Shown here piece after piece: positions 1 through 56,633 of a stretch of 56,633 nucleotides of DNA; within the stretch, counting starts at the first letter, position 1; the number at the start of each line of letters is the position of its first letter. Made by a program: the position numbers and the translations under genes. Below the pieces are notes generated by a model. It was not told where the DNA came from. It saw nothing but the letters and a program-made list of their open reading frames with translations, and ran no database searches. Source of the DNA: Campylobacterales bacterium (GTDB lineage: Bacteria; Campylobacterota; Campylobacteria; Campylobacterales; Sulfurimonadaceae); the NCBI GenBank assembly GCA_026390165.1, contig JAPLGM010000005.1:1-56633 (forward strand), read 5' to 3'.

Positions 1-1796
1 ACCGTAATTGCTCCTCCGATTGAGGAACCTTCAACCAGTTTCGATCCGCTGATTAACGTCGAACCGAGTTTCAAATCAGTCACTTCCGTTGTCGTTTTAT
101 CACCCGAAACGGTCATGCTGTCACCCAGTTTCGTTCCTGCCGAATAGATAGTCCCTGTTAGCAAAGAGGTCCCCGCTTTGATCGTCATATCGGTTTGCAA
201 TGTTGATGTACCAGTTGTAACGATATCTTGCCCCAATACGCTTCCCGCCAACAATGTACTTCCCGATGCGACCGCCGCACCTGGATTCTGGGTATCGACA
301 GACATCGTCATATCTTTGGTAAGGGTAATTGAAGAGGTCAACGTCAAGTCAACCGCCAATACCGTACCCGCTTTATACGCGACGTTTGAAACCGTAATAT
401 CTTGTTGCAATACGGTTCCCGCATCGAATACTGTATTCGATCCCAACGTAGACCCCGCTTTGATGAGCATATCGCTGCTCAACACCGCCGTTTCGCGTGT
501 TAGGATTTTGGATGCTAATGTAGTATCTTTATTAAGGGTACTTCCTGAACCGATCACCGAACCGACCGCCAACGTACCATCTTGAGTCGATGAGAACAGC
601 GCTTGCGCTTCCGTTGAGGATAATGCTACCCCGAGGGTGGTTCCCGCCGCCAATTTACTGTCGGAGACGATAATACTTCCGATAGCAAGAGACGAATCCT
701 GAACCGTAACCATACTCCCCGTAATCGTGGTGTCTTCACCGATTGCAGTACCAAGATCCGCCCCTTTGATTTGGAACGTAGAAGAACCTGCCTGTACTAC
801 TTCAAGATGACCGATAGTGCTCATTGCATCCGCCGTTGTCCCCATCACCGCTGACATATCACCGCTGACACTGATAGCGCGCCCATCTGCTGAATTGAGG
901 GTCATTTTACCATCTTCTGTTTTTGTTGCTGTTACCCCAGTTTTTGTGGATTGAGCATTGATGGCATTCATCAATGTCCCCTCACTGTCATTAGCACTCA
1001 CATTGACGGAACCAATAGTGATCCCGTTGATAGCAAAATCAGCACCTACCGTACCGGCATTAATAGTCGATGCTGTTGTTGTCGTCACTACCGATTTTGC
1101 TGAAATTCCTGTCTCACCACTGTATTTATTGATTGCAGCCGCAACCGCACCCATACCGTTGGCAGGGTTGTTATTGGCTTGAATATTAACGGATTCAAGG
1201 GTAAGTGATTTCCCAGTAGTGGCACTTTTAAGGGTCAATTGATTTTCACCCATTTGCCCAATAGTTAAATTGGCACGGGTTGTTTGACCAATTTGGCTTG
1301 TATCCGCTGACGCGATAGACGTTTTAATGGTCTCATTCGCACTGGCACCCATCTGAAACTCTTTGTTGACAAAGGTACCTGAGAGGAGTTTTTGACCATT
1401 AAAGGAGGTTGTTCTAGCAATTGTCCCCAGCTCTTCCATCAAACGGCTAACATCTTTTTGGATAGCGAGACGTGATGTTGTATTTTGACCATCTGAACCT
1501 GCTTGTACCGCTTTGGTTTTAATCATATCGAGAATTTTTGAGTACTCACTGAGTGCCCCATCTGCGGTTTGCATTAGTCCGATCGCGTCATTTCCATTGG
1601 AAATCGCTTGACCTAAAGCATTCCCTTGGCTGCGAAGAGAATCGGCAATCACAAGACCTGACGCATCATCCGCCGCGGTATTGATACGAAGACCTGAAGA
1701 GAGCTTGGAGAGTGAACTATCAATATTTCGATTGTTCGCCAGCGCGCTAGTGTGTGCATTTAATGCAGCTATATTGGTGTTAATTCTAAATCCCAT
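1..1796 (-). CDS. flaB: Flagellin B-type, partial (C-terminus beyond window)
   Basis: Reading leftward from ATG at 1796 the frame stays open to base 1 (about 598 codons), so the C-terminal D1/D0 region is outside the window. The N-terminus [15 protein letters not shown] and the following D0/D1 helices ([25 protein letters not shown]) are classical flagellin. After about residue 170 a very large variable domain begins, with degenerate AGTxLxxDI-like repeats. AAGGAT lies just before the start. The gene sits downstream of a second, almost identical flagellin and has its own sigma54-type promoter, which is the flaB position in Campylobacter. It forms the exported flagellar filament. Family certain; the A/B assignment is inferred from position and promoter type. 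Confidence 0.93.
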   Translation of the reverse strand, partial: MGFRINTNIAALNAHTSALANNRNIDSSLSKLSSGLRINTAADDASGLVIADSLRSQGNALGQAISNGNDAIGLMQTADGALSEYSKILDMIKTKAVQAGSDGQNTTSRLAIQKDVSRLMEELGTIARTTSFNGQKLLSGTFVNKEFQMGASANETIKTSIASADTSQIGQTTRANLTIGQMGENQLTLKSATTGKSLTLESVNIQANNNPANGMGAVAAAINKYSGETGISAKSVVTTTTASTINAGTVGADFAINGITIGSVNVSANDSEGTLMNAINAQSTKTGVTATKTEDGKMTLNSADGRAISVSGDMSAVMGTTADAMSTIGHLEVVQAGSSTFQIKGADLGTAIGEDTTITGSMVTVQDSSLAIGSIIVSDSKLAAGTTLGVALSSTEAQALFSSTQDGTLAVGSVIGSGSTLNKDTTLASKILTRETAVLSSDMLIKAGSTLGSNTVFDAGTVLQQDITVSNVAYKAGTVLAVDLTLTSSITLTKDMTMSVDTQNPGAAVASGSTLLAGSVLGQDIVTTGTSTLQTDMTIKAGTSLLTGTIYSAGTKLGDSMTVSGDKTTTEVTDLKLGSTLISGSKLVEGSSIGGAIT

Positions 1797-1809
1797 GGTA
1801 AATCCTTGT
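159..1809. repeat. Direct repeat copy 1 of flagellin 5' region
   Basis: About 1.65 kb covering the start codon, N-terminal region and most of the variable domain of the downstream flagellin. It matches 2536-4184 with scattered substitutions and no net length difference between the start codon and the end of similarity. Homology this long allows gene conversion or crossover between the paralogs. Confidence 0.85.
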
Positions 1810-1844
1810 TGTGGTTTCGCATCCGTGCGTTATCAAAACCGTTA

Positions 1845-1863
1845 AAAGCAAAAAGAGTTCCAA
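1845..1863 (-). promoter_or_regulatory. Sigma54-type promoter of downstream flagellin
   Basis: On the minus strand the sequence TTGGAACTCTTTTTGCTTT has the -24 GG and -12 GC dinucleotides separated by exactly 10 bases, as sigma54 (RpoN) promoters require. It lies about 50 bases upstream of the flagellin ATG at 1796. RpoN control of the second flagellin is known in Campylobacter flaB; use of this site is inferred. Confidence 0.7.
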
Positions 1864-1889
1864 AAAATAGAAAAGAGAAAAAGGAGAGT

Positions 1890-1919
1890 AAAAAAGTGAC
1901 CAAGCCGAAGCTTAATCAC
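1890..1919 (-). terminator. Rho-independent terminator after first flagellin
   Basis: Read on the minus strand, GTGATTAAGC-TTCG-GCTTGGTCAC forms a 10-bp stem (two G-T pairs) closed by a UUCG tetraloop and followed by six T. It sits between the stop of the upstream flagellin (1941) and the sigma54-type promoter of the next one, so the two flagellins are separate transcription units. Confidence 0.88.
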
Positions 1920-1940
1920 GAAGAGAATCTAAGAGAGTTA

Positions 1941-2522
1941 CTATTGTAACAATCTCAATACATTTTGTTGTACCGCATTCGCTTGGCTCATCGCATAGCT
2001 TCCTGCTTGAGAGAGGATATTAAACTTCGAGAAATTTGCACTCTCTGCCGCGAAATCAACATCCCGAATTTGAGACTCTGCCGCTTTTACGTTGACTTGT
2101 GTCACAGAGATATTATTGATCGTCGAGGTGATTTGATTTTGAACCGAACCGAGGTTAGATCGTATCGTATCAAGATTTTTAATTGACGCATCGATCGTAT
2201 CAATGGCCTTCATTGCCCCATCGAGTGTCGTAACATCAATATTTGAGAGGTTCGTGAAGGATGTATTACTCATCGAAACACTGTTTTGGTTTCCGCCATT
2301 GGCCGCCAACGTCGAATCCGCCGTAAGCTTACCGAGTGTCGCACCAGTTCCTTTGAGAAGAACCATATCTTTGGTCACATAAATATCATCCGTAGTGGTA
2401 ATATCGGTTCCCAGCGTCGTACCCGCTTTAAGCCCCGAACCGGTTCCGCCACCCACTTGCGCATCCGTCAGATCTTGATTCAAAACCGTACCGGCTTTGA
2501 GGATAGTCCCCGTATTAAGCAT
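1941..2522 (-). CDS. flaA: Flagellin C-terminal fragment (frame-broken part of upstream flagellin)
   Basis: This frame encodes the end of the variable domain ([20 protein letters not shown]) and a complete flagellin C-terminal D1/D0 region ending [15 protein letters not shown]. It lacks its own flagellin N-terminus and has no convincing ribosome binding site before the ATG at 2522. It continues the frame ending at 2533: reading back from 2522 gives YKAGS, which fits the repeat style of the upstream part. Skipping one base near 2538 would join both into one protein of about 740 residues. It is therefore half of one gene broken by a frameshift, a rearrangement or an assembly join. Confidence 0.85.
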
Positions 2523-2532
2523 TGAACCAGCT

Positions 2533-4173
2533 TTATAGCAAAGAGGTTCCCGCTTTGATCGTCATACTGGTTTGCAATGTCGATGTACCGGTGGTAACGA
2601 TATCGTTTCCTAACACGGTTCCTGCCAACAACGTACTTCCCGATGCGACCGCCGCACCTGGATTTTGGATATCGACAGACATCGTCATATCTTTGCTAAG
2701 GGTAATCGAAGAGGTCAACGTCAAGTCAACTGCCAAAACTGAACCCGCTTTATACGCGACGTTTGCAACCGTAATATCTTGTTGCAATACGGTTCCCGCA
2801 TCGAATACTGTATTCGATCCCAACGTAGACCCCGCTTTGATGAGCATATCGCTGCTCAACACCGCTGTTTCGCGTGTTAGGATTTTGGATGCTAATGTAG
2901 TATCTTTATTAAGGGTACTTCCTGAACCGATCACCGAACCGACCGCCAACGTACCATCTTGAGTCGATGAGAACAGCGCTTGCGCTTCCGTGGATGAAAA
3001 TGCTGCACCAAGTGCGGTTCCCGCCGCCAATTGACTGTCAGAGACGATAATACTTCCGATAGCAAGAGACGAATCCTGAACTGTAACCATACTACCCGTA
3101 ATCGTGGTATCTTCACCGACGGCAGTACCGAGATCCGCCCCTTTGATTTGGAACGTAGAAGAACCTGCCTGTACTACTTCAAGATGACCGATAGTGCTCA
3201 TTGCATCCGCCGTTGTCCCCATTACCCCTGACATATCCCCGCTGACACTGATAGCGCGTCCATCCGCTGAGTTAAGGGTGATTTTACCATCTTCAGTTTT
3301 CGTAGCCGTTACCCCAGTTTTTGTGGATTGAGCATTGATAGCATTCATCAATGTCCCCTCACTGTCATTGGCACTCGTATTGACTGAACCAATAGTGATC
3401 CCGTTGATAGCGAAATCAGCACCTGTGGTACCGGCACTGATCGGTGCTGCTGTTGTTGTCGTCACTATCGCTTTTGCTGAAATCCCTGTGTCTCCACTGT
3501 ATTTATTGATCGAATTGGCAAGGGCACCCATACCATTGGCAGGGTTATTGTTGGCTTGAATATTGACGGATTCAAGGGTAAGTGATTTTCCTGTGGAGGC
3601 ACTTGTAAGGGTTAATTGATTTTCACCCATTTGCCCAATAGTTAAATTGGCACGGGTTGTTTGACCAATTTGGCTTGTTTCTGCTGATGCAACAGACATT
3701 TTAATGGTCTCATTCGCACTGGCACCTACTTGAAACTCTTTGTTGGCGAAAGTTCCTGAGAGGAGTTTTTGACCATTAAACGAAGTCGTGCTAGCAATGT
3801 TGCTAAGTGCTTTCATAAGAGCACTAATATCTTTTTGGATAGCAAGACGTGAAGTTGTATTTTGACCATCTGAACCTGCTTGTACTGCTTTGGTTTTAAT
3901 GGTATCGAGAATTTTTGAGTACTCATTGAGTGCTCCATCCGCCGTTTGGATCAATCCGATCGCGTCATTTCCATTGGAAATAGCTTGACCCAAAGAGTTT
4001 CCTTGGCTACGAAGAGAATCGGCAATAACAAGACCTGACGCATCATCCGCTGCATTGTTAATACGAAGACCTGAAGAGAGTTTTGATAAAGAACTATCGA
4101 TATTGCGATTGTTCATCATCGCGCTACTATGTGCATTTAATGCGGCTATATTTGTATTAATTCTAAATCCCAC
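2533..4173 (-). CDS. flaA: Flagellin A-type, N-terminal part, frame broken before C-terminus
   Basis: Starts with GTG at 4173 ([15 protein letters not shown]), preceded by AAAAGGAT. The D0/D1 N-terminal region is followed by a variable domain of several hundred residues rich in AGSxLxxxTxL repeats. The frame stops at TAA 2535-2533, just after KAGTSLL, while the conserved flagellin C-terminus is present one frame over at 1941-2522. Bases 2536-4173 align with 159-1796 of the second flagellin at identical length (1638 nt each, so no net indel), and similarity ends exactly at the stop. A sigma28 promoter at 4237-4263 fits the flaA role (major filament subunit). Whether full-length protein is made depends on whether the frame break is real. 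Confidence 0.88.
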
Positions 4174-4184
4174 GGTAAATCCTT
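2536..4184. repeat. Direct repeat copy 2 of flagellin 5' region
   Basis: Second copy of the flagellin 5' region; see 159-1809. Its left edge coincides with the premature stop at 2533-2535. Confidence 0.85.
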
Positions 4185-4236
4185 TTATGGTTGAGCATCC
4201 GCTCTATAATTTTTAGCATCCTTGCTGTTACTAACT

Positions 4237-4263
4237 ATATCGGAATGTTATAAAAAAAGTTTA
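4237..4263 (-). promoter_or_regulatory. Sigma28 (FliA) promoter of upstream flagellin
   Basis: On the minus strand TAAACTTT is followed after 11 bases by TCCGATAT, against the E. coli FliA consensus TAAAGTTT-N11-GCCGATAA. It lies about 65 bases upstream of the GTG at 4173. The -35 box overlaps the stop codon (4261-4263) of the neighbouring Uma2-type gene. Confidence 0.85.
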
Positions 4264-4806
4264 ATGGGAAACGAAAATTTTGGAAAAATCGAAATCGAAA
4301 GAGCACTCCGCGAGAGAAAAAGTTGTTGTCTCCGTTGTAGCATCGACCACTTTAATATACTTACCCTCATGAAGCTCATATACTTTTGCTAATTTTTCAA
4401 GAGGATCAACGATGATGTAATATTTTACCCCCTCAGCCTCATAAAGACGAAACTTTACCCCTTTATCTTTAGTAGCCGTCGATTTAGAGAGAATTTCGAA
4501 GATAATAGTGGGGGCTTTTGTGATATATGCCCCTTTTGCAGGATAACAGATAACGAGATTGTCGGGCTGAACGATCGTAGAGTCATCGATTTTCCAATCA
4601 ACGGGGAGAAGGGCTCGACATTTTTTACATCCTTGTAATGCTTCGTCAAGATAACGGGCAATTTTACTGGAAATACTTTGGTGCTCAATCATCGGCATAG
4701 GGGACATCGCGTACACTATCCCATCAATAAGCTCCCACTTCCCCTCCCAGAGGCAATAATCCTCATATGTATACTTGGGTAAATCTTCCAATTGTAATGC
4801 ACCCAT
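4261..4806 (-). CDS. Uma2-family PD-(D/E)XK nuclease-like protein
   Basis: A 181-aa protein of the Uma2/DUF820 family, a restriction-endonuclease-like fold abundant in cyanobacteria whose biological role is poorly known. Family signatures: YTYEDYCLWEG, ELIDGIVYAMSPMP near the N-terminus, QPDNLVI in the middle, FEILSKST, and YYIIVDP. The Asp of QPD and the Glu of FEILS are the probable metal ligands. I chose the ATG at 4806 because AAAGAGG lies seven bases before it; a longer reading from 4890 has no such site and adds 28 atypical residues. It is a single gene next to the flagellins, sharing its stop codon with their promoter. No methylase partner is nearby, so a restriction role is not supported. 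Confidence 0.85.
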   Translation of the reverse strand: MGALQLEDLPKYTYEDYCLWEGKWELIDGIVYAMSPMPMIEHQSISSKIARYLDEALQGCKKCRALLPVDWKIDDSTIVQPDNLVICYPAKGAYITKAPTIIFEILSKSTATKDKGVKFRLYEAEGVKYYIIVDPLEKLAKVYELHEGKYIKVVDATTETTTFSLAECSFDFDFSKIFVSH

Positions 4807-4888
4807 AAAAACCTCTTTTTTGAAAATTATAACATTATAGAGGATTTTAATCGTATCTACCTTTTTTTTTGTTACACTTTCGATATTC

Positions 4889-4904
4889 ATCCATAATTAT
4901 GGAT
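4889..4904. promoter_or_regulatory. Perfect 16-bp palindrome, operator candidate
   Basis: ATCCATAATTATGGAT is a perfect palindrome, 90 bases before the topA start and just upstream of the structured leader element. It is AT-rich and of operator size. No known regulator box is recognised. Confidence 0.4.
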
Positions 4905-4906
4905 TT

Positions 4907-4969
4907 GGGCTTTCTATCGCAAGAAAACCTAGTGTTAACGTAGCCAATCGGGATGAATTCCGATGGCGT
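4907..4969 (+). promoter_or_regulatory. 63-nt structured leader element (topA copy)
   Basis: This stretch is 51/63 identical, without gaps, to 40592-40654 (minus strand) upstream of rnc. The invariant core is AACCTAGTGTTAACGTAG. Two flanking hairpins are predicted: TTTCT-loop-AGAAA before the core and ATCGGGA-TGAA-TTCCGAT after it. In the rnc copy the first stem becomes CTCT/AGAG and the second is extended to nine pairs, so sequence changes while pairing is kept. Its end lies 26 bases before the topA TTG. It may be an RNA leader motif or a palindromic intergenic repeat. Confidence 0.6.
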
Positions 4970-4995
4970 TTAAATAATGTACAGGATTCACACCA

Positions 4996-7215
4996 TTGAA
5001 ATTAATCATCGTAGAGTCACCGGCAAAAGCCAAGACTATAAAAAACTTCCTCTCCAATGAGTATGAGGTTATCGCCTCCAAAGGGCATATTCGCGATTTG
5101 CCAAAAGCCCGTTTTGGGATAAAAATCGACAATGAAACCATCACCCCTGACTATAAAATCAGTGAAGACAGCACCGCAACGGTGAAACAAATCCAAGAGC
5201 TGGCGAAAAAAGCCGATACGATCTACCTCGCGACCGATGAAGACCGTGAGGGGGAAGCGATCGGATGGCACATCGCCCACGCTATCGGGAAAGATCCCGA
5301 ATCGTTGCCACGTATTGTGTTTCACGAGATTACGAAAAATGCTATTATTCACGCCTTAGAAACACCTCGAGTGATTGATATGGATCGGGTTAATGCACAG
5401 CAAGCACGCCGTTTGCTGGATCGTATCGTGGGGTATAAACTTTCTCCACTACTTGCCAGTAAAATTCAAAAAGGGCTCTCCGCAGGGCGCGTCCAATCCT
5501 CAACGCTGAAAATCGTGGTGGACAAAGAGCGAGAGATCCGTGCTTTCATCCCTGAAGAGTATTGGACGATTGATACCCTTTTTAACCCCGATATTGACGC
5601 GACATTGACCCTCTTTGAAAACGAGAAAATGGATAAACTCTCGATCAAAACAGGGGATGAAGCGGCGCGTGTCGTGACTGTTCTCAAGCAAGAGGAGTTT
5701 ACAGTAGGGGCTATCGAGACCAAAGAGCGTAAATCCTCTACCCCTCCACCCTTTATGACCTCTACGATTCAGCAAACCGCTTCATCGTCCCTCGGATTTT
5801 CCCCCAAAAAAACGATGATGGTGGCTCAGTCCCTTTATGAAGGGGTCAAAACACCGGAGGGGACATCGGGGGTTATCACCTATATGCGTACCGATTCACT
5901 CAATCTTGCAAGCGAAGCGGTGGAATCGGCGCGTGAGCTCATCGAGAGCCGTTACGGAAAAGCGTACCTCCCTGAAAAGCCCAAAGTTTATACGAAAAAA
6001 TCCAAAGGGGCGCAAGAGGCACACGAAGCAATTCGTCCGACGATGCTCTCCTTCACTCCCGAAATCGCAGCAACATACCTCAAGCCCGATGAGATCAAAC
6101 TCTATAAGCTTATCTACAACCGCTTTATCGCCTGTCAAATGAACGATGCCCGTTTTGAACAGCAAAGTATCATTTTTGAGTCTCCCAAAGCAGAGTTTCG
6201 TGCCACAGGACGTAAGCTCTTGTTTGATGGATTTTACCGTGTAATGGGAACGGATGACAAAGATAAACTTCTCCCTGTATTGACAACGGGAGATCCTATC
6301 GAACTTCAAAGTATCAGCACGGAGCAACATTTCACCGAAGCACCGTCACGTTATTCGGAAGCAAGCCTTATCAAAAAATTGGAGTCTGAGGGGATCGGTC
6401 GCCCATCAACCTACGCTCCTACTGTCTCTACCCTTCAAGCGCGTAACTACATCGAAATCGAAAAGCGTGCTATTATCCCGACTGAAATTGCCTTTACGGT
6501 GACAGAACTGTTGGAAAAACATTTCGAAGAGATTGTTGATGCGAGCTTTACCGCCACGATGGAAGAGACTCTTGATGAGATCGGTGAAGAGGGAAAATCG
6601 TGGCAGAAAATACTCCTCGATTTTTACCACCCTTTTATGGCAAAAATCGAAGTGGGAAAAGCGGAGATTGTCAGCCTAAAGGTGGCTACCCCGTTGGGGC
6701 GAAACTGTCCACAATGCGGCAGTGAACTCCTCTTGCGTTCAGGACGTTTCGGTGAATTTATCGCCTGTAGCGGTTTTCCAAAATGCAAATATACGGAACA
6801 AACCGAAGAGGCGCAAAAAGCCAACCCTGTCACGGCGGATGAATCAAGTTCTGAAGTGTGCGAAAAATGTGGCAGTGCTATGGTGGTCAAAAGCGGGCGT
6901 AATGGTCAATTTTTGGCGTGCAGTGCCTACCCTGAGTGTAAAAATACGAAAACCCTCAACCAAGAGACCAAATTTTCTGACGTTCCATGTCCCGATTGTG
7001 GCGGAAAACTAATGTGGAGACAATCGCGTCGGGGAGCATTTTGGGGATGTGAGCACTACCCTAAATGTACCTTTATCTCTAAGTTTGAACCTAGCTTGCA
7101 TAAATGTGAAGTGGAAGGGTGTGGAGGGGCACTAGCACCGCGTACCTACCGAAACAAAGAGGTATATGAGTGTACGAAATGTAAAAATCGAACACCTAAT
7201 GAGTCTGCTGAATGA
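4996..7215 (+). CDS. topA: DNA topoisomerase I
   Basis: Type IA topoisomerase (739 aa) that relaxes negative supercoils. The TOPRIM domain opens with KLIIVESPAKAKTI and carries ATDEDREGEAIGWH with its acidic metal-binding residues. The catalytic tyrosine is in YMRTDSLNL at about residue 296. Four C-terminal zinc ribbons follow from about residue 570, each with Cys pairs (such as CPQCG...CSGFPKC); the fourth is divergent. Translation must start at TTG 4996, since the conserved N-terminus begins there and AGGA lies upstream. The leader carries a structured element also found before rnc. The stop overlaps the next gene by four bases (ATGA), indicating an operon with the phosphodiesterase and bioB. 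Confidence 0.97.
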   Translation: MKLIIVESPAKAKTIKNFLSNEYEVIASKGHIRDLPKARFGIKIDNETITPDYKISEDSTATVKQIQELAKKADTIYLATDEDREGEAIGWHIAHAIGKDPESLPRIVFHEITKNAIIHALETPRVIDMDRVNAQQARRLLDRIVGYKLSPLLASKIQKGLSAGRVQSSTLKIVVDKEREIRAFIPEEYWTIDTLFNPDIDATLTLFENEKMDKLSIKTGDEAARVVTVLKQEEFTVGAIETKERKSSTPPPFMTSTIQQTASSSLGFSPKKTMMVAQSLYEGVKTPEGTSGVITYMRTDSLNLASEAVESARELIESRYGKAYLPEKPKVYTKKSKGAQEAHEAIRPTMLSFTPEIAATYLKPDEIKLYKLIYNRFIACQMNDARFEQQSIIFESPKAEFRATGRKLLFDGFYRVMGTDDKDKLLPVLTTGDPIELQSISTEQHFTEAPSRYSEASLIKKLESEGIGRPSTYAPTVSTLQARNYIEIEKRAIIPTEIAFTVTELLEKHFEEIVDASFTATMEETLDEIGEEGKSWQKILLDFYHPFMAKIEVGKAEIVSLKVATPLGRNCPQCGSELLLRSGRFGEFIACSGFPKCKYTEQTEEAQKANPVTADESSSEVCEKCGSAMVVKSGRNGQFLACSAYPECKNTKTLNQETKFSDVPCPDCGGKLMWRQSRRGAFWGCEHYPKCTFISKFEPSLHKCEVEGCGGALAPRTYRNKEVYECTKCKNRTPNESAE

Positions 7216-7733
7216 AAATCGGATTACTTTCTGACACCCATTCTAAAATTGGACGTTCTCAAAAAGTAATCGACCATCTCAAAGGGTGTGGTGCCCAATT
7301 TCTCATCCACGCAGGGGACATCGTCAAACCTGAAATACTCGAACAGCTCAAAAATAGTGGTTTAAAATACATTGCGGTGTATGGGAATAATGATGCCAAA
7401 TTGGTTGAGTTTCACAATAAATACAATCTCGTCCAAGAACCCCACTATTTTACCCTTGCGGGGACAAAGTGCAAACTGATGCACTTGCCATTTTATATGA
7501 ACGCCGATGCAGAGGTGATCTTTTTCGGACATACACACGTTTTTGAATGTGATTTTAAAAACCGTACCCTTTTTCTCAATCCGGGGGAAGCGTGTGCACG
7601 AGATGAGCCTATTTCTTCTTGTGCAATGCTAGAGATCACGGATACATTGTTTAATGTCACACGATATACCCGTCCTATCGGCAATGCTATATTTGAAGAG
7701 ACCCACTATACTTTTGAAAGATCAAAAAAATGA
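7212..7733 (+). CDS. YfcE/MJ0936-type metallophosphoesterase
   Basis: A 173-aa calcineurin-like phosphodiesterase of the YfcE/MJ0936 family. Metal-binding motifs in order: SDTHSK (residues 7-12), HAGDI, YGNND, and FFGHTHVFE near residue 100, then LNPGEA. Relatives hydrolyse small phosphodiesters in vitro with Mn2+ or Ni2+; the cellular substrate is unknown. It overlaps topA and bioB by 4 nt at each end, so translational coupling is likely. The genes around it give no clear pathway link. Confidence 0.88.
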   Translation: MKIGLLSDTHSKIGRSQKVIDHLKGCGAQFLIHAGDIVKPEILEQLKNSGLKYIAVYGNNDAKLVEFHNKYNLVQEPHYFTLAGTKCKLMHLPFYMNADAEVIFFGHTHVFECDFKNRTLFLNPGEACARDEPISSCAMLEITDTLFNVTRYTRPIGNAIFEETHYTFERSKK

Positions 7734-8569
7734 AAAAAATATTTCTCTGCTCCATCTGTAATATCAACAGCGGTACCTGTAATGAAGATTGTAAATTTTG
7801 TTCTCAAAGCGTCAAATACAAAGCGGATATAGAGCGATATAAACAAAAACCAATGGATCAAATCCTCGATGAAGCACGTCGTATGGAGTCCCTTGGTGCA
7901 CTTGGATTTTGTCTCGTCACTGCCCAAAAAGGGTTGGATGATAAAACCCTTGATTTTGTCTGCACCATTGCAACAACATTGAAGCATGAAGTCCCCCGTT
8001 TGCGTCTGATCGCCTGTAACGGTACCGCCAGTGTCGAACAACTTCGGGAACTGCAAAAAGCAGGGATCGGTGCCTACAACCACAATCTCGAAACAAGCCG
8101 AGAATTTTATCCCTCAGTCTGTACCACCCACCCGTGGGACGAACGGTATCAAACATGTGAAAATGTCAACGAAGTAGGGCTAAAACTTATCAGTGGCGGG
8201 ATTTTCGGGATGGGGGAGACATACGAAGATCGTCTCAGTATGCTCCACTCCCTTAAATCTCTCAATCCCGTCTCCGTGCCGTTGAACTTTTACCATCATA
8301 ATCCTGCACTGCCGCTCAATCCAAGCCCTCTTACGGTTGATGAATCCCTCGATCTTATCCGTCTCTCGCGAACACTTTTGGATCAGGCGGATCGGATCAT
8401 GATCGCAGGGGGGCGTGAGATTACGTTCCGCGAACGGCAAAATGAGATTTTCGAAGCGGGGGCAAACAGTATCGTATTGGGAAATTATCTCACAACCGCA
8501 GGACGAGAGGTTCATACCGATTTGGAGATGCTTCAAAAAATGGGGCTGGACGTTGCCCAATCTATCTAA
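7730..8569 (+). CDS. bioB: Biotin synthase
   Basis: Radical SAM enzyme (279 aa) that inserts sulfur into dethiobiotin. The CxxxCxxC cluster motif is Cys17, Cys21, Cys24 (CNEDCKFCS), followed by YNHNLETS, SGGIFGMGET and NFYHHNPALPL typical of BioB. It is shorter than the E. coli enzyme (about 346 aa), as is usual in Campylobacterota. It overlaps the phosphodiesterase gene by four bases and is the last gene of the topA operon. Another biotin gene, bioC, is 44 kb away; bioF, bioA and bioD are not in the window. Confidence 0.95.
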   Translation: MKKIFLCSICNINSGTCNEDCKFCSQSVKYKADIERYKQKPMDQILDEARRMESLGALGFCLVTAQKGLDDKTLDFVCTIATTLKHEVPRLRLIACNGTASVEQLRELQKAGIGAYNHNLETSREFYPSVCTTHPWDERYQTCENVNEVGLKLISGGIFGMGETYEDRLSMLHSLKSLNPVSVPLNFYHHNPALPLNPSPLTVDESLDLIRLSRTLLDQADRIMIAGGREITFRERQNEIFEAGANSIVLGNYLTTAGREVHTDLEMLQKMGLDVAQSI

Positions 8570-8584
8570 ATATATGGAGTTGAA

Positions 8585-9685
8585 ATGAAATTACAGACGT
8601 CCCTTTTTTGTTTTTGTCTACTCGCTGGACTACAAGGGTCCCTTAATGCTGACTATATAGGGGAATCCAAAGCTCCTCTTGTTCTCCCAACCAATGCGCT
8701 CGAAGTCTCCTACCAATACAGAGCAATGAACGATACATTGGATATTTTTAATGTCAAACAGTCTGAATTTAGTTCATCAAATACCGTACAAACCAATGGG
8801 TTAGGAGACTATACTTCCCATAAAATAGTGACTAACTACTCTCCATCTACTAATAGTCTACTCAATTTCAATCTCTCTTCTCAAACCATCGGATATGGGT
8901 CATCTACCCTAGATGTTCTATCGTATGGGGGATATGGACGGTATATTTTCAAACCCTCTTCTTTAATTACACTAGGTGTTGATATAGGGTTTAGAGGAAA
9001 CAAAGGAAAAAAAGTCACTATGTCCTCTGCTACTGATATACAATACTATCTCAATAATCTCGGGAAAAATATAACCGCCAGTGAAACAGATCAATATCTT
9101 TGGCTGACAAAAAATTATGATAATCTCTCCCTCTCAGCAGGATTCCCAAAAAGTTCTCATCCTGAAATTTCCATTGATAACATGAGCGATCAAACGTTCT
9201 ATGGGCGTACCAGTATTGCCATGGGATTCGAAACGTTTTCCCCATCACTCTACATGGAGCTTGGACATACCGCCATTTCAACGACAATTGACACCAATAT
9301 GGATGATATTGCAGGGGATAGTTTCAAATCACTGTTCGCGACCTATACTAATTTTCCAATATCTTTAGATCGAAATGAAAATTATGCAAGCGCAGGATTT
9401 AACCTAGCCGTCCATACCCCTTTTAATACCGTTCTAACGACCAACTATGAGTATAAAAAACTGTTTCGAGAAAATGGGCTAAATTTTTTGAACACCAACC
9501 ACACCCTCGAAATGGTATTATCCTATAACATTACCCCCAATCTTGGTGTTAATGTCGGAGGAACCTATCTTTATCGTCAATTCAACGGAACTATCCCGTT
9601 CCTTTACAATAAATACAGCCAAACCTCATTTGACCACCCCTTCGGTTGGTGTCAATTGGGAATCAACTATATCTTTAAACAATAG
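8585..9685 (+). CDS. Putative outer-membrane beta-barrel protein
   Basis: A 366-aa protein with a Sec signal peptide (residues 1 to about 22, ending LQGSLNA) and then alternating polar/hydrophobic strands rich in Tyr, Asn and Ser, consistent with an outer-membrane barrel. The C-terminus reads LGINYIFKQ, similar to a barrel end strand but lacking the usual final aromatic residue. GGAG lies just before the start. I do not recognise a family or ligand. It follows bioB by 15 bases, so it may be co-transcribed or have its own promoter. Confidence 0.7.
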   Translation: MKLQTSLFCFCLLAGLQGSLNADYIGESKAPLVLPTNALEVSYQYRAMNDTLDIFNVKQSEFSSSNTVQTNGLGDYTSHKIVTNYSPSTNSLLNFNLSSQTIGYGSSTLDVLSYGGYGRYIFKPSSLITLGVDIGFRGNKGKKVTMSSATDIQYYLNNLGKNITASETDQYLWLTKNYDNLSLSAGFPKSSHPEISIDNMSDQTFYGRTSIAMGFETFSPSLYMELGHTAISTTIDTNMDDIAGDSFKSLFATYTNFPISLDRNENYASAGFNLAVHTPFNTVLTTNYEYKKLFRENGLNFLNTNHTLEMVLSYNITPNLGVNVGGTYLYRQFNGTIPFLYNKYSQTSFDHPFGWCQLGINYIFKQ

Positions 9686-9769
9686 CCTAGTTAAAAGAAA
9701 CAGTTCATAACACATTAAGGTATGGTTATCTATAATGTGCTCAATTATGTAAACAAAAGGGGAGCAATC

Positions 9770-11248
9770 ATGAAAATGAAGCTAAGTTTATTGGCAGCGA
9801 GTGCCATATTGGCAGTAGGAATGACGGGGTGTTGGACAGAAAATGCACCAACTCCGGCGGAAGTAGCAGTTGTTGCAAAAGCTCTTGATGGGTATATTTT
9901 AAATGCAAACGGCTGTGTTGATGCAAATAATAATGATACCTGTGATGTAGGTGAATATACATTTAAAACAAATGGTACAGATGGTGGTTATACTATTCCA
10001 GCGGTTAATAATACTGGTAAAGTAATCATTACAGGTGGAACGGATAAAGATACTGGGTTGGCATTTACAGGCGTGTTAAAAGCACCTAAAGGGTCAACGA
10101 TGGCAACACCATTAACGACTCTACTCGCTGATGGAATGGATGAAAATCTAGTCGCTAGCTTATTTGGTCTAAGTGTTGCAGATCTTTCAAAAGATTATCG
10201 TGCTGTTGTAGAAGCTGGTGGAACATTTAGTGCGACGGATGCAAAACTCAATACAGCAGCTCTTCAAGTTCAAGCGATTCTTAGTCAAATAACTGCTTTA
10301 GTTTCAGCAGCAGGAACAACGAAGTCACCTGCTGAAATTATGAAAGTTGCTGTAGATGCAATAAAAGCCAACACTACGACTACTACTACGTTAACAGGGT
10401 CAACAGGCTTGAATTTAACATCAGTTATGACAGCTGTAATCAATGCTATTCCAACTACAAATACCATTACTGCAGCTACAGTTGCTGGGAGTATTGCAAC
10501 TTCTATCACAAACACACCTACTATTACAACGACTACAACGCTTGCTGAGGCAAAAGTGGCTACGACTACCGTTGCAACTAATACGGCAACTGCAGTCAAT
10601 GCGACAACGCTAACTAAGGCAGTCACTTTGTCAGCGAATAGCTTTAGTGTTGGAACTTCTACCGCTACTTTCGCTCAAAATGGTACATTTAACGATCAGA
10701 CAGTATCAACGGCAAATGACATCATGCTTCAATTCACCCTTGCAAATAATGGTGATGAGCTTAATGCTACTGCGAAGCCTATTGATATTGCCATCAAAAT
10801 CAACGATGTTATTGGGAATCGTGAGCTCAAAGCGATCCTTCAAGGGGCAACCGTTACAGGCAATGGCGCAACAGCAACTATCACCGTACCTGCGAATGCT
10901 GTTTTATATGTAGAAGGTAAAGACAGTACAGGAAGCACTACCCCTATTCTTGTCCAACTTACTAATGAAGCGGCAAATATTTATACAGCTCCAAATACGT
11001 TTAATCTTTCAAATATCATGAGACAAATCGAAGGAAAAGTTTCTTCAACATCTCCATTTGCAAATATTACGAAAGAGGGAACATACAATATCTCTTTCCT
11101 TATTGGTGGAGTAACTCTCGGTTATGCTGATGGAAGTGCTATTAAAGCATTATCAGCACCTGTAAGTACTATCAATGTCCTTACAACAACAACACCAAAA
11201 TCGACTTTTGGTACTACGTTCACGGGTAAATTGACCGTAACTCAATAA
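9770..11248 (+). CDS. Thr/Ala-rich surface lipoprotein
   Basis: A 492-aa predicted lipoprotein: signal MKMKLSLLAASAILAVG followed by lipobox MTGC. Just after the lipidated Cys comes the segment DANNNDTCDVGEY, an Asp/Asn-rich calcium-loop-like motif found in many proteobacterial secreted lipoproteins. Residues about 190-290 are low-complexity Thr/Ala/Val sequence (runs such as TTTTTLTGSTG); the C-terminal half looks beta-rich. I chose ATG 9770 because AAAGGGGAG precedes it and the signal peptide starts there. TATAAT at 9731-9736 is a likely -10 box. A terminator follows at 11257. No function can be assigned. Confidence 0.75.
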   Translation: MKMKLSLLAASAILAVGMTGCWTENAPTPAEVAVVAKALDGYILNANGCVDANNNDTCDVGEYTFKTNGTDGGYTIPAVNNTGKVIITGGTDKDTGLAFTGVLKAPKGSTMATPLTTLLADGMDENLVASLFGLSVADLSKDYRAVVEAGGTFSATDAKLNTAALQVQAILSQITALVSAAGTTKSPAEIMKVAVDAIKANTTTTTTLTGSTGLNLTSVMTAVINAIPTTNTITAATVAGSIATSITNTPTITTTTTLAEAKVATTTVATNTATAVNATTLTKAVTLSANSFSVGTSTATFAQNGTFNDQTVSTANDIMLQFTLANNGDELNATAKPIDIAIKINDVIGNRELKAILQGATVTGNGATATITVPANAVLYVEGKDSTGSTTPILVQLTNEAANIYTAPNTFNLSNIMRQIEGKVSSTSPFANITKEGTYNISFLIGGVTLGYADGSAIKALSAPVSTINVLTTTTPKSTFGTTFTGKLTVTQ

Positions 11249-11256
11249 TTTTAGTG

Positions 11257-11289
11257 ATATAGGAAGCTCATTTGGCCTCCTATATTTTA
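11257..11289 (+). terminator. Rho-independent terminator
   Basis: ATATAGGA pairs with TCCTATAT around a short mismatched inner stem and loop, followed by TTTTAA. It closes the lipoprotein gene nine bases after its stop. Confidence 0.8.
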
Positions 11290-11322
11290 ATATTCAAATA
11301 AAAACACATAAAGGAAACATAA

Positions 11323-12453
11323 ATGAAAAAAGTAATTCTTTCAACATTGCTTGCAGCTACATTGTTCGGTGCGAGTGATTATAAATATGAAGTAACTCCA
11401 GTTGTGGGTTATTTGTGGAATAAAGGGTCTGATGGGTATGTTTCAACAGCAGGCGTCGATAACCATGCTGTTTTTGGTGCTCAAATGCAGTTTAATGACT
11501 TAACCTCTCTTATCAAGCCTGAGCTTTCATTGCTCTACGCTAATACTACTGCTGTTGGTCGAAACGATAAAGGCGGAACCACTACAGCAATGGCAGGTGG
11601 TGTTATTGAACTACCAGGTATGGCTCAAATGACTCCCTACGTAAAAGCAGGACTCGGATATGAGATGCAAGCCAATGGCGATGATGGACTTCTTCTCGAT
11701 GCAGGATTGGGTGCAAAATATGCATTAACCGAGAATATAGCGCTTAAAGCAGAATGGCTTTATTTTATAAAAGACAACCAAGATTTACCAGGAAGAGTTC
11801 AAAATAGTACCCTTCTTGCCGGTCTATCGTATGCATTTGGCGAAACAGCTAAGCCAGCACCTGTTGTTGTAGCTCCTAAACCAGCTCCTGTTGTCGTTAA
11901 GCCAGCACCCGTTGTTGAAGCTCCTAAAGCAGCACCTGTTGTTGAAGCTCCTAAAGCAGCGCCAGTTGTTGTTGCTCCAGCGGTTGCGGTGGTTGCAACA
12001 TCAGCGGTTGCAGCTGTCGTTGCACCACTTGACAGCGATAAAGACGGTGTATTGGATTCACAAGACAAATGTCCTAAATCTCCAGCCGGTTACAAAGTCG
12101 ATGCAGAGGGTTGTCCTATTTCAGCGTCACTTCACTTAAATTTTGCTACTGGTTCTAATGCGATTGATGCAGAGGGAAGAGTAAAAATTAATGATTTTGC
12201 TGACATTATGAAAAATAATCCACACTATAAAGCAACTATTATAGGGCATACTGACTCTGTTGGTTCAACAGCATCTAACCAAAAGCTCTCTGTAAAACGG
12301 GCTGCTAAAGTTAAAGATATGCTTGTTAGACAAGGTATTGCCGCAAAACGTTTGACAGTAAAAGGTGAAGGTGAGCGTAATCCTGTTGCTAATAATGCAA
12401 CGATAGAAGGGCGTGTAGAAAATCGCCGTATCCAAATCAACTTAACTCACTAA
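11323..12453 (+). CDS. OmpA-family outer membrane protein
   Basis: A 376-aa envelope protein linking outer membrane and peptidoglycan. The signal peptide ends near residue 17 (LLAATLFGAS). An N-terminal OmpA-like barrel spans about residues 20-175, followed by a Pro/Ala/Val linker of short repeats (about 178-235), a thrombospondin-3-like calcium motif (DSDKDGVLDSQDKCP), and the C-terminal OmpA peptidoglycan-binding domain with IIGHTDSVGS, NQKLSVKRAAKV and NRRIQI. AAAGGAAA precedes the ATG. It is monocistronic: a terminator lies before it and another after it. Confidence 0.92.
   Translation: MKKVILSTLLAATLFGASDYKYEVTPVVGYLWNKGSDGYVSTAGVDNHAVFGAQMQFNDLTSLIKPELSLLYANTTAVGRNDKGGTTTAMAGGVIELPGMAQMTPYVKAGLGYEMQANGDDGLLLDAGLGAKYALTENIALKAEWLYFIKDNQDLPGRVQNSTLLAGLSYAFGETAKPAPVVVAPKPAPVVVKPAPVVEAPKAAPVVEAPKAAPVVVAPAVAVVATSAVAAVVAPLDSDKDGVLDSQDKCPKSPAGYKVDAEGCPISASLHLNFATGSNAIDAEGRVKINDFADIMKNNPHYKATIIGHTDSVGSTASNQKLSVKRAAKVKDMLVRQGIAAKRLTVKGEGERNPVANNATIEGRVENRRIQINLTH
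11849..11985 (+). repeat. Pro/Ala linker tandem repeats inside ompA-type gene
   Basis: Five or six imperfect units of about 21-24 nt encode PAPVVVxPK or KAAPVVEAP blocks. Such linkers span the periplasm between barrel and peptidoglycan-binding domain, and their unit number may vary between strains. Confidence 0.8.
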
Positions 12454-12471
12454 GTCGTTCTTCATTCTTCT

Positions 12472-12492
12472 CTTTCCCGCAAGGGAAAGTTA
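12472..12492 (+). terminator. Hairpin terminator between convergent genes
   Basis: CTTTCCC-GCAA-GGGAAAG is a perfect 7-bp stem with a GCAA tetraloop, followed on the plus strand by TTATT. It sits between the stops of the OmpA-family gene (+) and msrA (-) and could serve both; the T-run is weak on each side. Confidence 0.65.
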
Positions 12493-13026
12493 TTACTGCT
12501 TCACCTTATCCCCAAACTTTTTCATAAATTTTTCTAGCTTCGGTGCAATCACTGCATGGCAATACCCTTGTGTCGGATGTTCACTGTAATAATTTTGATG
12601 ATAGTGTTCTGCTGTGAAAAATTCGGGGAGAGGGGAGAGTTCCGTTACGATAGTATCCTTGAACGATTTTTGAGCGTCTTCTATAGAAGCTAATGCTTGC
12701 TCTTTTTGTTTCTCATCGACATAATAAATGACCGAACGGTACTGTGTTCCTTTATCCGCCCCTTGGGCATTGAGGGTCGTTGGGTTATGAATTTCCCAGA
12801 AAATAGCTAGAATCTCTTCGTAACTAATCACACTGGTATCAAAAATGATCTCCACCACTTCCGCATGACCGCTCACCCCTGTGCATACTTGCTCATAGCT
12901 TGGATTGGGGCGTGCTCCCCCTGCATAGCCACTTAGTGCGCTGTGAACCCCGATAACACGGTTATAGACCGCTTCAATACACCAAAAACATCCGCCCCCC
13001 AAGAGGGCTTTTTCCAATATTGCCAT
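12493..13026 (-). CDS. msrA: Peptide methionine sulfoxide reductase A
   Basis: A 177-aa MsrA that repairs oxidised methionine (S-sulfoxide). The catalytic Cys13 lies in GGGCFWCIE, followed by GYAGG, GHAEVVEI, DKGTQYRSVIYY and AEHYHQNYY, all family signatures. A ribosome binding site (AAGGAGAG) precedes the ATG. It is transcribed divergently from a 25-codon micro-ORF. No MsrB domain is fused. Confidence 0.97.
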   Translation of the reverse strand: MAILEKALLGGGCFWCIEAVYNRVIGVHSALSGYAGGARPNPSYEQVCTGVSGHAEVVEIIFDTSVISYEEILAIFWEIHNPTTLNAQGADKGTQYRSVIYYVDEKQKEQALASIEDAQKSFKDTIVTELSPLPEFFTAEHYHQNYYSEHPTQGYCHAVIAPKLEKFMKKFGDKVKQ

Positions 13027-13102
13027 CGTTCTCTCCTTTTTGTGTAACGATACAGTAATACTTCCAACCTATACTTGCGAAAATCAAGCAAGGAGGAATA
13101 TT

Positions 13103-13180
13103 ATGAAAAAAATAAGTTCATTGGAAAAAGCAATGTTAAAAAAATTACGCCGTTCAAAACGTGCATCATGGATGGTTTAA
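13103..13180 (+). CDS. 25-aa basic micro-protein candidate
   Basis: A reading frame of 25 codons (MKKISSLEKAMLKKLRRSKR followed by ASWMV) starts seven bases after a near-perfect Shine-Dalgarno AAGGAGG. A -10-like TATACT lies at 13070-13075, about 28 bases upstream of the ATG. Ten of 25 residues are Lys or Arg and the sequence could form a short amphipathic helix. It lies between divergent msrA and the convergent histidine kinase, overlapping the kinase stop by 3 bases. No family recognised. The spacing and strength of the ribosome site argue for real translation; without homologs this is unproven. Confidence 0.55.
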   Translation: MKKISSLEKAMLKKLRRSKRASWMV

Positions 13181-15723
13181 GCCACCGTATCCTCTGAGTG
13201 ATTGAGTTGTATCTCAAAACATGCCCCTCTTTCGGTATTGTAAACCCTAAGCTTCCCAAAAAAATGCTTTTCGATAATCACCTTCGCCATATACAATCCA
13301 ATCCCCGTCCCCTGAGATTCAAATTTAGTTGTGAAATAGGGATCAAAGAGTTTATCTATAATATCTAAGGGAACGCCTCCCCCTGTATCTTCGATAGAGA
13401 TGGTACAAAAATGACTGTTGTTTTCACAACGGACACTAATCTCTCTATTTTTACTTTTAGCGTGTTCTATCGCTTCACGTCCATTATTAATAATATTAAG
13501 AAGTACCTGTTTTAGCTCATTGGGATAGACGAAGAGCGTTATCGATGGATCAATATTTCGGACAAGGGTAATATCATTTCGTCTCAATAAGGGGCCAATC
13601 AATGTCTCTATCTCGTTGAGTGTGTCGTTAATATTGATCCGTTTTTGCGCAAGGTCTTGTTTGAAGAAATTCCTAAAATCATCGATTGTTTGGGACATAT
13701 ACTGAATTTGTTGTTCCACAATTTCAACCGTATTTTCTATATTCTCTGGCTTCCCTAATGCGAGGCCTAAACTTAGATTGCTCATCGATATTCCCAAAAT
13801 ATTGAGAGGCTGACGCCATTGATGGGCTATTGACTCCAGCATAGAGCCGATTTCTGCCATTTTAGCCTGCTGCATCAAAATCTTCTCTTGAGTACGGTTT
13901 TTAAGAACGGCTTTCTTTATCTCCTCTTGCAGATGCTCATTCAAGACCTCAAGCTCTGCCGTGCGATAACGGACCAATTTGTCAAGAGTTCTGTTCTTGT
14001 ACAGTATCAATAAAAAAATTATCATAGCGATACCTACGGATAGCCATATATAGAAATAATCAATAGGCGCTTGTATTTTCATCACCAACCAGTGACCATG
14101 TATCTCTTCATAATCTTTTTGGCTAATCGATGCGAGAACTTTATCCGTAATTTTGGAAAGTATCTCCCAATCATTACGAAATGCAAACGCATACTCATAT
14201 TGATAGGGGGTCTCTCCGACAACTTTTAGCCCTTTTAAATCATACTGATTTATGAGATAGCTAACAACACTTAACCCTTCTACACAGGCATCTGCTTCTC
14301 CTGCCGATACTTTTTTTAATGCGTCCAAAGGTGTTTCAGAGAGTATTATTTGAAGCTTTGGATACTCTTTTTTCAAAAAGAGATCGGTTGCATACGATCG
14401 TGCAACCGCAATTCTTTTCCCTCGGAGATCATTCAGGTCATGCACATACCCTACATTTGAGTTAGCAACAATGACAAGCGATTCTTTCATGTAAGAGTTG
14501 CTTAAATGAAGATCGTTTTTTTGTTTCGTTATGATGGTGGCGTACGAGAGCATATCCAGTTCACGGTGATTAATACCTTTTAGTGAATCGCTCCAATTTG
14601 AACGACTATACTCAAGTACAAAAGTAACTCCGAGCTGTTTTTCTAAAAGCTTTAAATACGAAGCACTCACCCCTAAATATTTGCCATTCGTATCAAGAAA
14701 TGAAATCGGGGGTCGATTTTTATCAATACCAACGCGGATAATCGGATGTTCTTTAAGCCATTGTTTTTCGACGTTGCTCAATTGAAGTGTTGTATTTTTA
14801 TAGATCAATGCTTCCGATGAAAAAGGGGTATTTGCACTCCCCATCAAACGATACCCTTGTACCATCATCTCCAGACGGATGGGATCAATCTCTCCAAAAG
14901 AGATATTTGGACGATAGGCAAGTTGCTTGAGACTATTACCTTCATAGATAAGACTTTCAAGCGATTTATGCTGAGGATTGTAAGCGCGGTAAATCAATTC
15001 TGCTGTTTCGTCAATATGGGTAAATGCATAGTGCCATCCGCGCATACTGGCATTATAAAATTGAGCCATTCGCTCTGGGTGTTCTCGATACTCTTTTTGG
15101 CTCGAAAACAGTATATCGCTGTAAAAATCGAAACCGTATTCTTTTGGATGAATAGCGTGCGTTTTTATCCCCATCTTGTCCAAGACAAAAGGCTCATTGG
15201 AAAGATACGCCGCCATAGCATCGGTCTCATTGTGCTCTAACGACCGTGGGTTGTAGGAATGGGGCTGCAAAATATAATCTTTTGGGGTAAGTCCTACACT
15301 GCGAAGCATGGCTTGAATTTCAACACCATTGGCAGCATCAGCAGTAAGCATGATCCTCTTACCGCGTAGATCTTTGGCACTTTTAATCCCCGAATCTTCC
15401 CGTACCAACAACATTTCGGGGGAGGACTGAAACATTGCTGCCATTAAAATGATGGGAGAACCTTGCATACTGTTCACGAGAAGTGATGTATGCCCGACGG
15501 CATACTGAGCATTCCCCTGCATTACTGTCTTTAGGGGATCTCTTTTGTTCTGAGCATCCTCTATCGTAACATCCAATCCGGCATCACGGTAATACCCTTT
15601 TTCTTTGGCAACGTAAAATCCGGCAAATTGAAACTGATGAAGCCATGACAATTGAAGGGTAATAGGCTCATTTGACCAGAGGATAGTGACTAAAAAGAGG
15701 GATAAAAGAAGTAGCTTTTTCAT
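13177..15723 (-). CDS. Orphan sensor histidine kinase with two periplasmic binding domains
   Basis: An 848-aa membrane sensor. Signal/anchor at 1-18. An NMT1/THI5-like (SsuA-type) domain at about 20-250 opens LQLSWLHQFQFAGFYVAKEK. A second solute-binding domain of the SBP_bac_3 type spans about 330-545 (VGIDKNRPPISFLDTNGKYL). One transmembrane helix near 557-577 and a short coiled coil follow, then HisKA with SIAHQWRQPLNILG (phospho-His near 632) and a HATPase with GTGIGLYMAKVIIEKHF. NMT1-type domains bind pyrimidine- or sulfonate-like compounds; the ligand here is unknown. No response regulator is adjacent. The stop overlaps a micro-ORF on the other strand. Confidence 0.92.
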   Translation of the reverse strand: MKKLLLLSLFLVTILWSNEPITLQLSWLHQFQFAGFYVAKEKGYYRDAGLDVTIEDAQNKRDPLKTVMQGNAQYAVGHTSLLVNSMQGSPIILMAAMFQSSPEMLLVREDSGIKSAKDLRGKRIMLTADAANGVEIQAMLRSVGLTPKDYILQPHSYNPRSLEHNETDAMAAYLSNEPFVLDKMGIKTHAIHPKEYGFDFYSDILFSSQKEYREHPERMAQFYNASMRGWHYAFTHIDETAELIYRAYNPQHKSLESLIYEGNSLKQLAYRPNISFGEIDPIRLEMMVQGYRLMGSANTPFSSEALIYKNTTLQLSNVEKQWLKEHPIIRVGIDKNRPPISFLDTNGKYLGVSASYLKLLEKQLGVTFVLEYSRSNWSDSLKGINHRELDMLSYATIITKQKNDLHLSNSYMKESLVIVANSNVGYVHDLNDLRGKRIAVARSYATDLFLKKEYPKLQIILSETPLDALKKVSAGEADACVEGLSVVSYLINQYDLKGLKVVGETPYQYEYAFAFRNDWEILSKITDKVLASISQKDYEEIHGHWLVMKIQAPIDYFYIWLSVGIAMIIFLLILYKNRTLDKLVRYRTAELEVLNEHLQEEIKKAVLKNRTQEKILMQQAKMAEIGSMLESIAHQWRQPLNILGISMSNLSLGLALGKPENIENTVEIVEQQIQYMSQTIDDFRNFFKQDLAQKRININDTLNEIETLIGPLLRRNDITLVRNIDPSITLFVYPNELKQVLLNIINNGREAIEHAKSKNREISVRCENNSHFCTISIEDTGGGVPLDIIDKLFDPYFTTKFESQGTGIGLYMAKVIIEKHFFGKLRVYNTERGACFEIQLNHSEDTVA

Positions 15724-15821
15724 AGTGAAGAGTGTATCGAAAGAATTATATTTTGCCCCTTAGAACCACTTATGCTCCATTAGGATAAAATAAAAGATTA
15801 ATTTCTTTTAAAAGAGCATCC

Positions 15822-18800
15822 ATGTCGGTAAAAACACAACTCCTTGAAATCCTCCAAAAACGCCCGCTTATCATTGATGGAGCCATGGGGACGCAACTTC
15901 AAGAGCGGGATGCGATGATTCCCGCAAGCGCATGGGAAGGCAACGAGGGGTGTAATGAACTTCTCAATGTCACTTGCCCCGAGGTAATGAGCGATATTTT
16001 TCACGCCTATCTCACAGCAGGGGCTGATTTACTTACCACCAACACCTTTGGCTCATTTAACTGGGTTTTGGATGAGTACCAAATCGGTCACAGAGCGTAT
16101 GAACTCTCCCGTGCAGGGGCGCAAGTTTGCAAGGATGAGTGCGATAAGTTTTCAACCCCGCAATATCCACGCTTCGTTCTTGGCTCTATTGGACCGGGAA
16201 CCAAACTCCCCTCTCTGGGTCATATCCATTACGATGAGATGCTTGTTGGGTATACGGAGTGTTGTTTAGGTCTCATTGATGGGGGGGCGGATATTTTTCT
16301 TCTCGAAACGTGCCAAGATCCTCTTCAAATCAAAGCGGCACTTCATGCGTGTGAAGCGGCGAATAAAGAGCGGGGAACTGATTTGCCCATTATGGTCTCC
16401 GTTACTATCGAATTAGCAGGAAGTATGCTCATCGGTACCGATGCCCAAACGATTGCCACTATTATGGAGCCATTTGATATCCTCAGTCTGGGATTTAACT
16501 GCGGGACAGGACCGGAACAATATGGCAAACATGTTCGAACGTTAAGCGACGTGTGGGGAAAACCCATCTCCGTTCATGCCAATGCAGGACTTCCTCAAAA
16601 CCGTGGTGGCTATTCGTACTATCCGATGGGACCCGATGAATTTGCACAGCTTCAATGTGATTTTTTAAACTATTCAGGGGTGAGTTTCTTGGGGGGATGT
16701 TGCGGTACAACTCCTCAACATATCCGTGCATTGGTCAATAAAGTCTCCACGATCACGCCAAAAAAACCGCAAGGGGTAACACCTCCCTCTATCGCATCCC
16801 TTTTTAATACCGTTGAACTCATCCAAACCCCTTCACCTTTGCTCATAGGGGAGCGTTCCAACTCCACAGGCTCCAAAGCGTTTCGTGAACTCATTATCGC
16901 CGGTGATTACGAGGGGACACTGAGTGTCGGACAAGCACAAGTGCGTGATGGCGCCCATTGTCTGGATGTCAACGTCGAATTTGCCGGACGTGACGGTGCT
17001 ATTGACATGATGCACGTTATGAAGATTTATAATCAAAAAATCTCCATCCCCCTTATGCCCGATGCTACGAGAGTTAACACGATGGAAGAGGCTCTCAAGT
17101 GTATCGGTGGTAAACCTATCATCAACTCAGTCAATCTTGAAGACGGTGAAGAGAGATTAGACGCGATTTGTTCGCTGGCGAAAAAGTTCGGAACGGCGTT
17201 GGTGTGTCTCGTCATCGATGAAAAGGGGATGGCAAAAACCACGGAGGAGAAAATGCGCATCGCCGATCGTATCTACGATTTATGCGTCAATCGCCATGGT
17301 ATTGATCCTCGGAATCTCATGTTTGATATGCTCACCTTTACCGTAGGAAGCGGTGATGTCGAGTATCGCGATGCCGCCGTCCAAACTTTAGAAGCGATTC
17401 GTCAACTCCACCAAAAATATCCCAATGTTGGCTCCACACTAGGGCTATCTAATATCTCTTTTGGTCTCAATATAAACGCACGGGTCTATCTCAATAGTGT
17501 CTTTTTGCACTACTGTATCCAAGCAGGGATGACCTCCGTCATTATCAACGTCAAACACATCGTCCCTTTAGCCAAAATGTCGCAAGAGGATAAGGCAATT
17601 TGTGAAGAGCTTCTGTTCGCGGCGGACGATCAATCGCTCTTCAAATTTATCGACCATTTTAGTGATAAGACGATTGATAACAGTCGAAACGATGAAGAGT
17701 ATGAGGCGATGAGTGATGAAGAAAAAATCGGACGCCTTTTGCTGGATGGGGATAAAGAGCGGATGATTCCACTGGTGGAAAAAGCGCGTCAAACGATACA
17801 GCCTGATAAAATCGTGAATGAAATTCTCATTGATGCGATGAAAGTCGTTGGGGAACTTTTCGGAAGTGGAAAAATGCAGCTGCCGTTTGTATTGCAAAGT
17901 GCAGAGACGATGAAAACAACGGTGGATTATCTCAACCCTTATCTCACCAAGCAAGAAAAAGATACCGATACCACCCTCGTTATAGGGACGGTCAAAGGGG
18001 ATGTACACGATGTGGGAAAAAATCTCGTGGATATTATCCTCTCCAACAATGGGTTTAAGGTGATCAATATCGGGATCAAAACAGAACTCGAAGAGTATCT
18101 CGACGTTATGAAATCCAACGAGATTCACGCCATTGGGATGTCAGGATTACTCGTTAAATCGACCCAAGTTATGAAAGATAATCTTGAAATATTACGTGAA
18201 AAAGGGATTACGATCCCCATTTTACTCGGTGGTGCGGCATTAACGCGCAGTTTCGTCGATGATTTTTGCCGTCCTATCTATCAGGGGGCAATATTTTATT
18301 GCCGCGACGCATTTGATGGGGTTATTGCCATGAGCCGTATCGAAAAATATAACGAAGACCCAAGTGGTGGATTGGATACGAGGCTAAACGGTGATATGGT
18401 AGAGCGTCAGGTCAAAGAGGTACAAGAGATCATTATCCCGCTTTTTGAAGAGTTAAAAATGCCCTCTCGTGACGTGAAAATTCCTACCCCTCCGTTTTGG
18501 GGACGACGAGTATTACGTAAAGAACAACTTGATTTTGATATGGTGTGTGAGTGGGTTAATAAGCGTACCCTTTTCAAAATGCACTGGGGGTACAAACGTG
18601 CAGGGATGGAGGTTGATGCGTATAAAAAACTGTTGGAAACCAAAGTCTATCCGGCATACGAGCGGATTAAACGGGAAATTGTCCAACGGGGTCTTTTTGA
18701 TCCAACGATAATCTATGGATACTATCCCGTGCGCAGCAACGACCGAGAACTCCTCATTTTCGACGAAACGGCAGGATGGAACGTGGATGCCAATGCCAAT

Positions 18801-19322
18801 CGTCAACCGTTAGAAATGGTCATAGGAAACGCCAAATATGTCTTTGAATTTCCACGCCAACGTAAAGCACCCCATCGCGCATTGAGCGATTTCTTCACCC
18901 ACACTCGTGATGATGTACTCCCTCTCACCTGTGTCAGTGTTGGGGACAAATTTAGTGAGTACGAAAAAGAGCTCTATGCTGCTAACCAATATTTAGAGTA
19001 CAACATGGTACACGGTTTTGGGGTCGAACTAGCCGAAGCCCTCGCCGAAGTAGCCCACAAACAAATCCGCTTGGACTTGGGTATTGCCAGTGACGATGAG
19101 GGGTTTAGTCTACGAGATGTACGGCTCAACCGTTATCCGGGTGCACGATATAGTTTTGGTTACCCTGCCTGTCCTGATTTGGAGCAAAGCAAAATCATTT
19201 TTGATCTGTTACGACCCGAAGAGTTTGGAATCGTCCTCTCAGAAACCTTCCAAATCCACCCCGAACAAAGTACTACCGCACTCGTCGTCCATCACAAAGA
19301 GGCTACGTATTACAGTGTGTAA
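15822..19322 (+). CDS. metH: Cobalamin-dependent methionine synthase
   Basis: A 1166-aa MetH that methylates homocysteine from methyltetrahydrofolate through B12. Modules in order: homocysteine domain (1 to about 315, zinc Cys in FNCGTGP near 227 and GGCCGTTP near 292); pterin domain (about 335-610, GERSNSTGSKAFREL); cobalamin domain (about 640-870, base-off His near 729 in GDVHDVGKN); AdoMet activation domain (about 880-1166, YSFGYPACPDLEQSK). All key motifs are present; the length is close to E. coli MetH (1227). No B12 riboswitch is visible in the 98-bp upstream gap. Convergent with rarA across a 5-bp gap. Confidence 0.98.
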   Translation: MSVKTQLLEILQKRPLIIDGAMGTQLQERDAMIPASAWEGNEGCNELLNVTCPEVMSDIFHAYLTAGADLLTTNTFGSFNWVLDEYQIGHRAYELSRAGAQVCKDECDKFSTPQYPRFVLGSIGPGTKLPSLGHIHYDEMLVGYTECCLGLIDGGADIFLLETCQDPLQIKAALHACEAANKERGTDLPIMVSVTIELAGSMLIGTDAQTIATIMEPFDILSLGFNCGTGPEQYGKHVRTLSDVWGKPISVHANAGLPQNRGGYSYYPMGPDEFAQLQCDFLNYSGVSFLGGCCGTTPQHIRALVNKVSTITPKKPQGVTPPSIASLFNTVELIQTPSPLLIGERSNSTGSKAFRELIIAGDYEGTLSVGQAQVRDGAHCLDVNVEFAGRDGAIDMMHVMKIYNQKISIPLMPDATRVNTMEEALKCIGGKPIINSVNLEDGEERLDAICSLAKKFGTALVCLVIDEKGMAKTTEEKMRIADRIYDLCVNRHGIDPRNLMFDMLTFTVGSGDVEYRDAAVQTLEAIRQLHQKYPNVGSTLGLSNISFGLNINARVYLNSVFLHYCIQAGMTSVIINVKHIVPLAKMSQEDKAICEELLFAADDQSLFKFIDHFSDKTIDNSRNDEEYEAMSDEEKIGRLLLDGDKERMIPLVEKARQTIQPDKIVNEILIDAMKVVGELFGSGKMQLPFVLQSAETMKTTVDYLNPYLTKQEKDTDTTLVIGTVKGDVHDVGKNLVDIILSNNGFKVINIGIKTELEEYLDVMKSNEIHAIGMSGLLVKSTQVMKDNLEILREKGITIPILLGGAALTRSFVDDFCRPIYQGAIFYCRDAFDGVIAMSRIEKYNEDPSGGLDTRLNGDMVERQVKEVQEIIIPLFEELKMPSRDVKIPTPPFWGRRVLRKEQLDFDMVCEWVNKRTLFKMHWGYKRAGMEVDAYKKLLETKVYPAYERIKREIVQRGLFDPTIIYGYYPVRSNDRELLIFDETAGWNVDANANRQPLEMVIGNAKYVFEFPRQRKAPHRALSDFFTHTRDDVLPLTCVSVGDKFSEYEKELYAANQYLEYNMVHGFGVELAEALAEVAHKQIRLDLGIASDDEGFSLRDVRLNRYPGARYSFGYPACPDLEQSKIIFDLLRPEEFGIVLSETFQIHPEQSTTALVVHHKEATYYSV

Positions 19323-19337
19323 GGGGTTTATCCCCTT
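19321..19337. terminator. Compact hairpin spanning two opposed stop codons
   Basis: AAGGGG-TTTAT-CCCCTT is a 6-bp stem that includes the metH stop on one side and the rarA stop on the other. The dyad can fold in both transcripts. Neither strand has a clear T-run, so intrinsic termination is uncertain. Confidence 0.4.
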
Positions 19338-20503
19338 GATCCCCACACCTTTTCCATCCACTCCCCCATCTTTCCCTCGTATCCGCTATTTTTAAACTCA
19401 ACAAACTTCAAGGGCTTAGAGAGATATTTTTGCTTGACCCATCCGCCGAAATCATGGGGATACAAGTACCCTTTATGCTGTTGGCGAATCGGTTCGGGGA
19501 TTTCTAAAATCACCCCATTTTTGACCGCTTGTTGCGCGGCATTGATGGCGTTATAGGCTGTATTACTTTTTGGGGAAGCGCAGAGGTAGATGACGGCTTG
19601 TGCTAAAATAATTCGTGATTCGGGATACCCGATCATCTTCACACTCGTCATGGCAGACGTACACAGCGTGAGAGCTTGAGGATTGGCATTTCCCACATCT
19701 TCAGAAGAGAGGATAACAAGACGACGGGCAATAAACTCAGGAGGCTCACCCCCCTCAATGAGCCGTGCCAAATAATAAATTGCCGCATCAGCATCACTTC
19801 CACGGATACTTTTAATCATCGCCGAAGCCAGATCATAATGAACTCCCGCTTCCGAACTCCCCAAACTCTGTGCCGCAGGACGGAGCGATTTGAGGAGTGT
19901 TAGGGTGATTGGTTTGTTGAGTGCCGTGGCAACTTCGAGAAGTTTGAGCATCGCGCGTGCATCGCCTCCTGAACTGGCGATCAAATACTCACGCGCATCG
20001 TCTTCTACCGCGACAGACGTTCGCACTAACAAATCCTCTAACGCATCATAACCGATGGTTTGGAGTTCAAAGAGTAATGAACGTGAGCGCATCGCCGCAG
20101 TGAGGCTAAAATAGGGGTTTTCCGTCGAGGCTCCAATGACTAACACACTGTTTTTTTCCATAACGGGGAGTAACACCTCTTGCTGATTTTTTGCCAGACG
20201 GTGTACTTCATCAATAAAGATAAGCGGTTTCGTGAGAGAATTTTCATATTGATCAAAAATCTTACGTAAGTTTTCGATTTTAAGTGACGTTGCGTTAAAT
20301 TCGTAAAATGGCATTTCCAAGACGGAGGCAATAATCCGTGCTAATGTTGTTTTGCCAGATCCGGGAGGGCCATAAAAAAAGGAGTGGGGTAAATTATTAC
20401 TTTCACAGAGGGAGCGTAGAGGAGCATCGGGAGAACAAAGATGATTCTGCCCCACCACTTCATCGAACGTTTTTGGACGAAGGAGATAGGTAAAATCAGC
20501 CAT
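19328..20503 (-). CDS. rarA: Replication-associated recombination protein A (AAA ATPase)
   Basis: A 391-aa RarA/MgsA protein, a clamp-loader-like ATPase acting at stalled replication forks. Start MADFTYLLRPKTFDEVVGQ; Walker A GPPGSGKTT; Walker B FIDEVHR; sensor region STENPYF; C-terminal MgsA domain with IRGSDADAAIYYLARLIEGG. Slightly shorter than E. coli RarA (447 aa). It is the last gene of the kdsD-rluB-rarA run; its start overlaps the rluB stop by one base. Confidence 0.95.
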   Translation of the reverse strand: MADFTYLLRPKTFDEVVGQNHLCSPDAPLRSLCESNNLPHSFFYGPPGSGKTTLARIIASVLEMPFYEFNATSLKIENLRKIFDQYENSLTKPLIFIDEVHRLAKNQQEVLLPVMEKNSVLVIGASTENPYFSLTAAMRSRSLLFELQTIGYDALEDLLVRTSVAVEDDAREYLIASSGGDARAMLKLLEVATALNKPITLTLLKSLRPAAQSLGSSEAGVHYDLASAMIKSIRGSDADAAIYYLARLIEGGEPPEFIARRLVILSSEDVGNANPQALTLCTSAMTSVKMIGYPESRIILAQAVIYLCASPKSNTAYNAINAAQQAVKNGVILEIPEPIRQQHKGYLYPHDFGGWVKQKYLSKPLKFVEFKNSGYEGKMGEWMEKVWGSRG

Positions 20504-21459
20504 TATTTTTTAAACTTATTTTCACTTTTTGGTTTGTATTTATTGGTTCCAAACACCTCGTTTTGAGGTTTCACTTTTTTATCTTTGATAAATTCACGTT
20601 TGGTGACTTTTTTGACTTCAACAATTGGTTTGCGTACGGCAGGTTTTCCCAAAGCTCTCGCCTTGCCTTGCATATCTTTTTGTTTCATTATTTGCGCTTT
20701 TTCGGCCGTTTCTAAAAAGTCACGCAACGATGCGTATTCGCTACGCTCCAAGAATCGAACTTTTCCCGTAGGAAGATTATTCAGTTCAATCCCTCCGAAG
20801 CTAAGGCGTTTGAGATCGACAATTTCAGCACCGAAATGGGCGAAAAAGCGGCGAAGCTCACGGTTTTGCCCCTCTCCAATAGCGACTTTGAGGATCGAAT
20901 AATCGCCCTGATCTTTTTGTATTTGGTAGGCATAAAAGGGGGCAAAGCTCATCGGTCCTTCCTCGGCATACTCATGCGCACCTGCACTGGCATCATCAAG
21001 TTCCAACCCCTCACCCATAGCGATTTTCATCCCCTCAGTGACGGCTCCTTTGATTTTGATTCGATACACACGCTCCATTTTAGAGGTCATTAATGCCGTA
21101 GCAACTCTCGACGCATCGGTGAGAAGCAATAACCCTTCAGACGCATAGTCAAGCCGTCCAACAGGGATAAAATGTTTATAATTGCTAGAGAGAGAATCAT
21201 AAATCGTTCGACGCTTTTGAGGATCTTTCTTGGTTACCAACTCACCGCGTGGTTTGTTGTAAACAATCACCGTAAACTGGTCGGTTGCGGTGATTTTGTT
21301 ACCGCTTACCATGACATTGGCATTGCGCTCATCGACAGAAACGGCTGGATTTTTTTCGATTTCACCATCGATACGGACATACCCGTCCAAAATCGCCTGA
21401 TCCGCTTCACGGCGAGAATAGGTCGAGTAGTGGGCTATATATTTATTAAGTCTCATCAT
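20503..21459 (-). CDS. rluB: 23S rRNA pseudouridine synthase (RluB/RsuA family)
   Basis: A 318-aa pseudouridine synthase: S4 RNA-binding domain (MRLNKYIAHYSTYSRREAD), YNKPRGELVT, and the catalytic Asp in VGRLDYASEGLLLLTDA, followed by GQNRELRRFFAHFG. The C-terminal 65 residues are a basic Lys-rich tail typical of RluB-type enzymes. RluB modifies U2605 of 23S rRNA in E. coli; the exact target here is inferred. Two adjacent ATGs overlap the kdsD stop (ATGATGA), so the start is tightly coupled. Confidence 0.9.
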   Translation of the reverse strand: MMRLNKYIAHYSTYSRREADQAILDGYVRIDGEIEKNPAVSVDERNANVMVSGNKITATDQFTVIVYNKPRGELVTKKDPQKRRTIYDSLSSNYKHFIPVGRLDYASEGLLLLTDASRVATALMTSKMERVYRIKIKGAVTEGMKIAMGEGLELDDASAGAHEYAEEGPMSFAPFYAYQIQKDQGDYSILKVAIGEGQNRELRRFFAHFGAEIVDLKRLSFGGIELNNLPTGKVRFLERSEYASLRDFLETAEKAQIMKQKDMQGKARALGKPAVRKPIVEVKKVTKREFIKDKKVKPQNEVFGTNKYKPKSENKFKK

Positions 21460-22424
21460 GAGATACCTGCTTCCACGAGTGTATGAAGGTGCAATGCACC
21501 TTGTATAATGCCGTCTTTGTCAGTGACGACTAACAGTTGAATTTTTTGTTTTTCGATAAGAACCAACGCATCACTGGCAAGCATAGAGCCGTCCATAATC
21601 ACCATCGGATTTTTAGTGGCAAACTCTTGGGCTGGGGCATCGAGGGAAAAAGAATCCCCCAACAATGCACGACGGATATCCCCATCGCTAAGAAGCCCTG
21701 AGAGTTTCCCTTGCGCATTCGTGAGAAATACTGTCCCTAATCGTCCCTCGCTCAGTCGTAAAATAGCTTCTTTGAGAGGGGTCTTTTCATCCACTATCGG
21801 AAGATTTTCGCTCCGCATCAAATCGCTTACTTTGACAAAAAGCTGTCTTCCCAACGCTCCACCAGGATGAAACGAGGCAAAATCCTCTTTTTTAAATCCT
21901 CTAGCTTCCATCAAACACACCGCAAGGGCATCTCCCATGGCTAACGTCAACGTCGTTGAAGAGGTTGGAGCGATATTGAGAGGACACGCCTCTATCGCCA
22001 CATTGATATTAATCACGACATCACTAAAACGCCCCAACGTTGATTGAGCATTACGGGTCATCCCGATAAGGGGGATATTAAATCGTTTGATATGGGGGAG
22101 GATAGAGCTAAGTTCCGGAGACTCACCGCTGTAGCTGATAGCGAGTACGACATCATCTTTACCCATCATCCCCAGATCTCCATGGAGCGCTTCGGTAGGG
22201 TGGAGAAAAAAACTCGGTGTCCCCGTAGAGGCAAACGTCGCAGCCATTTTGGCTCCGATCAATCCTGACTTACCTACCCCTGTAATAATCAGTTTACCCG
22301 TACATCCGAGGATAATATCAACGGCACGTGGTATCTCATCACCGATGGTTGTGATCGCATCACGCAACGTTTGCGCTTCGATTTCAAGTGTCTTGCAGGC
22401 TATTGCGATATAATCGTTGTTCAT
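21456..22424 (-). CDS. kdsD: Arabinose-5-phosphate isomerase (KdsD/KpsF)
   Basis: A 322-aa enzyme converting ribulose-5-P to arabinose-5-P, the first step of Kdo synthesis for lipopolysaccharide. SIS domain at about 30-180 (GVGKSGLIGAKMAATFASTG, LHPTEALHGDLGM, FHPGGALGRQL), then two CBS domains to the end (SEGRLGTVFL, LLSDGDIRRALL). No Shine-Dalgarno precedes the ATG, and TATAAT lies only 7 bases upstream, suggesting a leaderless or nearly leaderless transcript. First gene of kdsD-rluB-rarA. Confidence 0.95.
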   Translation of the reverse strand: MNNDYIAIACKTLEIEAQTLRDAITTIGDEIPRAVDIILGCTGKLIITGVGKSGLIGAKMAATFASTGTPSFFLHPTEALHGDLGMMGKDDVVLAISYSGESPELSSILPHIKRFNIPLIGMTRNAQSTLGRFSDVVININVAIEACPLNIAPTSSTTLTLAMGDALAVCLMEARGFKKEDFASFHPGGALGRQLFVKVSDLMRSENLPIVDEKTPLKEAILRLSEGRLGTVFLTNAQGKLSGLLSDGDIRRALLGDSFSLDAPAQEFATKNPMVIMDGSMLASDALVLIEKQKIQLLVVTDKDGIIQGALHLHTLVEAGIS

Positions 22425-22431
22425 AAATGCA

Positions 22432-22437
22432 ATTATA
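22432..22437 (-). promoter_or_regulatory. -10 box of kdsD operon in 32-bp divergent gap
   Basis: TATAAT on the minus strand, seven bases before the kdsD ATG. The same AATTATAGC block offers an imperfect -10 for nnr on the plus strand. No clear -35 is seen. Transcription would start at or just before the kdsD start codon. Confidence 0.55.
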
Positions 22438-22456
22438 GCCGAAATGGACTTACTCT

Positions 22457-23848
22457 ATGCAAAATCTTTACGTTGAAGTCTCCTCGCTCGATTCGCGTAC
22501 ACTAGAAAAATACGCTCTTACCGAAGAGCTGATGATGGAGCATGCCGCTATAGGGATAGAGCAAGCCATTCGTAACCGTTTCCCCCTTCACGCTTGTGTG
22601 CTCATCGTCTGTGGCAGCGGCAATAACGGAGCGGATGGATTGGCTCTTGCGCGTCTCTTAAAGGGAGATTATCAGGTGAGTGTTCATCTCCCCTTAGGGG
22701 CACGTTCACCCCTTTGCCAACTTCAATACAATCGCCTGACAAAACTAGGTCTTTTTCCTAGTGAACTTCCAAGCTTTGCTGCTGTGATCGTGGATGCTCT
22801 TTTCGGAAGCGGGCTGAGTCGCCCTCTCGATATTGAAGCGCAAAAAATAGTAGAGTCTCTTAACGTGCTCAAGGGTTTTAAAATCGCGTGTGATATTCCC
22901 AGTGGTTTATACGCGGAGGGGAGACTTGATACTCATACCTTCAAAGCCGATCTGACGGTGACGATGGGCGCTCTCAAACGGGGGATGTTTAGCGATGCTG
23001 CCAAAGAAGTTGTCGGAGAGATAGTTGTCGCTGATTTGGGAATTCACCGCTCCCATTATGAGATCCCCTCCTCATGGCATCTTCTTGAAAAGAGTGATTT
23101 ACACCTCCCCTTGCGAACCGTGGCCTCCGCGCACAAAGGGACGTATGGACATCTTGCCCTCGTATGCGGGGAGAAAATCGGTGCCGCCGTCATTGCAGGT
23201 TCAGCTGCGCACCGTTTTGGGACCGGGTTAGTAACGCTTATTAGTAATGAAAATGTTCATATCCCCTACGATCTCATGCAAAGCCATTCCCTCCCAACGA
23301 CCACTACCGCTATCGCTTTGGGGATGGGGCTAGGGGTAGAGTTTTGCGATAAAGAACTCTCGGTACTAGTAGAGAATCTTTACCCCCTAGTTTTGGATGC
23401 CGATATTTTTACCCATCCGATGTTTTTGGAGTTACTGCAACGACCCAATATTGTCCTCACCCCCCATCCCAAAGAGTTCACCCAAATCCTCCGTATATGT
23501 GGCATTACGGAGATCGATGTACAAACCCTCCAAAACAATCGATTTAAATACGTGGAGCAGTTTTGTACCCAGTATCCTAATGCCGTGTTGGTTCTCAAAG
23601 GTTCCAATGTCATTATTGGACATAAAGATGAATTTTTCATTAATCCACACGGCACTGTTGCGTTGGCAAAAGGGGGAAGCGGTGATGTCCTCTCGGGGCT
23701 TATCGGGGCATTGCTCTCCCAAGGAGTTGATCCTCTTGAATCCGCACTCCAAGGCTCCCTTGCCCACGCAATAGCGTCTCAGAATTTTCCTAAAAACAAC
23801 TATGCTCTCACCCCCTTTGATCTCATTGAAAGTATCACAACCCTATGA
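22457..23848 (+). CDS. nnr: Bifunctional NAD(P)H-hydrate epimerase / ADP-dependent dehydratase
   Basis: A 463-aa metabolite-repair enzyme. The N-terminal YjeF/NnrE epimerase domain (1 to about 200) shows CGSGNNGADGLALARLL, VDALFGSGLSR and CDIPSGL. The C-terminal NnrD/carbohydrate-kinase-like domain shows AHKGTYGHLALVCG, LTPHPKEF, LKGSNVIIG and the signature GGSGDVLSGLIGALLSQG. It repairs hydrated NADH and NADPH. The start has no obvious ribosome site. The stop overlaps the purN start by four bases. Confidence 0.95.
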   Translation: MQNLYVEVSSLDSRTLEKYALTEELMMEHAAIGIEQAIRNRFPLHACVLIVCGSGNNGADGLALARLLKGDYQVSVHLPLGARSPLCQLQYNRLTKLGLFPSELPSFAAVIVDALFGSGLSRPLDIEAQKIVESLNVLKGFKIACDIPSGLYAEGRLDTHTFKADLTVTMGALKRGMFSDAAKEVVGEIVVADLGIHRSHYEIPSSWHLLEKSDLHLPLRTVASAHKGTYGHLALVCGEKIGAAVIAGSAAHRFGTGLVTLISNENVHIPYDLMQSHSLPTTTTAIALGMGLGVEFCDKELSVLVENLYPLVLDADIFTHPMFLELLQRPNIVLTPHPKEFTQILRICGITEIDVQTLQNNRFKYVEQFCTQYPNAVLVLKGSNVIIGHKDEFFINPHGTVALAKGGSGDVLSGLIGALLSQGVDPLESALQGSLAHAIASQNFPKNNYALTPFDLIESITTL

Positions 23849-24408
23849 AAAAAATTGTAGCCTTATTCAGCGGTGAGGGGACGAACCTCGCTAACTTAAT
23901 CGAAAAAATTCACACCAAACACGCCACTATTACCTGCGCCATTACCAACAACCCTAAGGCAGGGGGGATTGCCAAAGCCCAAAAGGCTCAGATAGACGTG
24001 GTTGTTCTCGATCATACTCTTTATGATTCTCGAGAAAGCTACGATGCGGCACTTGTTGAAACGATCCGTCATTGTAATCCTGATCTCGTCGTTCTGTGCG
24101 GTTTTATGCGTATCCTCACCCCTGTTTTCACGACCAACATCCGCGCCATTAATCTCCACCCCTCTTTACTCCCTGCGTTCAAAGGCTCACGTGCTATTGA
24201 AGAGAGTTTCGAGAGCGATGAACCCCTTTGTGGGGTCAGTGTCCACTGGGTAAGCAATGAACTCGATGGAGGAGAAATAATCTTACAAAAAAGTTTTACT
24301 AAAAATTCTTCCGATACTTTAGAAGAATTTACCGCTAAAATTCACGAAATTGAGTATGAAATTTTACCTCAAGCGATTGTAAATATTTTATCGAAAGTGA
24401 AGCTTTAG
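23845..24408 (+). CDS. purN: Phosphoribosylglycinamide formyltransferase
   Basis: A 187-aa PurN transferring formyl from 10-formyl-THF to GAR in purine synthesis. Motifs: FSGEGTNLANLI (usually SGxGSN), CGFMRILTP, NLHPSLLPAFKG with catalytic His, GVSVHWVSNELDGGEI with catalytic Asp. Slightly shorter than the E. coli enzyme (212 aa). Coupled to nnr by ATGA overlap. Confidence 0.96.
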   Translation: MKKIVALFSGEGTNLANLIEKIHTKHATITCAITNNPKAGGIAKAQKAQIDVVVLDHTLYDSRESYDAALVETIRHCNPDLVVLCGFMRILTPVFTTNIRAINLHPSLLPAFKGSRAIEESFESDEPLCGVSVHWVSNELDGGEIILQKSFTKNSSDTLEEFTAKIHEIEYEILPQAIVNILSKVKL

Positions 24409-24493
24409 CCTCGCCAAATTATGCGGGACTAAAGTCCCACTTCCAAAATAAAGATGTTAAAAAGTCAAATATTAAAATAAGGAATCTCATAAA

Positions 24494-25270
24494 ATGCACA
24501 CACTAAAAATTGGAAAATACACCCTCGGTAGCCGTCTCATCGTTGGAAGCGGTAAATATGACTCTTTTGAAACGACCAAAGCAGCAACATTAGCCAGCGG
24601 TTCAGAGCTGATTACCGTTGCGGTACGCCGTCTCAATATCACTAACCCTAATGAGGCAAACTTGCGCGACACCTTTGCAGGGACGAATGTCAAATTTTTG
24701 CCAAACTCTGCAGGATGTACGACAGCCGAAGAGGCAATTACCCTTTTTCGTCTCACCCGTGAAGCGACAGGAATCGATCTTATCAAGCTTGAAGTGATCG
24801 GAGACACGCTAAAAACTCTCTATCCCGATGTACTAGAGACGATTAAAGCATGTGAAGTGCTTGCCAAAGATGGTTTTACGATTATGGCGTATACGAGTGA
24901 TGATCCGATCATGGCACGCCGACTCGAAGATGCAGGTGCTCACGCGATTATGCCTCTTGCCGCCCCCATCGGAAGTGGGCTAGGAGTTCAGAATCGCTAT
25001 AACATTGTCTTCGTCCGTGAAGCGGTCAAAGTTCCTATCATCGTCGATGCGGGAATAGGGTGTGCTTCGGATGCCGCCATAGCGATGGAACTGGGAGCTG
25101 ATGGTGTTTTAACCAACACGGCAATCGCCCAAGCCCAAAACCCGATGATGATGGCGGAAGCGATGAAAAACGGCGTTATCGCAGGGCGTTTGAGCTATCT
25201 TGCAGGACGAATTCCCAAGCGTCCGTATGCGACCGCAAGCTCTCCTATCGATGGAATGATACAGTTCTGA
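24494..25270 (+). CDS. thiG: Thiazole synthase
   Basis: A 258-aa ThiG that forms the thiazole phosphate of thiamin from DXP, dehydroglycine and ThiS-thiocarboxylate. Signatures: [39 protein letters not shown] (Schiff-base Lys), [47 protein letters not shown] precedes the ATG. No thiS, thiF or thiH is adjacent and no TPP riboswitch is visible in the 85-bp gap; that gap holds a GGGACT-AA-AGTCCC hairpin. Confidence 0.97.
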
Positions 25271-25301
25271 TTGGCTCAAATTCACTTTTTTTTGAATTAT
25301 C

Positions 25302-25330
25302 TTGACATTTTGTAAAAAGTACACTATAAT
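25302..25330 (+). promoter_or_regulatory. Consensus sigma70 promoter of tRNA cluster
   Basis: TTGACA, a 17-base spacer and TATAAT: a perfect consensus promoter 42 bases before tRNA-Pro. It probably drives the five-tRNA run. Confidence 0.9.
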
Positions 25331-25372
25331 TCCACCTCACTAATTTAGTTTAGACTTTATTAGCTGACAGGT

Positions 25373-25450
25373 CGGGGCGTAGCTCAGTATGGTTAGAGTA
25401 CTTGCTTTGGGAGCAAGGGGCCGGAGGTTCGAGTCCTCTCGCCCCGACCA
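25373..25450 (+). tRNA. tRNA-Pro (UGG)
   Basis: Acceptor CGGGGCG pairs with CGCCCCG; anticodon loop TTTGGGA between CTTGC and GCAAG gives UGG; T arm GGAGG-TTCGAGT-CCTCT; encoded ACCA end. Confidence 0.96.
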
Positions 25451-25491
25451 CTTTTTATTTCAATGGTAATTTTAAATAAATTTTTTCGTAT

Positions 25492-25569
25492 GGTGGAATT
25501 AGCTCAGTTGGTTAGAGCACTGGTTTGTGGTGCCGGGGGTCACGGGTTCGAGCCCCGTATTCCACCCCA
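25492..25569 (+). tRNA. tRNA-His (GUG)
   Basis: Anticodon loop TTGTGGT gives GUG. Acceptor GTGGAAT pairs with ATTCCAC, with the extra encoded G-1 opposite C73 that marks tRNA-His. CCA encoded. Confidence 0.95.
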
Positions 25570-25620
25570 TACAGTTTATTTGAATTCCTTTTGACGTTAG
25601 ATGTTTTAGAAGGTGATTGT

Positions 25621-25697
25621 GCGTTCGTAGCTCAACTGGATAGAGTAACGGACTTCGGATCCGTAGGTTATAGGTTCGAACCCTATCGGGCGCACCA
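25621..25697 (+). tRNA. tRNA-Arg (UCG)
   Basis: Acceptor GCGTTCG pairs with CGGGCGC using two G-U pairs; stem ACGGA/TCCGT holds loop CTTCGGA, anticodon UCG; CCA encoded. Confidence 0.94.
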
Positions 25698-25706
25698 TAA
25701 ATACTC

Positions 25707-25783
25707 GCGTCCTTAGCTCAGTTGGATAGAGCAATGCCCTTCTAAGGCATCGGTCAGAGGTTCGAATCCTCTAGGGCGTACCA
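25707..25783 (+). tRNA. tRNA-Arg (UCU)
   Basis: Stem ATGCC/GGCAT with loop CTTCTAA gives anticodon UCU. T arm CAGAGG-TTCGAAT-CCTCT; acceptor GCGTCCT with AGGGCGT (terminal G-U); CCA encoded. Confidence 0.94.
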
Positions 25784-25798
25784 ACCTTAGATTTTTAT

Positions 25799-25882
25799 GC
25801 GGATGTGGTGGAATGGTAGACACGCCAGACTTAGGATCTGGTGCCTCACGGTGTGGAAGTTCAAGTCTTCTCATCCGCACCA
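25799..25882 (+). tRNA. tRNA-Leu (UAG)
   Basis: Acceptor GCGGATG/CATCCGC; stem CCAGA/TCTGG with loop CTTAGGA gives UAG; long variable arm (TGCCTCACGGTGT) typical of class II tRNA; CCA encoded. Confidence 0.95.
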
Positions 25883-25982
25883 ACGTTAGAACGCCATTAT
25901 TTATGGTCTTTCTTCTCTTTTTTTACTTCAAAAACTAAACTACAATTTCAACTCATTCATTTCATAGAAACTTTAAATCTGA

Positions 25983-26024
25983 TTTTTAATACATGGCTTA
26001 CTGCAAGTAAGGTAGAACTTTCAA
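25983..26024 (+). promoter_or_regulatory. Shared 42-nt promoter-like element (EAL gene copy)
   Basis: Nearly identical, with only three internal transitions plus a small difference at the 5' edge, to 32237-32279 on the minus strand upstream of the receiver-PilZ gene. It contains the dyad CTTAC-TGCAA-GTAAG followed by GGTAGAACT, which could be a -10. If so, the dyad lies in the -35/-10 spacer, where a regulator could sit. It ends 15 bases before the GTG start. Confidence 0.6.
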
Positions 26025-26039
26025 GACAGGGGCATTATT

Positions 26040-28517
26040 GTGAAGAAAAAGGATGTAGCCACCAAAAAGTATCAAATAAAGTTACGCACATTTTTTATTT
26101 TTATTTTTATTTTTTTGGTAACCATAGGTGGAAGTTGTTTTGTCTATACTCATTTTAAATTTGAGCAAGAAAGTGCTCATATAACAGAAAAACGAATTCT
26201 TGCTATTACCAATTTACTCAAACCGACTTTGCTCCAAATTGCTTCGTCAGGTAAGTACGACCATATCCGACCTGCCATCGAATCGACGATAAAAAACCGA
26301 CCATATTTACGATCCATCTCTTTTTCACAGCAAAATCGTATTCTCCTCTCATCCGATCAGAGACTAGTCGGGAACATTATACCGGCTGGGATTTTTCTAG
26401 ACGAAAAACGTCTCGTGTCAGATATTCAGAGTGGAGAGGAGGTTTTTCTCATCCCCTTTTATTATGTTTCCAACGCAAAAGAGGTGGAAGCGACGATAGT
26501 TCTTGAATTGGTTTCTCCCGATCTATTTATGGTTAAGTTTTATCATGATTCGATCATCGTAGCACTTCTCGTCACGCTACTTTTTGGGATATTATTTTAC
26601 TTTATCTATCGCCATTTTTTGCAACCTATAGAGGCCATTAGATCACTTATTTTAAAGCACAAAGTAAAAAATAACTCCTTTCTGATCCATGACTTCACAA
26701 CTCTTTATAACCATCTCTCCGTGAGCTATGCTGCACTTGAAGAGAAAGAAAAATCACTAGAATCTGTCCACTATCTAAAAGACTATCTCTACGAAATTCT
26801 CCATACAATAGATATAGTCAACCGCTTACTCATCAGCGATAAATCGATCCAAAATGTCATGAGGGAATGTTGTGATCTTTTGGCACAACACGGACATTAT
26901 CGTCTTGCGTGGATCGGAAATGTCGTTAATGAACGCATAGAAATTGTTGCCCATTCTGACGATCCAACGGGGTATATCGAGCAGTTATCTCTTTCTCTTG
27001 ATCCCGCAGATCCAACATCACGCGGTCCTAGCGCGCAAAGCATCCTTGCCAACAAAACGATTATCACCCCATCAATTAATATCGAAGCCTTTTCCCTCTG
27101 GCATAAAAAAGCCAAAGATTCAGGCTTCGGCTCATCTATCACCTTGCCGTTACGTGGATCATCCGATGAACAACCGTTCGGAACGTTGGCGATTTACTCC
27201 TCCAAATCGTTTGGATTTCACGAAGAAGAGATCAGAATGCTCGAAGACCTCGCTGGTGATATTGGCTATATAATAACATCTCGCCGCAGACAAGAAGCGC
27301 TACGTCATGCCACGATGATCGATTCTCTAACAGGGCTACCGTGCCGTGCCCCCCTCATCGAAGCGCTTTGCACTCTCTCTTCTCCCCATCTGCTCGTAGT
27401 CAATATTAACCGTTTCCGAGATGTCAACTCGGTATACGGATTTGCTACCGGAGATTGTTTACTTCGTGAATTTGCCTCCTGTATCACCCATTTTGCTTCA
27501 AAAGGGGATCAGGTTTATCGGCTTCATGGGGATACCTTTGTGATCTTACTTGGATCTACCCATACGGCGGTATCAGCACAAAACTGGATTAATACTTACT
27601 CCGAATATTTAAGCAATCACCCGTTTAAGTGCGGTGAAATTGAATTGTGGATTTCACTTACAGCTGGGTATGCCGATACGATGAATCGGGTGATCGAAAA
27701 TGCCGAGATTGCCCTTAAAAGTGCCAAAATCCATAAACTTCCTTTCTTTCATTTTCATCCTTCTTTACGTCTCAATGAGGAGCATCAAGAGAATATTACG
27801 TGGTATAAAATTATAAAGGATGCTATCTTAGAGGGGCGAATTGTCCCCTATTTTCAAGGGATAGCCAACAACACTACCGAAAAAATCGATAAATATGAAG
27901 CACTTATACGGTTGATTATGCCCGATGGAACGGTTATCTCACCGTACAAGTTTCTCGATATCGCGATCAGAACAGGGCTTTATCCCAAACTAACTAAAAT
28001 AATGGTTCAAAAAACAATCGCCATATTCCGTGATTTGCCCTATACCGTTAGTCTGAATCTCTCTACCGAGGATATTAGTAACGCTGATATGGTCTCCTTC
28101 TTATACGATACGCTCTTTCAGGCATCTATTGGTAAAAAAATAATTTTTGAGATTTTGGAGAGTGAAGGAATTTATAATTATGATCAAGTCATCGAATTTA
28201 TTGATACGTTCAAACGTCTTGGGTGCCGGTTCGCAATTGATGATTTTGGCTCTGGATTTTCCAACTATGGTCACCTTATCAAACTACAGGTCGATTTTCT
28301 TAAAATAGACAGCTCTCTCATCAAAAATCTCCCCCATGATAAAAATGCGCAAGTAATTGTCCAAAGTATTCAAAACTTCGCTGCCGAGATGGGACTAAAG
28401 ACCATTGCTGAATTTGTTAGCTCTGAAGAGATCTATAGGATTGTCAAATCAATGGGAATTACCTACTCTCAAGGCTACTATTTTAGCGAACCTTCGGCAG
28501 AGATTTTACACTCATAA
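26040..28517 (+). CDS. Membrane GAF-GGDEF(degenerate)-EAL c-di-GMP phosphodiesterase
   Basis: An 825-aa inner-membrane signalling protein starting at GTG 26040 (AGGGG upstream). TM helix at about 17-38, periplasmic sensor to about 175, second TM near 178-200, GAF domain about 262-415, GGDEF domain about 425-575 with the active motif degenerate (HGDTF near 495, so no cyclase activity expected), EAL domain about 590-820 with catalytic YEALIRL (near 618), NLSTEDI, DDFGSGFSN and DFLKIDSSLI intact. It probably hydrolyses c-di-GMP. Convergent with a histidine kinase/receiver-PilZ pair whose promoter region carries the same 42-nt element, suggesting co-regulation. Confidence 0.93.
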   Translation: MKKKDVATKKYQIKLRTFFIFIFIFLVTIGGSCFVYTHFKFEQESAHITEKRILAITNLLKPTLLQIASSGKYDHIRPAIESTIKNRPYLRSISFSQQNRILLSSDQRLVGNIIPAGIFLDEKRLVSDIQSGEEVFLIPFYYVSNAKEVEATIVLELVSPDLFMVKFYHDSIIVALLVTLLFGILFYFIYRHFLQPIEAIRSLILKHKVKNNSFLIHDFTTLYNHLSVSYAALEEKEKSLESVHYLKDYLYEILHTIDIVNRLLISDKSIQNVMRECCDLLAQHGHYRLAWIGNVVNERIEIVAHSDDPTGYIEQLSLSLDPADPTSRGPSAQSILANKTIITPSINIEAFSLWHKKAKDSGFGSSITLPLRGSSDEQPFGTLAIYSSKSFGFHEEEIRMLEDLAGDIGYIITSRRRQEALRHATMIDSLTGLPCRAPLIEALCTLSSPHLLVVNINRFRDVNSVYGFATGDCLLREFASCITHFASKGDQVYRLHGDTFVILLGSTHTAVSAQNWINTYSEYLSNHPFKCGEIELWISLTAGYADTMNRVIENAEIALKSAKIHKLPFFHFHPSLRLNEEHQENITWYKIIKDAILEGRIVPYFQGIANNTTEKIDKYEALIRLIMPDGTVISPYKFLDIAIRTGLYPKLTKIMVQKTIAIFRDLPYTVSLNLSTEDISNADMVSFLYDTLFQASIGKKIIFEILESEGIYNYDQVIEFIDTFKRLGCRFAIDDFGSGFSNYGHLIKLQVDFLKIDSSLIKNLPHDKNAQVIVQSIQNFAAEMGLKTIAEFVSSEEIYRIVKSMGITYSQGYYFSEPSAEILHS

Positions 28518-28532
28518 TGGAGAGTAAAATCT

Positions 28533-30668
28533 CTATTGCACTTCTTTTATGAGTGGAAGAGAGATTTTAAAACATGCTCCAAGGGATGTATTTCTGACTT
28601 TTAAATATCCATTAGCATGCTGTTCTATAATCATTTTAGACATGTACAACCCAATTCCTGTTCCATCTTTGTCCATTTTTGTACTAAAATACGGATCAAA
28701 AACCTTATAGATAATATCTTCCGGTATCCCTCCTCCATTATCTTCAATCTCTAAACATATCATGTTATCTTCATGTGATGTTCGAATCCAAATTTGTGGG
28801 CGAGGAATCTCCTTTTCACACAAAACATCTTCTGAATTTTTAAGGAGGTTAAGAATTACTTGTTTAAGTTCACGCGGCAGTGTCATAAAAGGGATATCTT
28901 CATCCCAAATGGGATAAATCGCAATATTTTTGGCCTTGATATCGGGTTCAATAATAGCTAAACTTTCCCTTACAAGTTCCTTCCAGGTCGTCCATTCTTT
29001 TACTTTATCTTCTCTGAAAAAATTTCTAAAATCGGTGATCGTTGCCGAAAGATCAATTGCAATATCACAAATCGCTTCCAGCCTCTCCTCAAAAATTTCT
29101 TTTTTGTATTCATCCATCATCACATCGAGATTTAACGTTCCGGCAATTGTAGATATTAAAGCCAAAGGCTGCCGCCACTGATGGGCAATCATGCCGATCA
29201 TCTCCCCCATCGCAGCATAACGTGACTGCATAAGCATCAGCTCATCTTTATGTTTAAGTTCTGTCACATCCATTGCTGACGTAATGACAGCTCGCTTTCC
29301 ATTAATGTACCCAAATGGAGCTGAACTAAATTGCCAAGTAATCTTAGCGCCCATTTTATTAAAAAAGGTAAATTCTCCCTCATCCACTTTTTGAGTAATC
29401 GTAAAGAGATAGCGAATATGTGATTTGATCTTTTCTTGCTGTTCTTTATATACTTTATCGACCCATATACCCGTCGTCGGAGTCTCCTCAAGGGTATATC
29501 CTGAGATATCACACCATGCTTGATTTATTTTGACAATGGTCCCATCTTCTGTATGGATAATAATCGGGTTGGGCGCCGTATTGATCATGTTTTCAAGTTC
29601 TTCATTAAGAACCCTGATCTCAGCGGTCATGTTACGTGCCATAATGCGAGCTTGCTCAGTCGTTTGAGCAAAAGAGAAAAATATTAGTAACAATAGAAAT
29701 GATATGGGTAACCCGGCAAAAATAATTAATCGAGTGCGTGTAGTATCAATGGTCGTTTCATACGACGGCAGTGTTTGATAGACAATTGTCCACTCTTGCC
29801 CATACATCATAATCGGGACGACCAACTCAAAAAGGGGCTTATCACCGCTAGAAGGAGAACTCTGATAGAGAAGATTATCCTTATTTGTGGCTAGTCCGCT
29901 ATAGAGCTTAACGGCGATATCTGGGTCTTTGTAAGTTAGAATTTCATTCATAAAGTCACCTGCACGAAACGGAGCATAGACAAAACCTTGGAGTTTCTCT
30001 CTTCTTTGAGCCACTGATGGGGGGGGGAATTGTGTATGATAAAACGGCACATACATCAAAAAACCAGCCTGAGTATCCGTAGTCGTTTCTTGCACGAGAG
30101 TTACTTTCCCAGAAAGAGACGCTTTAGCTGTATCTCGCGCACGCACCATTGCCGCATGCCTAACCGGATCTGAGAACATATCGTAGCCAATAGCACGGCG
30201 ATTTCGCCTATCAAGCGGTTCGAGATAGATGATCGCATGATACTCATCCCGCTTCCCCTCGGGCTTTAGTGTATAGTTTGGAAATCCATTTGTTCTCATC
30301 TTCATAATATGGTCTGAAAGCTCTTCAGGGGGAATAACCTGTGAGAATCCAATTCCTTGGAATACGGGATAATGTTCGGCAATATCTAAACTGGTGATGT
30401 AACACTGCCATTTTTGAGGATTCATTCGAGTAACACTATTTAAAAAAGCAATCCCCCCTTGCAACATTTGTTCGTAGATAATCATCCGGCTATTGATCTT
30501 TCGGGTTATATCCGTAGTGGATGTTTCAAAACGGGTATGAGCATGATTAATAGCGTCTTCTCTGGCATTCGACCAAAGTAAAAATGTTACCAAAAGAGTA
30601 ATCAAAAAACTGAGCCATGCAAGTAAAATCGCGTGAGAGCGTACTAAAATCAGATTGATTTTCCACAT
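28533..30668 (-). CDS. CHASE-PAS sensor histidine kinase
   Basis: A 711-aa hybrid-free membrane kinase. TM near 12-35, periplasmic CHASE domain about 75-285 (VFQGIGFSQVIPPEEL, RRAIGYDMFSDPVRHAAM), second TM near 315-340, PAS about 365-480, HisKA with MIAHQWRQPLALIS (phospho-His near 493), and HATPase with GTGIGLYMSKMIIEQH. I take ATG 30668, one base after the stop of the upstream receiver gene; a GTG at 30689 would add seven residues. CHASE domains bind small extracellular ligands; none can be named. The next-door receiver protein is the obvious partner. Confidence 0.92.
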   Translation of the reverse strand: MWKINLILVRSHAILLAWLSFLITLLVTFLLWSNAREDAINHAHTRFETSTTDITRKINSRMIIYEQMLQGGIAFLNSVTRMNPQKWQCYITSLDIAEHYPVFQGIGFSQVIPPEELSDHIMKMRTNGFPNYTLKPEGKRDEYHAIIYLEPLDRRNRRAIGYDMFSDPVRHAAMVRARDTAKASLSGKVTLVQETTTDTQAGFLMYVPFYHTQFPPPSVAQRREKLQGFVYAPFRAGDFMNEILTYKDPDIAVKLYSGLATNKDNLLYQSSPSSGDKPLFELVVPIMMYGQEWTIVYQTLPSYETTIDTTRTRLIIFAGLPISFLLLLIFFSFAQTTEQARIMARNMTAEIRVLNEELENMINTAPNPIIIHTEDGTIVKINQAWCDISGYTLEETPTTGIWVDKVYKEQQEKIKSHIRYLFTITQKVDEGEFTFFNKMGAKITWQFSSAPFGYINGKRAVITSAMDVTELKHKDELMLMQSRYAAMGEMIGMIAHQWRQPLALISTIAGTLNLDVMMDEYKKEIFEERLEAICDIAIDLSATITDFRNFFREDKVKEWTTWKELVRESLAIIEPDIKAKNIAIYPIWDEDIPFMTLPRELKQVILNLLKNSEDVLCEKEIPRPQIWIRTSHEDNMICLEIEDNGGGIPEDIIYKVFDPYFSTKMDKDGTGIGLYMSKMIIEQHANGYLKVRNTSLGACFKISLPLIKEVQ

Positions 30669-30669
30669 T

Positions 30670-32172
30670 TTAAAGGGCCTTAAACTCACGAATAAGTTCT
30701 AGCTGTCGTGTGGCAAGATAGTCAGTCAGTTTGTCTTTATTCGTTGATGAAAGATCGAAGAGGGTGATTAAATAATAATTTTTTGTAAAACTGTCAATCC
30801 GATAAATATTTCCGCTCACTGAGAAATTCAGGGGCTGTTTATCCGTATCGAGCACTAACGCAACTTTGATCGTCTCACCGACGCAAAGCCCAGCCGGTAG
30901 AGCATCGATCTCAATTTTAATCGAACAAATAGAGATATCGACAATTCGCGCTTTCCCATAAAATTTAATTTCTCGATAAAAAAATGTCACGGAATGGCGT
31001 TTTTCATTGGGTTCCAAACGGATAAACTGACGCTGATCGGCACTTGAGTCTATAAACTTCACATCGGAAAAAGTTACCGTCTGTGCATCGAAATCAATAG
31101 ACTTGACTGATTTACACAAAATACTGGAGGGGAAGAGTTCGGAAGTCACCGTGATATTATTGGCTAGCTTAATCGCTTTGAGTTGAGAGTAGGTCGTTTT
31201 GAGTGTCATCTCATTGTCGTCTATTTTGATCAGTACTGCCGTATTGATGATCGTCAAACCACGATAAAAATTATAGAGTTTTACTTCAGCACTGTTATCT
31301 TGAATAACTTTCAGCAGCTTCACAACGACGGAGCGTTCTTGCAGAAGTTGATCATTTTTAGCCGATTTACTGTCAAAAATCATCAAAAGATTTAAATCGG
31401 TAATATCATCAAACGAAAGGATCGTATACCCCTCTTTATCTGGGATTAGCCGAAGTTTCATAATCAAATGGCGGACCTCTCCGGCATGGTTAAACATTTT
31501 AGTATGAAACAGTTTTCCAGGATTTTTGATCGCCTGAGTATACCATCTCGTCTCGGCTGTCGAATACAAAAAGCCCTTATGTTCTAACAAAAGTTTCTCG
31601 ATACCTCCATGCTGCTGCATAAATTGATCGAAATTTTTATCCCCGAAAAAATCGAGAACTTGCTGATTGACGAGGAGCGGTTCTTCCCCTTTTAACATAA
31701 GAAGAAGATTGTTTTGATAATGAAATATATCTTTGAGTTGACTATCAAAAATTCGTTTGTTACGTTCATTCTGGATCGCTAGGGCGGTATCACGCAATAC
31801 TGTCACTAAAATAGGAACTTTCGCGGGCTTAGGGAGATAGCGGAAAATTCCGATTTCTATTGCTTCATACAAATATTCTTTCTCGTCAAACGCGGATAAA
31901 ATAATAATCCGTACATCGTTATTGTCAGCTTTGATCGCACGTGCCAATTCAAAACCTTTCATATGAGGCATATTAATATCCGTCAATACGATAGCAGGGC
32001 GATGCGTCAAATAAAGTTCATATCCACTACGCCCTTCTTCCGCTACCCATACTTTAGGAAAAAACTTTGCCAGTAACCCCTCTATATTATCCCTAAGTCC
32101 TTTGTTATCCTCGACATAAAGAATCCCCTGATCATAAGCTAAAGTTTTTAATTCATTAATAATTTGATTCAA
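30670..32172 (-). CDS. Response regulator with C-terminal PilZ-like domain
   Basis: A 500-aa protein. The receiver domain (15-135) has acidic ED (21-22), phospho-acceptor Asp65 in LTDINMP and Lys in YLPKPA. The middle (about 150-370) resembles no domain I can name. The C-terminal part (about 375-490) looks PilZ-like: RQFIR matches the RxxxR c-di-GMP motif and DISICSI the DxSxxG motif with Ser instead of Gly, so binding may be weakened. It would join two-component input to c-di-GMP output. It precedes the CHASE kinase by one base, and its upstream region carries the 42-nt element shared with the EAL gene. Confidence 0.85.
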   Translation of the reverse strand: MNQIINELKTLAYDQGILYVEDNKGLRDNIEGLLAKFFPKVWVAEEGRSGYELYLTHRPAIVLTDINMPHMKGFELARAIKADNNDVRIIILSAFDEKEYLYEAIEIGIFRYLPKPAKVPILVTVLRDTALAIQNERNKRIFDSQLKDIFHYQNNLLLMLKGEEPLLVNQQVLDFFGDKNFDQFMQQHGGIEKLLLEHKGFLYSTAETRWYTQAIKNPGKLFHTKMFNHAGEVRHLIMKLRLIPDKEGYTILSFDDITDLNLLMIFDSKSAKNDQLLQERSVVVKLLKVIQDNSAEVKLYNFYRGLTIINTAVLIKIDDNEMTLKTTYSQLKAIKLANNITVTSELFPSSILCKSVKSIDFDAQTVTFSDVKFIDSSADQRQFIRLEPNEKRHSVTFFYREIKFYGKARIVDISICSIKIEIDALPAGLCVGETIKVALVLDTDKQPLNFSVSGNIYRIDSFTKNYYLITLFDLSSTNKDKLTDYLATRQLELIREFKAL

Positions 32173-32236
32173 CTCTATAACCCTTATGACTAATTTGGTA
32201 AGGTATAACTCAACGTTCGCACATAGATCGTGAGGT

Positions 32237-32279
32237 TTGAAAATTCTACCTTACTTGCGGTAAGCCGTGTATTAAAGAA
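32237..32279 (-). promoter_or_regulatory. Shared 42-nt promoter-like element (receiver-PilZ copy)
   Basis: Minus-strand match to 25983-26024. The dyad is CTTAC-CGCAA-GTAAG followed by GGTAGAAT, a better -10 than in the other copy. It lies 65 bases upstream of the receiver gene start and within the divergent gap to gspG. Confidence 0.6.
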
Positions 32280-32356
32280 TTTGATGCGTTCCCATTAAGC
32301 CATCTTTTTTTAGTCTTAGAATACAATGGCATTTACAAGACAGCAGGAGTTGTAAA

Positions 32357-32788
32357 ATGAAATTTGATTCTAAAAGAAAAGCGTTTACCCTCATCGAGAT
32401 TATGGTGGTTATTATTATCCTTGGGCTTTTGGCAGCGTTTGTTATCCCTAATATTACGGGAAAAAGTGAAGAGGCGAAACAAAAACTCGTTTGTATTCAG
32501 ATGAAAAGTTTAAATGAGTCTCTCAAGATGTTCAAGGTGGATAATGGGGGATATCCGACAAGCGAAGAGGGGCTCAAAGCATTGCTCACTAACCCTCGTC
32601 CTAGCGAGTATACCTCCTATTCATCCAATGCTTATATTGAGGGAAAAAATCTCCCAAAAGACCCGTGGAATAAGCCCTATATTTATCTCAATATGGAGGA
32701 TACGATTGATCTTGTCTCTTTGGGTGCGGATGGTAAAGAGGGCGGGAAAAATGAAAATAGGGATCAAAAACTCTCCGAGTGTAAATAA
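32357..32788 (+). CDS. gspG: Type II secretion major pseudopilin GspG
   Basis: A 143-aa major pseudopilin. Prepilin leader MKFDSKRKAFTLIEIMVVII with cleavage before the Phe of AFTLIE and Glu at mature position 5; the hydrophobic helix follows. The globular domain has NGGYPTSEEGLKALL, LPKDPWNKPYIY and LGADGKEGG, classical GspG signatures including the calcium-loop region. First of four pseudopilin genes. The secretin, ATPase and platform genes of the system are not in the window. Confidence 0.93.
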   Translation: MKFDSKRKAFTLIEIMVVIIILGLLAAFVIPNITGKSEEAKQKLVCIQMKSLNESLKMFKVDNGGYPTSEEGLKALLTNPRPSEYTSYSSNAYIEGKNLPKDPWNKPYIYLNMEDTIDLVSLGADGKEGGKNENRDQKLSECK

Positions 32789-33340
32789 GTGAAACTCTTT
32801 CGTGGCGGTATGACCCTTTTTGAATTGCTGATCGTTATGATTGTGGTTGGGATCGTCTATTCGATTGGGCTGTTTACATTGAAAAAAGAGAAAATCACCT
32901 CGTCGACGCTCTCTCTGACTACCCTTAAAAGCAGTATGAAAGCCTTGGAACACTCAAGCGAGATTTGGATGGTGTGTGACAAATCGTGTCAAGAGTGCCG
33001 TGTATTCTCTGCTGATAAAAAACTCATAACAACCTTCCATTTGCAATCGGAGGGAACCCCTATACGTTACGGATTTGACCGTTTCGGTGAACTCAAAGCG
33101 CTAGGTTCTATCGTCACACGCACGGGCGGAGCATTACGGCAGGGGTGTTTTGAACTCTCCCTCTATCCCGATGGAACCCTCTCCCCCTTAATCCTCAAGA
33201 GCAAGTTCACTTTTTATGTCTATACACCACTGGGGGGGGACAAACCTTTTGTCACCCAAAATGAAGATGCCCTTCGGCGGTTTCTTTTCAATGAATCTAC
33301 CACCCCTATCAAAACGGACAGTTATTATGGGACACACTAA
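32789..33340 (+). CDS. Minor pseudopilin (GspH-like)
   Basis: A 183-aa protein starting at GTG directly after the gspG stop. The type IV pilin-like N-terminus GMTLFELLIVMIVVGIVYS carries the Glu at position 5 of the mature form. The rest has no recognised domain; two Cys pairs (CDKSCQEC) could form a disulfide or bind metal. The GspH assignment is by position in the operon and by size. Confidence 0.75.
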   Translation: MKLFRGGMTLFELLIVMIVVGIVYSIGLFTLKKEKITSSTLSLTTLKSSMKALEHSSEIWMVCDKSCQECRVFSADKKLITTFHLQSEGTPIRYGFDRFGELKALGSIVTRTGGALRQGCFELSLYPDGTLSPLILKSKFTFYVYTPLGGDKPFVTQNEDALRRFLFNESTTPIKTDSYYGTH

Positions 33341-33764
33341 AGGGTTCTCCCTCATCGAAACTCTCGTGGCGGTGATGATCGCCTCGGTGGCGACGCTTGC
33401 ACTGATGCAAGTGGTCTCCAATATCTCTAAAGCATCCGAAAATCTTTTGAACCATTTTGAGTCTTCAATGATGATGGGGCTGGTGGCGGGAGAGATAAAT
33501 GAGAGTGTAGAGGGGCGGGTGATGAACGTTGATGAGATTCTTAAGATGCGGTATGTGATCGATCACTCTGCCATCCGAGAATCCCTTCAAACACATACCT
33601 ATCAGATTCGACTTTCCCCCAAAGAGATCATTGATCCCTTGGGCTCCCTTCATATCAATGGGTTAAATATAGGTAAAACCTCTTCCTTAGGAGTTCAAAA
33701 AGTGATTCTGAGAAACAATCATGAGAGCAAAACTTTTTTTCGACTCACATCGGGTACAGTATGA
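33327..33764 (+). CDS. Minor pseudopilin (GspI-like)
   Basis: A 145-aa protein: MGHTKGFSLIETLVAVMIAS is a prepilin leader with FSLIE after the processing Gly. I chose ATG 33327, overlapping the preceding gene by 14 bases, because the leader peptide begins there; earlier in-frame starts would bury it. The role in a pseudopilus tip is inferred from order and leader. Confidence 0.78.
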   Translation: MGHTKGFSLIETLVAVMIASVATLALMQVVSNISKASENLLNHFESSMMMGLVAGEINESVEGRVMNVDEILKMRYVIDHSAIRESLQTHTYQIRLSPKEIIDPLGSLHINGLNIGKTSSLGVQKVILRNNHESKTFFRLTSGTV

Positions 33765-34264
33765 ATCGACGTGCTTTTACCCTTGTTGAGTTGTTAGTCT
33801 CCATTGCCCTTTTTGGCCTTATTGCGGTGTTTTTGTTTGGAACGATAGGGGGATTACGCAAGCAGCAAACTTTTTACAAAGAAAAAGAGAAAATAGTTTC
33901 CCAAAAAAATCGAGTTCTCTCTCTGATGCGCAGTGATTTTGACCGACCTCAAACGTTAACGGTATCGGATACGGGGAGAAAAGATTTTGCACTGACGAGC
34001 ATCAATGGGTCGAATCACTCTTTGTATGGAATCGATCGCCCCAATGTTGTATGGCTTATTCTCAAAGCGGATAACACGCTGGTACGATTAGAATCGGCTA
34101 CACCGATTGCATTACCTATCCGTCCAGAAGCCCTTTATTTGACTCACAGTGATGTGATTGGGGTGCATTGCGAGCTTTTTCGTCTCTATGACTCCCCCAA
34201 AAATAGGCTCATCTATTTGAAGTTTGAAAATGAATCTCCTCTTGTCGTTGAGGTGGCAAAGTAG
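33761..34264 (+). CDS. Minor pseudopilin (GspJ-like)
   Basis: A 167-aa protein with leader MNRRAFTLVELLVSIALFGL. It overlaps the previous gene by four bases. The globular part is unrecognised. It ends the four-gene pseudopilin operon; a CCTTAAG/CTTAAGG dyad follows at about 34272-34305 but lacks a T-run, so termination there is doubtful. Confidence 0.78.
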   Translation: MNRRAFTLVELLVSIALFGLIAVFLFGTIGGLRKQQTFYKEKEKIVSQKNRVLSLMRSDFDRPQTLTVSDTGRKDFALTSINGSNHSLYGIDRPNVVWLILKADNTLVRLESATPIALPIRPEALYLTHSDVIGVHCELFRLYDSPKNRLIYLKFENESPLVVEVAK

Positions 34265-34395
34265 GGTTTATCCTTAAGTCAATTTGAAACCAAAAAAACC
34301 TTAAGGTATCTATAACAAGGGTTGTATTATTATCCCAAAAGTTAAATAAGATAAAAATTGTCTGATATTAAATTCTACTCACAGGAGAGTCATAA

Positions 34396-35610
<1,215 letters not shown>

Positions 35611-35621
35611 AGGATTTTATT

Positions 35622-36596
35622 ATGGCAAAAAATGATCTATTGGGCGGATCTCTTTGGGATCAGTACTCAAACAAAGTAACAACATTGATGAACAATCCTC
35701 AAAATCAAGGGGAGATTACCCAAGAAGAGTGCGACGCAGCAGGACATACCCTGATCGTTGCTGATTTTGGGGCAGAGAGTTGTGGAGATGCGGTCCGTTT
35801 GTACTGGGAAGTGGATCCTGCAAGTGACACCATCGTTAACTCAAAATTCAAAAGTTTTGGGTGCGGAACGGCCATCGCCTCTTCGGATATGATGGCGGAG
35901 TTGTGTATCGGTAAAACGGTTCAACAAGCGGTTAAGATTACGAATATCGACGTGGAGATGTCCCTTCGTGATACTCCAGAAACCCCTGCCGTTCCACCTC
36001 AAAAAATGCACTGTTCGGTGATGGCGTATGACGTTATCAAAAAAGCGGCAGGTCTTTATCTCGGTGTCGATGAGGCGAGTTTCGAAGATGAGATCATTGT
36101 GTGTGAATGTGCCCGTGTGAGTCTCGGAACCCTTCGTGAAGTGATTAAGCTTAATGATTTGAAAAGCATCGAACAAATTACCGACTACACCAAAGCGGGC
36201 GGTTTTTGTAAATCGTGTATCAAACCGGGGGGACATGAAGCACGTGAGTACTATCTCGTTGATATTCTCGCCGATGTTCGTCGTGAAATGGATGAAGAGA
36301 AGATGCGACATGCGGCGGATGCAGGAAGCCATGGTGATTTTGAAGGGATGACGTTGGTTCAAAAGATCAAAGCGATTGACAGCGTTGTTGATGAGTCTAT
36401 CCGTCAGTTTTTGATTATGGATGGCGGTAATATGGAAGTGATCGATATTAAAGATTCTCCCGATTATATCGATGTTTATATCCGCTATTTGGGTGCATGC
36501 AATGGGTGTGCGAGTTCAAGTACAGGTACATTGTACGCGATTGAAGCGACACTCAAAGAGAAGCTCTCTTCTAAAATCCGCGTACTTCCTATCTAA
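35622..36596 (+). CDS. nifU: NifU-type Fe-S cluster scaffold protein
   Basis: A 324-aa modular scaffold: IscU-like domain (about 1-130, with cluster Cys in DFGAESCGD, FGCGTAIASSDMMAEL and MHCSVMAY), central [2Fe-2S] ferredoxin-like domain (CECARVSLG ... GGFCKSC), and C-terminal Nfu domain with GACNGCASS. AAAGGAT precedes ATG 35622, 11 bases after the nifS stop; an upstream in-frame start inside nifS is unlikely. It assembles and delivers Fe-S clusters with NifS. Confidence 0.95.
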   Translation: MAKNDLLGGSLWDQYSNKVTTLMNNPQNQGEITQEECDAAGHTLIVADFGAESCGDAVRLYWEVDPASDTIVNSKFKSFGCGTAIASSDMMAELCIGKTVQQAVKITNIDVEMSLRDTPETPAVPPQKMHCSVMAYDVIKKAAGLYLGVDEASFEDEIIVCECARVSLGTLREVIKLNDLKSIEQITDYTKAGGFCKSCIKPGGHEAREYYLVDILADVRREMDEEKMRHAADAGSHGDFEGMTLVQKIKAIDSVVDESIRQFLIMDGGNMEVIDIKDSPDYIDVYIRYLGACNGCASSSTGTLYAIEATLKEKLSSKIRVLPI

Positions 36597-36606
36597 TATT
36601 CTCTCT

Positions 36607-36769
36607 GTACTTTTCTTTTTCATAAGAAAAGTACCAAAACAAGGGAACCGCTCGCGAAGCGATGTTTCTGTGAAAAGAAAATCGTCCTCACACCAGAACG
36701 CTGGCGGTACGCTTTTGCCCTACGGCAAGCGACCTTGCTCTTGGTGTGGTGTGAGGGCATTATTTTTTT
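36607..36769 (+). terminator. Multi-hairpin intergenic element after nifU
   Basis: The gap between nifU (+) and phoH (-) is full of dyads. GTACTTTTCTT/AAGAAAAGTAC (36607-36634) is a perfect 11-bp stem. CGCT-CGCGA-AGCG follows near 36650. A long stem CCTCACACCA/TGGTGTGAGG (36686-36695 with 36747-36756) encloses TTGCC-CTAC-GGCAA and is followed by GCATTATTTTTTT. The last stem plus T-run can terminate the nifU transcript. The whole block also resembles repetitive palindromic intergenic DNA. Confidence 0.5.
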
Positions 36770-38231
36770 AAAAATTCTTATCAAACCAATCTGCCACATT
36801 ACTACGGATAGTATGACGCAATTGTATCCCTGCGATGAAGTCACTGTGTTGTGCTTTGTTGAGGAGACTTACAAGGGCGTTGCGCCGTTTGGAGAGAAAG
36901 GGGTGATCGATCTGCCCTGGATCTCCCATAACAACGAGGCGTGTTTCATCCCCCATACGGGTACCAATAAGCTTAAGGGTAGCATTGGTCATGTTTTGGG
37001 CTTCATCGATGATGACCAATTTGCGTGAAATGGTCGTTCCTCGCATATGGGCAATGTCCATCGCCTCAATATTGTATTTTTTCATAAACAATTCAGTCGC
37101 ATTTTCCCGCTTGATGGAGTTCGTATTCCCCGTATATTCAATTTTCGCATCAATGGAATATTTGCTTTGCTGCTCGATGGTAAAGTTCACCGCTGAGTAA
37201 AGGGGATACATGAAGTAGCCTAGCTTTTGCTCCTCATCTCCTTTTCGAAAGCCAAGTTCCGCTTGCTGATCATTGGAGGTGATGGTATTGCGGGCATAAA
37301 CTATTCCATCAACGATCCCTTCACTGACAAGCTCCAACCCTGCTTGGAGGGCAATAAGAGTTTTACCCGACCCTGTAGAGCCTGCGACCACGGTGACGTA
37401 GTTTTGCGGGTGGGTTATCATCGCAAAATAAAACTTTTGTTCCAAATTTAGGGGACGGACAAGATTGTCATCGAAATTTTCTCCGAAACGGCGATCAAAA
37501 TCACACCACTCAAGCTTTCCATTCACACTAAAGGCATGACGCTGAATCCCTGTTGCATAGATCTCATTGGCAGTGCTGATGGCGTTTTGAACAAAGGTGA
37601 GTTGGTTAAAATTGTGCTGTTCCATATCGGTAGGGAATAGGGGTGTTTCGGTATAAGTATAGGTGGTGTTAAAATCGATTTCATCAGGGGATTCAACACT
37701 GCTATTTCGAATATGTTCAGTGGGGATACCCCGAATTTCTGCGGCAATACGAAATGACATATCGTTGGTGAGGAGAGTGAGATCATAATCATCGGCTATC
37801 TCACCAATCTTGGCATCATTAAGCCCTTTTGGTTCTGAAAAAGAGTTACTTATCCGATAATGTTCACGGTGGACAATGAATAGCTGGGTAATGATTTTCT
37901 CTCCCCCATGAAGAGAGCGGTCAAACTTCAGATCAAGACGGTAATAACGATCATTTTTACATTGTAAAGGATCGATGGTATCTAAGATACATTGGGGTAA
38001 CTCAATAGCCGCGATAGGCTCTCCAAAAGCAACATCCGCGAGACGAAAAAACTCTCTCGCCATATACCCAGCCTCCGAGCGAACATCATCTTTTTTACCA
38101 TTAAGCTCCGCTAAAACAATATTAGTAATGACGACTAGATTCGTATTTTCCTGACTTATTCGTAAAATATTGGTAGGATCATCGAGAATAACCGAGGTAT
38201 CGAGAAGATAGCATTTTTGAGTATCGCTCAT
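36768..38231 (-). CDS. phoH: PIN-PhoH family ATPase
   Basis: A 487-aa protein with an N-terminal PIN nuclease-like domain (about 1-150; CYLLDTSVILDDP, LAELNGKK, DYDLTLLTNDM with conserved acidic residues) and a C-terminal PhoH ATPase (Walker A GSTGSGKTLIALQAG, Walker B LVIIDEAQNMTN). This PhoH2-type architecture links RNA cleavage and ATP-driven RNA unwinding in characterised relatives. AAGGATTT precedes the ATG. Monocistronic as far as visible. Confidence 0.92.
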   Translation of the reverse strand: MSDTQKCYLLDTSVILDDPTNILRISQENTNLVVITNIVLAELNGKKDDVRSEAGYMAREFFRLADVAFGEPIAAIELPQCILDTIDPLQCKNDRYYRLDLKFDRSLHGGEKIITQLFIVHREHYRISNSFSEPKGLNDAKIGEIADDYDLTLLTNDMSFRIAAEIRGIPTEHIRNSSVESPDEIDFNTTYTYTETPLFPTDMEQHNFNQLTFVQNAISTANEIYATGIQRHAFSVNGKLEWCDFDRRFGENFDDNLVRPLNLEQKFYFAMITHPQNYVTVVAGSTGSGKTLIALQAGLELVSEGIVDGIVYARNTITSNDQQAELGFRKGDEEQKLGYFMYPLYSAVNFTIEQQSKYSIDAKIEYTGNTNSIKRENATELFMKKYNIEAMDIAHMRGTTISRKLVIIDEAQNMTNATLKLIGTRMGDETRLVVMGDPGQIDHPFLSKRRNALVSLLNKAQHSDFIAGIQLRHTIRSNVADWFDKNF

Positions 38232-38348
38232 AAAAAAATCCTTGAGAGAAGATCCTATATCGTAGTGGAATATTTCTTAATGGGAGATAATAGTTGTTTT
38301 ATCATTTTTCTAAAAGATTGGAAATTAAATGAGAGAAAATAATAGGAT

Positions 38349-38425
<77 letters not shown>

Positions 38426-38473
38426 GTAAAGAAGTGTAACAATAAACAAACTAAGTCTAGTTCGTAGAAGGTG

Positions 38474-38502
38474 ATTATAGGCAAAAAAAGTAATATTGTC
38501 AA
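38474..38502 (-). promoter_or_regulatory. Consensus promoter of tRNA-fMet
   Basis: On the minus strand TTGACA, 17 bases, TATAAT: perfect consensus. It lies about 50 bases upstream of the tRNA. The rest of the 238-bp gap to tRNA-Gln holds nothing else convincing. Confidence 0.9.
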
Positions 38503-38664
38503 GGTTTTCAAGGTGGAAGATGTAAAATGGAGGAAATAGAGCGAATTTGTTACACTATAGTCAAGAGTAAGGCGCATAAATTGCCAGTTAGACGAATAAA
38601 AGAGAGGATTTACATGATTTTGAAGAAGAAAAAATATTTCTGAAGATATAGTTAGAAGAGAAGA

Positions 38665-38739
38665 TGGATGGGGTAGGAGGACTCGAACCTCCAATCTACA
38701 GTACCAAAAACTGTTGGCATACCATTTGCCTATACCCCA
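38665..38739 (-). tRNA. tRNA-Gln (UUG)
   Basis: Acceptor TGGGGTA/TACCCCA, stem ACAGT/ACTGT with loop TTTTGGT, anticodon UUG. The discriminator base is U rather than the G of E. coli. The U1-A72 pair is the feature recognised by the transamidation route used in Campylobacterota. CCA encoded. Confidence 0.93.
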
Positions 38740-38755
38740 AGCTATTCTTGACCGT

Positions 38756-38784
38756 ATTATAGACTTTTTTACGCTATTTGTCCA
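38756..38784 (-). promoter_or_regulatory. Promoter of tRNA-Gln
   Basis: On the minus strand TGGACA, 17 bases, TATAAT, about 17 bases upstream of the tRNA-Gln 5' end. Confidence 0.85.
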
Positions 38785-38804
38785 GTCTTTTTATTACTTA
38801 TTGG

Positions 38805-39884
38805 CTATTTTTTTTGATAATAGCCTCTAATCCCATTCATAGTGCGCCCCATATTCAGCAACACCATATCCGCAATCACCAGTGCTGCCATTGATTCGGC
38901 AACGACGGAGCCACGAACAGCAACGCATGGGTCATGTCGTCCTTTGAGCGATAGATGAACACTTTCATTGGAGGTATTCGTACTTTCTTGATCAATAAAG
39001 ATCGAGGGGGTCGGTTTGAAGTGGACGCGTATGAGTACATCATCGCCGTTGCTCATTCCTCCTAAAATCCCCCCGGAGTGGTTGGTTTTAAAACCGCTTG
39101 GGGTGATGGAATCGTTATTTTCACTGGCTAGGAGTTCAGCACTGTGAATTCCCTCCCCGATTTCGACCGCTTTGACGGCATTGATCCCCATCATGGCGGA
39201 GGCCAATACCGCATCAAGTTTGGTATACAACCCTTCCCCTAATCCTATCGGCAATCCTGATATTTTTACCGTAGCGACCCCTCCGACGGAGTCATGGTTA
39301 TTTTTTGCTTCTAAAATCGCCTCTTTTTGGGCTTCTTCACTATTTTTATCAAGGGCATAAATAGGGCTGTTTTTGGGGTAGGAAAAATCGAGCTTTTGAG
39401 CTTCGATACCGTGAATAGCACTGATACCGCTGGAAAAATCAATCCCTAAAGGCTCAAGCATTAGCTTCGCCACCGCTCCCCCTGCGACGCGTGCTGCTGT
39501 TTCACGGGCACTGGAACGTCCACCACCACGATAATCACGAATGCCGTACTTATGAAAATAGGTAAAATCAGCATGTCCTGGGCGAAAAATATCTTTGATA
39601 TTCGCATAGTCACCGCTTTTTTGATCGGCGTTATAAATCACCATCATAATGGGGGTTCCGGTGCTGATCCCCTCAAAGACACCACTAAGAATCTCGACTT
39701 TATCGGCCTCTTTGCGCGCGGTAGCAAACTCATTTTGCCCTGGTTTACGACGGTCTAGTTCGCTTTGAATATAATTCTCATCAATGGCTAATCCAGCAGG
39801 GACACCATCGAGAAGACATCCGATGGCCTTTCCGTGGGATTCCCCAAAGGTGCTAATGGTAAAACGTTCACCGAAGCGATTCAT
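38805..39884 (-). CDS. aroC: Chorismate synthase
   Basis: A 359-aa FMN-dependent enzyme making chorismate from EPSP, the last common step of aromatic synthesis. Signatures: [19 protein letters not shown] near the start, [19 protein letters not shown] in the middle, and [17 protein letters not shown] near the end. The start overlaps the rnc stop by four bases. Last gene of the pyrG-recJ-lapB-rnhA-rnc-aroC run. Confidence 0.97.
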
Positions 39885-40561
39885 TTAAGTTCCTTAGAAA
39901 GAATCTCAAGGGCAATTCTCGCCGCCTCTTGTTGAGCATGTTTTTTACTTTTTCCAAAGGCAGAGGAGTATCGTTTTCCATCAATAAAAGCGGCTATTTC
40001 AAACTCCTTTTTATGATCGGGTCCATGGGAAGCGACGAGCTGGTAATCGGGGGTGATACCGTAGTGTGCTTGAGTAAGCTCTTGGAGAGACGTTTTGTAG
40101 TCTTTAAAGAGGGAATCAAGGGAGATGTCTTGGTGTACAAGTTCGAGAAGTTCTACGGCGATATTTTGAACCGTAAGAAGTCCTGATTCGAGATAAATTG
40201 CCCCCATAACCGCTTCGAACGCATTGGCAAGGAGAGAGCTTTTGGTTCGCCCGTGGTTATTTTCTTCAGCGTTGGAGAGGTAAATATACTCACCAAGATG
40301 AAGGTGGTTGGCAAGGAGGGTAAATCCATCTTCATTGACAAGAGAAGCTCTCATTTTGGAAAGATTCCCTTCATCGAAATGGGGAAACTTTTTATACAGA
40401 TATTCTCCGACGATCAGATCCAATACCGCATCGCCTAAAAATTCGAGTCGCTCATTATTGTAGGGCTGTTTGTGGCTTTTGTGCGTCAGCGCTTCAATAA
40501 GGAGCTTCGAATCGTGGAATTGGTACCCTAAGCGTTGTTGTAGGGTTTGTAAGTTGTTCAT
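39881..40561 (-). CDS. rnc: Ribonuclease III
   Basis: A 226-aa double-stranded RNA endonuclease. RNase III signature [19 protein letters not shown] (about 35-53), second acidic cluster [14 protein letters not shown], and a C-terminal dsRNA-binding domain ([24 protein letters not shown]). Start ATG 40561, since [15 protein letters not shown] fits the family and AAGGA lies upstream; a 15-codon upstream extension runs through the leader. The leader holds the 63-nt element also seen before topA. RNase III commonly cuts its own leader hairpins, so autoregulation is conceivable but not shown. Confidence 0.95.
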
Positions 40562-40591
40562 TTGATTAGTATCCTTTTTTATTATTTTGAT

Positions 40592-40654
40592 ACGCAATCG
40601 GAACACGTCCCGATTGACTACGTTAACACTAGGTTCTCTTTACGTAGAGTGCCC
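40592..40654 (-). promoter_or_regulatory. 63-nt structured leader element (rnc copy)
   Basis: Ungapped match (51/63) to 4907-4969. Core AACCTAGTGTTAACGTAG; hairpins CTCT-ACGTAA-AGAG and CAATCGGGA-CGTG-TTCCGATTG (nine pairs). A further strong stem GCACGC-AA-GCGTGC lies directly upstream at 40657-40670, next to the rnhA stop. It fills the 112-bp gap between rnhA and rnc. Confidence 0.6.
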
Positions 40655-40673
40655 GCGCACGCTTGCGTGCTTT

Positions 40674-41105
40674 TTACACTAATCCACTTTTATATTTTTC
40701 TGCTTCTTCACGGGCGATTTGATCGCACCGTTCGTTTTCGATATGACCGTTGTGCCCTCGTACCCACACCCCTTGGATACGGTGACCTTTGGAGACTTCG
40801 AGGTACTGTAGCCATAAATCTGGGTTTTTTACTTTGGCAAAATTGCGTTTTACCCATCCCCCTATCCATTCGTTGATCCCACGGATAACGTAGCTTGAAT
40901 CGGAGATAATGGTGACATTACACGGCTCTTTAAGGGCACGTAATCCCTCAATTACCCCCAACAGCTCCATTCGGTTGTTCGTGGTATGTTTTTCACCGCC
41001 ACGGACGATTTTTTCCACGTCACCGAAACGTAAAATCGCTCCAAACCCACCAGGACCTGGATTACCCAGTGCGGAGCCGTCACTGAAAAGAGTTATTGTC
41101 TTCAA
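40674..41105 (-). CDS. rnhA: Ribonuclease HI
   Basis: A 143-aa enzyme degrading RNA in RNA-DNA hybrids. Catalytic acids are in LFSDGSALGNPGPGG (Asp), NNRMELLGVIEGL (Glu) and IISDSSYVIRGI (Asp), with a fourth near the C-terminal RCDQIAREEA; the basic protrusion WVKRNFAKVKNPDLW is present. Start ATG 41105 overlaps the preceding LapB-like gene by 26 bases. Confidence 0.96.
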   Translation of the reverse strand: MKTITLFSDGSALGNPGPGGFGAILRFGDVEKIVRGGEKHTTNNRMELLGVIEGLRALKEPCNVTIISDSSYVIRGINEWIGGWVKRNFAKVKNPDLWLQYLEVSKGHRIQGVWVRGHNGHIENERCDQIAREEAEKYKSGLV

Positions 41106-42123
41106 ATCGTTCCTTTGCTAGGCTCATAATACTCTCAATCGAATCAATCGCATGGCACGAAGGGCAACGATGAAAGGGAAAGAATGAGGGTTGATGGCAC
41201 TCTTTGCAGACGTATTCGAACTGCAACGTTGCTTTGGTATTTCCACACGCCCTTAGGGTAATTAGGGTGTCAAGTTCGAAAATACCGCTTGAGTGTGAAA
41301 GATCACAAAAGCCTTTGGCACTGAAGAGCTCCCGTAAAAATCCGTTCCGTGCAATTATATCGAAATCGAGATGATTGCTGGGTATGCGCCACAAAATATC
41401 AGCAACTCTCTGTGAGAGGGACGGGTCGAAATGGCTCCATGCTAAAGCAGGGCGGTGGGTAAAGAGGTAGTCAAATACCAAATAGCCAAGATTGGCATGA
41501 TGTGAATAGAGATTAACCAGAAAGGCTGCTGTCTCATCAACGGATATTTTGGGATTGCTAATCGTCTGACGTGCTTCCAAATAGAGTTTTTCACATCCTA
41601 TAGAGCCTTGAATCTCAGTGAGGGATTCCATCACCTCTAGGGCATTGCCAAACTGTTGAAGCTGTTCATAGATGAGAATCAAATGGTGAAGTGCTTGAGG
41701 GGTTCGAGGGTGGTTTTGGAGTACTTGTAAAAAGCTTTGACGGGCACGCTCTAAGAACCCCGCTTTAAAGTAGGCGCGTCCCAATTTTAGTAACACCTCT
41801 TTTTGAACCATTTTATCCCGTTGTTCTCCCAAGAGGGCGAGATAAATCTCAATGCTTTTTTCAAAATTCCCTTGATGTTCAAAGCCATGCGCGAGGAGGA
41901 GCCATGTTTCATTGGTAATCGTTTCTCCCTGCACTTGAGAGGCAATATTGGTTTCATCTTGGGTCGTGTCAAACTTATTTAAGAAATTTTCAAGCTCTTT
42001 GTGTTCATGGGCACTTTTTCGTCGTCCCCACCAGTAGCTGATGAAGGAGAGGAGAAAGAGGAGCAAAAAAAAGAGAATGATTCCGAAAAGGGGATCGCGA
42101 AATTCGATAAAAAAGGTATCCAT
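41080..42123 (-). CDS. LapB-like TPR protein with C-terminal zinc ribbon
   Basis: A 347-aa membrane-anchored protein: TM helix about 12-30 (GIILFFLLLFLLSFISYWWG), a TPR solenoid at about 70-290 (WLLLAHGFEHQGNFEKSIEI, LLKLGRAYFKAGFLERARQS), and a rubredoxin-like Cys4 knuckle CKECHQPSFFPFHRCPSC at about 306-323. This order of TM, TPRs and rubredoxin is that of E. coli LapB/YciM, which directs FtsH to LpxC and so limits lipopolysaccharide synthesis. Similarity is architectural, so the role is inferred. It overlaps recJ by one base and rnhA by 26. Confidence 0.8.
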   Translation of the reverse strand: MDTFFIEFRDPLFGIILFFLLLFLLSFISYWWGRRKSAHEHKELENFLNKFDTTQDETNIASQVQGETITNETWLLLAHGFEHQGNFEKSIEIYLALLGEQRDKMVQKEVLLKLGRAYFKAGFLERARQSFLQVLQNHPRTPQALHHLILIYEQLQQFGNALEVMESLTEIQGSIGCEKLYLEARQTISNPKISVDETAAFLVNLYSHHANLGYLVFDYLFTHRPALAWSHFDPSLSQRVADILWRIPSNHLDFDIIARNGFLRELFSAKGFCDLSHSSGIFELDTLITLRACGNTKATLQFEYVCKECHQPSFFPFHRCPSCHAIDSIESIMSLAKERFEDNNSFQ

Positions 42124-43724
42124 TAAAAGAACCTCTCCACCATCAGTTGCATGGAGGTTTTCCCATTGAATTCATTTTTATTAACGGTATAGCTACAACT
42201 CATTAAGCGATCTTTTGGGGACTCTACTATGCGTCTAAATGCAATAAGTTCTACGCTTTGAGGATGAAGTGCGTTGGGGCGAAGTTCGAGACGGCTATGG
42301 GATTTGTCACTTCCGAAGAGTTTGATATTGACGACATGAGCATTTCGCAGTAAAAATCGGGGGCGGGGATTTCCCTCCCCGTAGGGTTCATATTTTTCCA
42401 ATAACGTTAGGAGTGGATAGGTAATAGCATCATGGGCGAGTTCACCGACTACTTCATTTTGTGGGATAAAATCATCGGGATGGACGGAGGTACTTGCCGT
42501 GTTGATCCCCTCACGAAACGCATCGACGTTTTCCATACTCATCGCCATCCCTGCTGCCATTTTGTGCCCGCCAAATTTCCCGAGTAAATCTCCTTGGGAG
42601 TGAATGAGTGAAAAAAGATCGACATTACCGATACTGCGACCAGAGCCTTTGGCAATACCGTTATGGATACTCAAAACAATGGCAGGTTTTTGAAAATGGT
42701 TGACCAGACGTGAAGCAACAATCCCCACTACCCCCTCATTCCACCCCTCACCGGCTACGACGATAATCGAATCTTCAGGGTTTACTTCCAGCATGGCAGA
42801 TTCGGTTGTTTGTGCTTCAATCTCTTTGCGTAGAGCATTGAGGGAAGAGAGAATTTCAAATTGTTGATATGCTTTTTGAGTCGTGGGTGCGTTTAAAAAG
42901 TCAAGGGCAATAGAGGCATCTTCAAGCCGTCCTGCTGAGTTGATTCGCGGGGCGATTTGAAATCCAATATCCTCGGAAGAGATACGGGTTTTATTGAGAA
43001 TATCACGGATGATGACAAAAGCAGGGATCTCTGAGGTGTTCATCATCGCCAATCCTGCTTTTACAAGTGCACGGTTGGCTCCCACAAGGGGCATTACATC
43101 GGCGATAATAGCGAGAGCCAAAAAGGGGAAGAATTGGCGCATATCAAGTGTGACATTGAGTTCACTTTTAAGAAGCCCCATAAGAAGCCATGCCACTTGT
43201 GCACCACAAATTTCTTTATGGGGATAGGGACAATCGTGCTGTTTGGGATTGACAATAGCGAAGGCGTCAGGGAGAACATCTCCCGTGGTATGGTGATCAG
43301 TGATGATAAGATCAATCCCCCTGTTTTTACACACTTGTGCCGCTTCTATCGCGCTGATACCGTTATCGACGGTAAAAACAACATGGGCATCGATCCGGTC
43401 TAAAACCCCTTTTGACACCCCGTATCCATCGGTAAATCGGTTGGGGATAGTTACTTGAAGGGGGTAGTCTATGAGGGCAAAAAATCGTTTAACCAAAGCG
43501 GTAGAGGTAACACCATCCACATCATAATCCCCTACGAGAGCAATCTTTTCACCCTTACGAATAGCATCGGCTAACCGCTTGGCAGCTTTGGTTGCATCTT
43601 TGAGGAGGGAGGGGTGGGGAATATCAGAGAGTTTTTCACTGGTGTGATGAAAACGTTCTTGTAAAAAAGCTTCTAACCCCTCGTGAGTGAGAAGGGGGGC
43701 GCTAGGCAGGATTGGTTTGCTCAA
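42123..43724 (-). CDS. recJ: Single-strand DNA exonuclease RecJ
   Basis: A 533-aa 5'-3' exonuclease. DHH-family motifs: [53 protein letters not shown], then DHHA1 region [20 protein letters not shown] and [14 protein letters not shown]. It begins at TTG 43724, 23 bases inside the end of pyrG; no ATG is available near the conserved N-terminus. Acts in recombination and mismatch/base repair. Confidence 0.95.
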
Positions 43725-45330
43725 ATGTCGCTCTCACAAATGCAAGGATAGAAGGATTCGGGCTTTGGAGATGAGAGGTAAACTCAGGGTGGAACTGTAC
43801 CCCTAAAAACCATGGGTGGCTTGGGATTTCAACGGCTTCTATAAGACCATGAGATTCACCGGTAATGATCATACCCGCACTCTCAAGTGCGGCACGGTAG
43901 GTCGGATTGGCTTCATAACGGTGACGGTGACGTTCGAATATCAGCGCTTCGTTATTGTACGCTGCGCGCAAGTGTGATCCCTCTTTCGTCTCACACGGGT
44001 ATTCACCAAGACGAAGTGTCCCCCCCATAGGGGAGCGGTGGGTACGGATCTGCTCTTGCCCTGATTGATCGATAAAATTATCGATAAGATAGATCATCGG
44101 ATGCTTAGTATTGGGATTAAACTCGATGGAGTTGGCATCTTCGTAGCCCAAAACATTGCGAGCGTACTCGACGAGGGAGAGCTGCATTCCCAAACAAATT
44201 CCGAGATAAGGGAGACGTTTTTCACGTGCATAACGGATCGCTTCGATTTTCCCCTCTACGCCACGATTTCCAAATCCCCCCGCAACAAGGATGGAGTCAC
44301 ACTCGGAAAGTAACGCCTCGGCTCCTTGGATTTCGATCTTTTCACTGTCAATCCAGTTGATGTGAACACGGGTATCGAGGTGTGCCCCTGAGTGGATGAG
44401 CGCTTCGATAAGTGATTTATACGACTCTTTGAGTTCCAGATATTTTCCCACAAAACCGATATTAACGAGATGTTTAGGAGAGACGATCTTTTTGACCAAT
44501 ATATCCCATTGCTCCATATCGGGTTTCAGATCACCGAGACCCAATTCTTTGGCGATAGGGGCGAGGATATTTTGTTGCAAAAAGCTCAATGGGACGGCAT
44601 AAATCGTCTGCTCATCCATTGCTTCGATAATGCTGTCACCGCTTACATCACACGCGAGGGCGAGTTTTTTCTTGAACGTTTTAGGAAGTTTCTCTTCACT
44701 GCGGGCGATAATCATCTGCGGGGTGATACCGATACGGCGAAGCTCTTGGACCGAGTGCTGGGTGGGTTTGCTTTTGTGTTCCCCTGCTGCTTTGATAAAC
44801 GGGATAAGGGTAACATGGATAAAAAATGTCCCCTCTACTTCGTCATCATGCTTCATCGTCCGAATTGCTTCCATAAATGGCAGCCCTTCGATGTCTCCTA
44901 CCGTACCGCCAAGCTCAACGACAAGAATTTCATGCCCTTCACCCGCTTTTTTGATACGATCGACGATTTCACCGACGATATGGGGGACGACTTGAATCGT
45001 TTGACCCAGATAGCCGCCGCTTCGTTCACGCTCGATAACGCTGCTGTAGACTTGACCTGTGGTGAAGTTGCTCGTACGTAAAAATGAGTCATTCAAGAAA
45101 CGTTCATAGTTTCCAATGTCCAAATCGGTCTCTGCACCGTCTTTGGTTACAAATACTTCACCATGCTCCAACGGGCTCATGGTTCCTGGGTCAACGTTGA
45201 TATAGGGATCGATCTTAAGCATCCCAACGTTTTTGCCAGAGTGCTTGAGAAGTGCGCCAACGCTGGCCGCGGTAATCCCTTTTCCAAGGGAACTTAGTAC
45301 TCCACCGGTTACAAAAATATACTTGGTCAT
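43702..45330 (-). CDS. pyrG: CTP synthase
   Basis: A 542-aa glutamine-dependent enzyme converting UTP to CTP. N-terminal synthetase domain ([48 protein letters not shown]) and C-terminal glutaminase ([14 protein letters not shown], catalytic Cys in LGICLGMQL, His-Glu in [10 protein letters not shown]). First gene of the six-gene minus-strand run, with an 80-nt leader. Confidence 0.98.
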
Positions 45331-45416
45331 TTAACTAATCCTTAATCATTGTTGGTTGAATAATGGGCCAAAAGGGCACGCGTATCGACGTTTAACGGTC
45401 GTAATTTAAGTCTGCC

Positions 45417-45426
45417 ATTATATACT
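45417..45426. promoter_or_regulatory. Overlapping divergent -10 boxes
   Basis: ATTATATACT holds TATAAT on the minus strand (pyrG side, 45417-45422) and TATACT on the plus strand (antiporter side, 45421-45426), sharing two bases. The -35 boxes are not clear. This suggests a bidirectional promoter for pyrG and the antiporter gene. Confidence 0.5.
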
Positions 45427-45455
45427 GTTAAGACTTATAAAAAGGACAATATCAA

Positions 45456-47072
45456 ATGGAATCGGCTCTCTATTATCTTACGATTGCATTAGGGATTTCT
45501 ATTATTGTTAATCTTATCCTTATGCGTTTTGGTGTTTCCCAAATTATTGGCTATATTATGACAGGCACCGTGGTAGCGTACGCATTTGATTTACGTCATT
45601 TACAGGACTCACACACACTGGAAGCGATTGCTGAGTTCGGGGTCGTCTTTTTGATGTTTACCATAGGGTTAGAAGTCTCATTACGCCGTCTTGCCACCAT
45701 GAAAACAGATGTATTTTTTAATGGTTTTTTACAAACCACTCTCACCGCACTTCTTTTCTTCGGCGTCACGTACGGTTTTTTTCATCTTGATTTAGCCACA
45801 TCATTGATCGTCTCGATGTCCTTGTCTCTCTCTTCTACAGCGGTGGTCTTAAGTCATCTCAAATCGACCAAAGAGATCACCCGCCCCTACGGGCAACGTT
45901 CCATGGGAATTTTGATTTATCAAGACCTTGCGGTTATCCCTATCTTGCTTTTAATTGGGTTTTTGAGCTCGGGAGCTACTGATATTGGTGCAGTATTGAT
46001 GCAAACAGCGTTGAGTGCTGTTGTCGTTGTTCTATTACTTTTTGTTGTTGGGAAGCAGGTGATGACATGGCTCTTGCATTTCTCTTCGAGTAGTAATGTC
46101 GATGAGTTGTTTATGGGCTCCGTTCTCCTTATTGTCGTAGGGGCATCGCTCGCTGTCCATGCGTTTGGATTTACCTATTCACTGGGGGCATTTATAGCAG
46201 GGATGATTATTGCTGAAACGCATTATCACCATAAAGTTGAAGCCGATATTGCCCCATTCAAAGATTTACTCTTAGGGACGTTTTTTGTTACGGTGGGAAT
46301 GAAAATTGATCTACATTTTTTCGCAACCCATAGTCTAGAAATTCTTGCCCTATTAGTCGCTATCTTGCTGATCAAAGCGATGGTATTATTTGGGGTGGTT
46401 CGAATCTACTCTAAAGCTAAAATTGCTTTTAAAACCGCGATTGCCTTGGCGCAAGTGGGGGAATTTTCCTTTGCTATTTTTGCATTGGCAGGGAATAAAA
46501 AACTCATTGATGATGAACTAACCCAGCTGTTAGTTCTCGCCGTTGTCCTCTCCCTTATTGTAACCCCTTTTATCCTCTCCCGTATCAGTGCCATTACGGG
46601 GCTGTTCTTTAAAGAGACGAGTATGACCGAAGATTTTAATACCCTTGCGACCTACAGCAACCATGTTATCGTTTGCGGATACGGTGTGGTGGGAAAATTT
46701 GTCGTTAAGGCGCTTCGTGCCGAGGGGATAGAATACATTATCGTTGATAACAGTTATAAGCACGTCCAAGAAGCCCTTGTCGAAGGGGAAAAAGCCTATT
46801 ATGGGGATATGTCAAAAACGGCTATCCTCGAAAAACTTCATACTAAAGAGTCCATTAGCGTCATTGTAACGTTGGACAATACGGAGAAAAAACGGCTTGT
46901 ATGTGAGGCTATTTTGAGTTTCGCCCCTACTGTAAAAGTGGTGGTGAAAGTCATCAGCTTGGAGGAGAAGCGTTCTCTTCATGGGCTTCCTATTAGCGTA
47001 ACGGTTGATGGAAAAAGAGAGGTTGCTGCACGACTGGTATGTGAAGCACTCCATTGTGATTTGGAGAAATAA
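45456..47072 (+). CDS. CPA2-type cation/proton antiporter with TrkA-N domain (Kef-like)
   Basis: A 538-aa inner-membrane protein. About 12 TM helices over residues 1-385 with CPA2 signatures (FGVVFLMFTIGLEVSLRRL, SLSLSSTAVVLSHL, YQDLAVIPILLLIG, FVTVGMKIDL), then a cytosolic TrkA/RCK NAD-binding domain from about 400 (HVIVCGYGVVGKFVVKALRA). Relatives exchange K+ or Na+ for protons under redox or pH control. AAAAAGGAC precedes the ATG. The ion is not determined by sequence. Confidence 0.9.
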   Translation: MESALYYLTIALGISIIVNLILMRFGVSQIIGYIMTGTVVAYAFDLRHLQDSHTLEAIAEFGVVFLMFTIGLEVSLRRLATMKTDVFFNGFLQTTLTALLFFGVTYGFFHLDLATSLIVSMSLSLSSTAVVLSHLKSTKEITRPYGQRSMGILIYQDLAVIPILLLIGFLSSGATDIGAVLMQTALSAVVVVLLLFVVGKQVMTWLLHFSSSSNVDELFMGSVLLIVVGASLAVHAFGFTYSLGAFIAGMIIAETHYHHKVEADIAPFKDLLLGTFFVTVGMKIDLHFFATHSLEILALLVAILLIKAMVLFGVVRIYSKAKIAFKTAIALAQVGEFSFAIFALAGNKKLIDDELTQLLVLAVVLSLIVTPFILSRISAITGLFFKETSMTEDFNTLATYSNHVIVCGYGVVGKFVVKALRAEGIEYIIVDNSYKHVQEALVEGEKAYYGDMSKTAILEKLHTKESISVIVTLDNTEKKRLVCEAILSFAPTVKVVVKVISLEEKRSLHGLPISVTVDGKREVAARLVCEALHCDLEK

Positions 47073-47085
47073 AATGACGAAGGGA

Positions 47086-47364
47086 TTACCCTCTAGCAGT
47101 TACTTCTAAAATATGAAAGCCAAATTGTGTTTTGATAGGACCGTATAAAACGCCTACATCACCGTTAAATACCGCTTTGTCAAACTCAGGAACCATTTGT
47201 CCAGGACCAAATTTACCTAAATTTCCGCCGTCTCTGCCTGAAGGACATTTAGAGTGACTTTGAGCTACAGTCTCAAAAGAAGTTCCGTTTTCGATTTTTG
47301 ATTTCAGTGTGTTGCACTCTTCTTCAGTAGCTACTAGAATATGTCTTGCTGTTGCCCATGCCAT
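47086..47364 (-). CDS. ppiC: Parvulin-type peptidyl-prolyl isomerase
   Basis: A 92-aa stand-alone parvulin, the size of E. coli PpiC (93 aa). Motifs: TARHILVATEEECNTLK, SKCPSGRDGGNLGKFGPGQM, VPEFDKAVF, and TQFGFHILEV at the end. No signal peptide, so cytoplasmic. Last of the secG-frr-pyrE-ppiC run; convergent with the antiporter gene 13 bases away. Confidence 0.93.
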   Translation of the reverse strand: MAWATARHILVATEEECNTLKSKIENGTSFETVAQSHSKCPSGRDGGNLGKFGPGQMVPEFDKAVFNGDVGVLYGPIKTQFGFHILEVTARG

Positions 47365-47408
47365 GGTGACCCTTTTTATTTTTGAAATTTGATGCTATTT
47401 ATCTAACA

Positions 47409-48017
47409 TTAGTTCCCGCGTGAGCCAGGTTTAATCGCTTCACTTCCATCTGCGCACAATGGGCAGTTATCCGGTGCATACATCTCGAAATCGAAATCGG
47501 CAAGGGCGAAGAGAGGTTTGTCTTCAGGAAGAGCACAGTTTACTTTACGTGACAATTCACTGCCTGAACGTTTACAAAAGCCACGATTTGCCAATGCGGC
47601 GAAACCAACGACGATACCGCCAAGAGCTTCAATTGCCTTCGCCGCTTCCATCGCTGAGCCCCCTGTAGTGATGATGTCTTCACAGATAAGAACTTTTTCA
47701 CCGGCAGTGATCTCAAATCCACGACGAATTTGCATCTCACCATTGACCCGCTCCGCAAAAATGGAACGTTTATCAAGGGCGGTTGCAAGGGCAAACCCTG
47801 CAATCAGTCCACCAAGAGCAGGGGCACAGACGGTATCGATTGCCAAACCGCTCTCTTGAATATTCACAGCCAGCGCATCGGCAAGGAGTTTGGCCGTTTT
47901 TGGATCTTCAAGCACTTTGGCAGATTGAAGATAGTACTGGGAGTGATTGCCTGAACTGAGTTTAAAATGCCCCTCGAGAAGAGCATCTGCATTCATATAA
48001 ATAGATTTGACGTCCAT
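47409..48017 (-). CDS. pyrE: Orotate phosphoribosyltransferase
   Basis: A 202-aa pyrimidine enzyme joining orotate to [41 protein letters not shown], and the PRPP-binding loop [17 protein letters not shown]. The C-terminus has two CxxC-like Cys (CPLC) uncommon in E. coli PyrE. Two bases after frr. Confidence 0.96.
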
Positions 48018-48019
48018 GG

Positions 48020-48577
48020 TTATACCGTCAAAATATCTTGCTCTTTAACTTTGAGCAGATCTTCAATTTTTGCAATAAATTTATCGGTAATTTTTTGAAC
48101 TTTGTCTTGCGCTACTTTTGATTCATCTGCCGTAACCAGCTTATCTTTTTCGAGCACTTTAATTTTGTCATTCGCTTTTTTACGATCATTTCGTACCGCT
48201 ACTTTGGCATCATCTGCCATCCCTTTGGCTTTTTTCGCCGTTTCTTGACGCTGATCAACCGTCATAGGGGGGAAGAAAAGTTTAATTTCAACACCGTTAT
48301 TATTTGGATTAACCCCAATATCGGCTTTCATAATTGCTCTTTCGATAACACTTAACATCGATTTATCCCATGGCGAGATGCTAATCGTCGTCGCATCGGT
48401 CGCCAATACACTTGCCGCTTGATCGATTGGAGTCAGTGAACCGTAGTTGTCAACACGGACATTGTCCAAGATTTTTGTCGTGACACGCCCTGTACGAAGG
48501 GTACGAAAGTTGACCAACAAATGATCCGCTGACCCTTGCATTTTCTCTTCACAAAATGAATATACTTCTTCTAGCAT
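48020..48577 (-). CDS. frr: Ribosome recycling factor
   Basis: A 185-aa factor that splits post-termination ribosomes with EF-G. Family motifs: [28 protein letters not shown]-like [32 protein letters not shown], and a long C-terminal helix. Normal length. Between secG and pyrE. Confidence 0.97.
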
Positions 48578-48586
48578 AATTTCTCC

Positions 48587-48904
48587 TTATTTAGTAGTGT
48601 TGGTATCGCTAACCACATTAATAGTAGGTGCGGTAATCGTATTTTTATCGACCATTTCATCGACAACCGAAGCGTTTTTTTGTTGAGCATAAAAATACCC
48701 AAGGGCAACGGTATTGACCACGAATAAAAATCCGAGAAAAAAGGTTGCTTTAGTCAAAAATCCAGCAGGCCCTTTGGCTCCGAAAACAGAATCATTAGAG
48801 CCACTGTAAGCACCTAGCCCGATGCTAGAGCTTTTTTGTAAGAGTACTGCGATGACGATCATCACCACGAGTACGATTTGTACGATGAGCAAAATGCCTG
48901 TCAT
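48587..48904 (-). CDS. secG: Protein translocase subunit SecG
   Basis: A 105-aa membrane protein of the SecYEG channel: TM1 about 3-22 (ILLIVQIVLVVMIVIAVLLQ), the conserved cytosolic loop KSSSIGLGAYSG and GPAGFLTKATF, then TM2 about 50-70. It starts the secG-frr-pyrE-ppiC run; -10 box at 48936-48941. Confidence 0.94.
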   Translation of the reverse strand: MTGILLIVQIVLVVMIVIAVLLQKSSSIGLGAYSGSNDSVFGAKGPAGFLTKATFFLGFLFVVNTVALGYFYAQQKNASVVDEMVDKNTITAPTINVVSDTNTTK

Positions 48905-48935
48905 AATTGTCCTTGATTAGAGTAAAAAGTTCGCG

Positions 48936-48941
48936 ATTATA
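48936..48941 (-). promoter_or_regulatory. -10 box of secG operon
   Basis: TATAAT in the context GCTATAATCGCG on the minus strand, 32 bases before the secG ATG; -35 not evident. Confidence 0.55.
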
Positions 48942-49051
48942 GCACAGTGTGATTGAAAGGTTACTTCGCCATCTAGCACCTAATTCAAAGAAAACGGCAT
49001 AACATCAGTGAAATTAGACTAAAATACCCTTTTTAAAAGAAGGAAAGTTTT

Positions 49052-49990
49052 ATGTCTGCCCAATGTAAAAAACAAAACAAAAAATTAGCCTATATTTTTG
49101 GTATTATCATTGCTGCTATCGCATTTTATTGGGCAGATACTCATACAAAAAAGCCTATACCACTATCGATGAAGCCGATAGTTTCAGTGAGCACCTTTAC
49201 CCTCTATGAGGTAGCGCATGCCGTGGCAGGAGAGACGTTGGAAATTAACTCTATTATCCCCTTAGGCAGTGATGCCCATACGTTTTCCCCCACACCCTCT
49301 CAGGTAGCCGCACTCTCAAACTCTACCCTTTTTATCTACAGCGGTGCAGGATTTGAGACGTGGGCACAACCGCTAAAAAATAGTTTGCCTCAGAGTGTCA
49401 GGGTGGTTGATATGAGTAAAAATGTCACCTTATTAAAAAGAAACAATGATTCCGATCACGGTGTATATGATCCCCATTATTGGCTAGATATTGACAATAT
49501 GATCCATGTGACGCAGTCGATGGAGAAAGAACTCTCCACACTGTTTCCGGCCAATGCGCCTCTCTATCATACGAATACGGCAGTCTATACGACGAAACTG
49601 GAAAAGCTCAAAAGTGATTATAGTGAGGGATTAAAAACGTGTAAGAATCGTACCCTTATTACCAACCATGATGCATTTGGGTATTTGGCGCACGAAAACC
49701 AGCTTAAAAACATTTCGGTTATTGGGTTGTCAAGTGATGAACAGCCCAGTGCAAAAATGATCAGTGAGATCATACTATTGGTGAAAAAAGAGGGGGTTAA
49801 GACAATCTTTTTTGAAGAGTTGATTGATGACCATGTCTCCCAAACCATTGCCCAAGAGAGTGGGGCAAAGGCACAGAGCCTTCAGCCCCTTGAAAATATT
49901 AGTGAAGCGGAGCTAAAATCGCACCAAACGTATGAGTCTCTGATGCGCGATAATCTTGCCAAATTACGTGAAGCGATGGAGTGCCGTTGA
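49052..49990 (+). CDS. znuA: Zinc/manganese ABC transporter substrate-binding protein
   Basis: A 312-aa cluster-A-I metal-binding protein. An N-terminal helix (about 12-28) anchors it; no lipobox Cys is seen there. Probable ligands: His in GSDAHTFSPTPSQ, His in YDPHYWLDIDN, His in TNHDAFGYLA, and Asp/Glu in FFEELIDDHVS. Three His favours zinc, but the metal cannot be fixed. The ZnuA His-rich loop is absent. GAAGGAAAG precedes the ATG. First of three transporter genes; stop overlaps the ATPase start. Confidence 0.88.
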   Translation: MSAQCKKQNKKLAYIFGIIIAAIAFYWADTHTKKPIPLSMKPIVSVSTFTLYEVAHAVAGETLEINSIIPLGSDAHTFSPTPSQVAALSNSTLFIYSGAGFETWAQPLKNSLPQSVRVVDMSKNVTLLKRNNDSDHGVYDPHYWLDIDNMIHVTQSMEKELSTLFPANAPLYHTNTAVYTTKLEKLKSDYSEGLKTCKNRTLITNHDAFGYLAHENQLKNISVIGLSSDEQPSAKMISEIILLVKKEGVKTIFFEELIDDHVSQTIAQESGAKAQSLQPLENISEAELKSHQTYESLMRDNLAKLREAMECR

Positions 49991-50742
49991 AATTTGCCCC
50001 CAGTCTTTTTGACGTTCGTAACCTTTTTTTTACCCGTCAAGGGAATGAAATTCTAAAATTGATCACTTTTACCATCCCGCCAGGGGAGTATTGCGCTATT
50101 ATTGGACCCAACGGTGGGGGAAAAACGACGCTCATTCGGTTATTGTTGGGACTGGAAAAGCCCAGCAGTGGAACGATTAGTTTGTTTGGAACACCGCAAG
50201 CCAAATTCCGTGCATGGCATCGGATCGGTTATGTCCCTCAACGTTCGGCGTTGGTCGATGCCTCTTTTCCTGCTACGGTTCGTGAAGTGGTGGCGATGGG
50301 GCGTTATGCCCTTCGCGGACTTTTTGGATTTGAATCAGCAGAAGACAAAGAGGCGATAGCGGAGGCGATGGAGTTAATGGGGATAAGTGATTTGTCCAAT
50401 CGGTTGATTGGTCATCTCTCAGGGGGGCAGCGTCAGCGGGTGATGATCGCACGCGCCCTCTCTTCGCGTCCTGAGGTGCTGATTGTCGATGAACCCAATA
50501 CGGGGGTAGATATAGAGTCTCAACACCGATTCTACGAACTCCTTCGCCATCTCAATCGTACCAAGTCCGTCAGTATTTTATTTATTACTCATGATATTGG
50601 GGTCATTGCGGATGATATTCACCGTGTCCTTTTTGTCAATCAAACCCTCTTACTCTCTCAAAATCCCCACGAAATGATACGGTGCGACGAAATGAGCCGC
50701 CTCTACGGTAACCCGTCGCACGTCGTGTGTCATAACCATTAG
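49981..50742 (+). CDS. znuC: Zinc/manganese ABC transporter ATP-binding protein
   Basis: A 253-aa ATPase: Walker A GPNGGGKTTLIRLLLG, Q-loop YVPQRSALVD, signature LSGGQRQRVMIARAL, Walker B VLIVDEPNTGVD, H-loop ITHDIGV. Start is GTG 49981 or, better spaced from GGAG, TTG 49987, which would overlap the znuA stop as TTGA. Works with the permease just downstream. Confidence 0.93.
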   Translation: MPLKFAPSLFDVRNLFFTRQGNEILKLITFTIPPGEYCAIIGPNGGGKTTLIRLLLGLEKPSSGTISLFGTPQAKFRAWHRIGYVPQRSALVDASFPATVREVVAMGRYALRGLFGFESAEDKEAIAEAMELMGISDLSNRLIGHLSGGQRQRVMIARALSSRPEVLIVDEPNTGVDIESQHRFYELLRHLNRTKSVSILFITHDIGVIADDIHRVLFVNQTLLLSQNPHEMIRCDEMSRLYGNPSHVVCHNH

Positions 50743-50751
50743 GAGGTCACC

Positions 50752-51543
50752 ATGATAGAAATGTTAAGTTACCCCTTTATGGAACGGGCATTTATCGCAG
50801 GACTTATGATCGCCGTGTTAGCGTCGCTTAGCGGTTCATTTATTGTTCTTCGCCGTTATTCGCTCCTCAGTGAAACCCTCGCCCATGTTTCACTGGTGGG
50901 GGTCTCTGTCGGATTGCTGGTAGGATTGAGTCCATTATGGATGGCAGTGGCAACCTCCCTTGCTGCCGCTTGGCTTATTGAGTACCTCCGCAGTTCGCGC
51001 GGTCTCTATTCCGATTCAATATTGGCGATTTTTCTCTCAGGCTCCTTAGCTTTGGCAATCGTTATTATTTCGTTGTCAGGATCGTTTAACGCCTCCCTCT
51101 TTAGCTATCTTTTTGGCTCCATCCTATCGGTAAGCAATGACGATCTCATCACGATGGGTATTTTCGGTTCCCTCTCTATGGCGTTGTTGATCCTCTTTTT
51201 TAAAGAGCTCTATTTTATCGCGTTTGATGAAGAGGTGGCACGCACCAGTGGACTTCGTGTCACCTTGCTGAATTTTATGCTTGTGAGCATTATTGCCGTG
51301 ATTATCGCCCTCTCGATACGGATTGTGGGAACCCTCCTCATTGGGGCTTTGATGGTAATTCCCCCTGTCGCCGCGATCCGTTTCGGGATGGGGTTCTTTA
51401 AAACGACGTTGTTATCTATGGCTATCGCCCTTATCTCCGTTGTAATCGGACTGAGTCTCTCATTCTTCTTTTCTCTCCCTAGCGGTGCGGCTATTGTATT
51501 GTGTCTCTTGGGTATTTTTATTTTAGCATTGGTACTCAATTGA
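50752..51543 (+). CDS. znuB: Zinc/manganese ABC transporter permease
   Basis: A 263-aa ABC-3 family permease with about eight TM helices: FIAGLMIAVLASLSGSFIVL, LSETLAHVSLVGVSVG, FDEEVARTSGLR (ATPase contact loop), VGTLLIGALMVIPPVAAIRF. AGGAGG precedes the ATG. Same transporter as the two upstream genes. Confidence 0.94.
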   Translation: MIEMLSYPFMERAFIAGLMIAVLASLSGSFIVLRRYSLLSETLAHVSLVGVSVGLLVGLSPLWMAVATSLAAAWLIEYLRSSRGLYSDSILAIFLSGSLALAIVIISLSGSFNASLFSYLFGSILSVSNDDLITMGIFGSLSMALLILFFKELYFIAFDEEVARTSGLRVTLLNFMLVSIIAVIIALSIRIVGTLLIGALMVIPPVAAIRFGMGFFKTTLLSMAIALISVVIGLSLSFFFSLPSGAAIVLCLLGIFILALVLN

Positions 51544-52223
51544 GAGTCCGAGAAGAGTTCAGCCGTTGCGCAAGCGTGTATGGTGAGTGTAATGTTATTC
51601 AGGCAAATGTTGCCAAAAAACTTGTTAATGATACGATAGGAAACCCTAAAGGGATTATCGATTTAGGATGCGGAAGTGGAACCCTCTATTCGTTAATACC
51701 TTGGGAGATAGATCGTTTTGTTGGGGTCGATTTTTCCCAAGAGATGCTCAATCACCATCCTAAAGGTGCAAATGTTGAATTACTTCTGGGTGATTTTAAT
51801 GACCCGAAATTGTTTGAGACATTAGGGAGAGAAAAATTCGATCGACTTTATTCGGCATCGGCATTGCAATGGGCGGATAATCTTGGGGAGGTGTTTGAAA
51901 AACTGGCTACTTTGAATACCCCTATGTCGTTGGCAATATTTACATCAGGGACATTTAAAACCCTCTACGATTGTGCAGGACTCCCACCGATTCTCAAATC
52001 CTCAGAGGAAGTAATCGAGATCGCGAACCATGCTTTCACGGCTAACTATGAGATTCTCCACACTACGTTGGAATTTGATTCAGTGAGGGAGATGTTTCGC
52101 TATATTAAACGCAGTGGTGTAAGCGGTGGTCGAAGAGTCCTCGATTTCGCCCAGATGAAACGATTGATGGAAGCGTATCCATTGAGCTATTTGGAATTTG
52201 AGGTGGTATTTATTAGATCGTAA
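51540..52223 (+). CDS. bioC: Malonyl-ACP O-methyltransferase-like protein (BioC family)
   Basis: A 227-aa class I SAM methyltransferase. EEFSRCASVYGECNVIQANV matches the BioC N-terminus, followed by SAM motif I IIDLGCGSGTLYSL, FVGVDFSQEML, and SASALQWADN. BioC methylates malonyl-ACP to prime biotin synthesis. I take TTG 51540, which forms a TTGA overlap with the permease stop; an earlier start at 51501 would add 13 residues within the permease gene. No strong ribosome site is seen, so coupling is likely. Its place in a metal transporter operon is unusual. Confidence 0.82.
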   Translation: MRVREEFSRCASVYGECNVIQANVAKKLVNDTIGNPKGIIDLGCGSGTLYSLIPWEIDRFVGVDFSQEMLNHHPKGANVELLLGDFNDPKLFETLGREKFDRLYSASALQWADNLGEVFEKLATLNTPMSLAIFTSGTFKTLYDCAGLPPILKSSEEVIEIANHAFTANYEILHTTLEFDSVREMFRYIKRSGVSGGRRVLDFAQMKRLMEAYPLSYLEFEVVFIRS

Positions 52224-52241
52224 TGCAGTTTGACTGTCTGT

Positions 52242-53498
52242 TTAAAGTGTTATTTCACTAAAAAGCGGTCTATCATCCCTATTCTCAGACATACATTGTC
52301 CTCTCAGTTCCTCTAGCCTATCATACTCTTCTCCCTCTTTTATCGGACATAATATAAGCATATCTTCCAATAAACACCCAAATGCCCGCACCTCGATTTT
52401 CTCAAATTCTTGACACTCCGTGTCATAAAAGCTTGCCGCGCCAAAATCTCCAAGATAGCAGTGATCTTCGTTATTGATTAGAATATTATGGGCATACAAA
52501 TCACCGTGCATCAATCCTTGTGCGTGGAGATGCGCTGCGGCGGAGGCAATCGCTTTTGCTACTTCACGGATGGTTTCGGGGCTAAATTCTTTTCCTTCTT
52601 CGAAGGTGTCACGGGTACAGGTTTCAAAATTAGGTGGAAAACCGAGATTCTGATAGATCGATGGGATATATTCCAAGAGAAGTCCTAGCCGTTCATCCCC
52701 CTCAACTTTTGCTAAAACTTTGATAAGGTTTGGATGTTCACCGACGCTCATACAGGCATTCATCTCATCGTGCGCATAGCCATCACTCGTTATCGCCCCT
52801 TTAAAGAGTTTGAGAGCCACCTCTTGCGCATGCACGTGCGAGTAAGCCTTGAAAATCTCTCCCGAAGCCCCTGCTCCTAAAAGTTCTTTCACTTCCAACA
52901 TTTCGTATGTGATTTCTGGAAGATCAAACCGTTGACTCCCACTGCACGGATTTCCTGAAAAAGCAAGCCAAGAGAGTTTGGGAAGGGTAAGTAACCACGA
53001 GGGGATCTCATCAAGGTGATTTGCTGAGAGGCGGAGAAGTTCGAGATTGTGGCATCTAGCCATTTCTTCGGGCAGTTTTTTAAGTTCATTACCGGCAAAT
53101 GCACATTTTTGGAGTTTATGAAGCTTTCCGATTGAGTTGGGGAGGGCTTGAAGTTTGTTATCGGTCAAAATCAACCAGCTAATGCTAAGGGGGAGGATGT
53201 CTTCATTAAACTCCTCGATTTGGTTGGACTTCAGTCCTAGCATATAGAGATTATTGCACTCTTTAAAAGAGTCTGGAACCTGAGTGAAGCGATTATTGGA
53301 AAAAAAAGCAATTTTTAGTTTTGTGAGTCTACAAAGTTCTTTCGGGAGGGCGGTGAGAAGATTATTACTCAAATCCAAAATCTCCAAGGTATCTGCCAAC
53401 TCAAATATCTCTTCGGGAAATGAGGTTAGATTTTCAGAGAGGGTTAATCGTTTGATCCCTTTAAGTTGGCCTGAACGAAGCTGGTATAATGTGTGCAT
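52242..53498 (-). CDS. Leucine-rich repeat / protein kinase fusion
   Basis: A 418-aa cytosolic protein without signal or TM. Residues about 15-195 form seven or eight LRRs of the LxxLxLSxNxLxxLP type (LEILDLSNNLLTALPKEL). Residues about 205-415 are a Hanks-type kinase: Gly loop LGAGASGEIFKA, Lys in EVALKLFKG, catalytic loop HGDLYAHNIL (Asp near 331, Gly and Tyr replacing the usual Arg and Lys), and GDFGAAS (Asp near 350). All main catalytic residues remain, so activity is possible. Substrate unknown. Convergent with bioC. Confidence 0.88.
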   Translation of the reverse strand: MHTLYQLRSGQLKGIKRLTLSENLTSFPEEIFELADTLEILDLSNNLLTALPKELCRLTKLKIAFFSNNRFTQVPDSFKECNNLYMLGLKSNQIEEFNEDILPLSISWLILTDNKLQALPNSIGKLHKLQKCAFAGNELKKLPEEMARCHNLELLRLSANHLDEIPSWLLTLPKLSWLAFSGNPCSGSQRFDLPEITYEMLEVKELLGAGASGEIFKAYSHVHAQEVALKLFKGAITSDGYAHDEMNACMSVGEHPNLIKVLAKVEGDERLGLLLEYIPSIYQNLGFPPNFETCTRDTFEEGKEFSPETIREVAKAIASAAAHLHAQGLMHGDLYAHNILINNEDHCYLGDFGAASFYDTECQEFEKIEVRAFGCLLEDMLILCPIKEGEEYDRLEELRGQCMSENRDDRPLFSEITL

Positions 53499-53627
53499 AT
53501 GTCTCTTTTTAAGGGATTTTATCGAATATTAGCTTTGGTTATTTTTTATCATGTTTCTTTAATCTTTTTTTATTCAAACGCGTTATACTATACTCAAGTG
53601 AAAAAGAGAGAAAAGGAGGAGCCTATT

Positions 53628-54002
53628 ATGCATGGAATAGAAAAATATGATAATTTAAAAGAAGTCATGCCTCGCCTTCAAAGCGTATTGCTAGAAGCAA
53701 TACAGTCAGAATTTTTAGAGATCAAAAAAATTAATAAAGAGTGTGAAAAATATATTGCATCATGCGAGCAAATTCCTCAGCTTAAGGATGCTGAATACGT
53801 TATTTTCTCTCAGCATATTAAAAAGAATGAACACAAAAATGAGATGTTCGTATTTATTGACAGTGAGGGGGGTATTGTCCGACACGTTAGTGGGCGAGAG
53901 ATGGAATTGTATGGATTGTTAGCATCGTGCACAACTCTTCATGTATCAGATGATTTTATTGACATAACAACCCATTGCCGTTCGGACGAGTGCCGTCAGT
54001 AG
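53628..54002 (+). CDS. Small unknown cytosolic protein
   Basis: A 124-aa protein (MHGIEKYDNLKEVMPRLQSV) starting seven bases after a strong AAGGAGGA; two TATACT boxes lie at 53584-53594. The first half is probably helical or coiled coil (EIKKINKECEKYIASCEQ). The second half (YVIFSQHI, MFVFIDSEGGIVRHVSG, HVSDDFIDITTHCR) looks alpha/beta. Four Cys are present. A longer reading from 53493 runs through the promoter and is unlikely. Family not recognised. Confidence 0.7.
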   Translation: MHGIEKYDNLKEVMPRLQSVLLEAIQSEFLEIKKINKECEKYIASCEQIPQLKDAEYVIFSQHIKKNEHKNEMFVFIDSEGGIVRHVSGREMELYGLLASCTTLHVSDDFIDITTHCRSDECRQ

Positions 54003-54007
54003 AATAG

Positions 54008-55213
54008 TTATGTGAGTGTTTTCAAAACACCATTTGCCGCATATACTCCACTGGCAAAAGAGGCGGTCAATAAATACCCCCCCGTAGGGGCATCCCAATC
54101 CAGCATTTCCCCTGCACAAAATACATTCGGTAGGGCAACTAACATAAGATTGTCGTCGCATGCTTCACGCTCAACCCCACCTGCGGTACTGATAGCTTCT
54201 TCAATAGGCTGCATTCCATAGAGGGTAATGGGGTATCTCTTAGCACACGCTGCAACAGTAGGTGCATCAGCCCATTTATTTTTGGGGAGGAATTCACGAA
54301 TGAGTGCGGCTTTAACACCGTCTAATCCCGCTTTTCGCCATCGGTTATCGGTTGATTGTTTTCCTGATAGTGCAAGACGTGATAGCAATTCGGTTTCGTT
54401 TAAATGAGGCAAGAGGTCCAAATACAAAGTAGCGGAACCCTTTGCGATAAGTTTCTCACGGAGCGGGCGCGATAGGGAATACACTAACCCCCCTTCAATC
54501 CCATAGGTGGTCAAAACAGCTTCAGAGGAGCTGATACCCTCTTCGTTATCTTCAACCCACCCCGATATATTTTTCAATGGCTTCCCTAAATGCGCCTGGA
54601 TATAGGGTGACCAGATTACTTTGAAACCGCAGTTTGAGGGGAGTAAAGGATTAACTGCGACACCATTATTTGTCAGAATGGAGACCCAAGCTCCATCCGA
54701 ACCCAAGGTTGGCCAACTAGCCCCTCCCAAAGCTAAAATTGTTGCATCGGGCAGGACTGTTTTTTCACCATCAACCGTTTTAAAACGCAAATATCCTGTA
54801 TCTGTAAAACCTTGCCAATAATGGCGACAATGGACGCGAACGCCCCGTTTTTTCAAGGAGGAGAGCCAACGACGTAACAGTGGAGCGGCTTTCATTTCTG
54901 TGGGGAAGACTCTTCCCGATGTCCCAACAAACGAAGGTACCCCCAGCCTTTCCATCCATGCCCGAATCGCATTGGGATCAAATTCACGTATCATCGGTTC
55001 TAGCCAATCACTTCTGTCGTACCGACGGAGAAAATCATCCATGGGCTCACTATGGGTAATATTTAATCCCCCTTTGCCTGCCATGAGAAACTTTCTCCCC
55101 ACAGACGGTTTCGCTTCAAAAATATCCACACTTAGCCCCTGTGCAGATAGAACATCCGCTGCCATTAAGCCAGCCGCCCCCCCACCGATGATAACGATGT
55201 GTTTAGATTTCAA
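54008..55213 (-). CDS. HI0933/YhiN-family flavoprotein
   Basis: A 401-aa NAD(P)/FAD-dependent oxidoreductase-like protein. FAD motif VIIGGGAAGLMAADVLS at the N-terminus, GRKFLMAGKGGLNITHSEP (family hallmark), PTEMKAAPLLRRWL, ALGGASWPTLGSDG, and C-terminal AGEMLDWDAPTGGYLL. Function of the family is not established. It overlaps the thiD2 stop by four bases. Confidence 0.92.
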   Translation of the reverse strand: MKSKHIVIIGGGAAGLMAADVLSAQGLSVDIFEAKPSVGRKFLMAGKGGLNITHSEPMDDFLRRYDRSDWLEPMIREFDPNAIRAWMERLGVPSFVGTSGRVFPTEMKAAPLLRRWLSSLKKRGVRVHCRHYWQGFTDTGYLRFKTVDGEKTVLPDATILALGGASWPTLGSDGAWVSILTNNGVAVNPLLPSNCGFKVIWSPYIQAHLGKPLKNISGWVEDNEEGISSSEAVLTTYGIEGGLVYSLSRPLREKLIAKGSATLYLDLLPHLNETELLSRLALSGKQSTDNRWRKAGLDGVKAALIREFLPKNKWADAPTVAACAKRYPITLYGMQPIEEAISTAGGVEREACDDNLMLVALPNVFCAGEMLDWDAPTGGYLLTASFASGVYAANGVLKTLT

Positions 55214-55638
55214 GGATTTGAGTTTCCTAAACCTAAAAGATTTTCTTTTTCCAAGGTATAAAGTTCATAACGAATCTGCTTGAACACTTCACTCGTTTCA
55301 GGTTCTATTATTTTATAAACTTCTTCTAAAACACGCGAAGACTCTTGTCCTCTTTTATAGTTAGCAATTAATATACTCCGTACATCAGTACGACTCATTT
55401 CGCTTTGCATTGTAGGACGTAATACATCATTAACACTATCACGAGACGAAAGTAATGCTTCCAGTGGTTCGATGCGGCATTGATGACGGAGTTTTTTGAG
55501 AGAGGTTGAAAGATTCTTGTCATTGTGAAGATAGCGCGCTATATCCTCAATCACACGAATACCCTCTTTGAGACGGTTAAGATTGGCATCCACCACTCGG
55601 AGAAGCTCCGAGGGGAGGGCGTTATTCGTCTTTTCCAC
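55210..55638 (-). CDS. thiD2: ThiD2-type hydroxymethylpyrimidine phosphate kinase (predicted)
   Basis: A 142-aa protein with the ThiD2 signature LRVVDANLNRLKEGIRVIEDIARY, LKKLRHQCR, and ILIANYKRGQESSRVLEE. ThiD2 domains are usually fused to ThiE and phosphorylate HMP-P in thiamin synthesis; here the domain stands alone. I take GTG 55638, overlapping the upstream gene by 17 bases; an earlier start would add an untypical N-terminus inside that gene. The assignment rests on the signature only. Confidence 0.75.
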   Translation of the reverse strand: MEKTNNALPSELLRVVDANLNRLKEGIRVIEDIARYLHNDKNLSTSLKKLRHQCRIEPLEALLSSRDSVNDVLRPTMQSEMSRTDVRSILIANYKRGQESSRVLEEVYKIIEPETSEVFKQIRYELYTLEKENLLGLGNSNP

Positions 55639-56323
55639 CGAAAATTCCGAAGAGTTGTAAAAGTGCCGTAAAGATATTGAGGAAATCGAGATAAAGGGCA
55701 AGTGCACCATCAATAGGCGTCTCATAATTACCATTCATAATATTTTGGGTATCAAAAATAACCATAATACTAAAAAGTAAAACTACAACACCAGAAATTG
55801 CGACTGACATCCATGGATTATGTAAAAAAAGATTTAAAATTGAAAAACCAATAATGACAAATAGTGCAATCATAAGAGGTTTACCATAACTTGTAAAATC
55901 TTTTGTTGTTTTGATAGCATAAAAGCTCATGGCTCCAAATACGACAGACGTCATCGCAAAAGCATTGCCAATAATACCAGCACCACCGTTCATTCCCAAT
56001 GTATGGGATAAAAGTGGAGCCAACATTAGTCCTGTCATAAAGACAAATCCAAACATTACTAGAAGATTGATACCGGGTTTATGTTTAACGAATTGCAATC
56101 CGATTATCAAACCAATTTCAAGGGCGAATAAAAGCCAAAAATTAGCAGCGATAGTACCCGCTAATGGAACACCTACGTATGCACCTACTGCACCTGCCAT
56201 CATGGATGCGGCAAACAATTTATAAGTCTCTTTTACGAATGAAACGATCTGCGCTTCACCCCGTGATGCGCTCTCGTAACCAAATGCACGTTGCTGTGCA
56301 TAATCACGATCATATAAAGCCAT
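55622..56323 (-). CDS. BI-1/YccA family membrane protein
   Basis: A 233-aa inner-membrane protein with seven TM helices and Bax-inhibitor-1 signatures (FVKETYKLFAASMMAGAVGA, GFVFMTGLMLAPLL, FDTQNIMNG, ALALYLDFLNIFTALLQLFG). Conserved Asp residues of the family, thought to control calcium or proton leak, are present (FDTQ, YLDF). AAGGAAAAGG precedes the ATG; a -10 TATAAT lies at 56360-56365. Confidence 0.92.
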   Translation of the reverse strand: MALYDRDYAQQRAFGYESASRGEAQIVSFVKETYKLFAASMMAGAVGAYVGVPLAGTIAANFWLLFALEIGLIIGLQFVKHKPGINLLVMFGFVFMTGLMLAPLLSHTLGMNGGAGIIGNAFAMTSVVFGAMSFYAIKTTKDFTSYGKPLMIALFVIIGFSILNLFLHNPWMSVAISGVVVLLFSIMVIFDTQNIMNGNYETPIDGALALYLDFLNIFTALLQLFGIFGGKDE

Positions 56324-56359
56324 AGCCTTTTCCTTAACAAAGTAAATTTAAACATTAGG

Positions 56360-56365
56360 ATTATA
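56360..56365 (-). promoter_or_regulatory. -10 box of BI-1 family gene
   Basis: TATAAT in GGTGTATAATCC on the minus strand, 37 bases before the ATG at 56323. No clear -35. The 310-bp stretch 56324-56633 holds this box, AT-rich DNA, and the rRNA promoter and leader. Confidence 0.5.
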
Positions 56366-56513
56366 CACCATATTCTTTAATGATAGAGGGAAATAAATTA
56401 ATGGCGCTACTTTATGAGCTTTTTCAAAGAGAATATTTTCTTATCATAATGTGTGAAATGTGGAAAAAGAGTACGAAAGAAACGATTCCTGTCGGAATTC
56501 TTTTTCAATTTCC

Positions 56514-56542
56514 TTGACATTCCATTATAATTCCCCTATAAT
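56514..56542 (+). promoter_or_regulatory. rRNA operon promoter
   Basis: TTGACA, 17 bases, TATAAT: perfect consensus. The -10 with its downstream bases (TATAATTCCCC) is duplicated 11 bases upstream, inside the spacer. The following leader to the window end (including ATTGAAAACTAAGCAGGAG) resembles the pre-16S leader of bacteria, so the 16S gene should begin just outside. The rRNA itself is not in the window. Confidence 0.75.
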
Positions 56543-56633
56543 TCCCCTCCACAAACGATGAGACGCTTCGAAAGAAGAGTTAAGTTTGAGTTTGCGATCA
56601 TTGAAAACTAAGCAGGAGTGACGGTCAAGTTCA

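Follow-up and report, generated by a model that had tools for sequence, protein, structure and literature searches.

A structured repeat family at gene junctions of sulfur-oxidising Campylobacterota, probably a non-autonomous mobile element

The closest described systems are the repeats of the GTAG-tagged REP superfamily (Nunvar 2010, PMC2817692; Di Nocera 2013, PMC3733652). The latter records GTAG repeats in Sulfurovum NBC37-1, and the 3′ module of some relatives of the element described here may already be catalogued among them. The literature on repeats in Sulfurimonas, Sulfurospirillum and Sulfurovum yielded nothing beyond PMC3733652, and no tested copy matched an Rfam covariance model. 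The element is real and structured, and as a whole it appears to be undescribed in the sources searched.

Two copies in the window

The window, i.e. the whole 56,633-nucleotide stretch of Campylobacterales DNA that was analysed, carries two copies. A sequence-only reading of this DNA had reported that the leaders of topA (4907–4969, plus strand) and rnc (40592–40654, minus strand) match at 51 of 63 positions without gaps. This was confirmed; with both strands scanned, the next-best match to the 63-nt stretch in the window reaches 33/63. The 18-nt core, AACCTAGTGTTAACGTAG, is identical in both copies, as had been stated, and no third occurrence was found in the window with up to three mismatches allowed (100 dinucleotide shuffles also gave none). 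The genes had been correctly named: topA (4996–7215, plus strand; TIGR01051, 841.9 bits; TTG start at 4996) is the 3′ neighbour of the first copy and rnc (39881–40561, minus strand; TIGR02191, 235.5 bits; ATG start at 40561) that of the second. The 5′ neighbour of the second copy is rnhA (40674–41105, minus strand; PRK00203, 192.5 bits), which ends at 40674.

Just 5′ of both 63-nt stretches, outside the bounds first assigned to them, lies a further hairpin, P1 (4889–4904 and 40670–40657). The complete class-A element of the topA leader, from P1 through GCGT, occupies 4889–4969 on the plus strand (76.7 bits with covariance model R1, described below), and that of the rnhA/rnc gap occupies 40592–40670 on the minus strand (71.9 bits). 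In the topA copy, with all features on the plus strand, P1 is ATCCAT-AATT-ATGGAT (4889–4904), the 5′ arm of which overlaps the pre-insertion host sequence CATCCATAAT. P2 (TTTCT..AGAAA) lies at 4911–4926 and the core at 4926–4943, with covariation at columns 54–61 and 55–60; the core contains a mini-hairpin, GT-GTTA-AC (4932–4939), and the GTAG tag (4940–4943). P3, CCAATCGGGA..TTCCGATGG with a conserved G·U pair, follows at 4944–4966. The rnc copy, on the minus strand, has P1 (GCACG-CAAG-CGTGC) at 40657–40670, P2 (CTCT..AGAG) at 40636–40649, the core at 40618–40635 with its mini-hairpin at 40629–40622 and GTAG tag at 40621–40618, and a nine-pair P3, CAATCGGGA..TTCCGATTG, at 40595–40616. Both stems re-pair, in the first with TTTCT/AGAAA against CTCT/AGAG, as originally described, and in the second with seven pairs plus a bulged CC/GG against nine uninterrupted pairs. 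The P2 loop of the topA copy is ATCGCA; the usual GCYGA has been lost, so a full pseudoknot is impossible there. In the rnc copy the loop (ACGTAA) also deviates from GCYGA. Folded as single sequences, the window copies were not clearly better than shuffles (z of −1.6 and −1.2), and the structural case thus rests on comparison.

A promoter-like TTGTTA-17-CATAAT is present just 5′ of the topA copy (4869–4897) and is conserved in element-free relatives. Its second hexamer (CATAAT) overlaps the 5′ arm of P1.

Fold and spread of the two classes

The core was searched in the 2.64-Mb host genome with up to three mismatches, which gave 11 places, all of the same architecture. Model R1 was built from these and added a 12th strong copy, which brings the class-A total for this Sulfuricurvum-like genome to 12 (the lineage is taken from the rnc relatives, which are mostly Sulfuricurvum). 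Alignment A5 comprises 79 copies from four genomes. The class-A element is about 80–100 nt long (conserved unit 62–100 nt) and consists, from 5′ to 3′, of the variable hairpin P1, GYGRGC, P2, the core, GTAG, P3 and GCGT. The P2 loop GCYGA pairs back to RGC, forming a pseudoknot; the core carries the mini-hairpin G-Y-GUUA-R-C and P3 carries the conserved G·U pair. The stems are of only about 5–10 pairs, a length that bears on the option of an RNase III target raised from the sequence alone.

For P2, P3, the RGC:GCY pseudoknot and the mini-hairpin, 94.4% of the cells in A5 are paired, compared with 77.5% after shuffling and at most 61% after sliding. Double changes were found in 15 of the 17 pairs, including seven of the eight in P3, and none of 500 shuffles reached the observed value by any measure. 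This strong covariation across 79 copies upholds the earlier description of a structured multi-copy element. The pseudoknot pair at columns 4–17 (GC 48, AU 25, GU 4) and the core pair at columns 55–60 (UA 40, CG 34, UG 4, AU 1) were detected by mutual information and are absent from the R1 search model, and so cannot be artefacts of a fitted alignment. P1 is variable in sequence; 41 of the 79 copies have a P1 that exceeds the 95% level of shuffles. An outer GRG:CYY stem (columns 3–52, 4–51 and 5–50) was rejected, as 4–51 is paired in just 71% of copies and 4–17 explains the variation better. G·U pairs outnumber A·C by 16:0 in the lower stem of P3 and by 7:1 in the core, and the conserved P3 pair is G·U in 60/79 copies, from which it follows that folding takes place in the strand as written; the excess is absent in P2 (5:4) and in the pseudoknot (6:6).

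The covariance-model search of the host genome and other Campylobacterota that had been proposed from the window alone was carried out and returned many copies. R1 matches 112 of the 121 genomes of the family, with 1–58 class-A copies per genome; across the phylum class A occurs in four families and in none of the other families sampled (50/298 genomes). Similarity between copies is 0.688 within a genome and 0.680 between genomes; copies within a genome being no more alike, there is no fresh burst. Three class-A copies form a tandem array with a 92-bp period (L118:1317–1566; G025 C1:86828–87076), and the same genome has a second array with a 94-bp period (C1:2234253–2234507). One class-A copy lies in a tailed-phage contig (L330:5685–5750; IMGVR_UViG_3300032212_000702), where it is placed within the cluster of head genes, between the portal and head protease genes and 22 nt upstream of the latter. 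On contig C2 of genome G051 class-A copies crowd toward both ends (about 0–0.35 and 1.96–2.36 Mb), which would be an origin-side bias if the contig begins at the origin; no replication-strand bias was seen by eye in this genome, the origin of which is not mapped.

R1 also picked up, more weakly, a sibling class, B, which has 13–16 copies in the host genome (L024–L036, L047), none of them in the window, and was found with its own model, R2, in the same four families as class A. Its consensus is TGCCTC..GAGGCAAGCTTTAGTGCCNNAGCGGCWAGCGTAG followed by P3. Class B has a fold of its own, composed of P1, a GCC:GGC pairing that would form a pseudoknot with a mini-hairpin, and the P3 of class A, with the conserved G·U pair in 11/11 sequences. 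The topA and rnc copies of class A are also recovered with R2 (E about 1e-6), so the two classes look related.

Placement, insertion and candidate mobilising enzymes

Orientation and placement were counted using gene calls from a simple codon-bias caller. Where the upstream gene is on the same strand, the model begins a median of 25 nt after its stop, an interval mostly occupied by P1; where the adjoining gene is on the opposite strand, its stop lies a median of 5 nt beyond the model end. Copies are sense in 38 cases and antisense in 27, which is not a significant difference (p = 0.21). The sequence-only reading had called for a check of flanking genes and orientation: the copies mostly lie after stop codons at gene junctions, and they share neither a gene function nor an orientation. 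Of the two marks of an ordinary repeat that it named, a lack of orientation bias was found and a lack of covariation clearly was not.

Class-A copies are present at the groES–groEL, pgk–tpiA, exbB–exbD, rpmF and dnaK junctions, among others. The joined flanks of the 12 host-genome copies were searched in relatives, and the element is missing from relatives at 10 of the 12 loci. The groES–groEL, pgk–tpiA, exbB–exbD, rnc and other junctions are element-free in relatives, and at rpmF only some relatives carry it. At topA the host and G072 carry the element, G082 retains a decayed copy, and the site is empty in six of eight relatives; at the rnc site, among about 33 relatives examined, the element is present only in L209 and L230. 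A regulator specific to topA and rnc, or to nucleic-acid enzymes, one of the options first raised, was consequently rejected: the orthologous leaders are mostly empty, the neighbours are varied, and the copies lie in both orientations and are not always sense. The option of a family of intergenic repeats, offered at the same time, is supported by the dispersed copies.

Direct repeats of about 20–29 nt flank L132 and its orthologue L230, L121b, L152 and the host exbB–exbD copy; they include the stop of the preceding gene as well as the start or ribosome site of the following one. At the rnhA–rnc junction of L230 and L132 the element lies between two copies of the rnhA 3′ end, an arrangement that leaves rnhA with its stop and rnc with its ribosome site. 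Mean flank similarity is 17.01, exceeding nearly all of 2000 permutations (15.85 ± 0.34, largest 17.06). Individually significant direct repeats were found in only 4 to 7 of the 79 copies, one of them a tandem pair, and a target-site duplication is clear at about four loci and weak or absent at most. These few copies suggest a long flanking duplication. No terminal inverted repeats were seen by eye, the exact ends of the element not being fixed.

Tens of insertions between genes in sulfur-oxidising Campylobacterota make a tiny mobile element likelier than a topA/rnc switch. We consider that it is probably a non-autonomous mobile element, and that its occurrence beside topA and rnc is probably incidental. 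In the mechanism proposed, the element joins a pseudoknotted domain on its 5′ side to a REP-like module, GTAG plus hairpin, on its 3′ side, and an enzyme would recognise it in single-stranded, folded form, as either ssDNA or RNA, and actively mobilise it. It would insert at gene junctions, mostly directly 3′ of stop codons and in either orientation, sometimes duplicating about 20–29 nt, so that the upstream gene keeps its stop and the downstream gene its ribosome site; effects on neighbouring genes would be incidental. In favour of this reading are the dispersed copies, the fold, the element-free loci of relatives, the direct repeats, the two orientations with equal pairing, the tandem arrays and the copy in the phage contig. 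Four observations count against it. No mobilising enzyme was found, copies within a genome give no sign of a fresh burst, individually significant direct repeats are confined to a few copies, and pair changes between orthologous copies include compensatory ones (19 compensated, 12 wobble and seven broken; the three rpmF comparisons among them are not independent), which hints at selection in place or at conversion between copies. The stronger proposal, of a new kind of mobile element that is pseudoknotted and strand-specific, moves through a folded single-strand intermediate by means of an enzyme that is neither Y1 nor a reverse transcriptase, makes long gene-sparing duplications at junctions and is under structural selection after insertion, is rather unlikely.

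At the rpmF junction (L181, L313, L314, L317, L320 and L321) orthologous P3 stems are quite different, while the flanking genes are about 86–92% identical. This points to conversion or replacement, or else to compensatory change at a very high rate.

The main alternative is a functional operon RNA, located in leaders or between cistrons. A protein such as an RNA chaperone or RNase III would bind or cut it, the RNA would set how stable the mRNA is or how well it is translated, and its usefulness would account for its spread. The RNA-like pseudoknot, the G·U pairs and the compensatory changes of orthologous copies would fit such an RNA, as would the many copies within core operons, at a median of 24 nt from the next start. 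However, 27/79 copies are antisense to both neighbours and equally intact (pairing of 0.964 in sense and 0.974 in antisense copies), the sites are empty in most relatives and the neighbouring genes have no common function; we regard this alternative as unlikely.

If the element were instead a long variant of a GTAG-tagged REP, its mobilising enzyme would be a RAYT (Y1) transposase with the GTAG–P3 module as substrate. In such REPs the tag likewise adjoins an imperfect hairpin with G·T pairs, and the sites are just past stop codons, between co-directional and convergent genes (PMC3733652); Y1 transposases are encoded in 64/121 genomes. The host genome has three RAYT-like Y1 genes (L049–L051; G000 C2:18687–18917, C13:157021–157308 and C8:46267–46461), but these are flanked by a different REP (CTCGTTCCCACTC..GAGTGGGAATGCAT), R1 did not find the element near 33 Y1 loci, and a Y1 gene is missing from seven of the 12 genomes that carry at least 30 copies. 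RAYT genes thus do not track copy number; mobilisation by RAYTs was rejected and is judged improbable. The REP type found at the host Y1 genes also occupies the rnhA–rnc junction of L208, where the first P1 bases persist.

A SINE-like bacterial retroelement, its RNA copied by a reverse transcriptase, would share the RNA-like fold, the long duplications, differing in length, that flank a few copies and the lack of visible terminal inverted repeats, but is very improbable, since RVT_1 is absent from the host genome and many copy-rich genomes (G051, G062, G076 and G080) and has no link to copy number, and a poly-A-like tail is absent. Neither Y1 transposases nor reverse transcriptases explain the spread.

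The two classes make up an apparently undescribed family of structured repeats that seeds core operons (topA, rnc, groESL, dnaK, rpmF and pgk–tpiA), in their leaders and between their cistrons, in several families of sulfur-oxidising Campylobacterota. Were it moved by a so far unrecognised enzyme, it would give access to a new route of transposition; were it kept for its RNA, it would be a regulatory part that has spread rapidly. Before a leader in one of these genomes is called a gene-specific riboregulator, it should be checked for the element.

Comparison with known systems

An integron attC site was rejected on inspection, as a conserved GTTRRRY end and cassette arrays are both lacking. 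As in GTAG-tagged REPs, a GTAG adjoins a hairpin (6–13 bp in REPs) with compensatory stem changes and G·T pairs, and the copies are intergenic, adjoin gene 3′ ends and occur in either orientation. REPs are 20–40 bp long and present in over 100 copies, whereas the conserved unit here is 62–100 nt, with 1–58 copies per genome, adds P1, a pseudoknotted P2 and the core mini-hairpin, and has no RAYT flanked by inverted copies or otherwise associated. The 5′ domain covaries as part of a unit with GTAG–P3, and no solo GTAG-hairpins were found, 60/60 matches carrying a class-A or class-B 5′ domain in a sample centred on elements. The element is REP-like in its 3′ part and its placement, which falls short of identifying it as a REP.

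MITEs and other non-autonomous insertion elements are similarly short, gene-free, dispersed and polymorphic among relatives, some with flanking direct repeats. The present element differs in its strand-specific, pseudoknotted structure, in having no terminal inverted repeats visible by eye and in its longer flanking repeats (about 20–29 nt), present in few copies. We know of no parent transposon for it. Structured RNAs of the Rfam type (riboswitches and leader RNAs) have neither its unrelated downstream genes, nor its two orientations, nor its variable presence at orthologous sites; what the element shares with them is a compact pseudoknotted fold and strong covariation.
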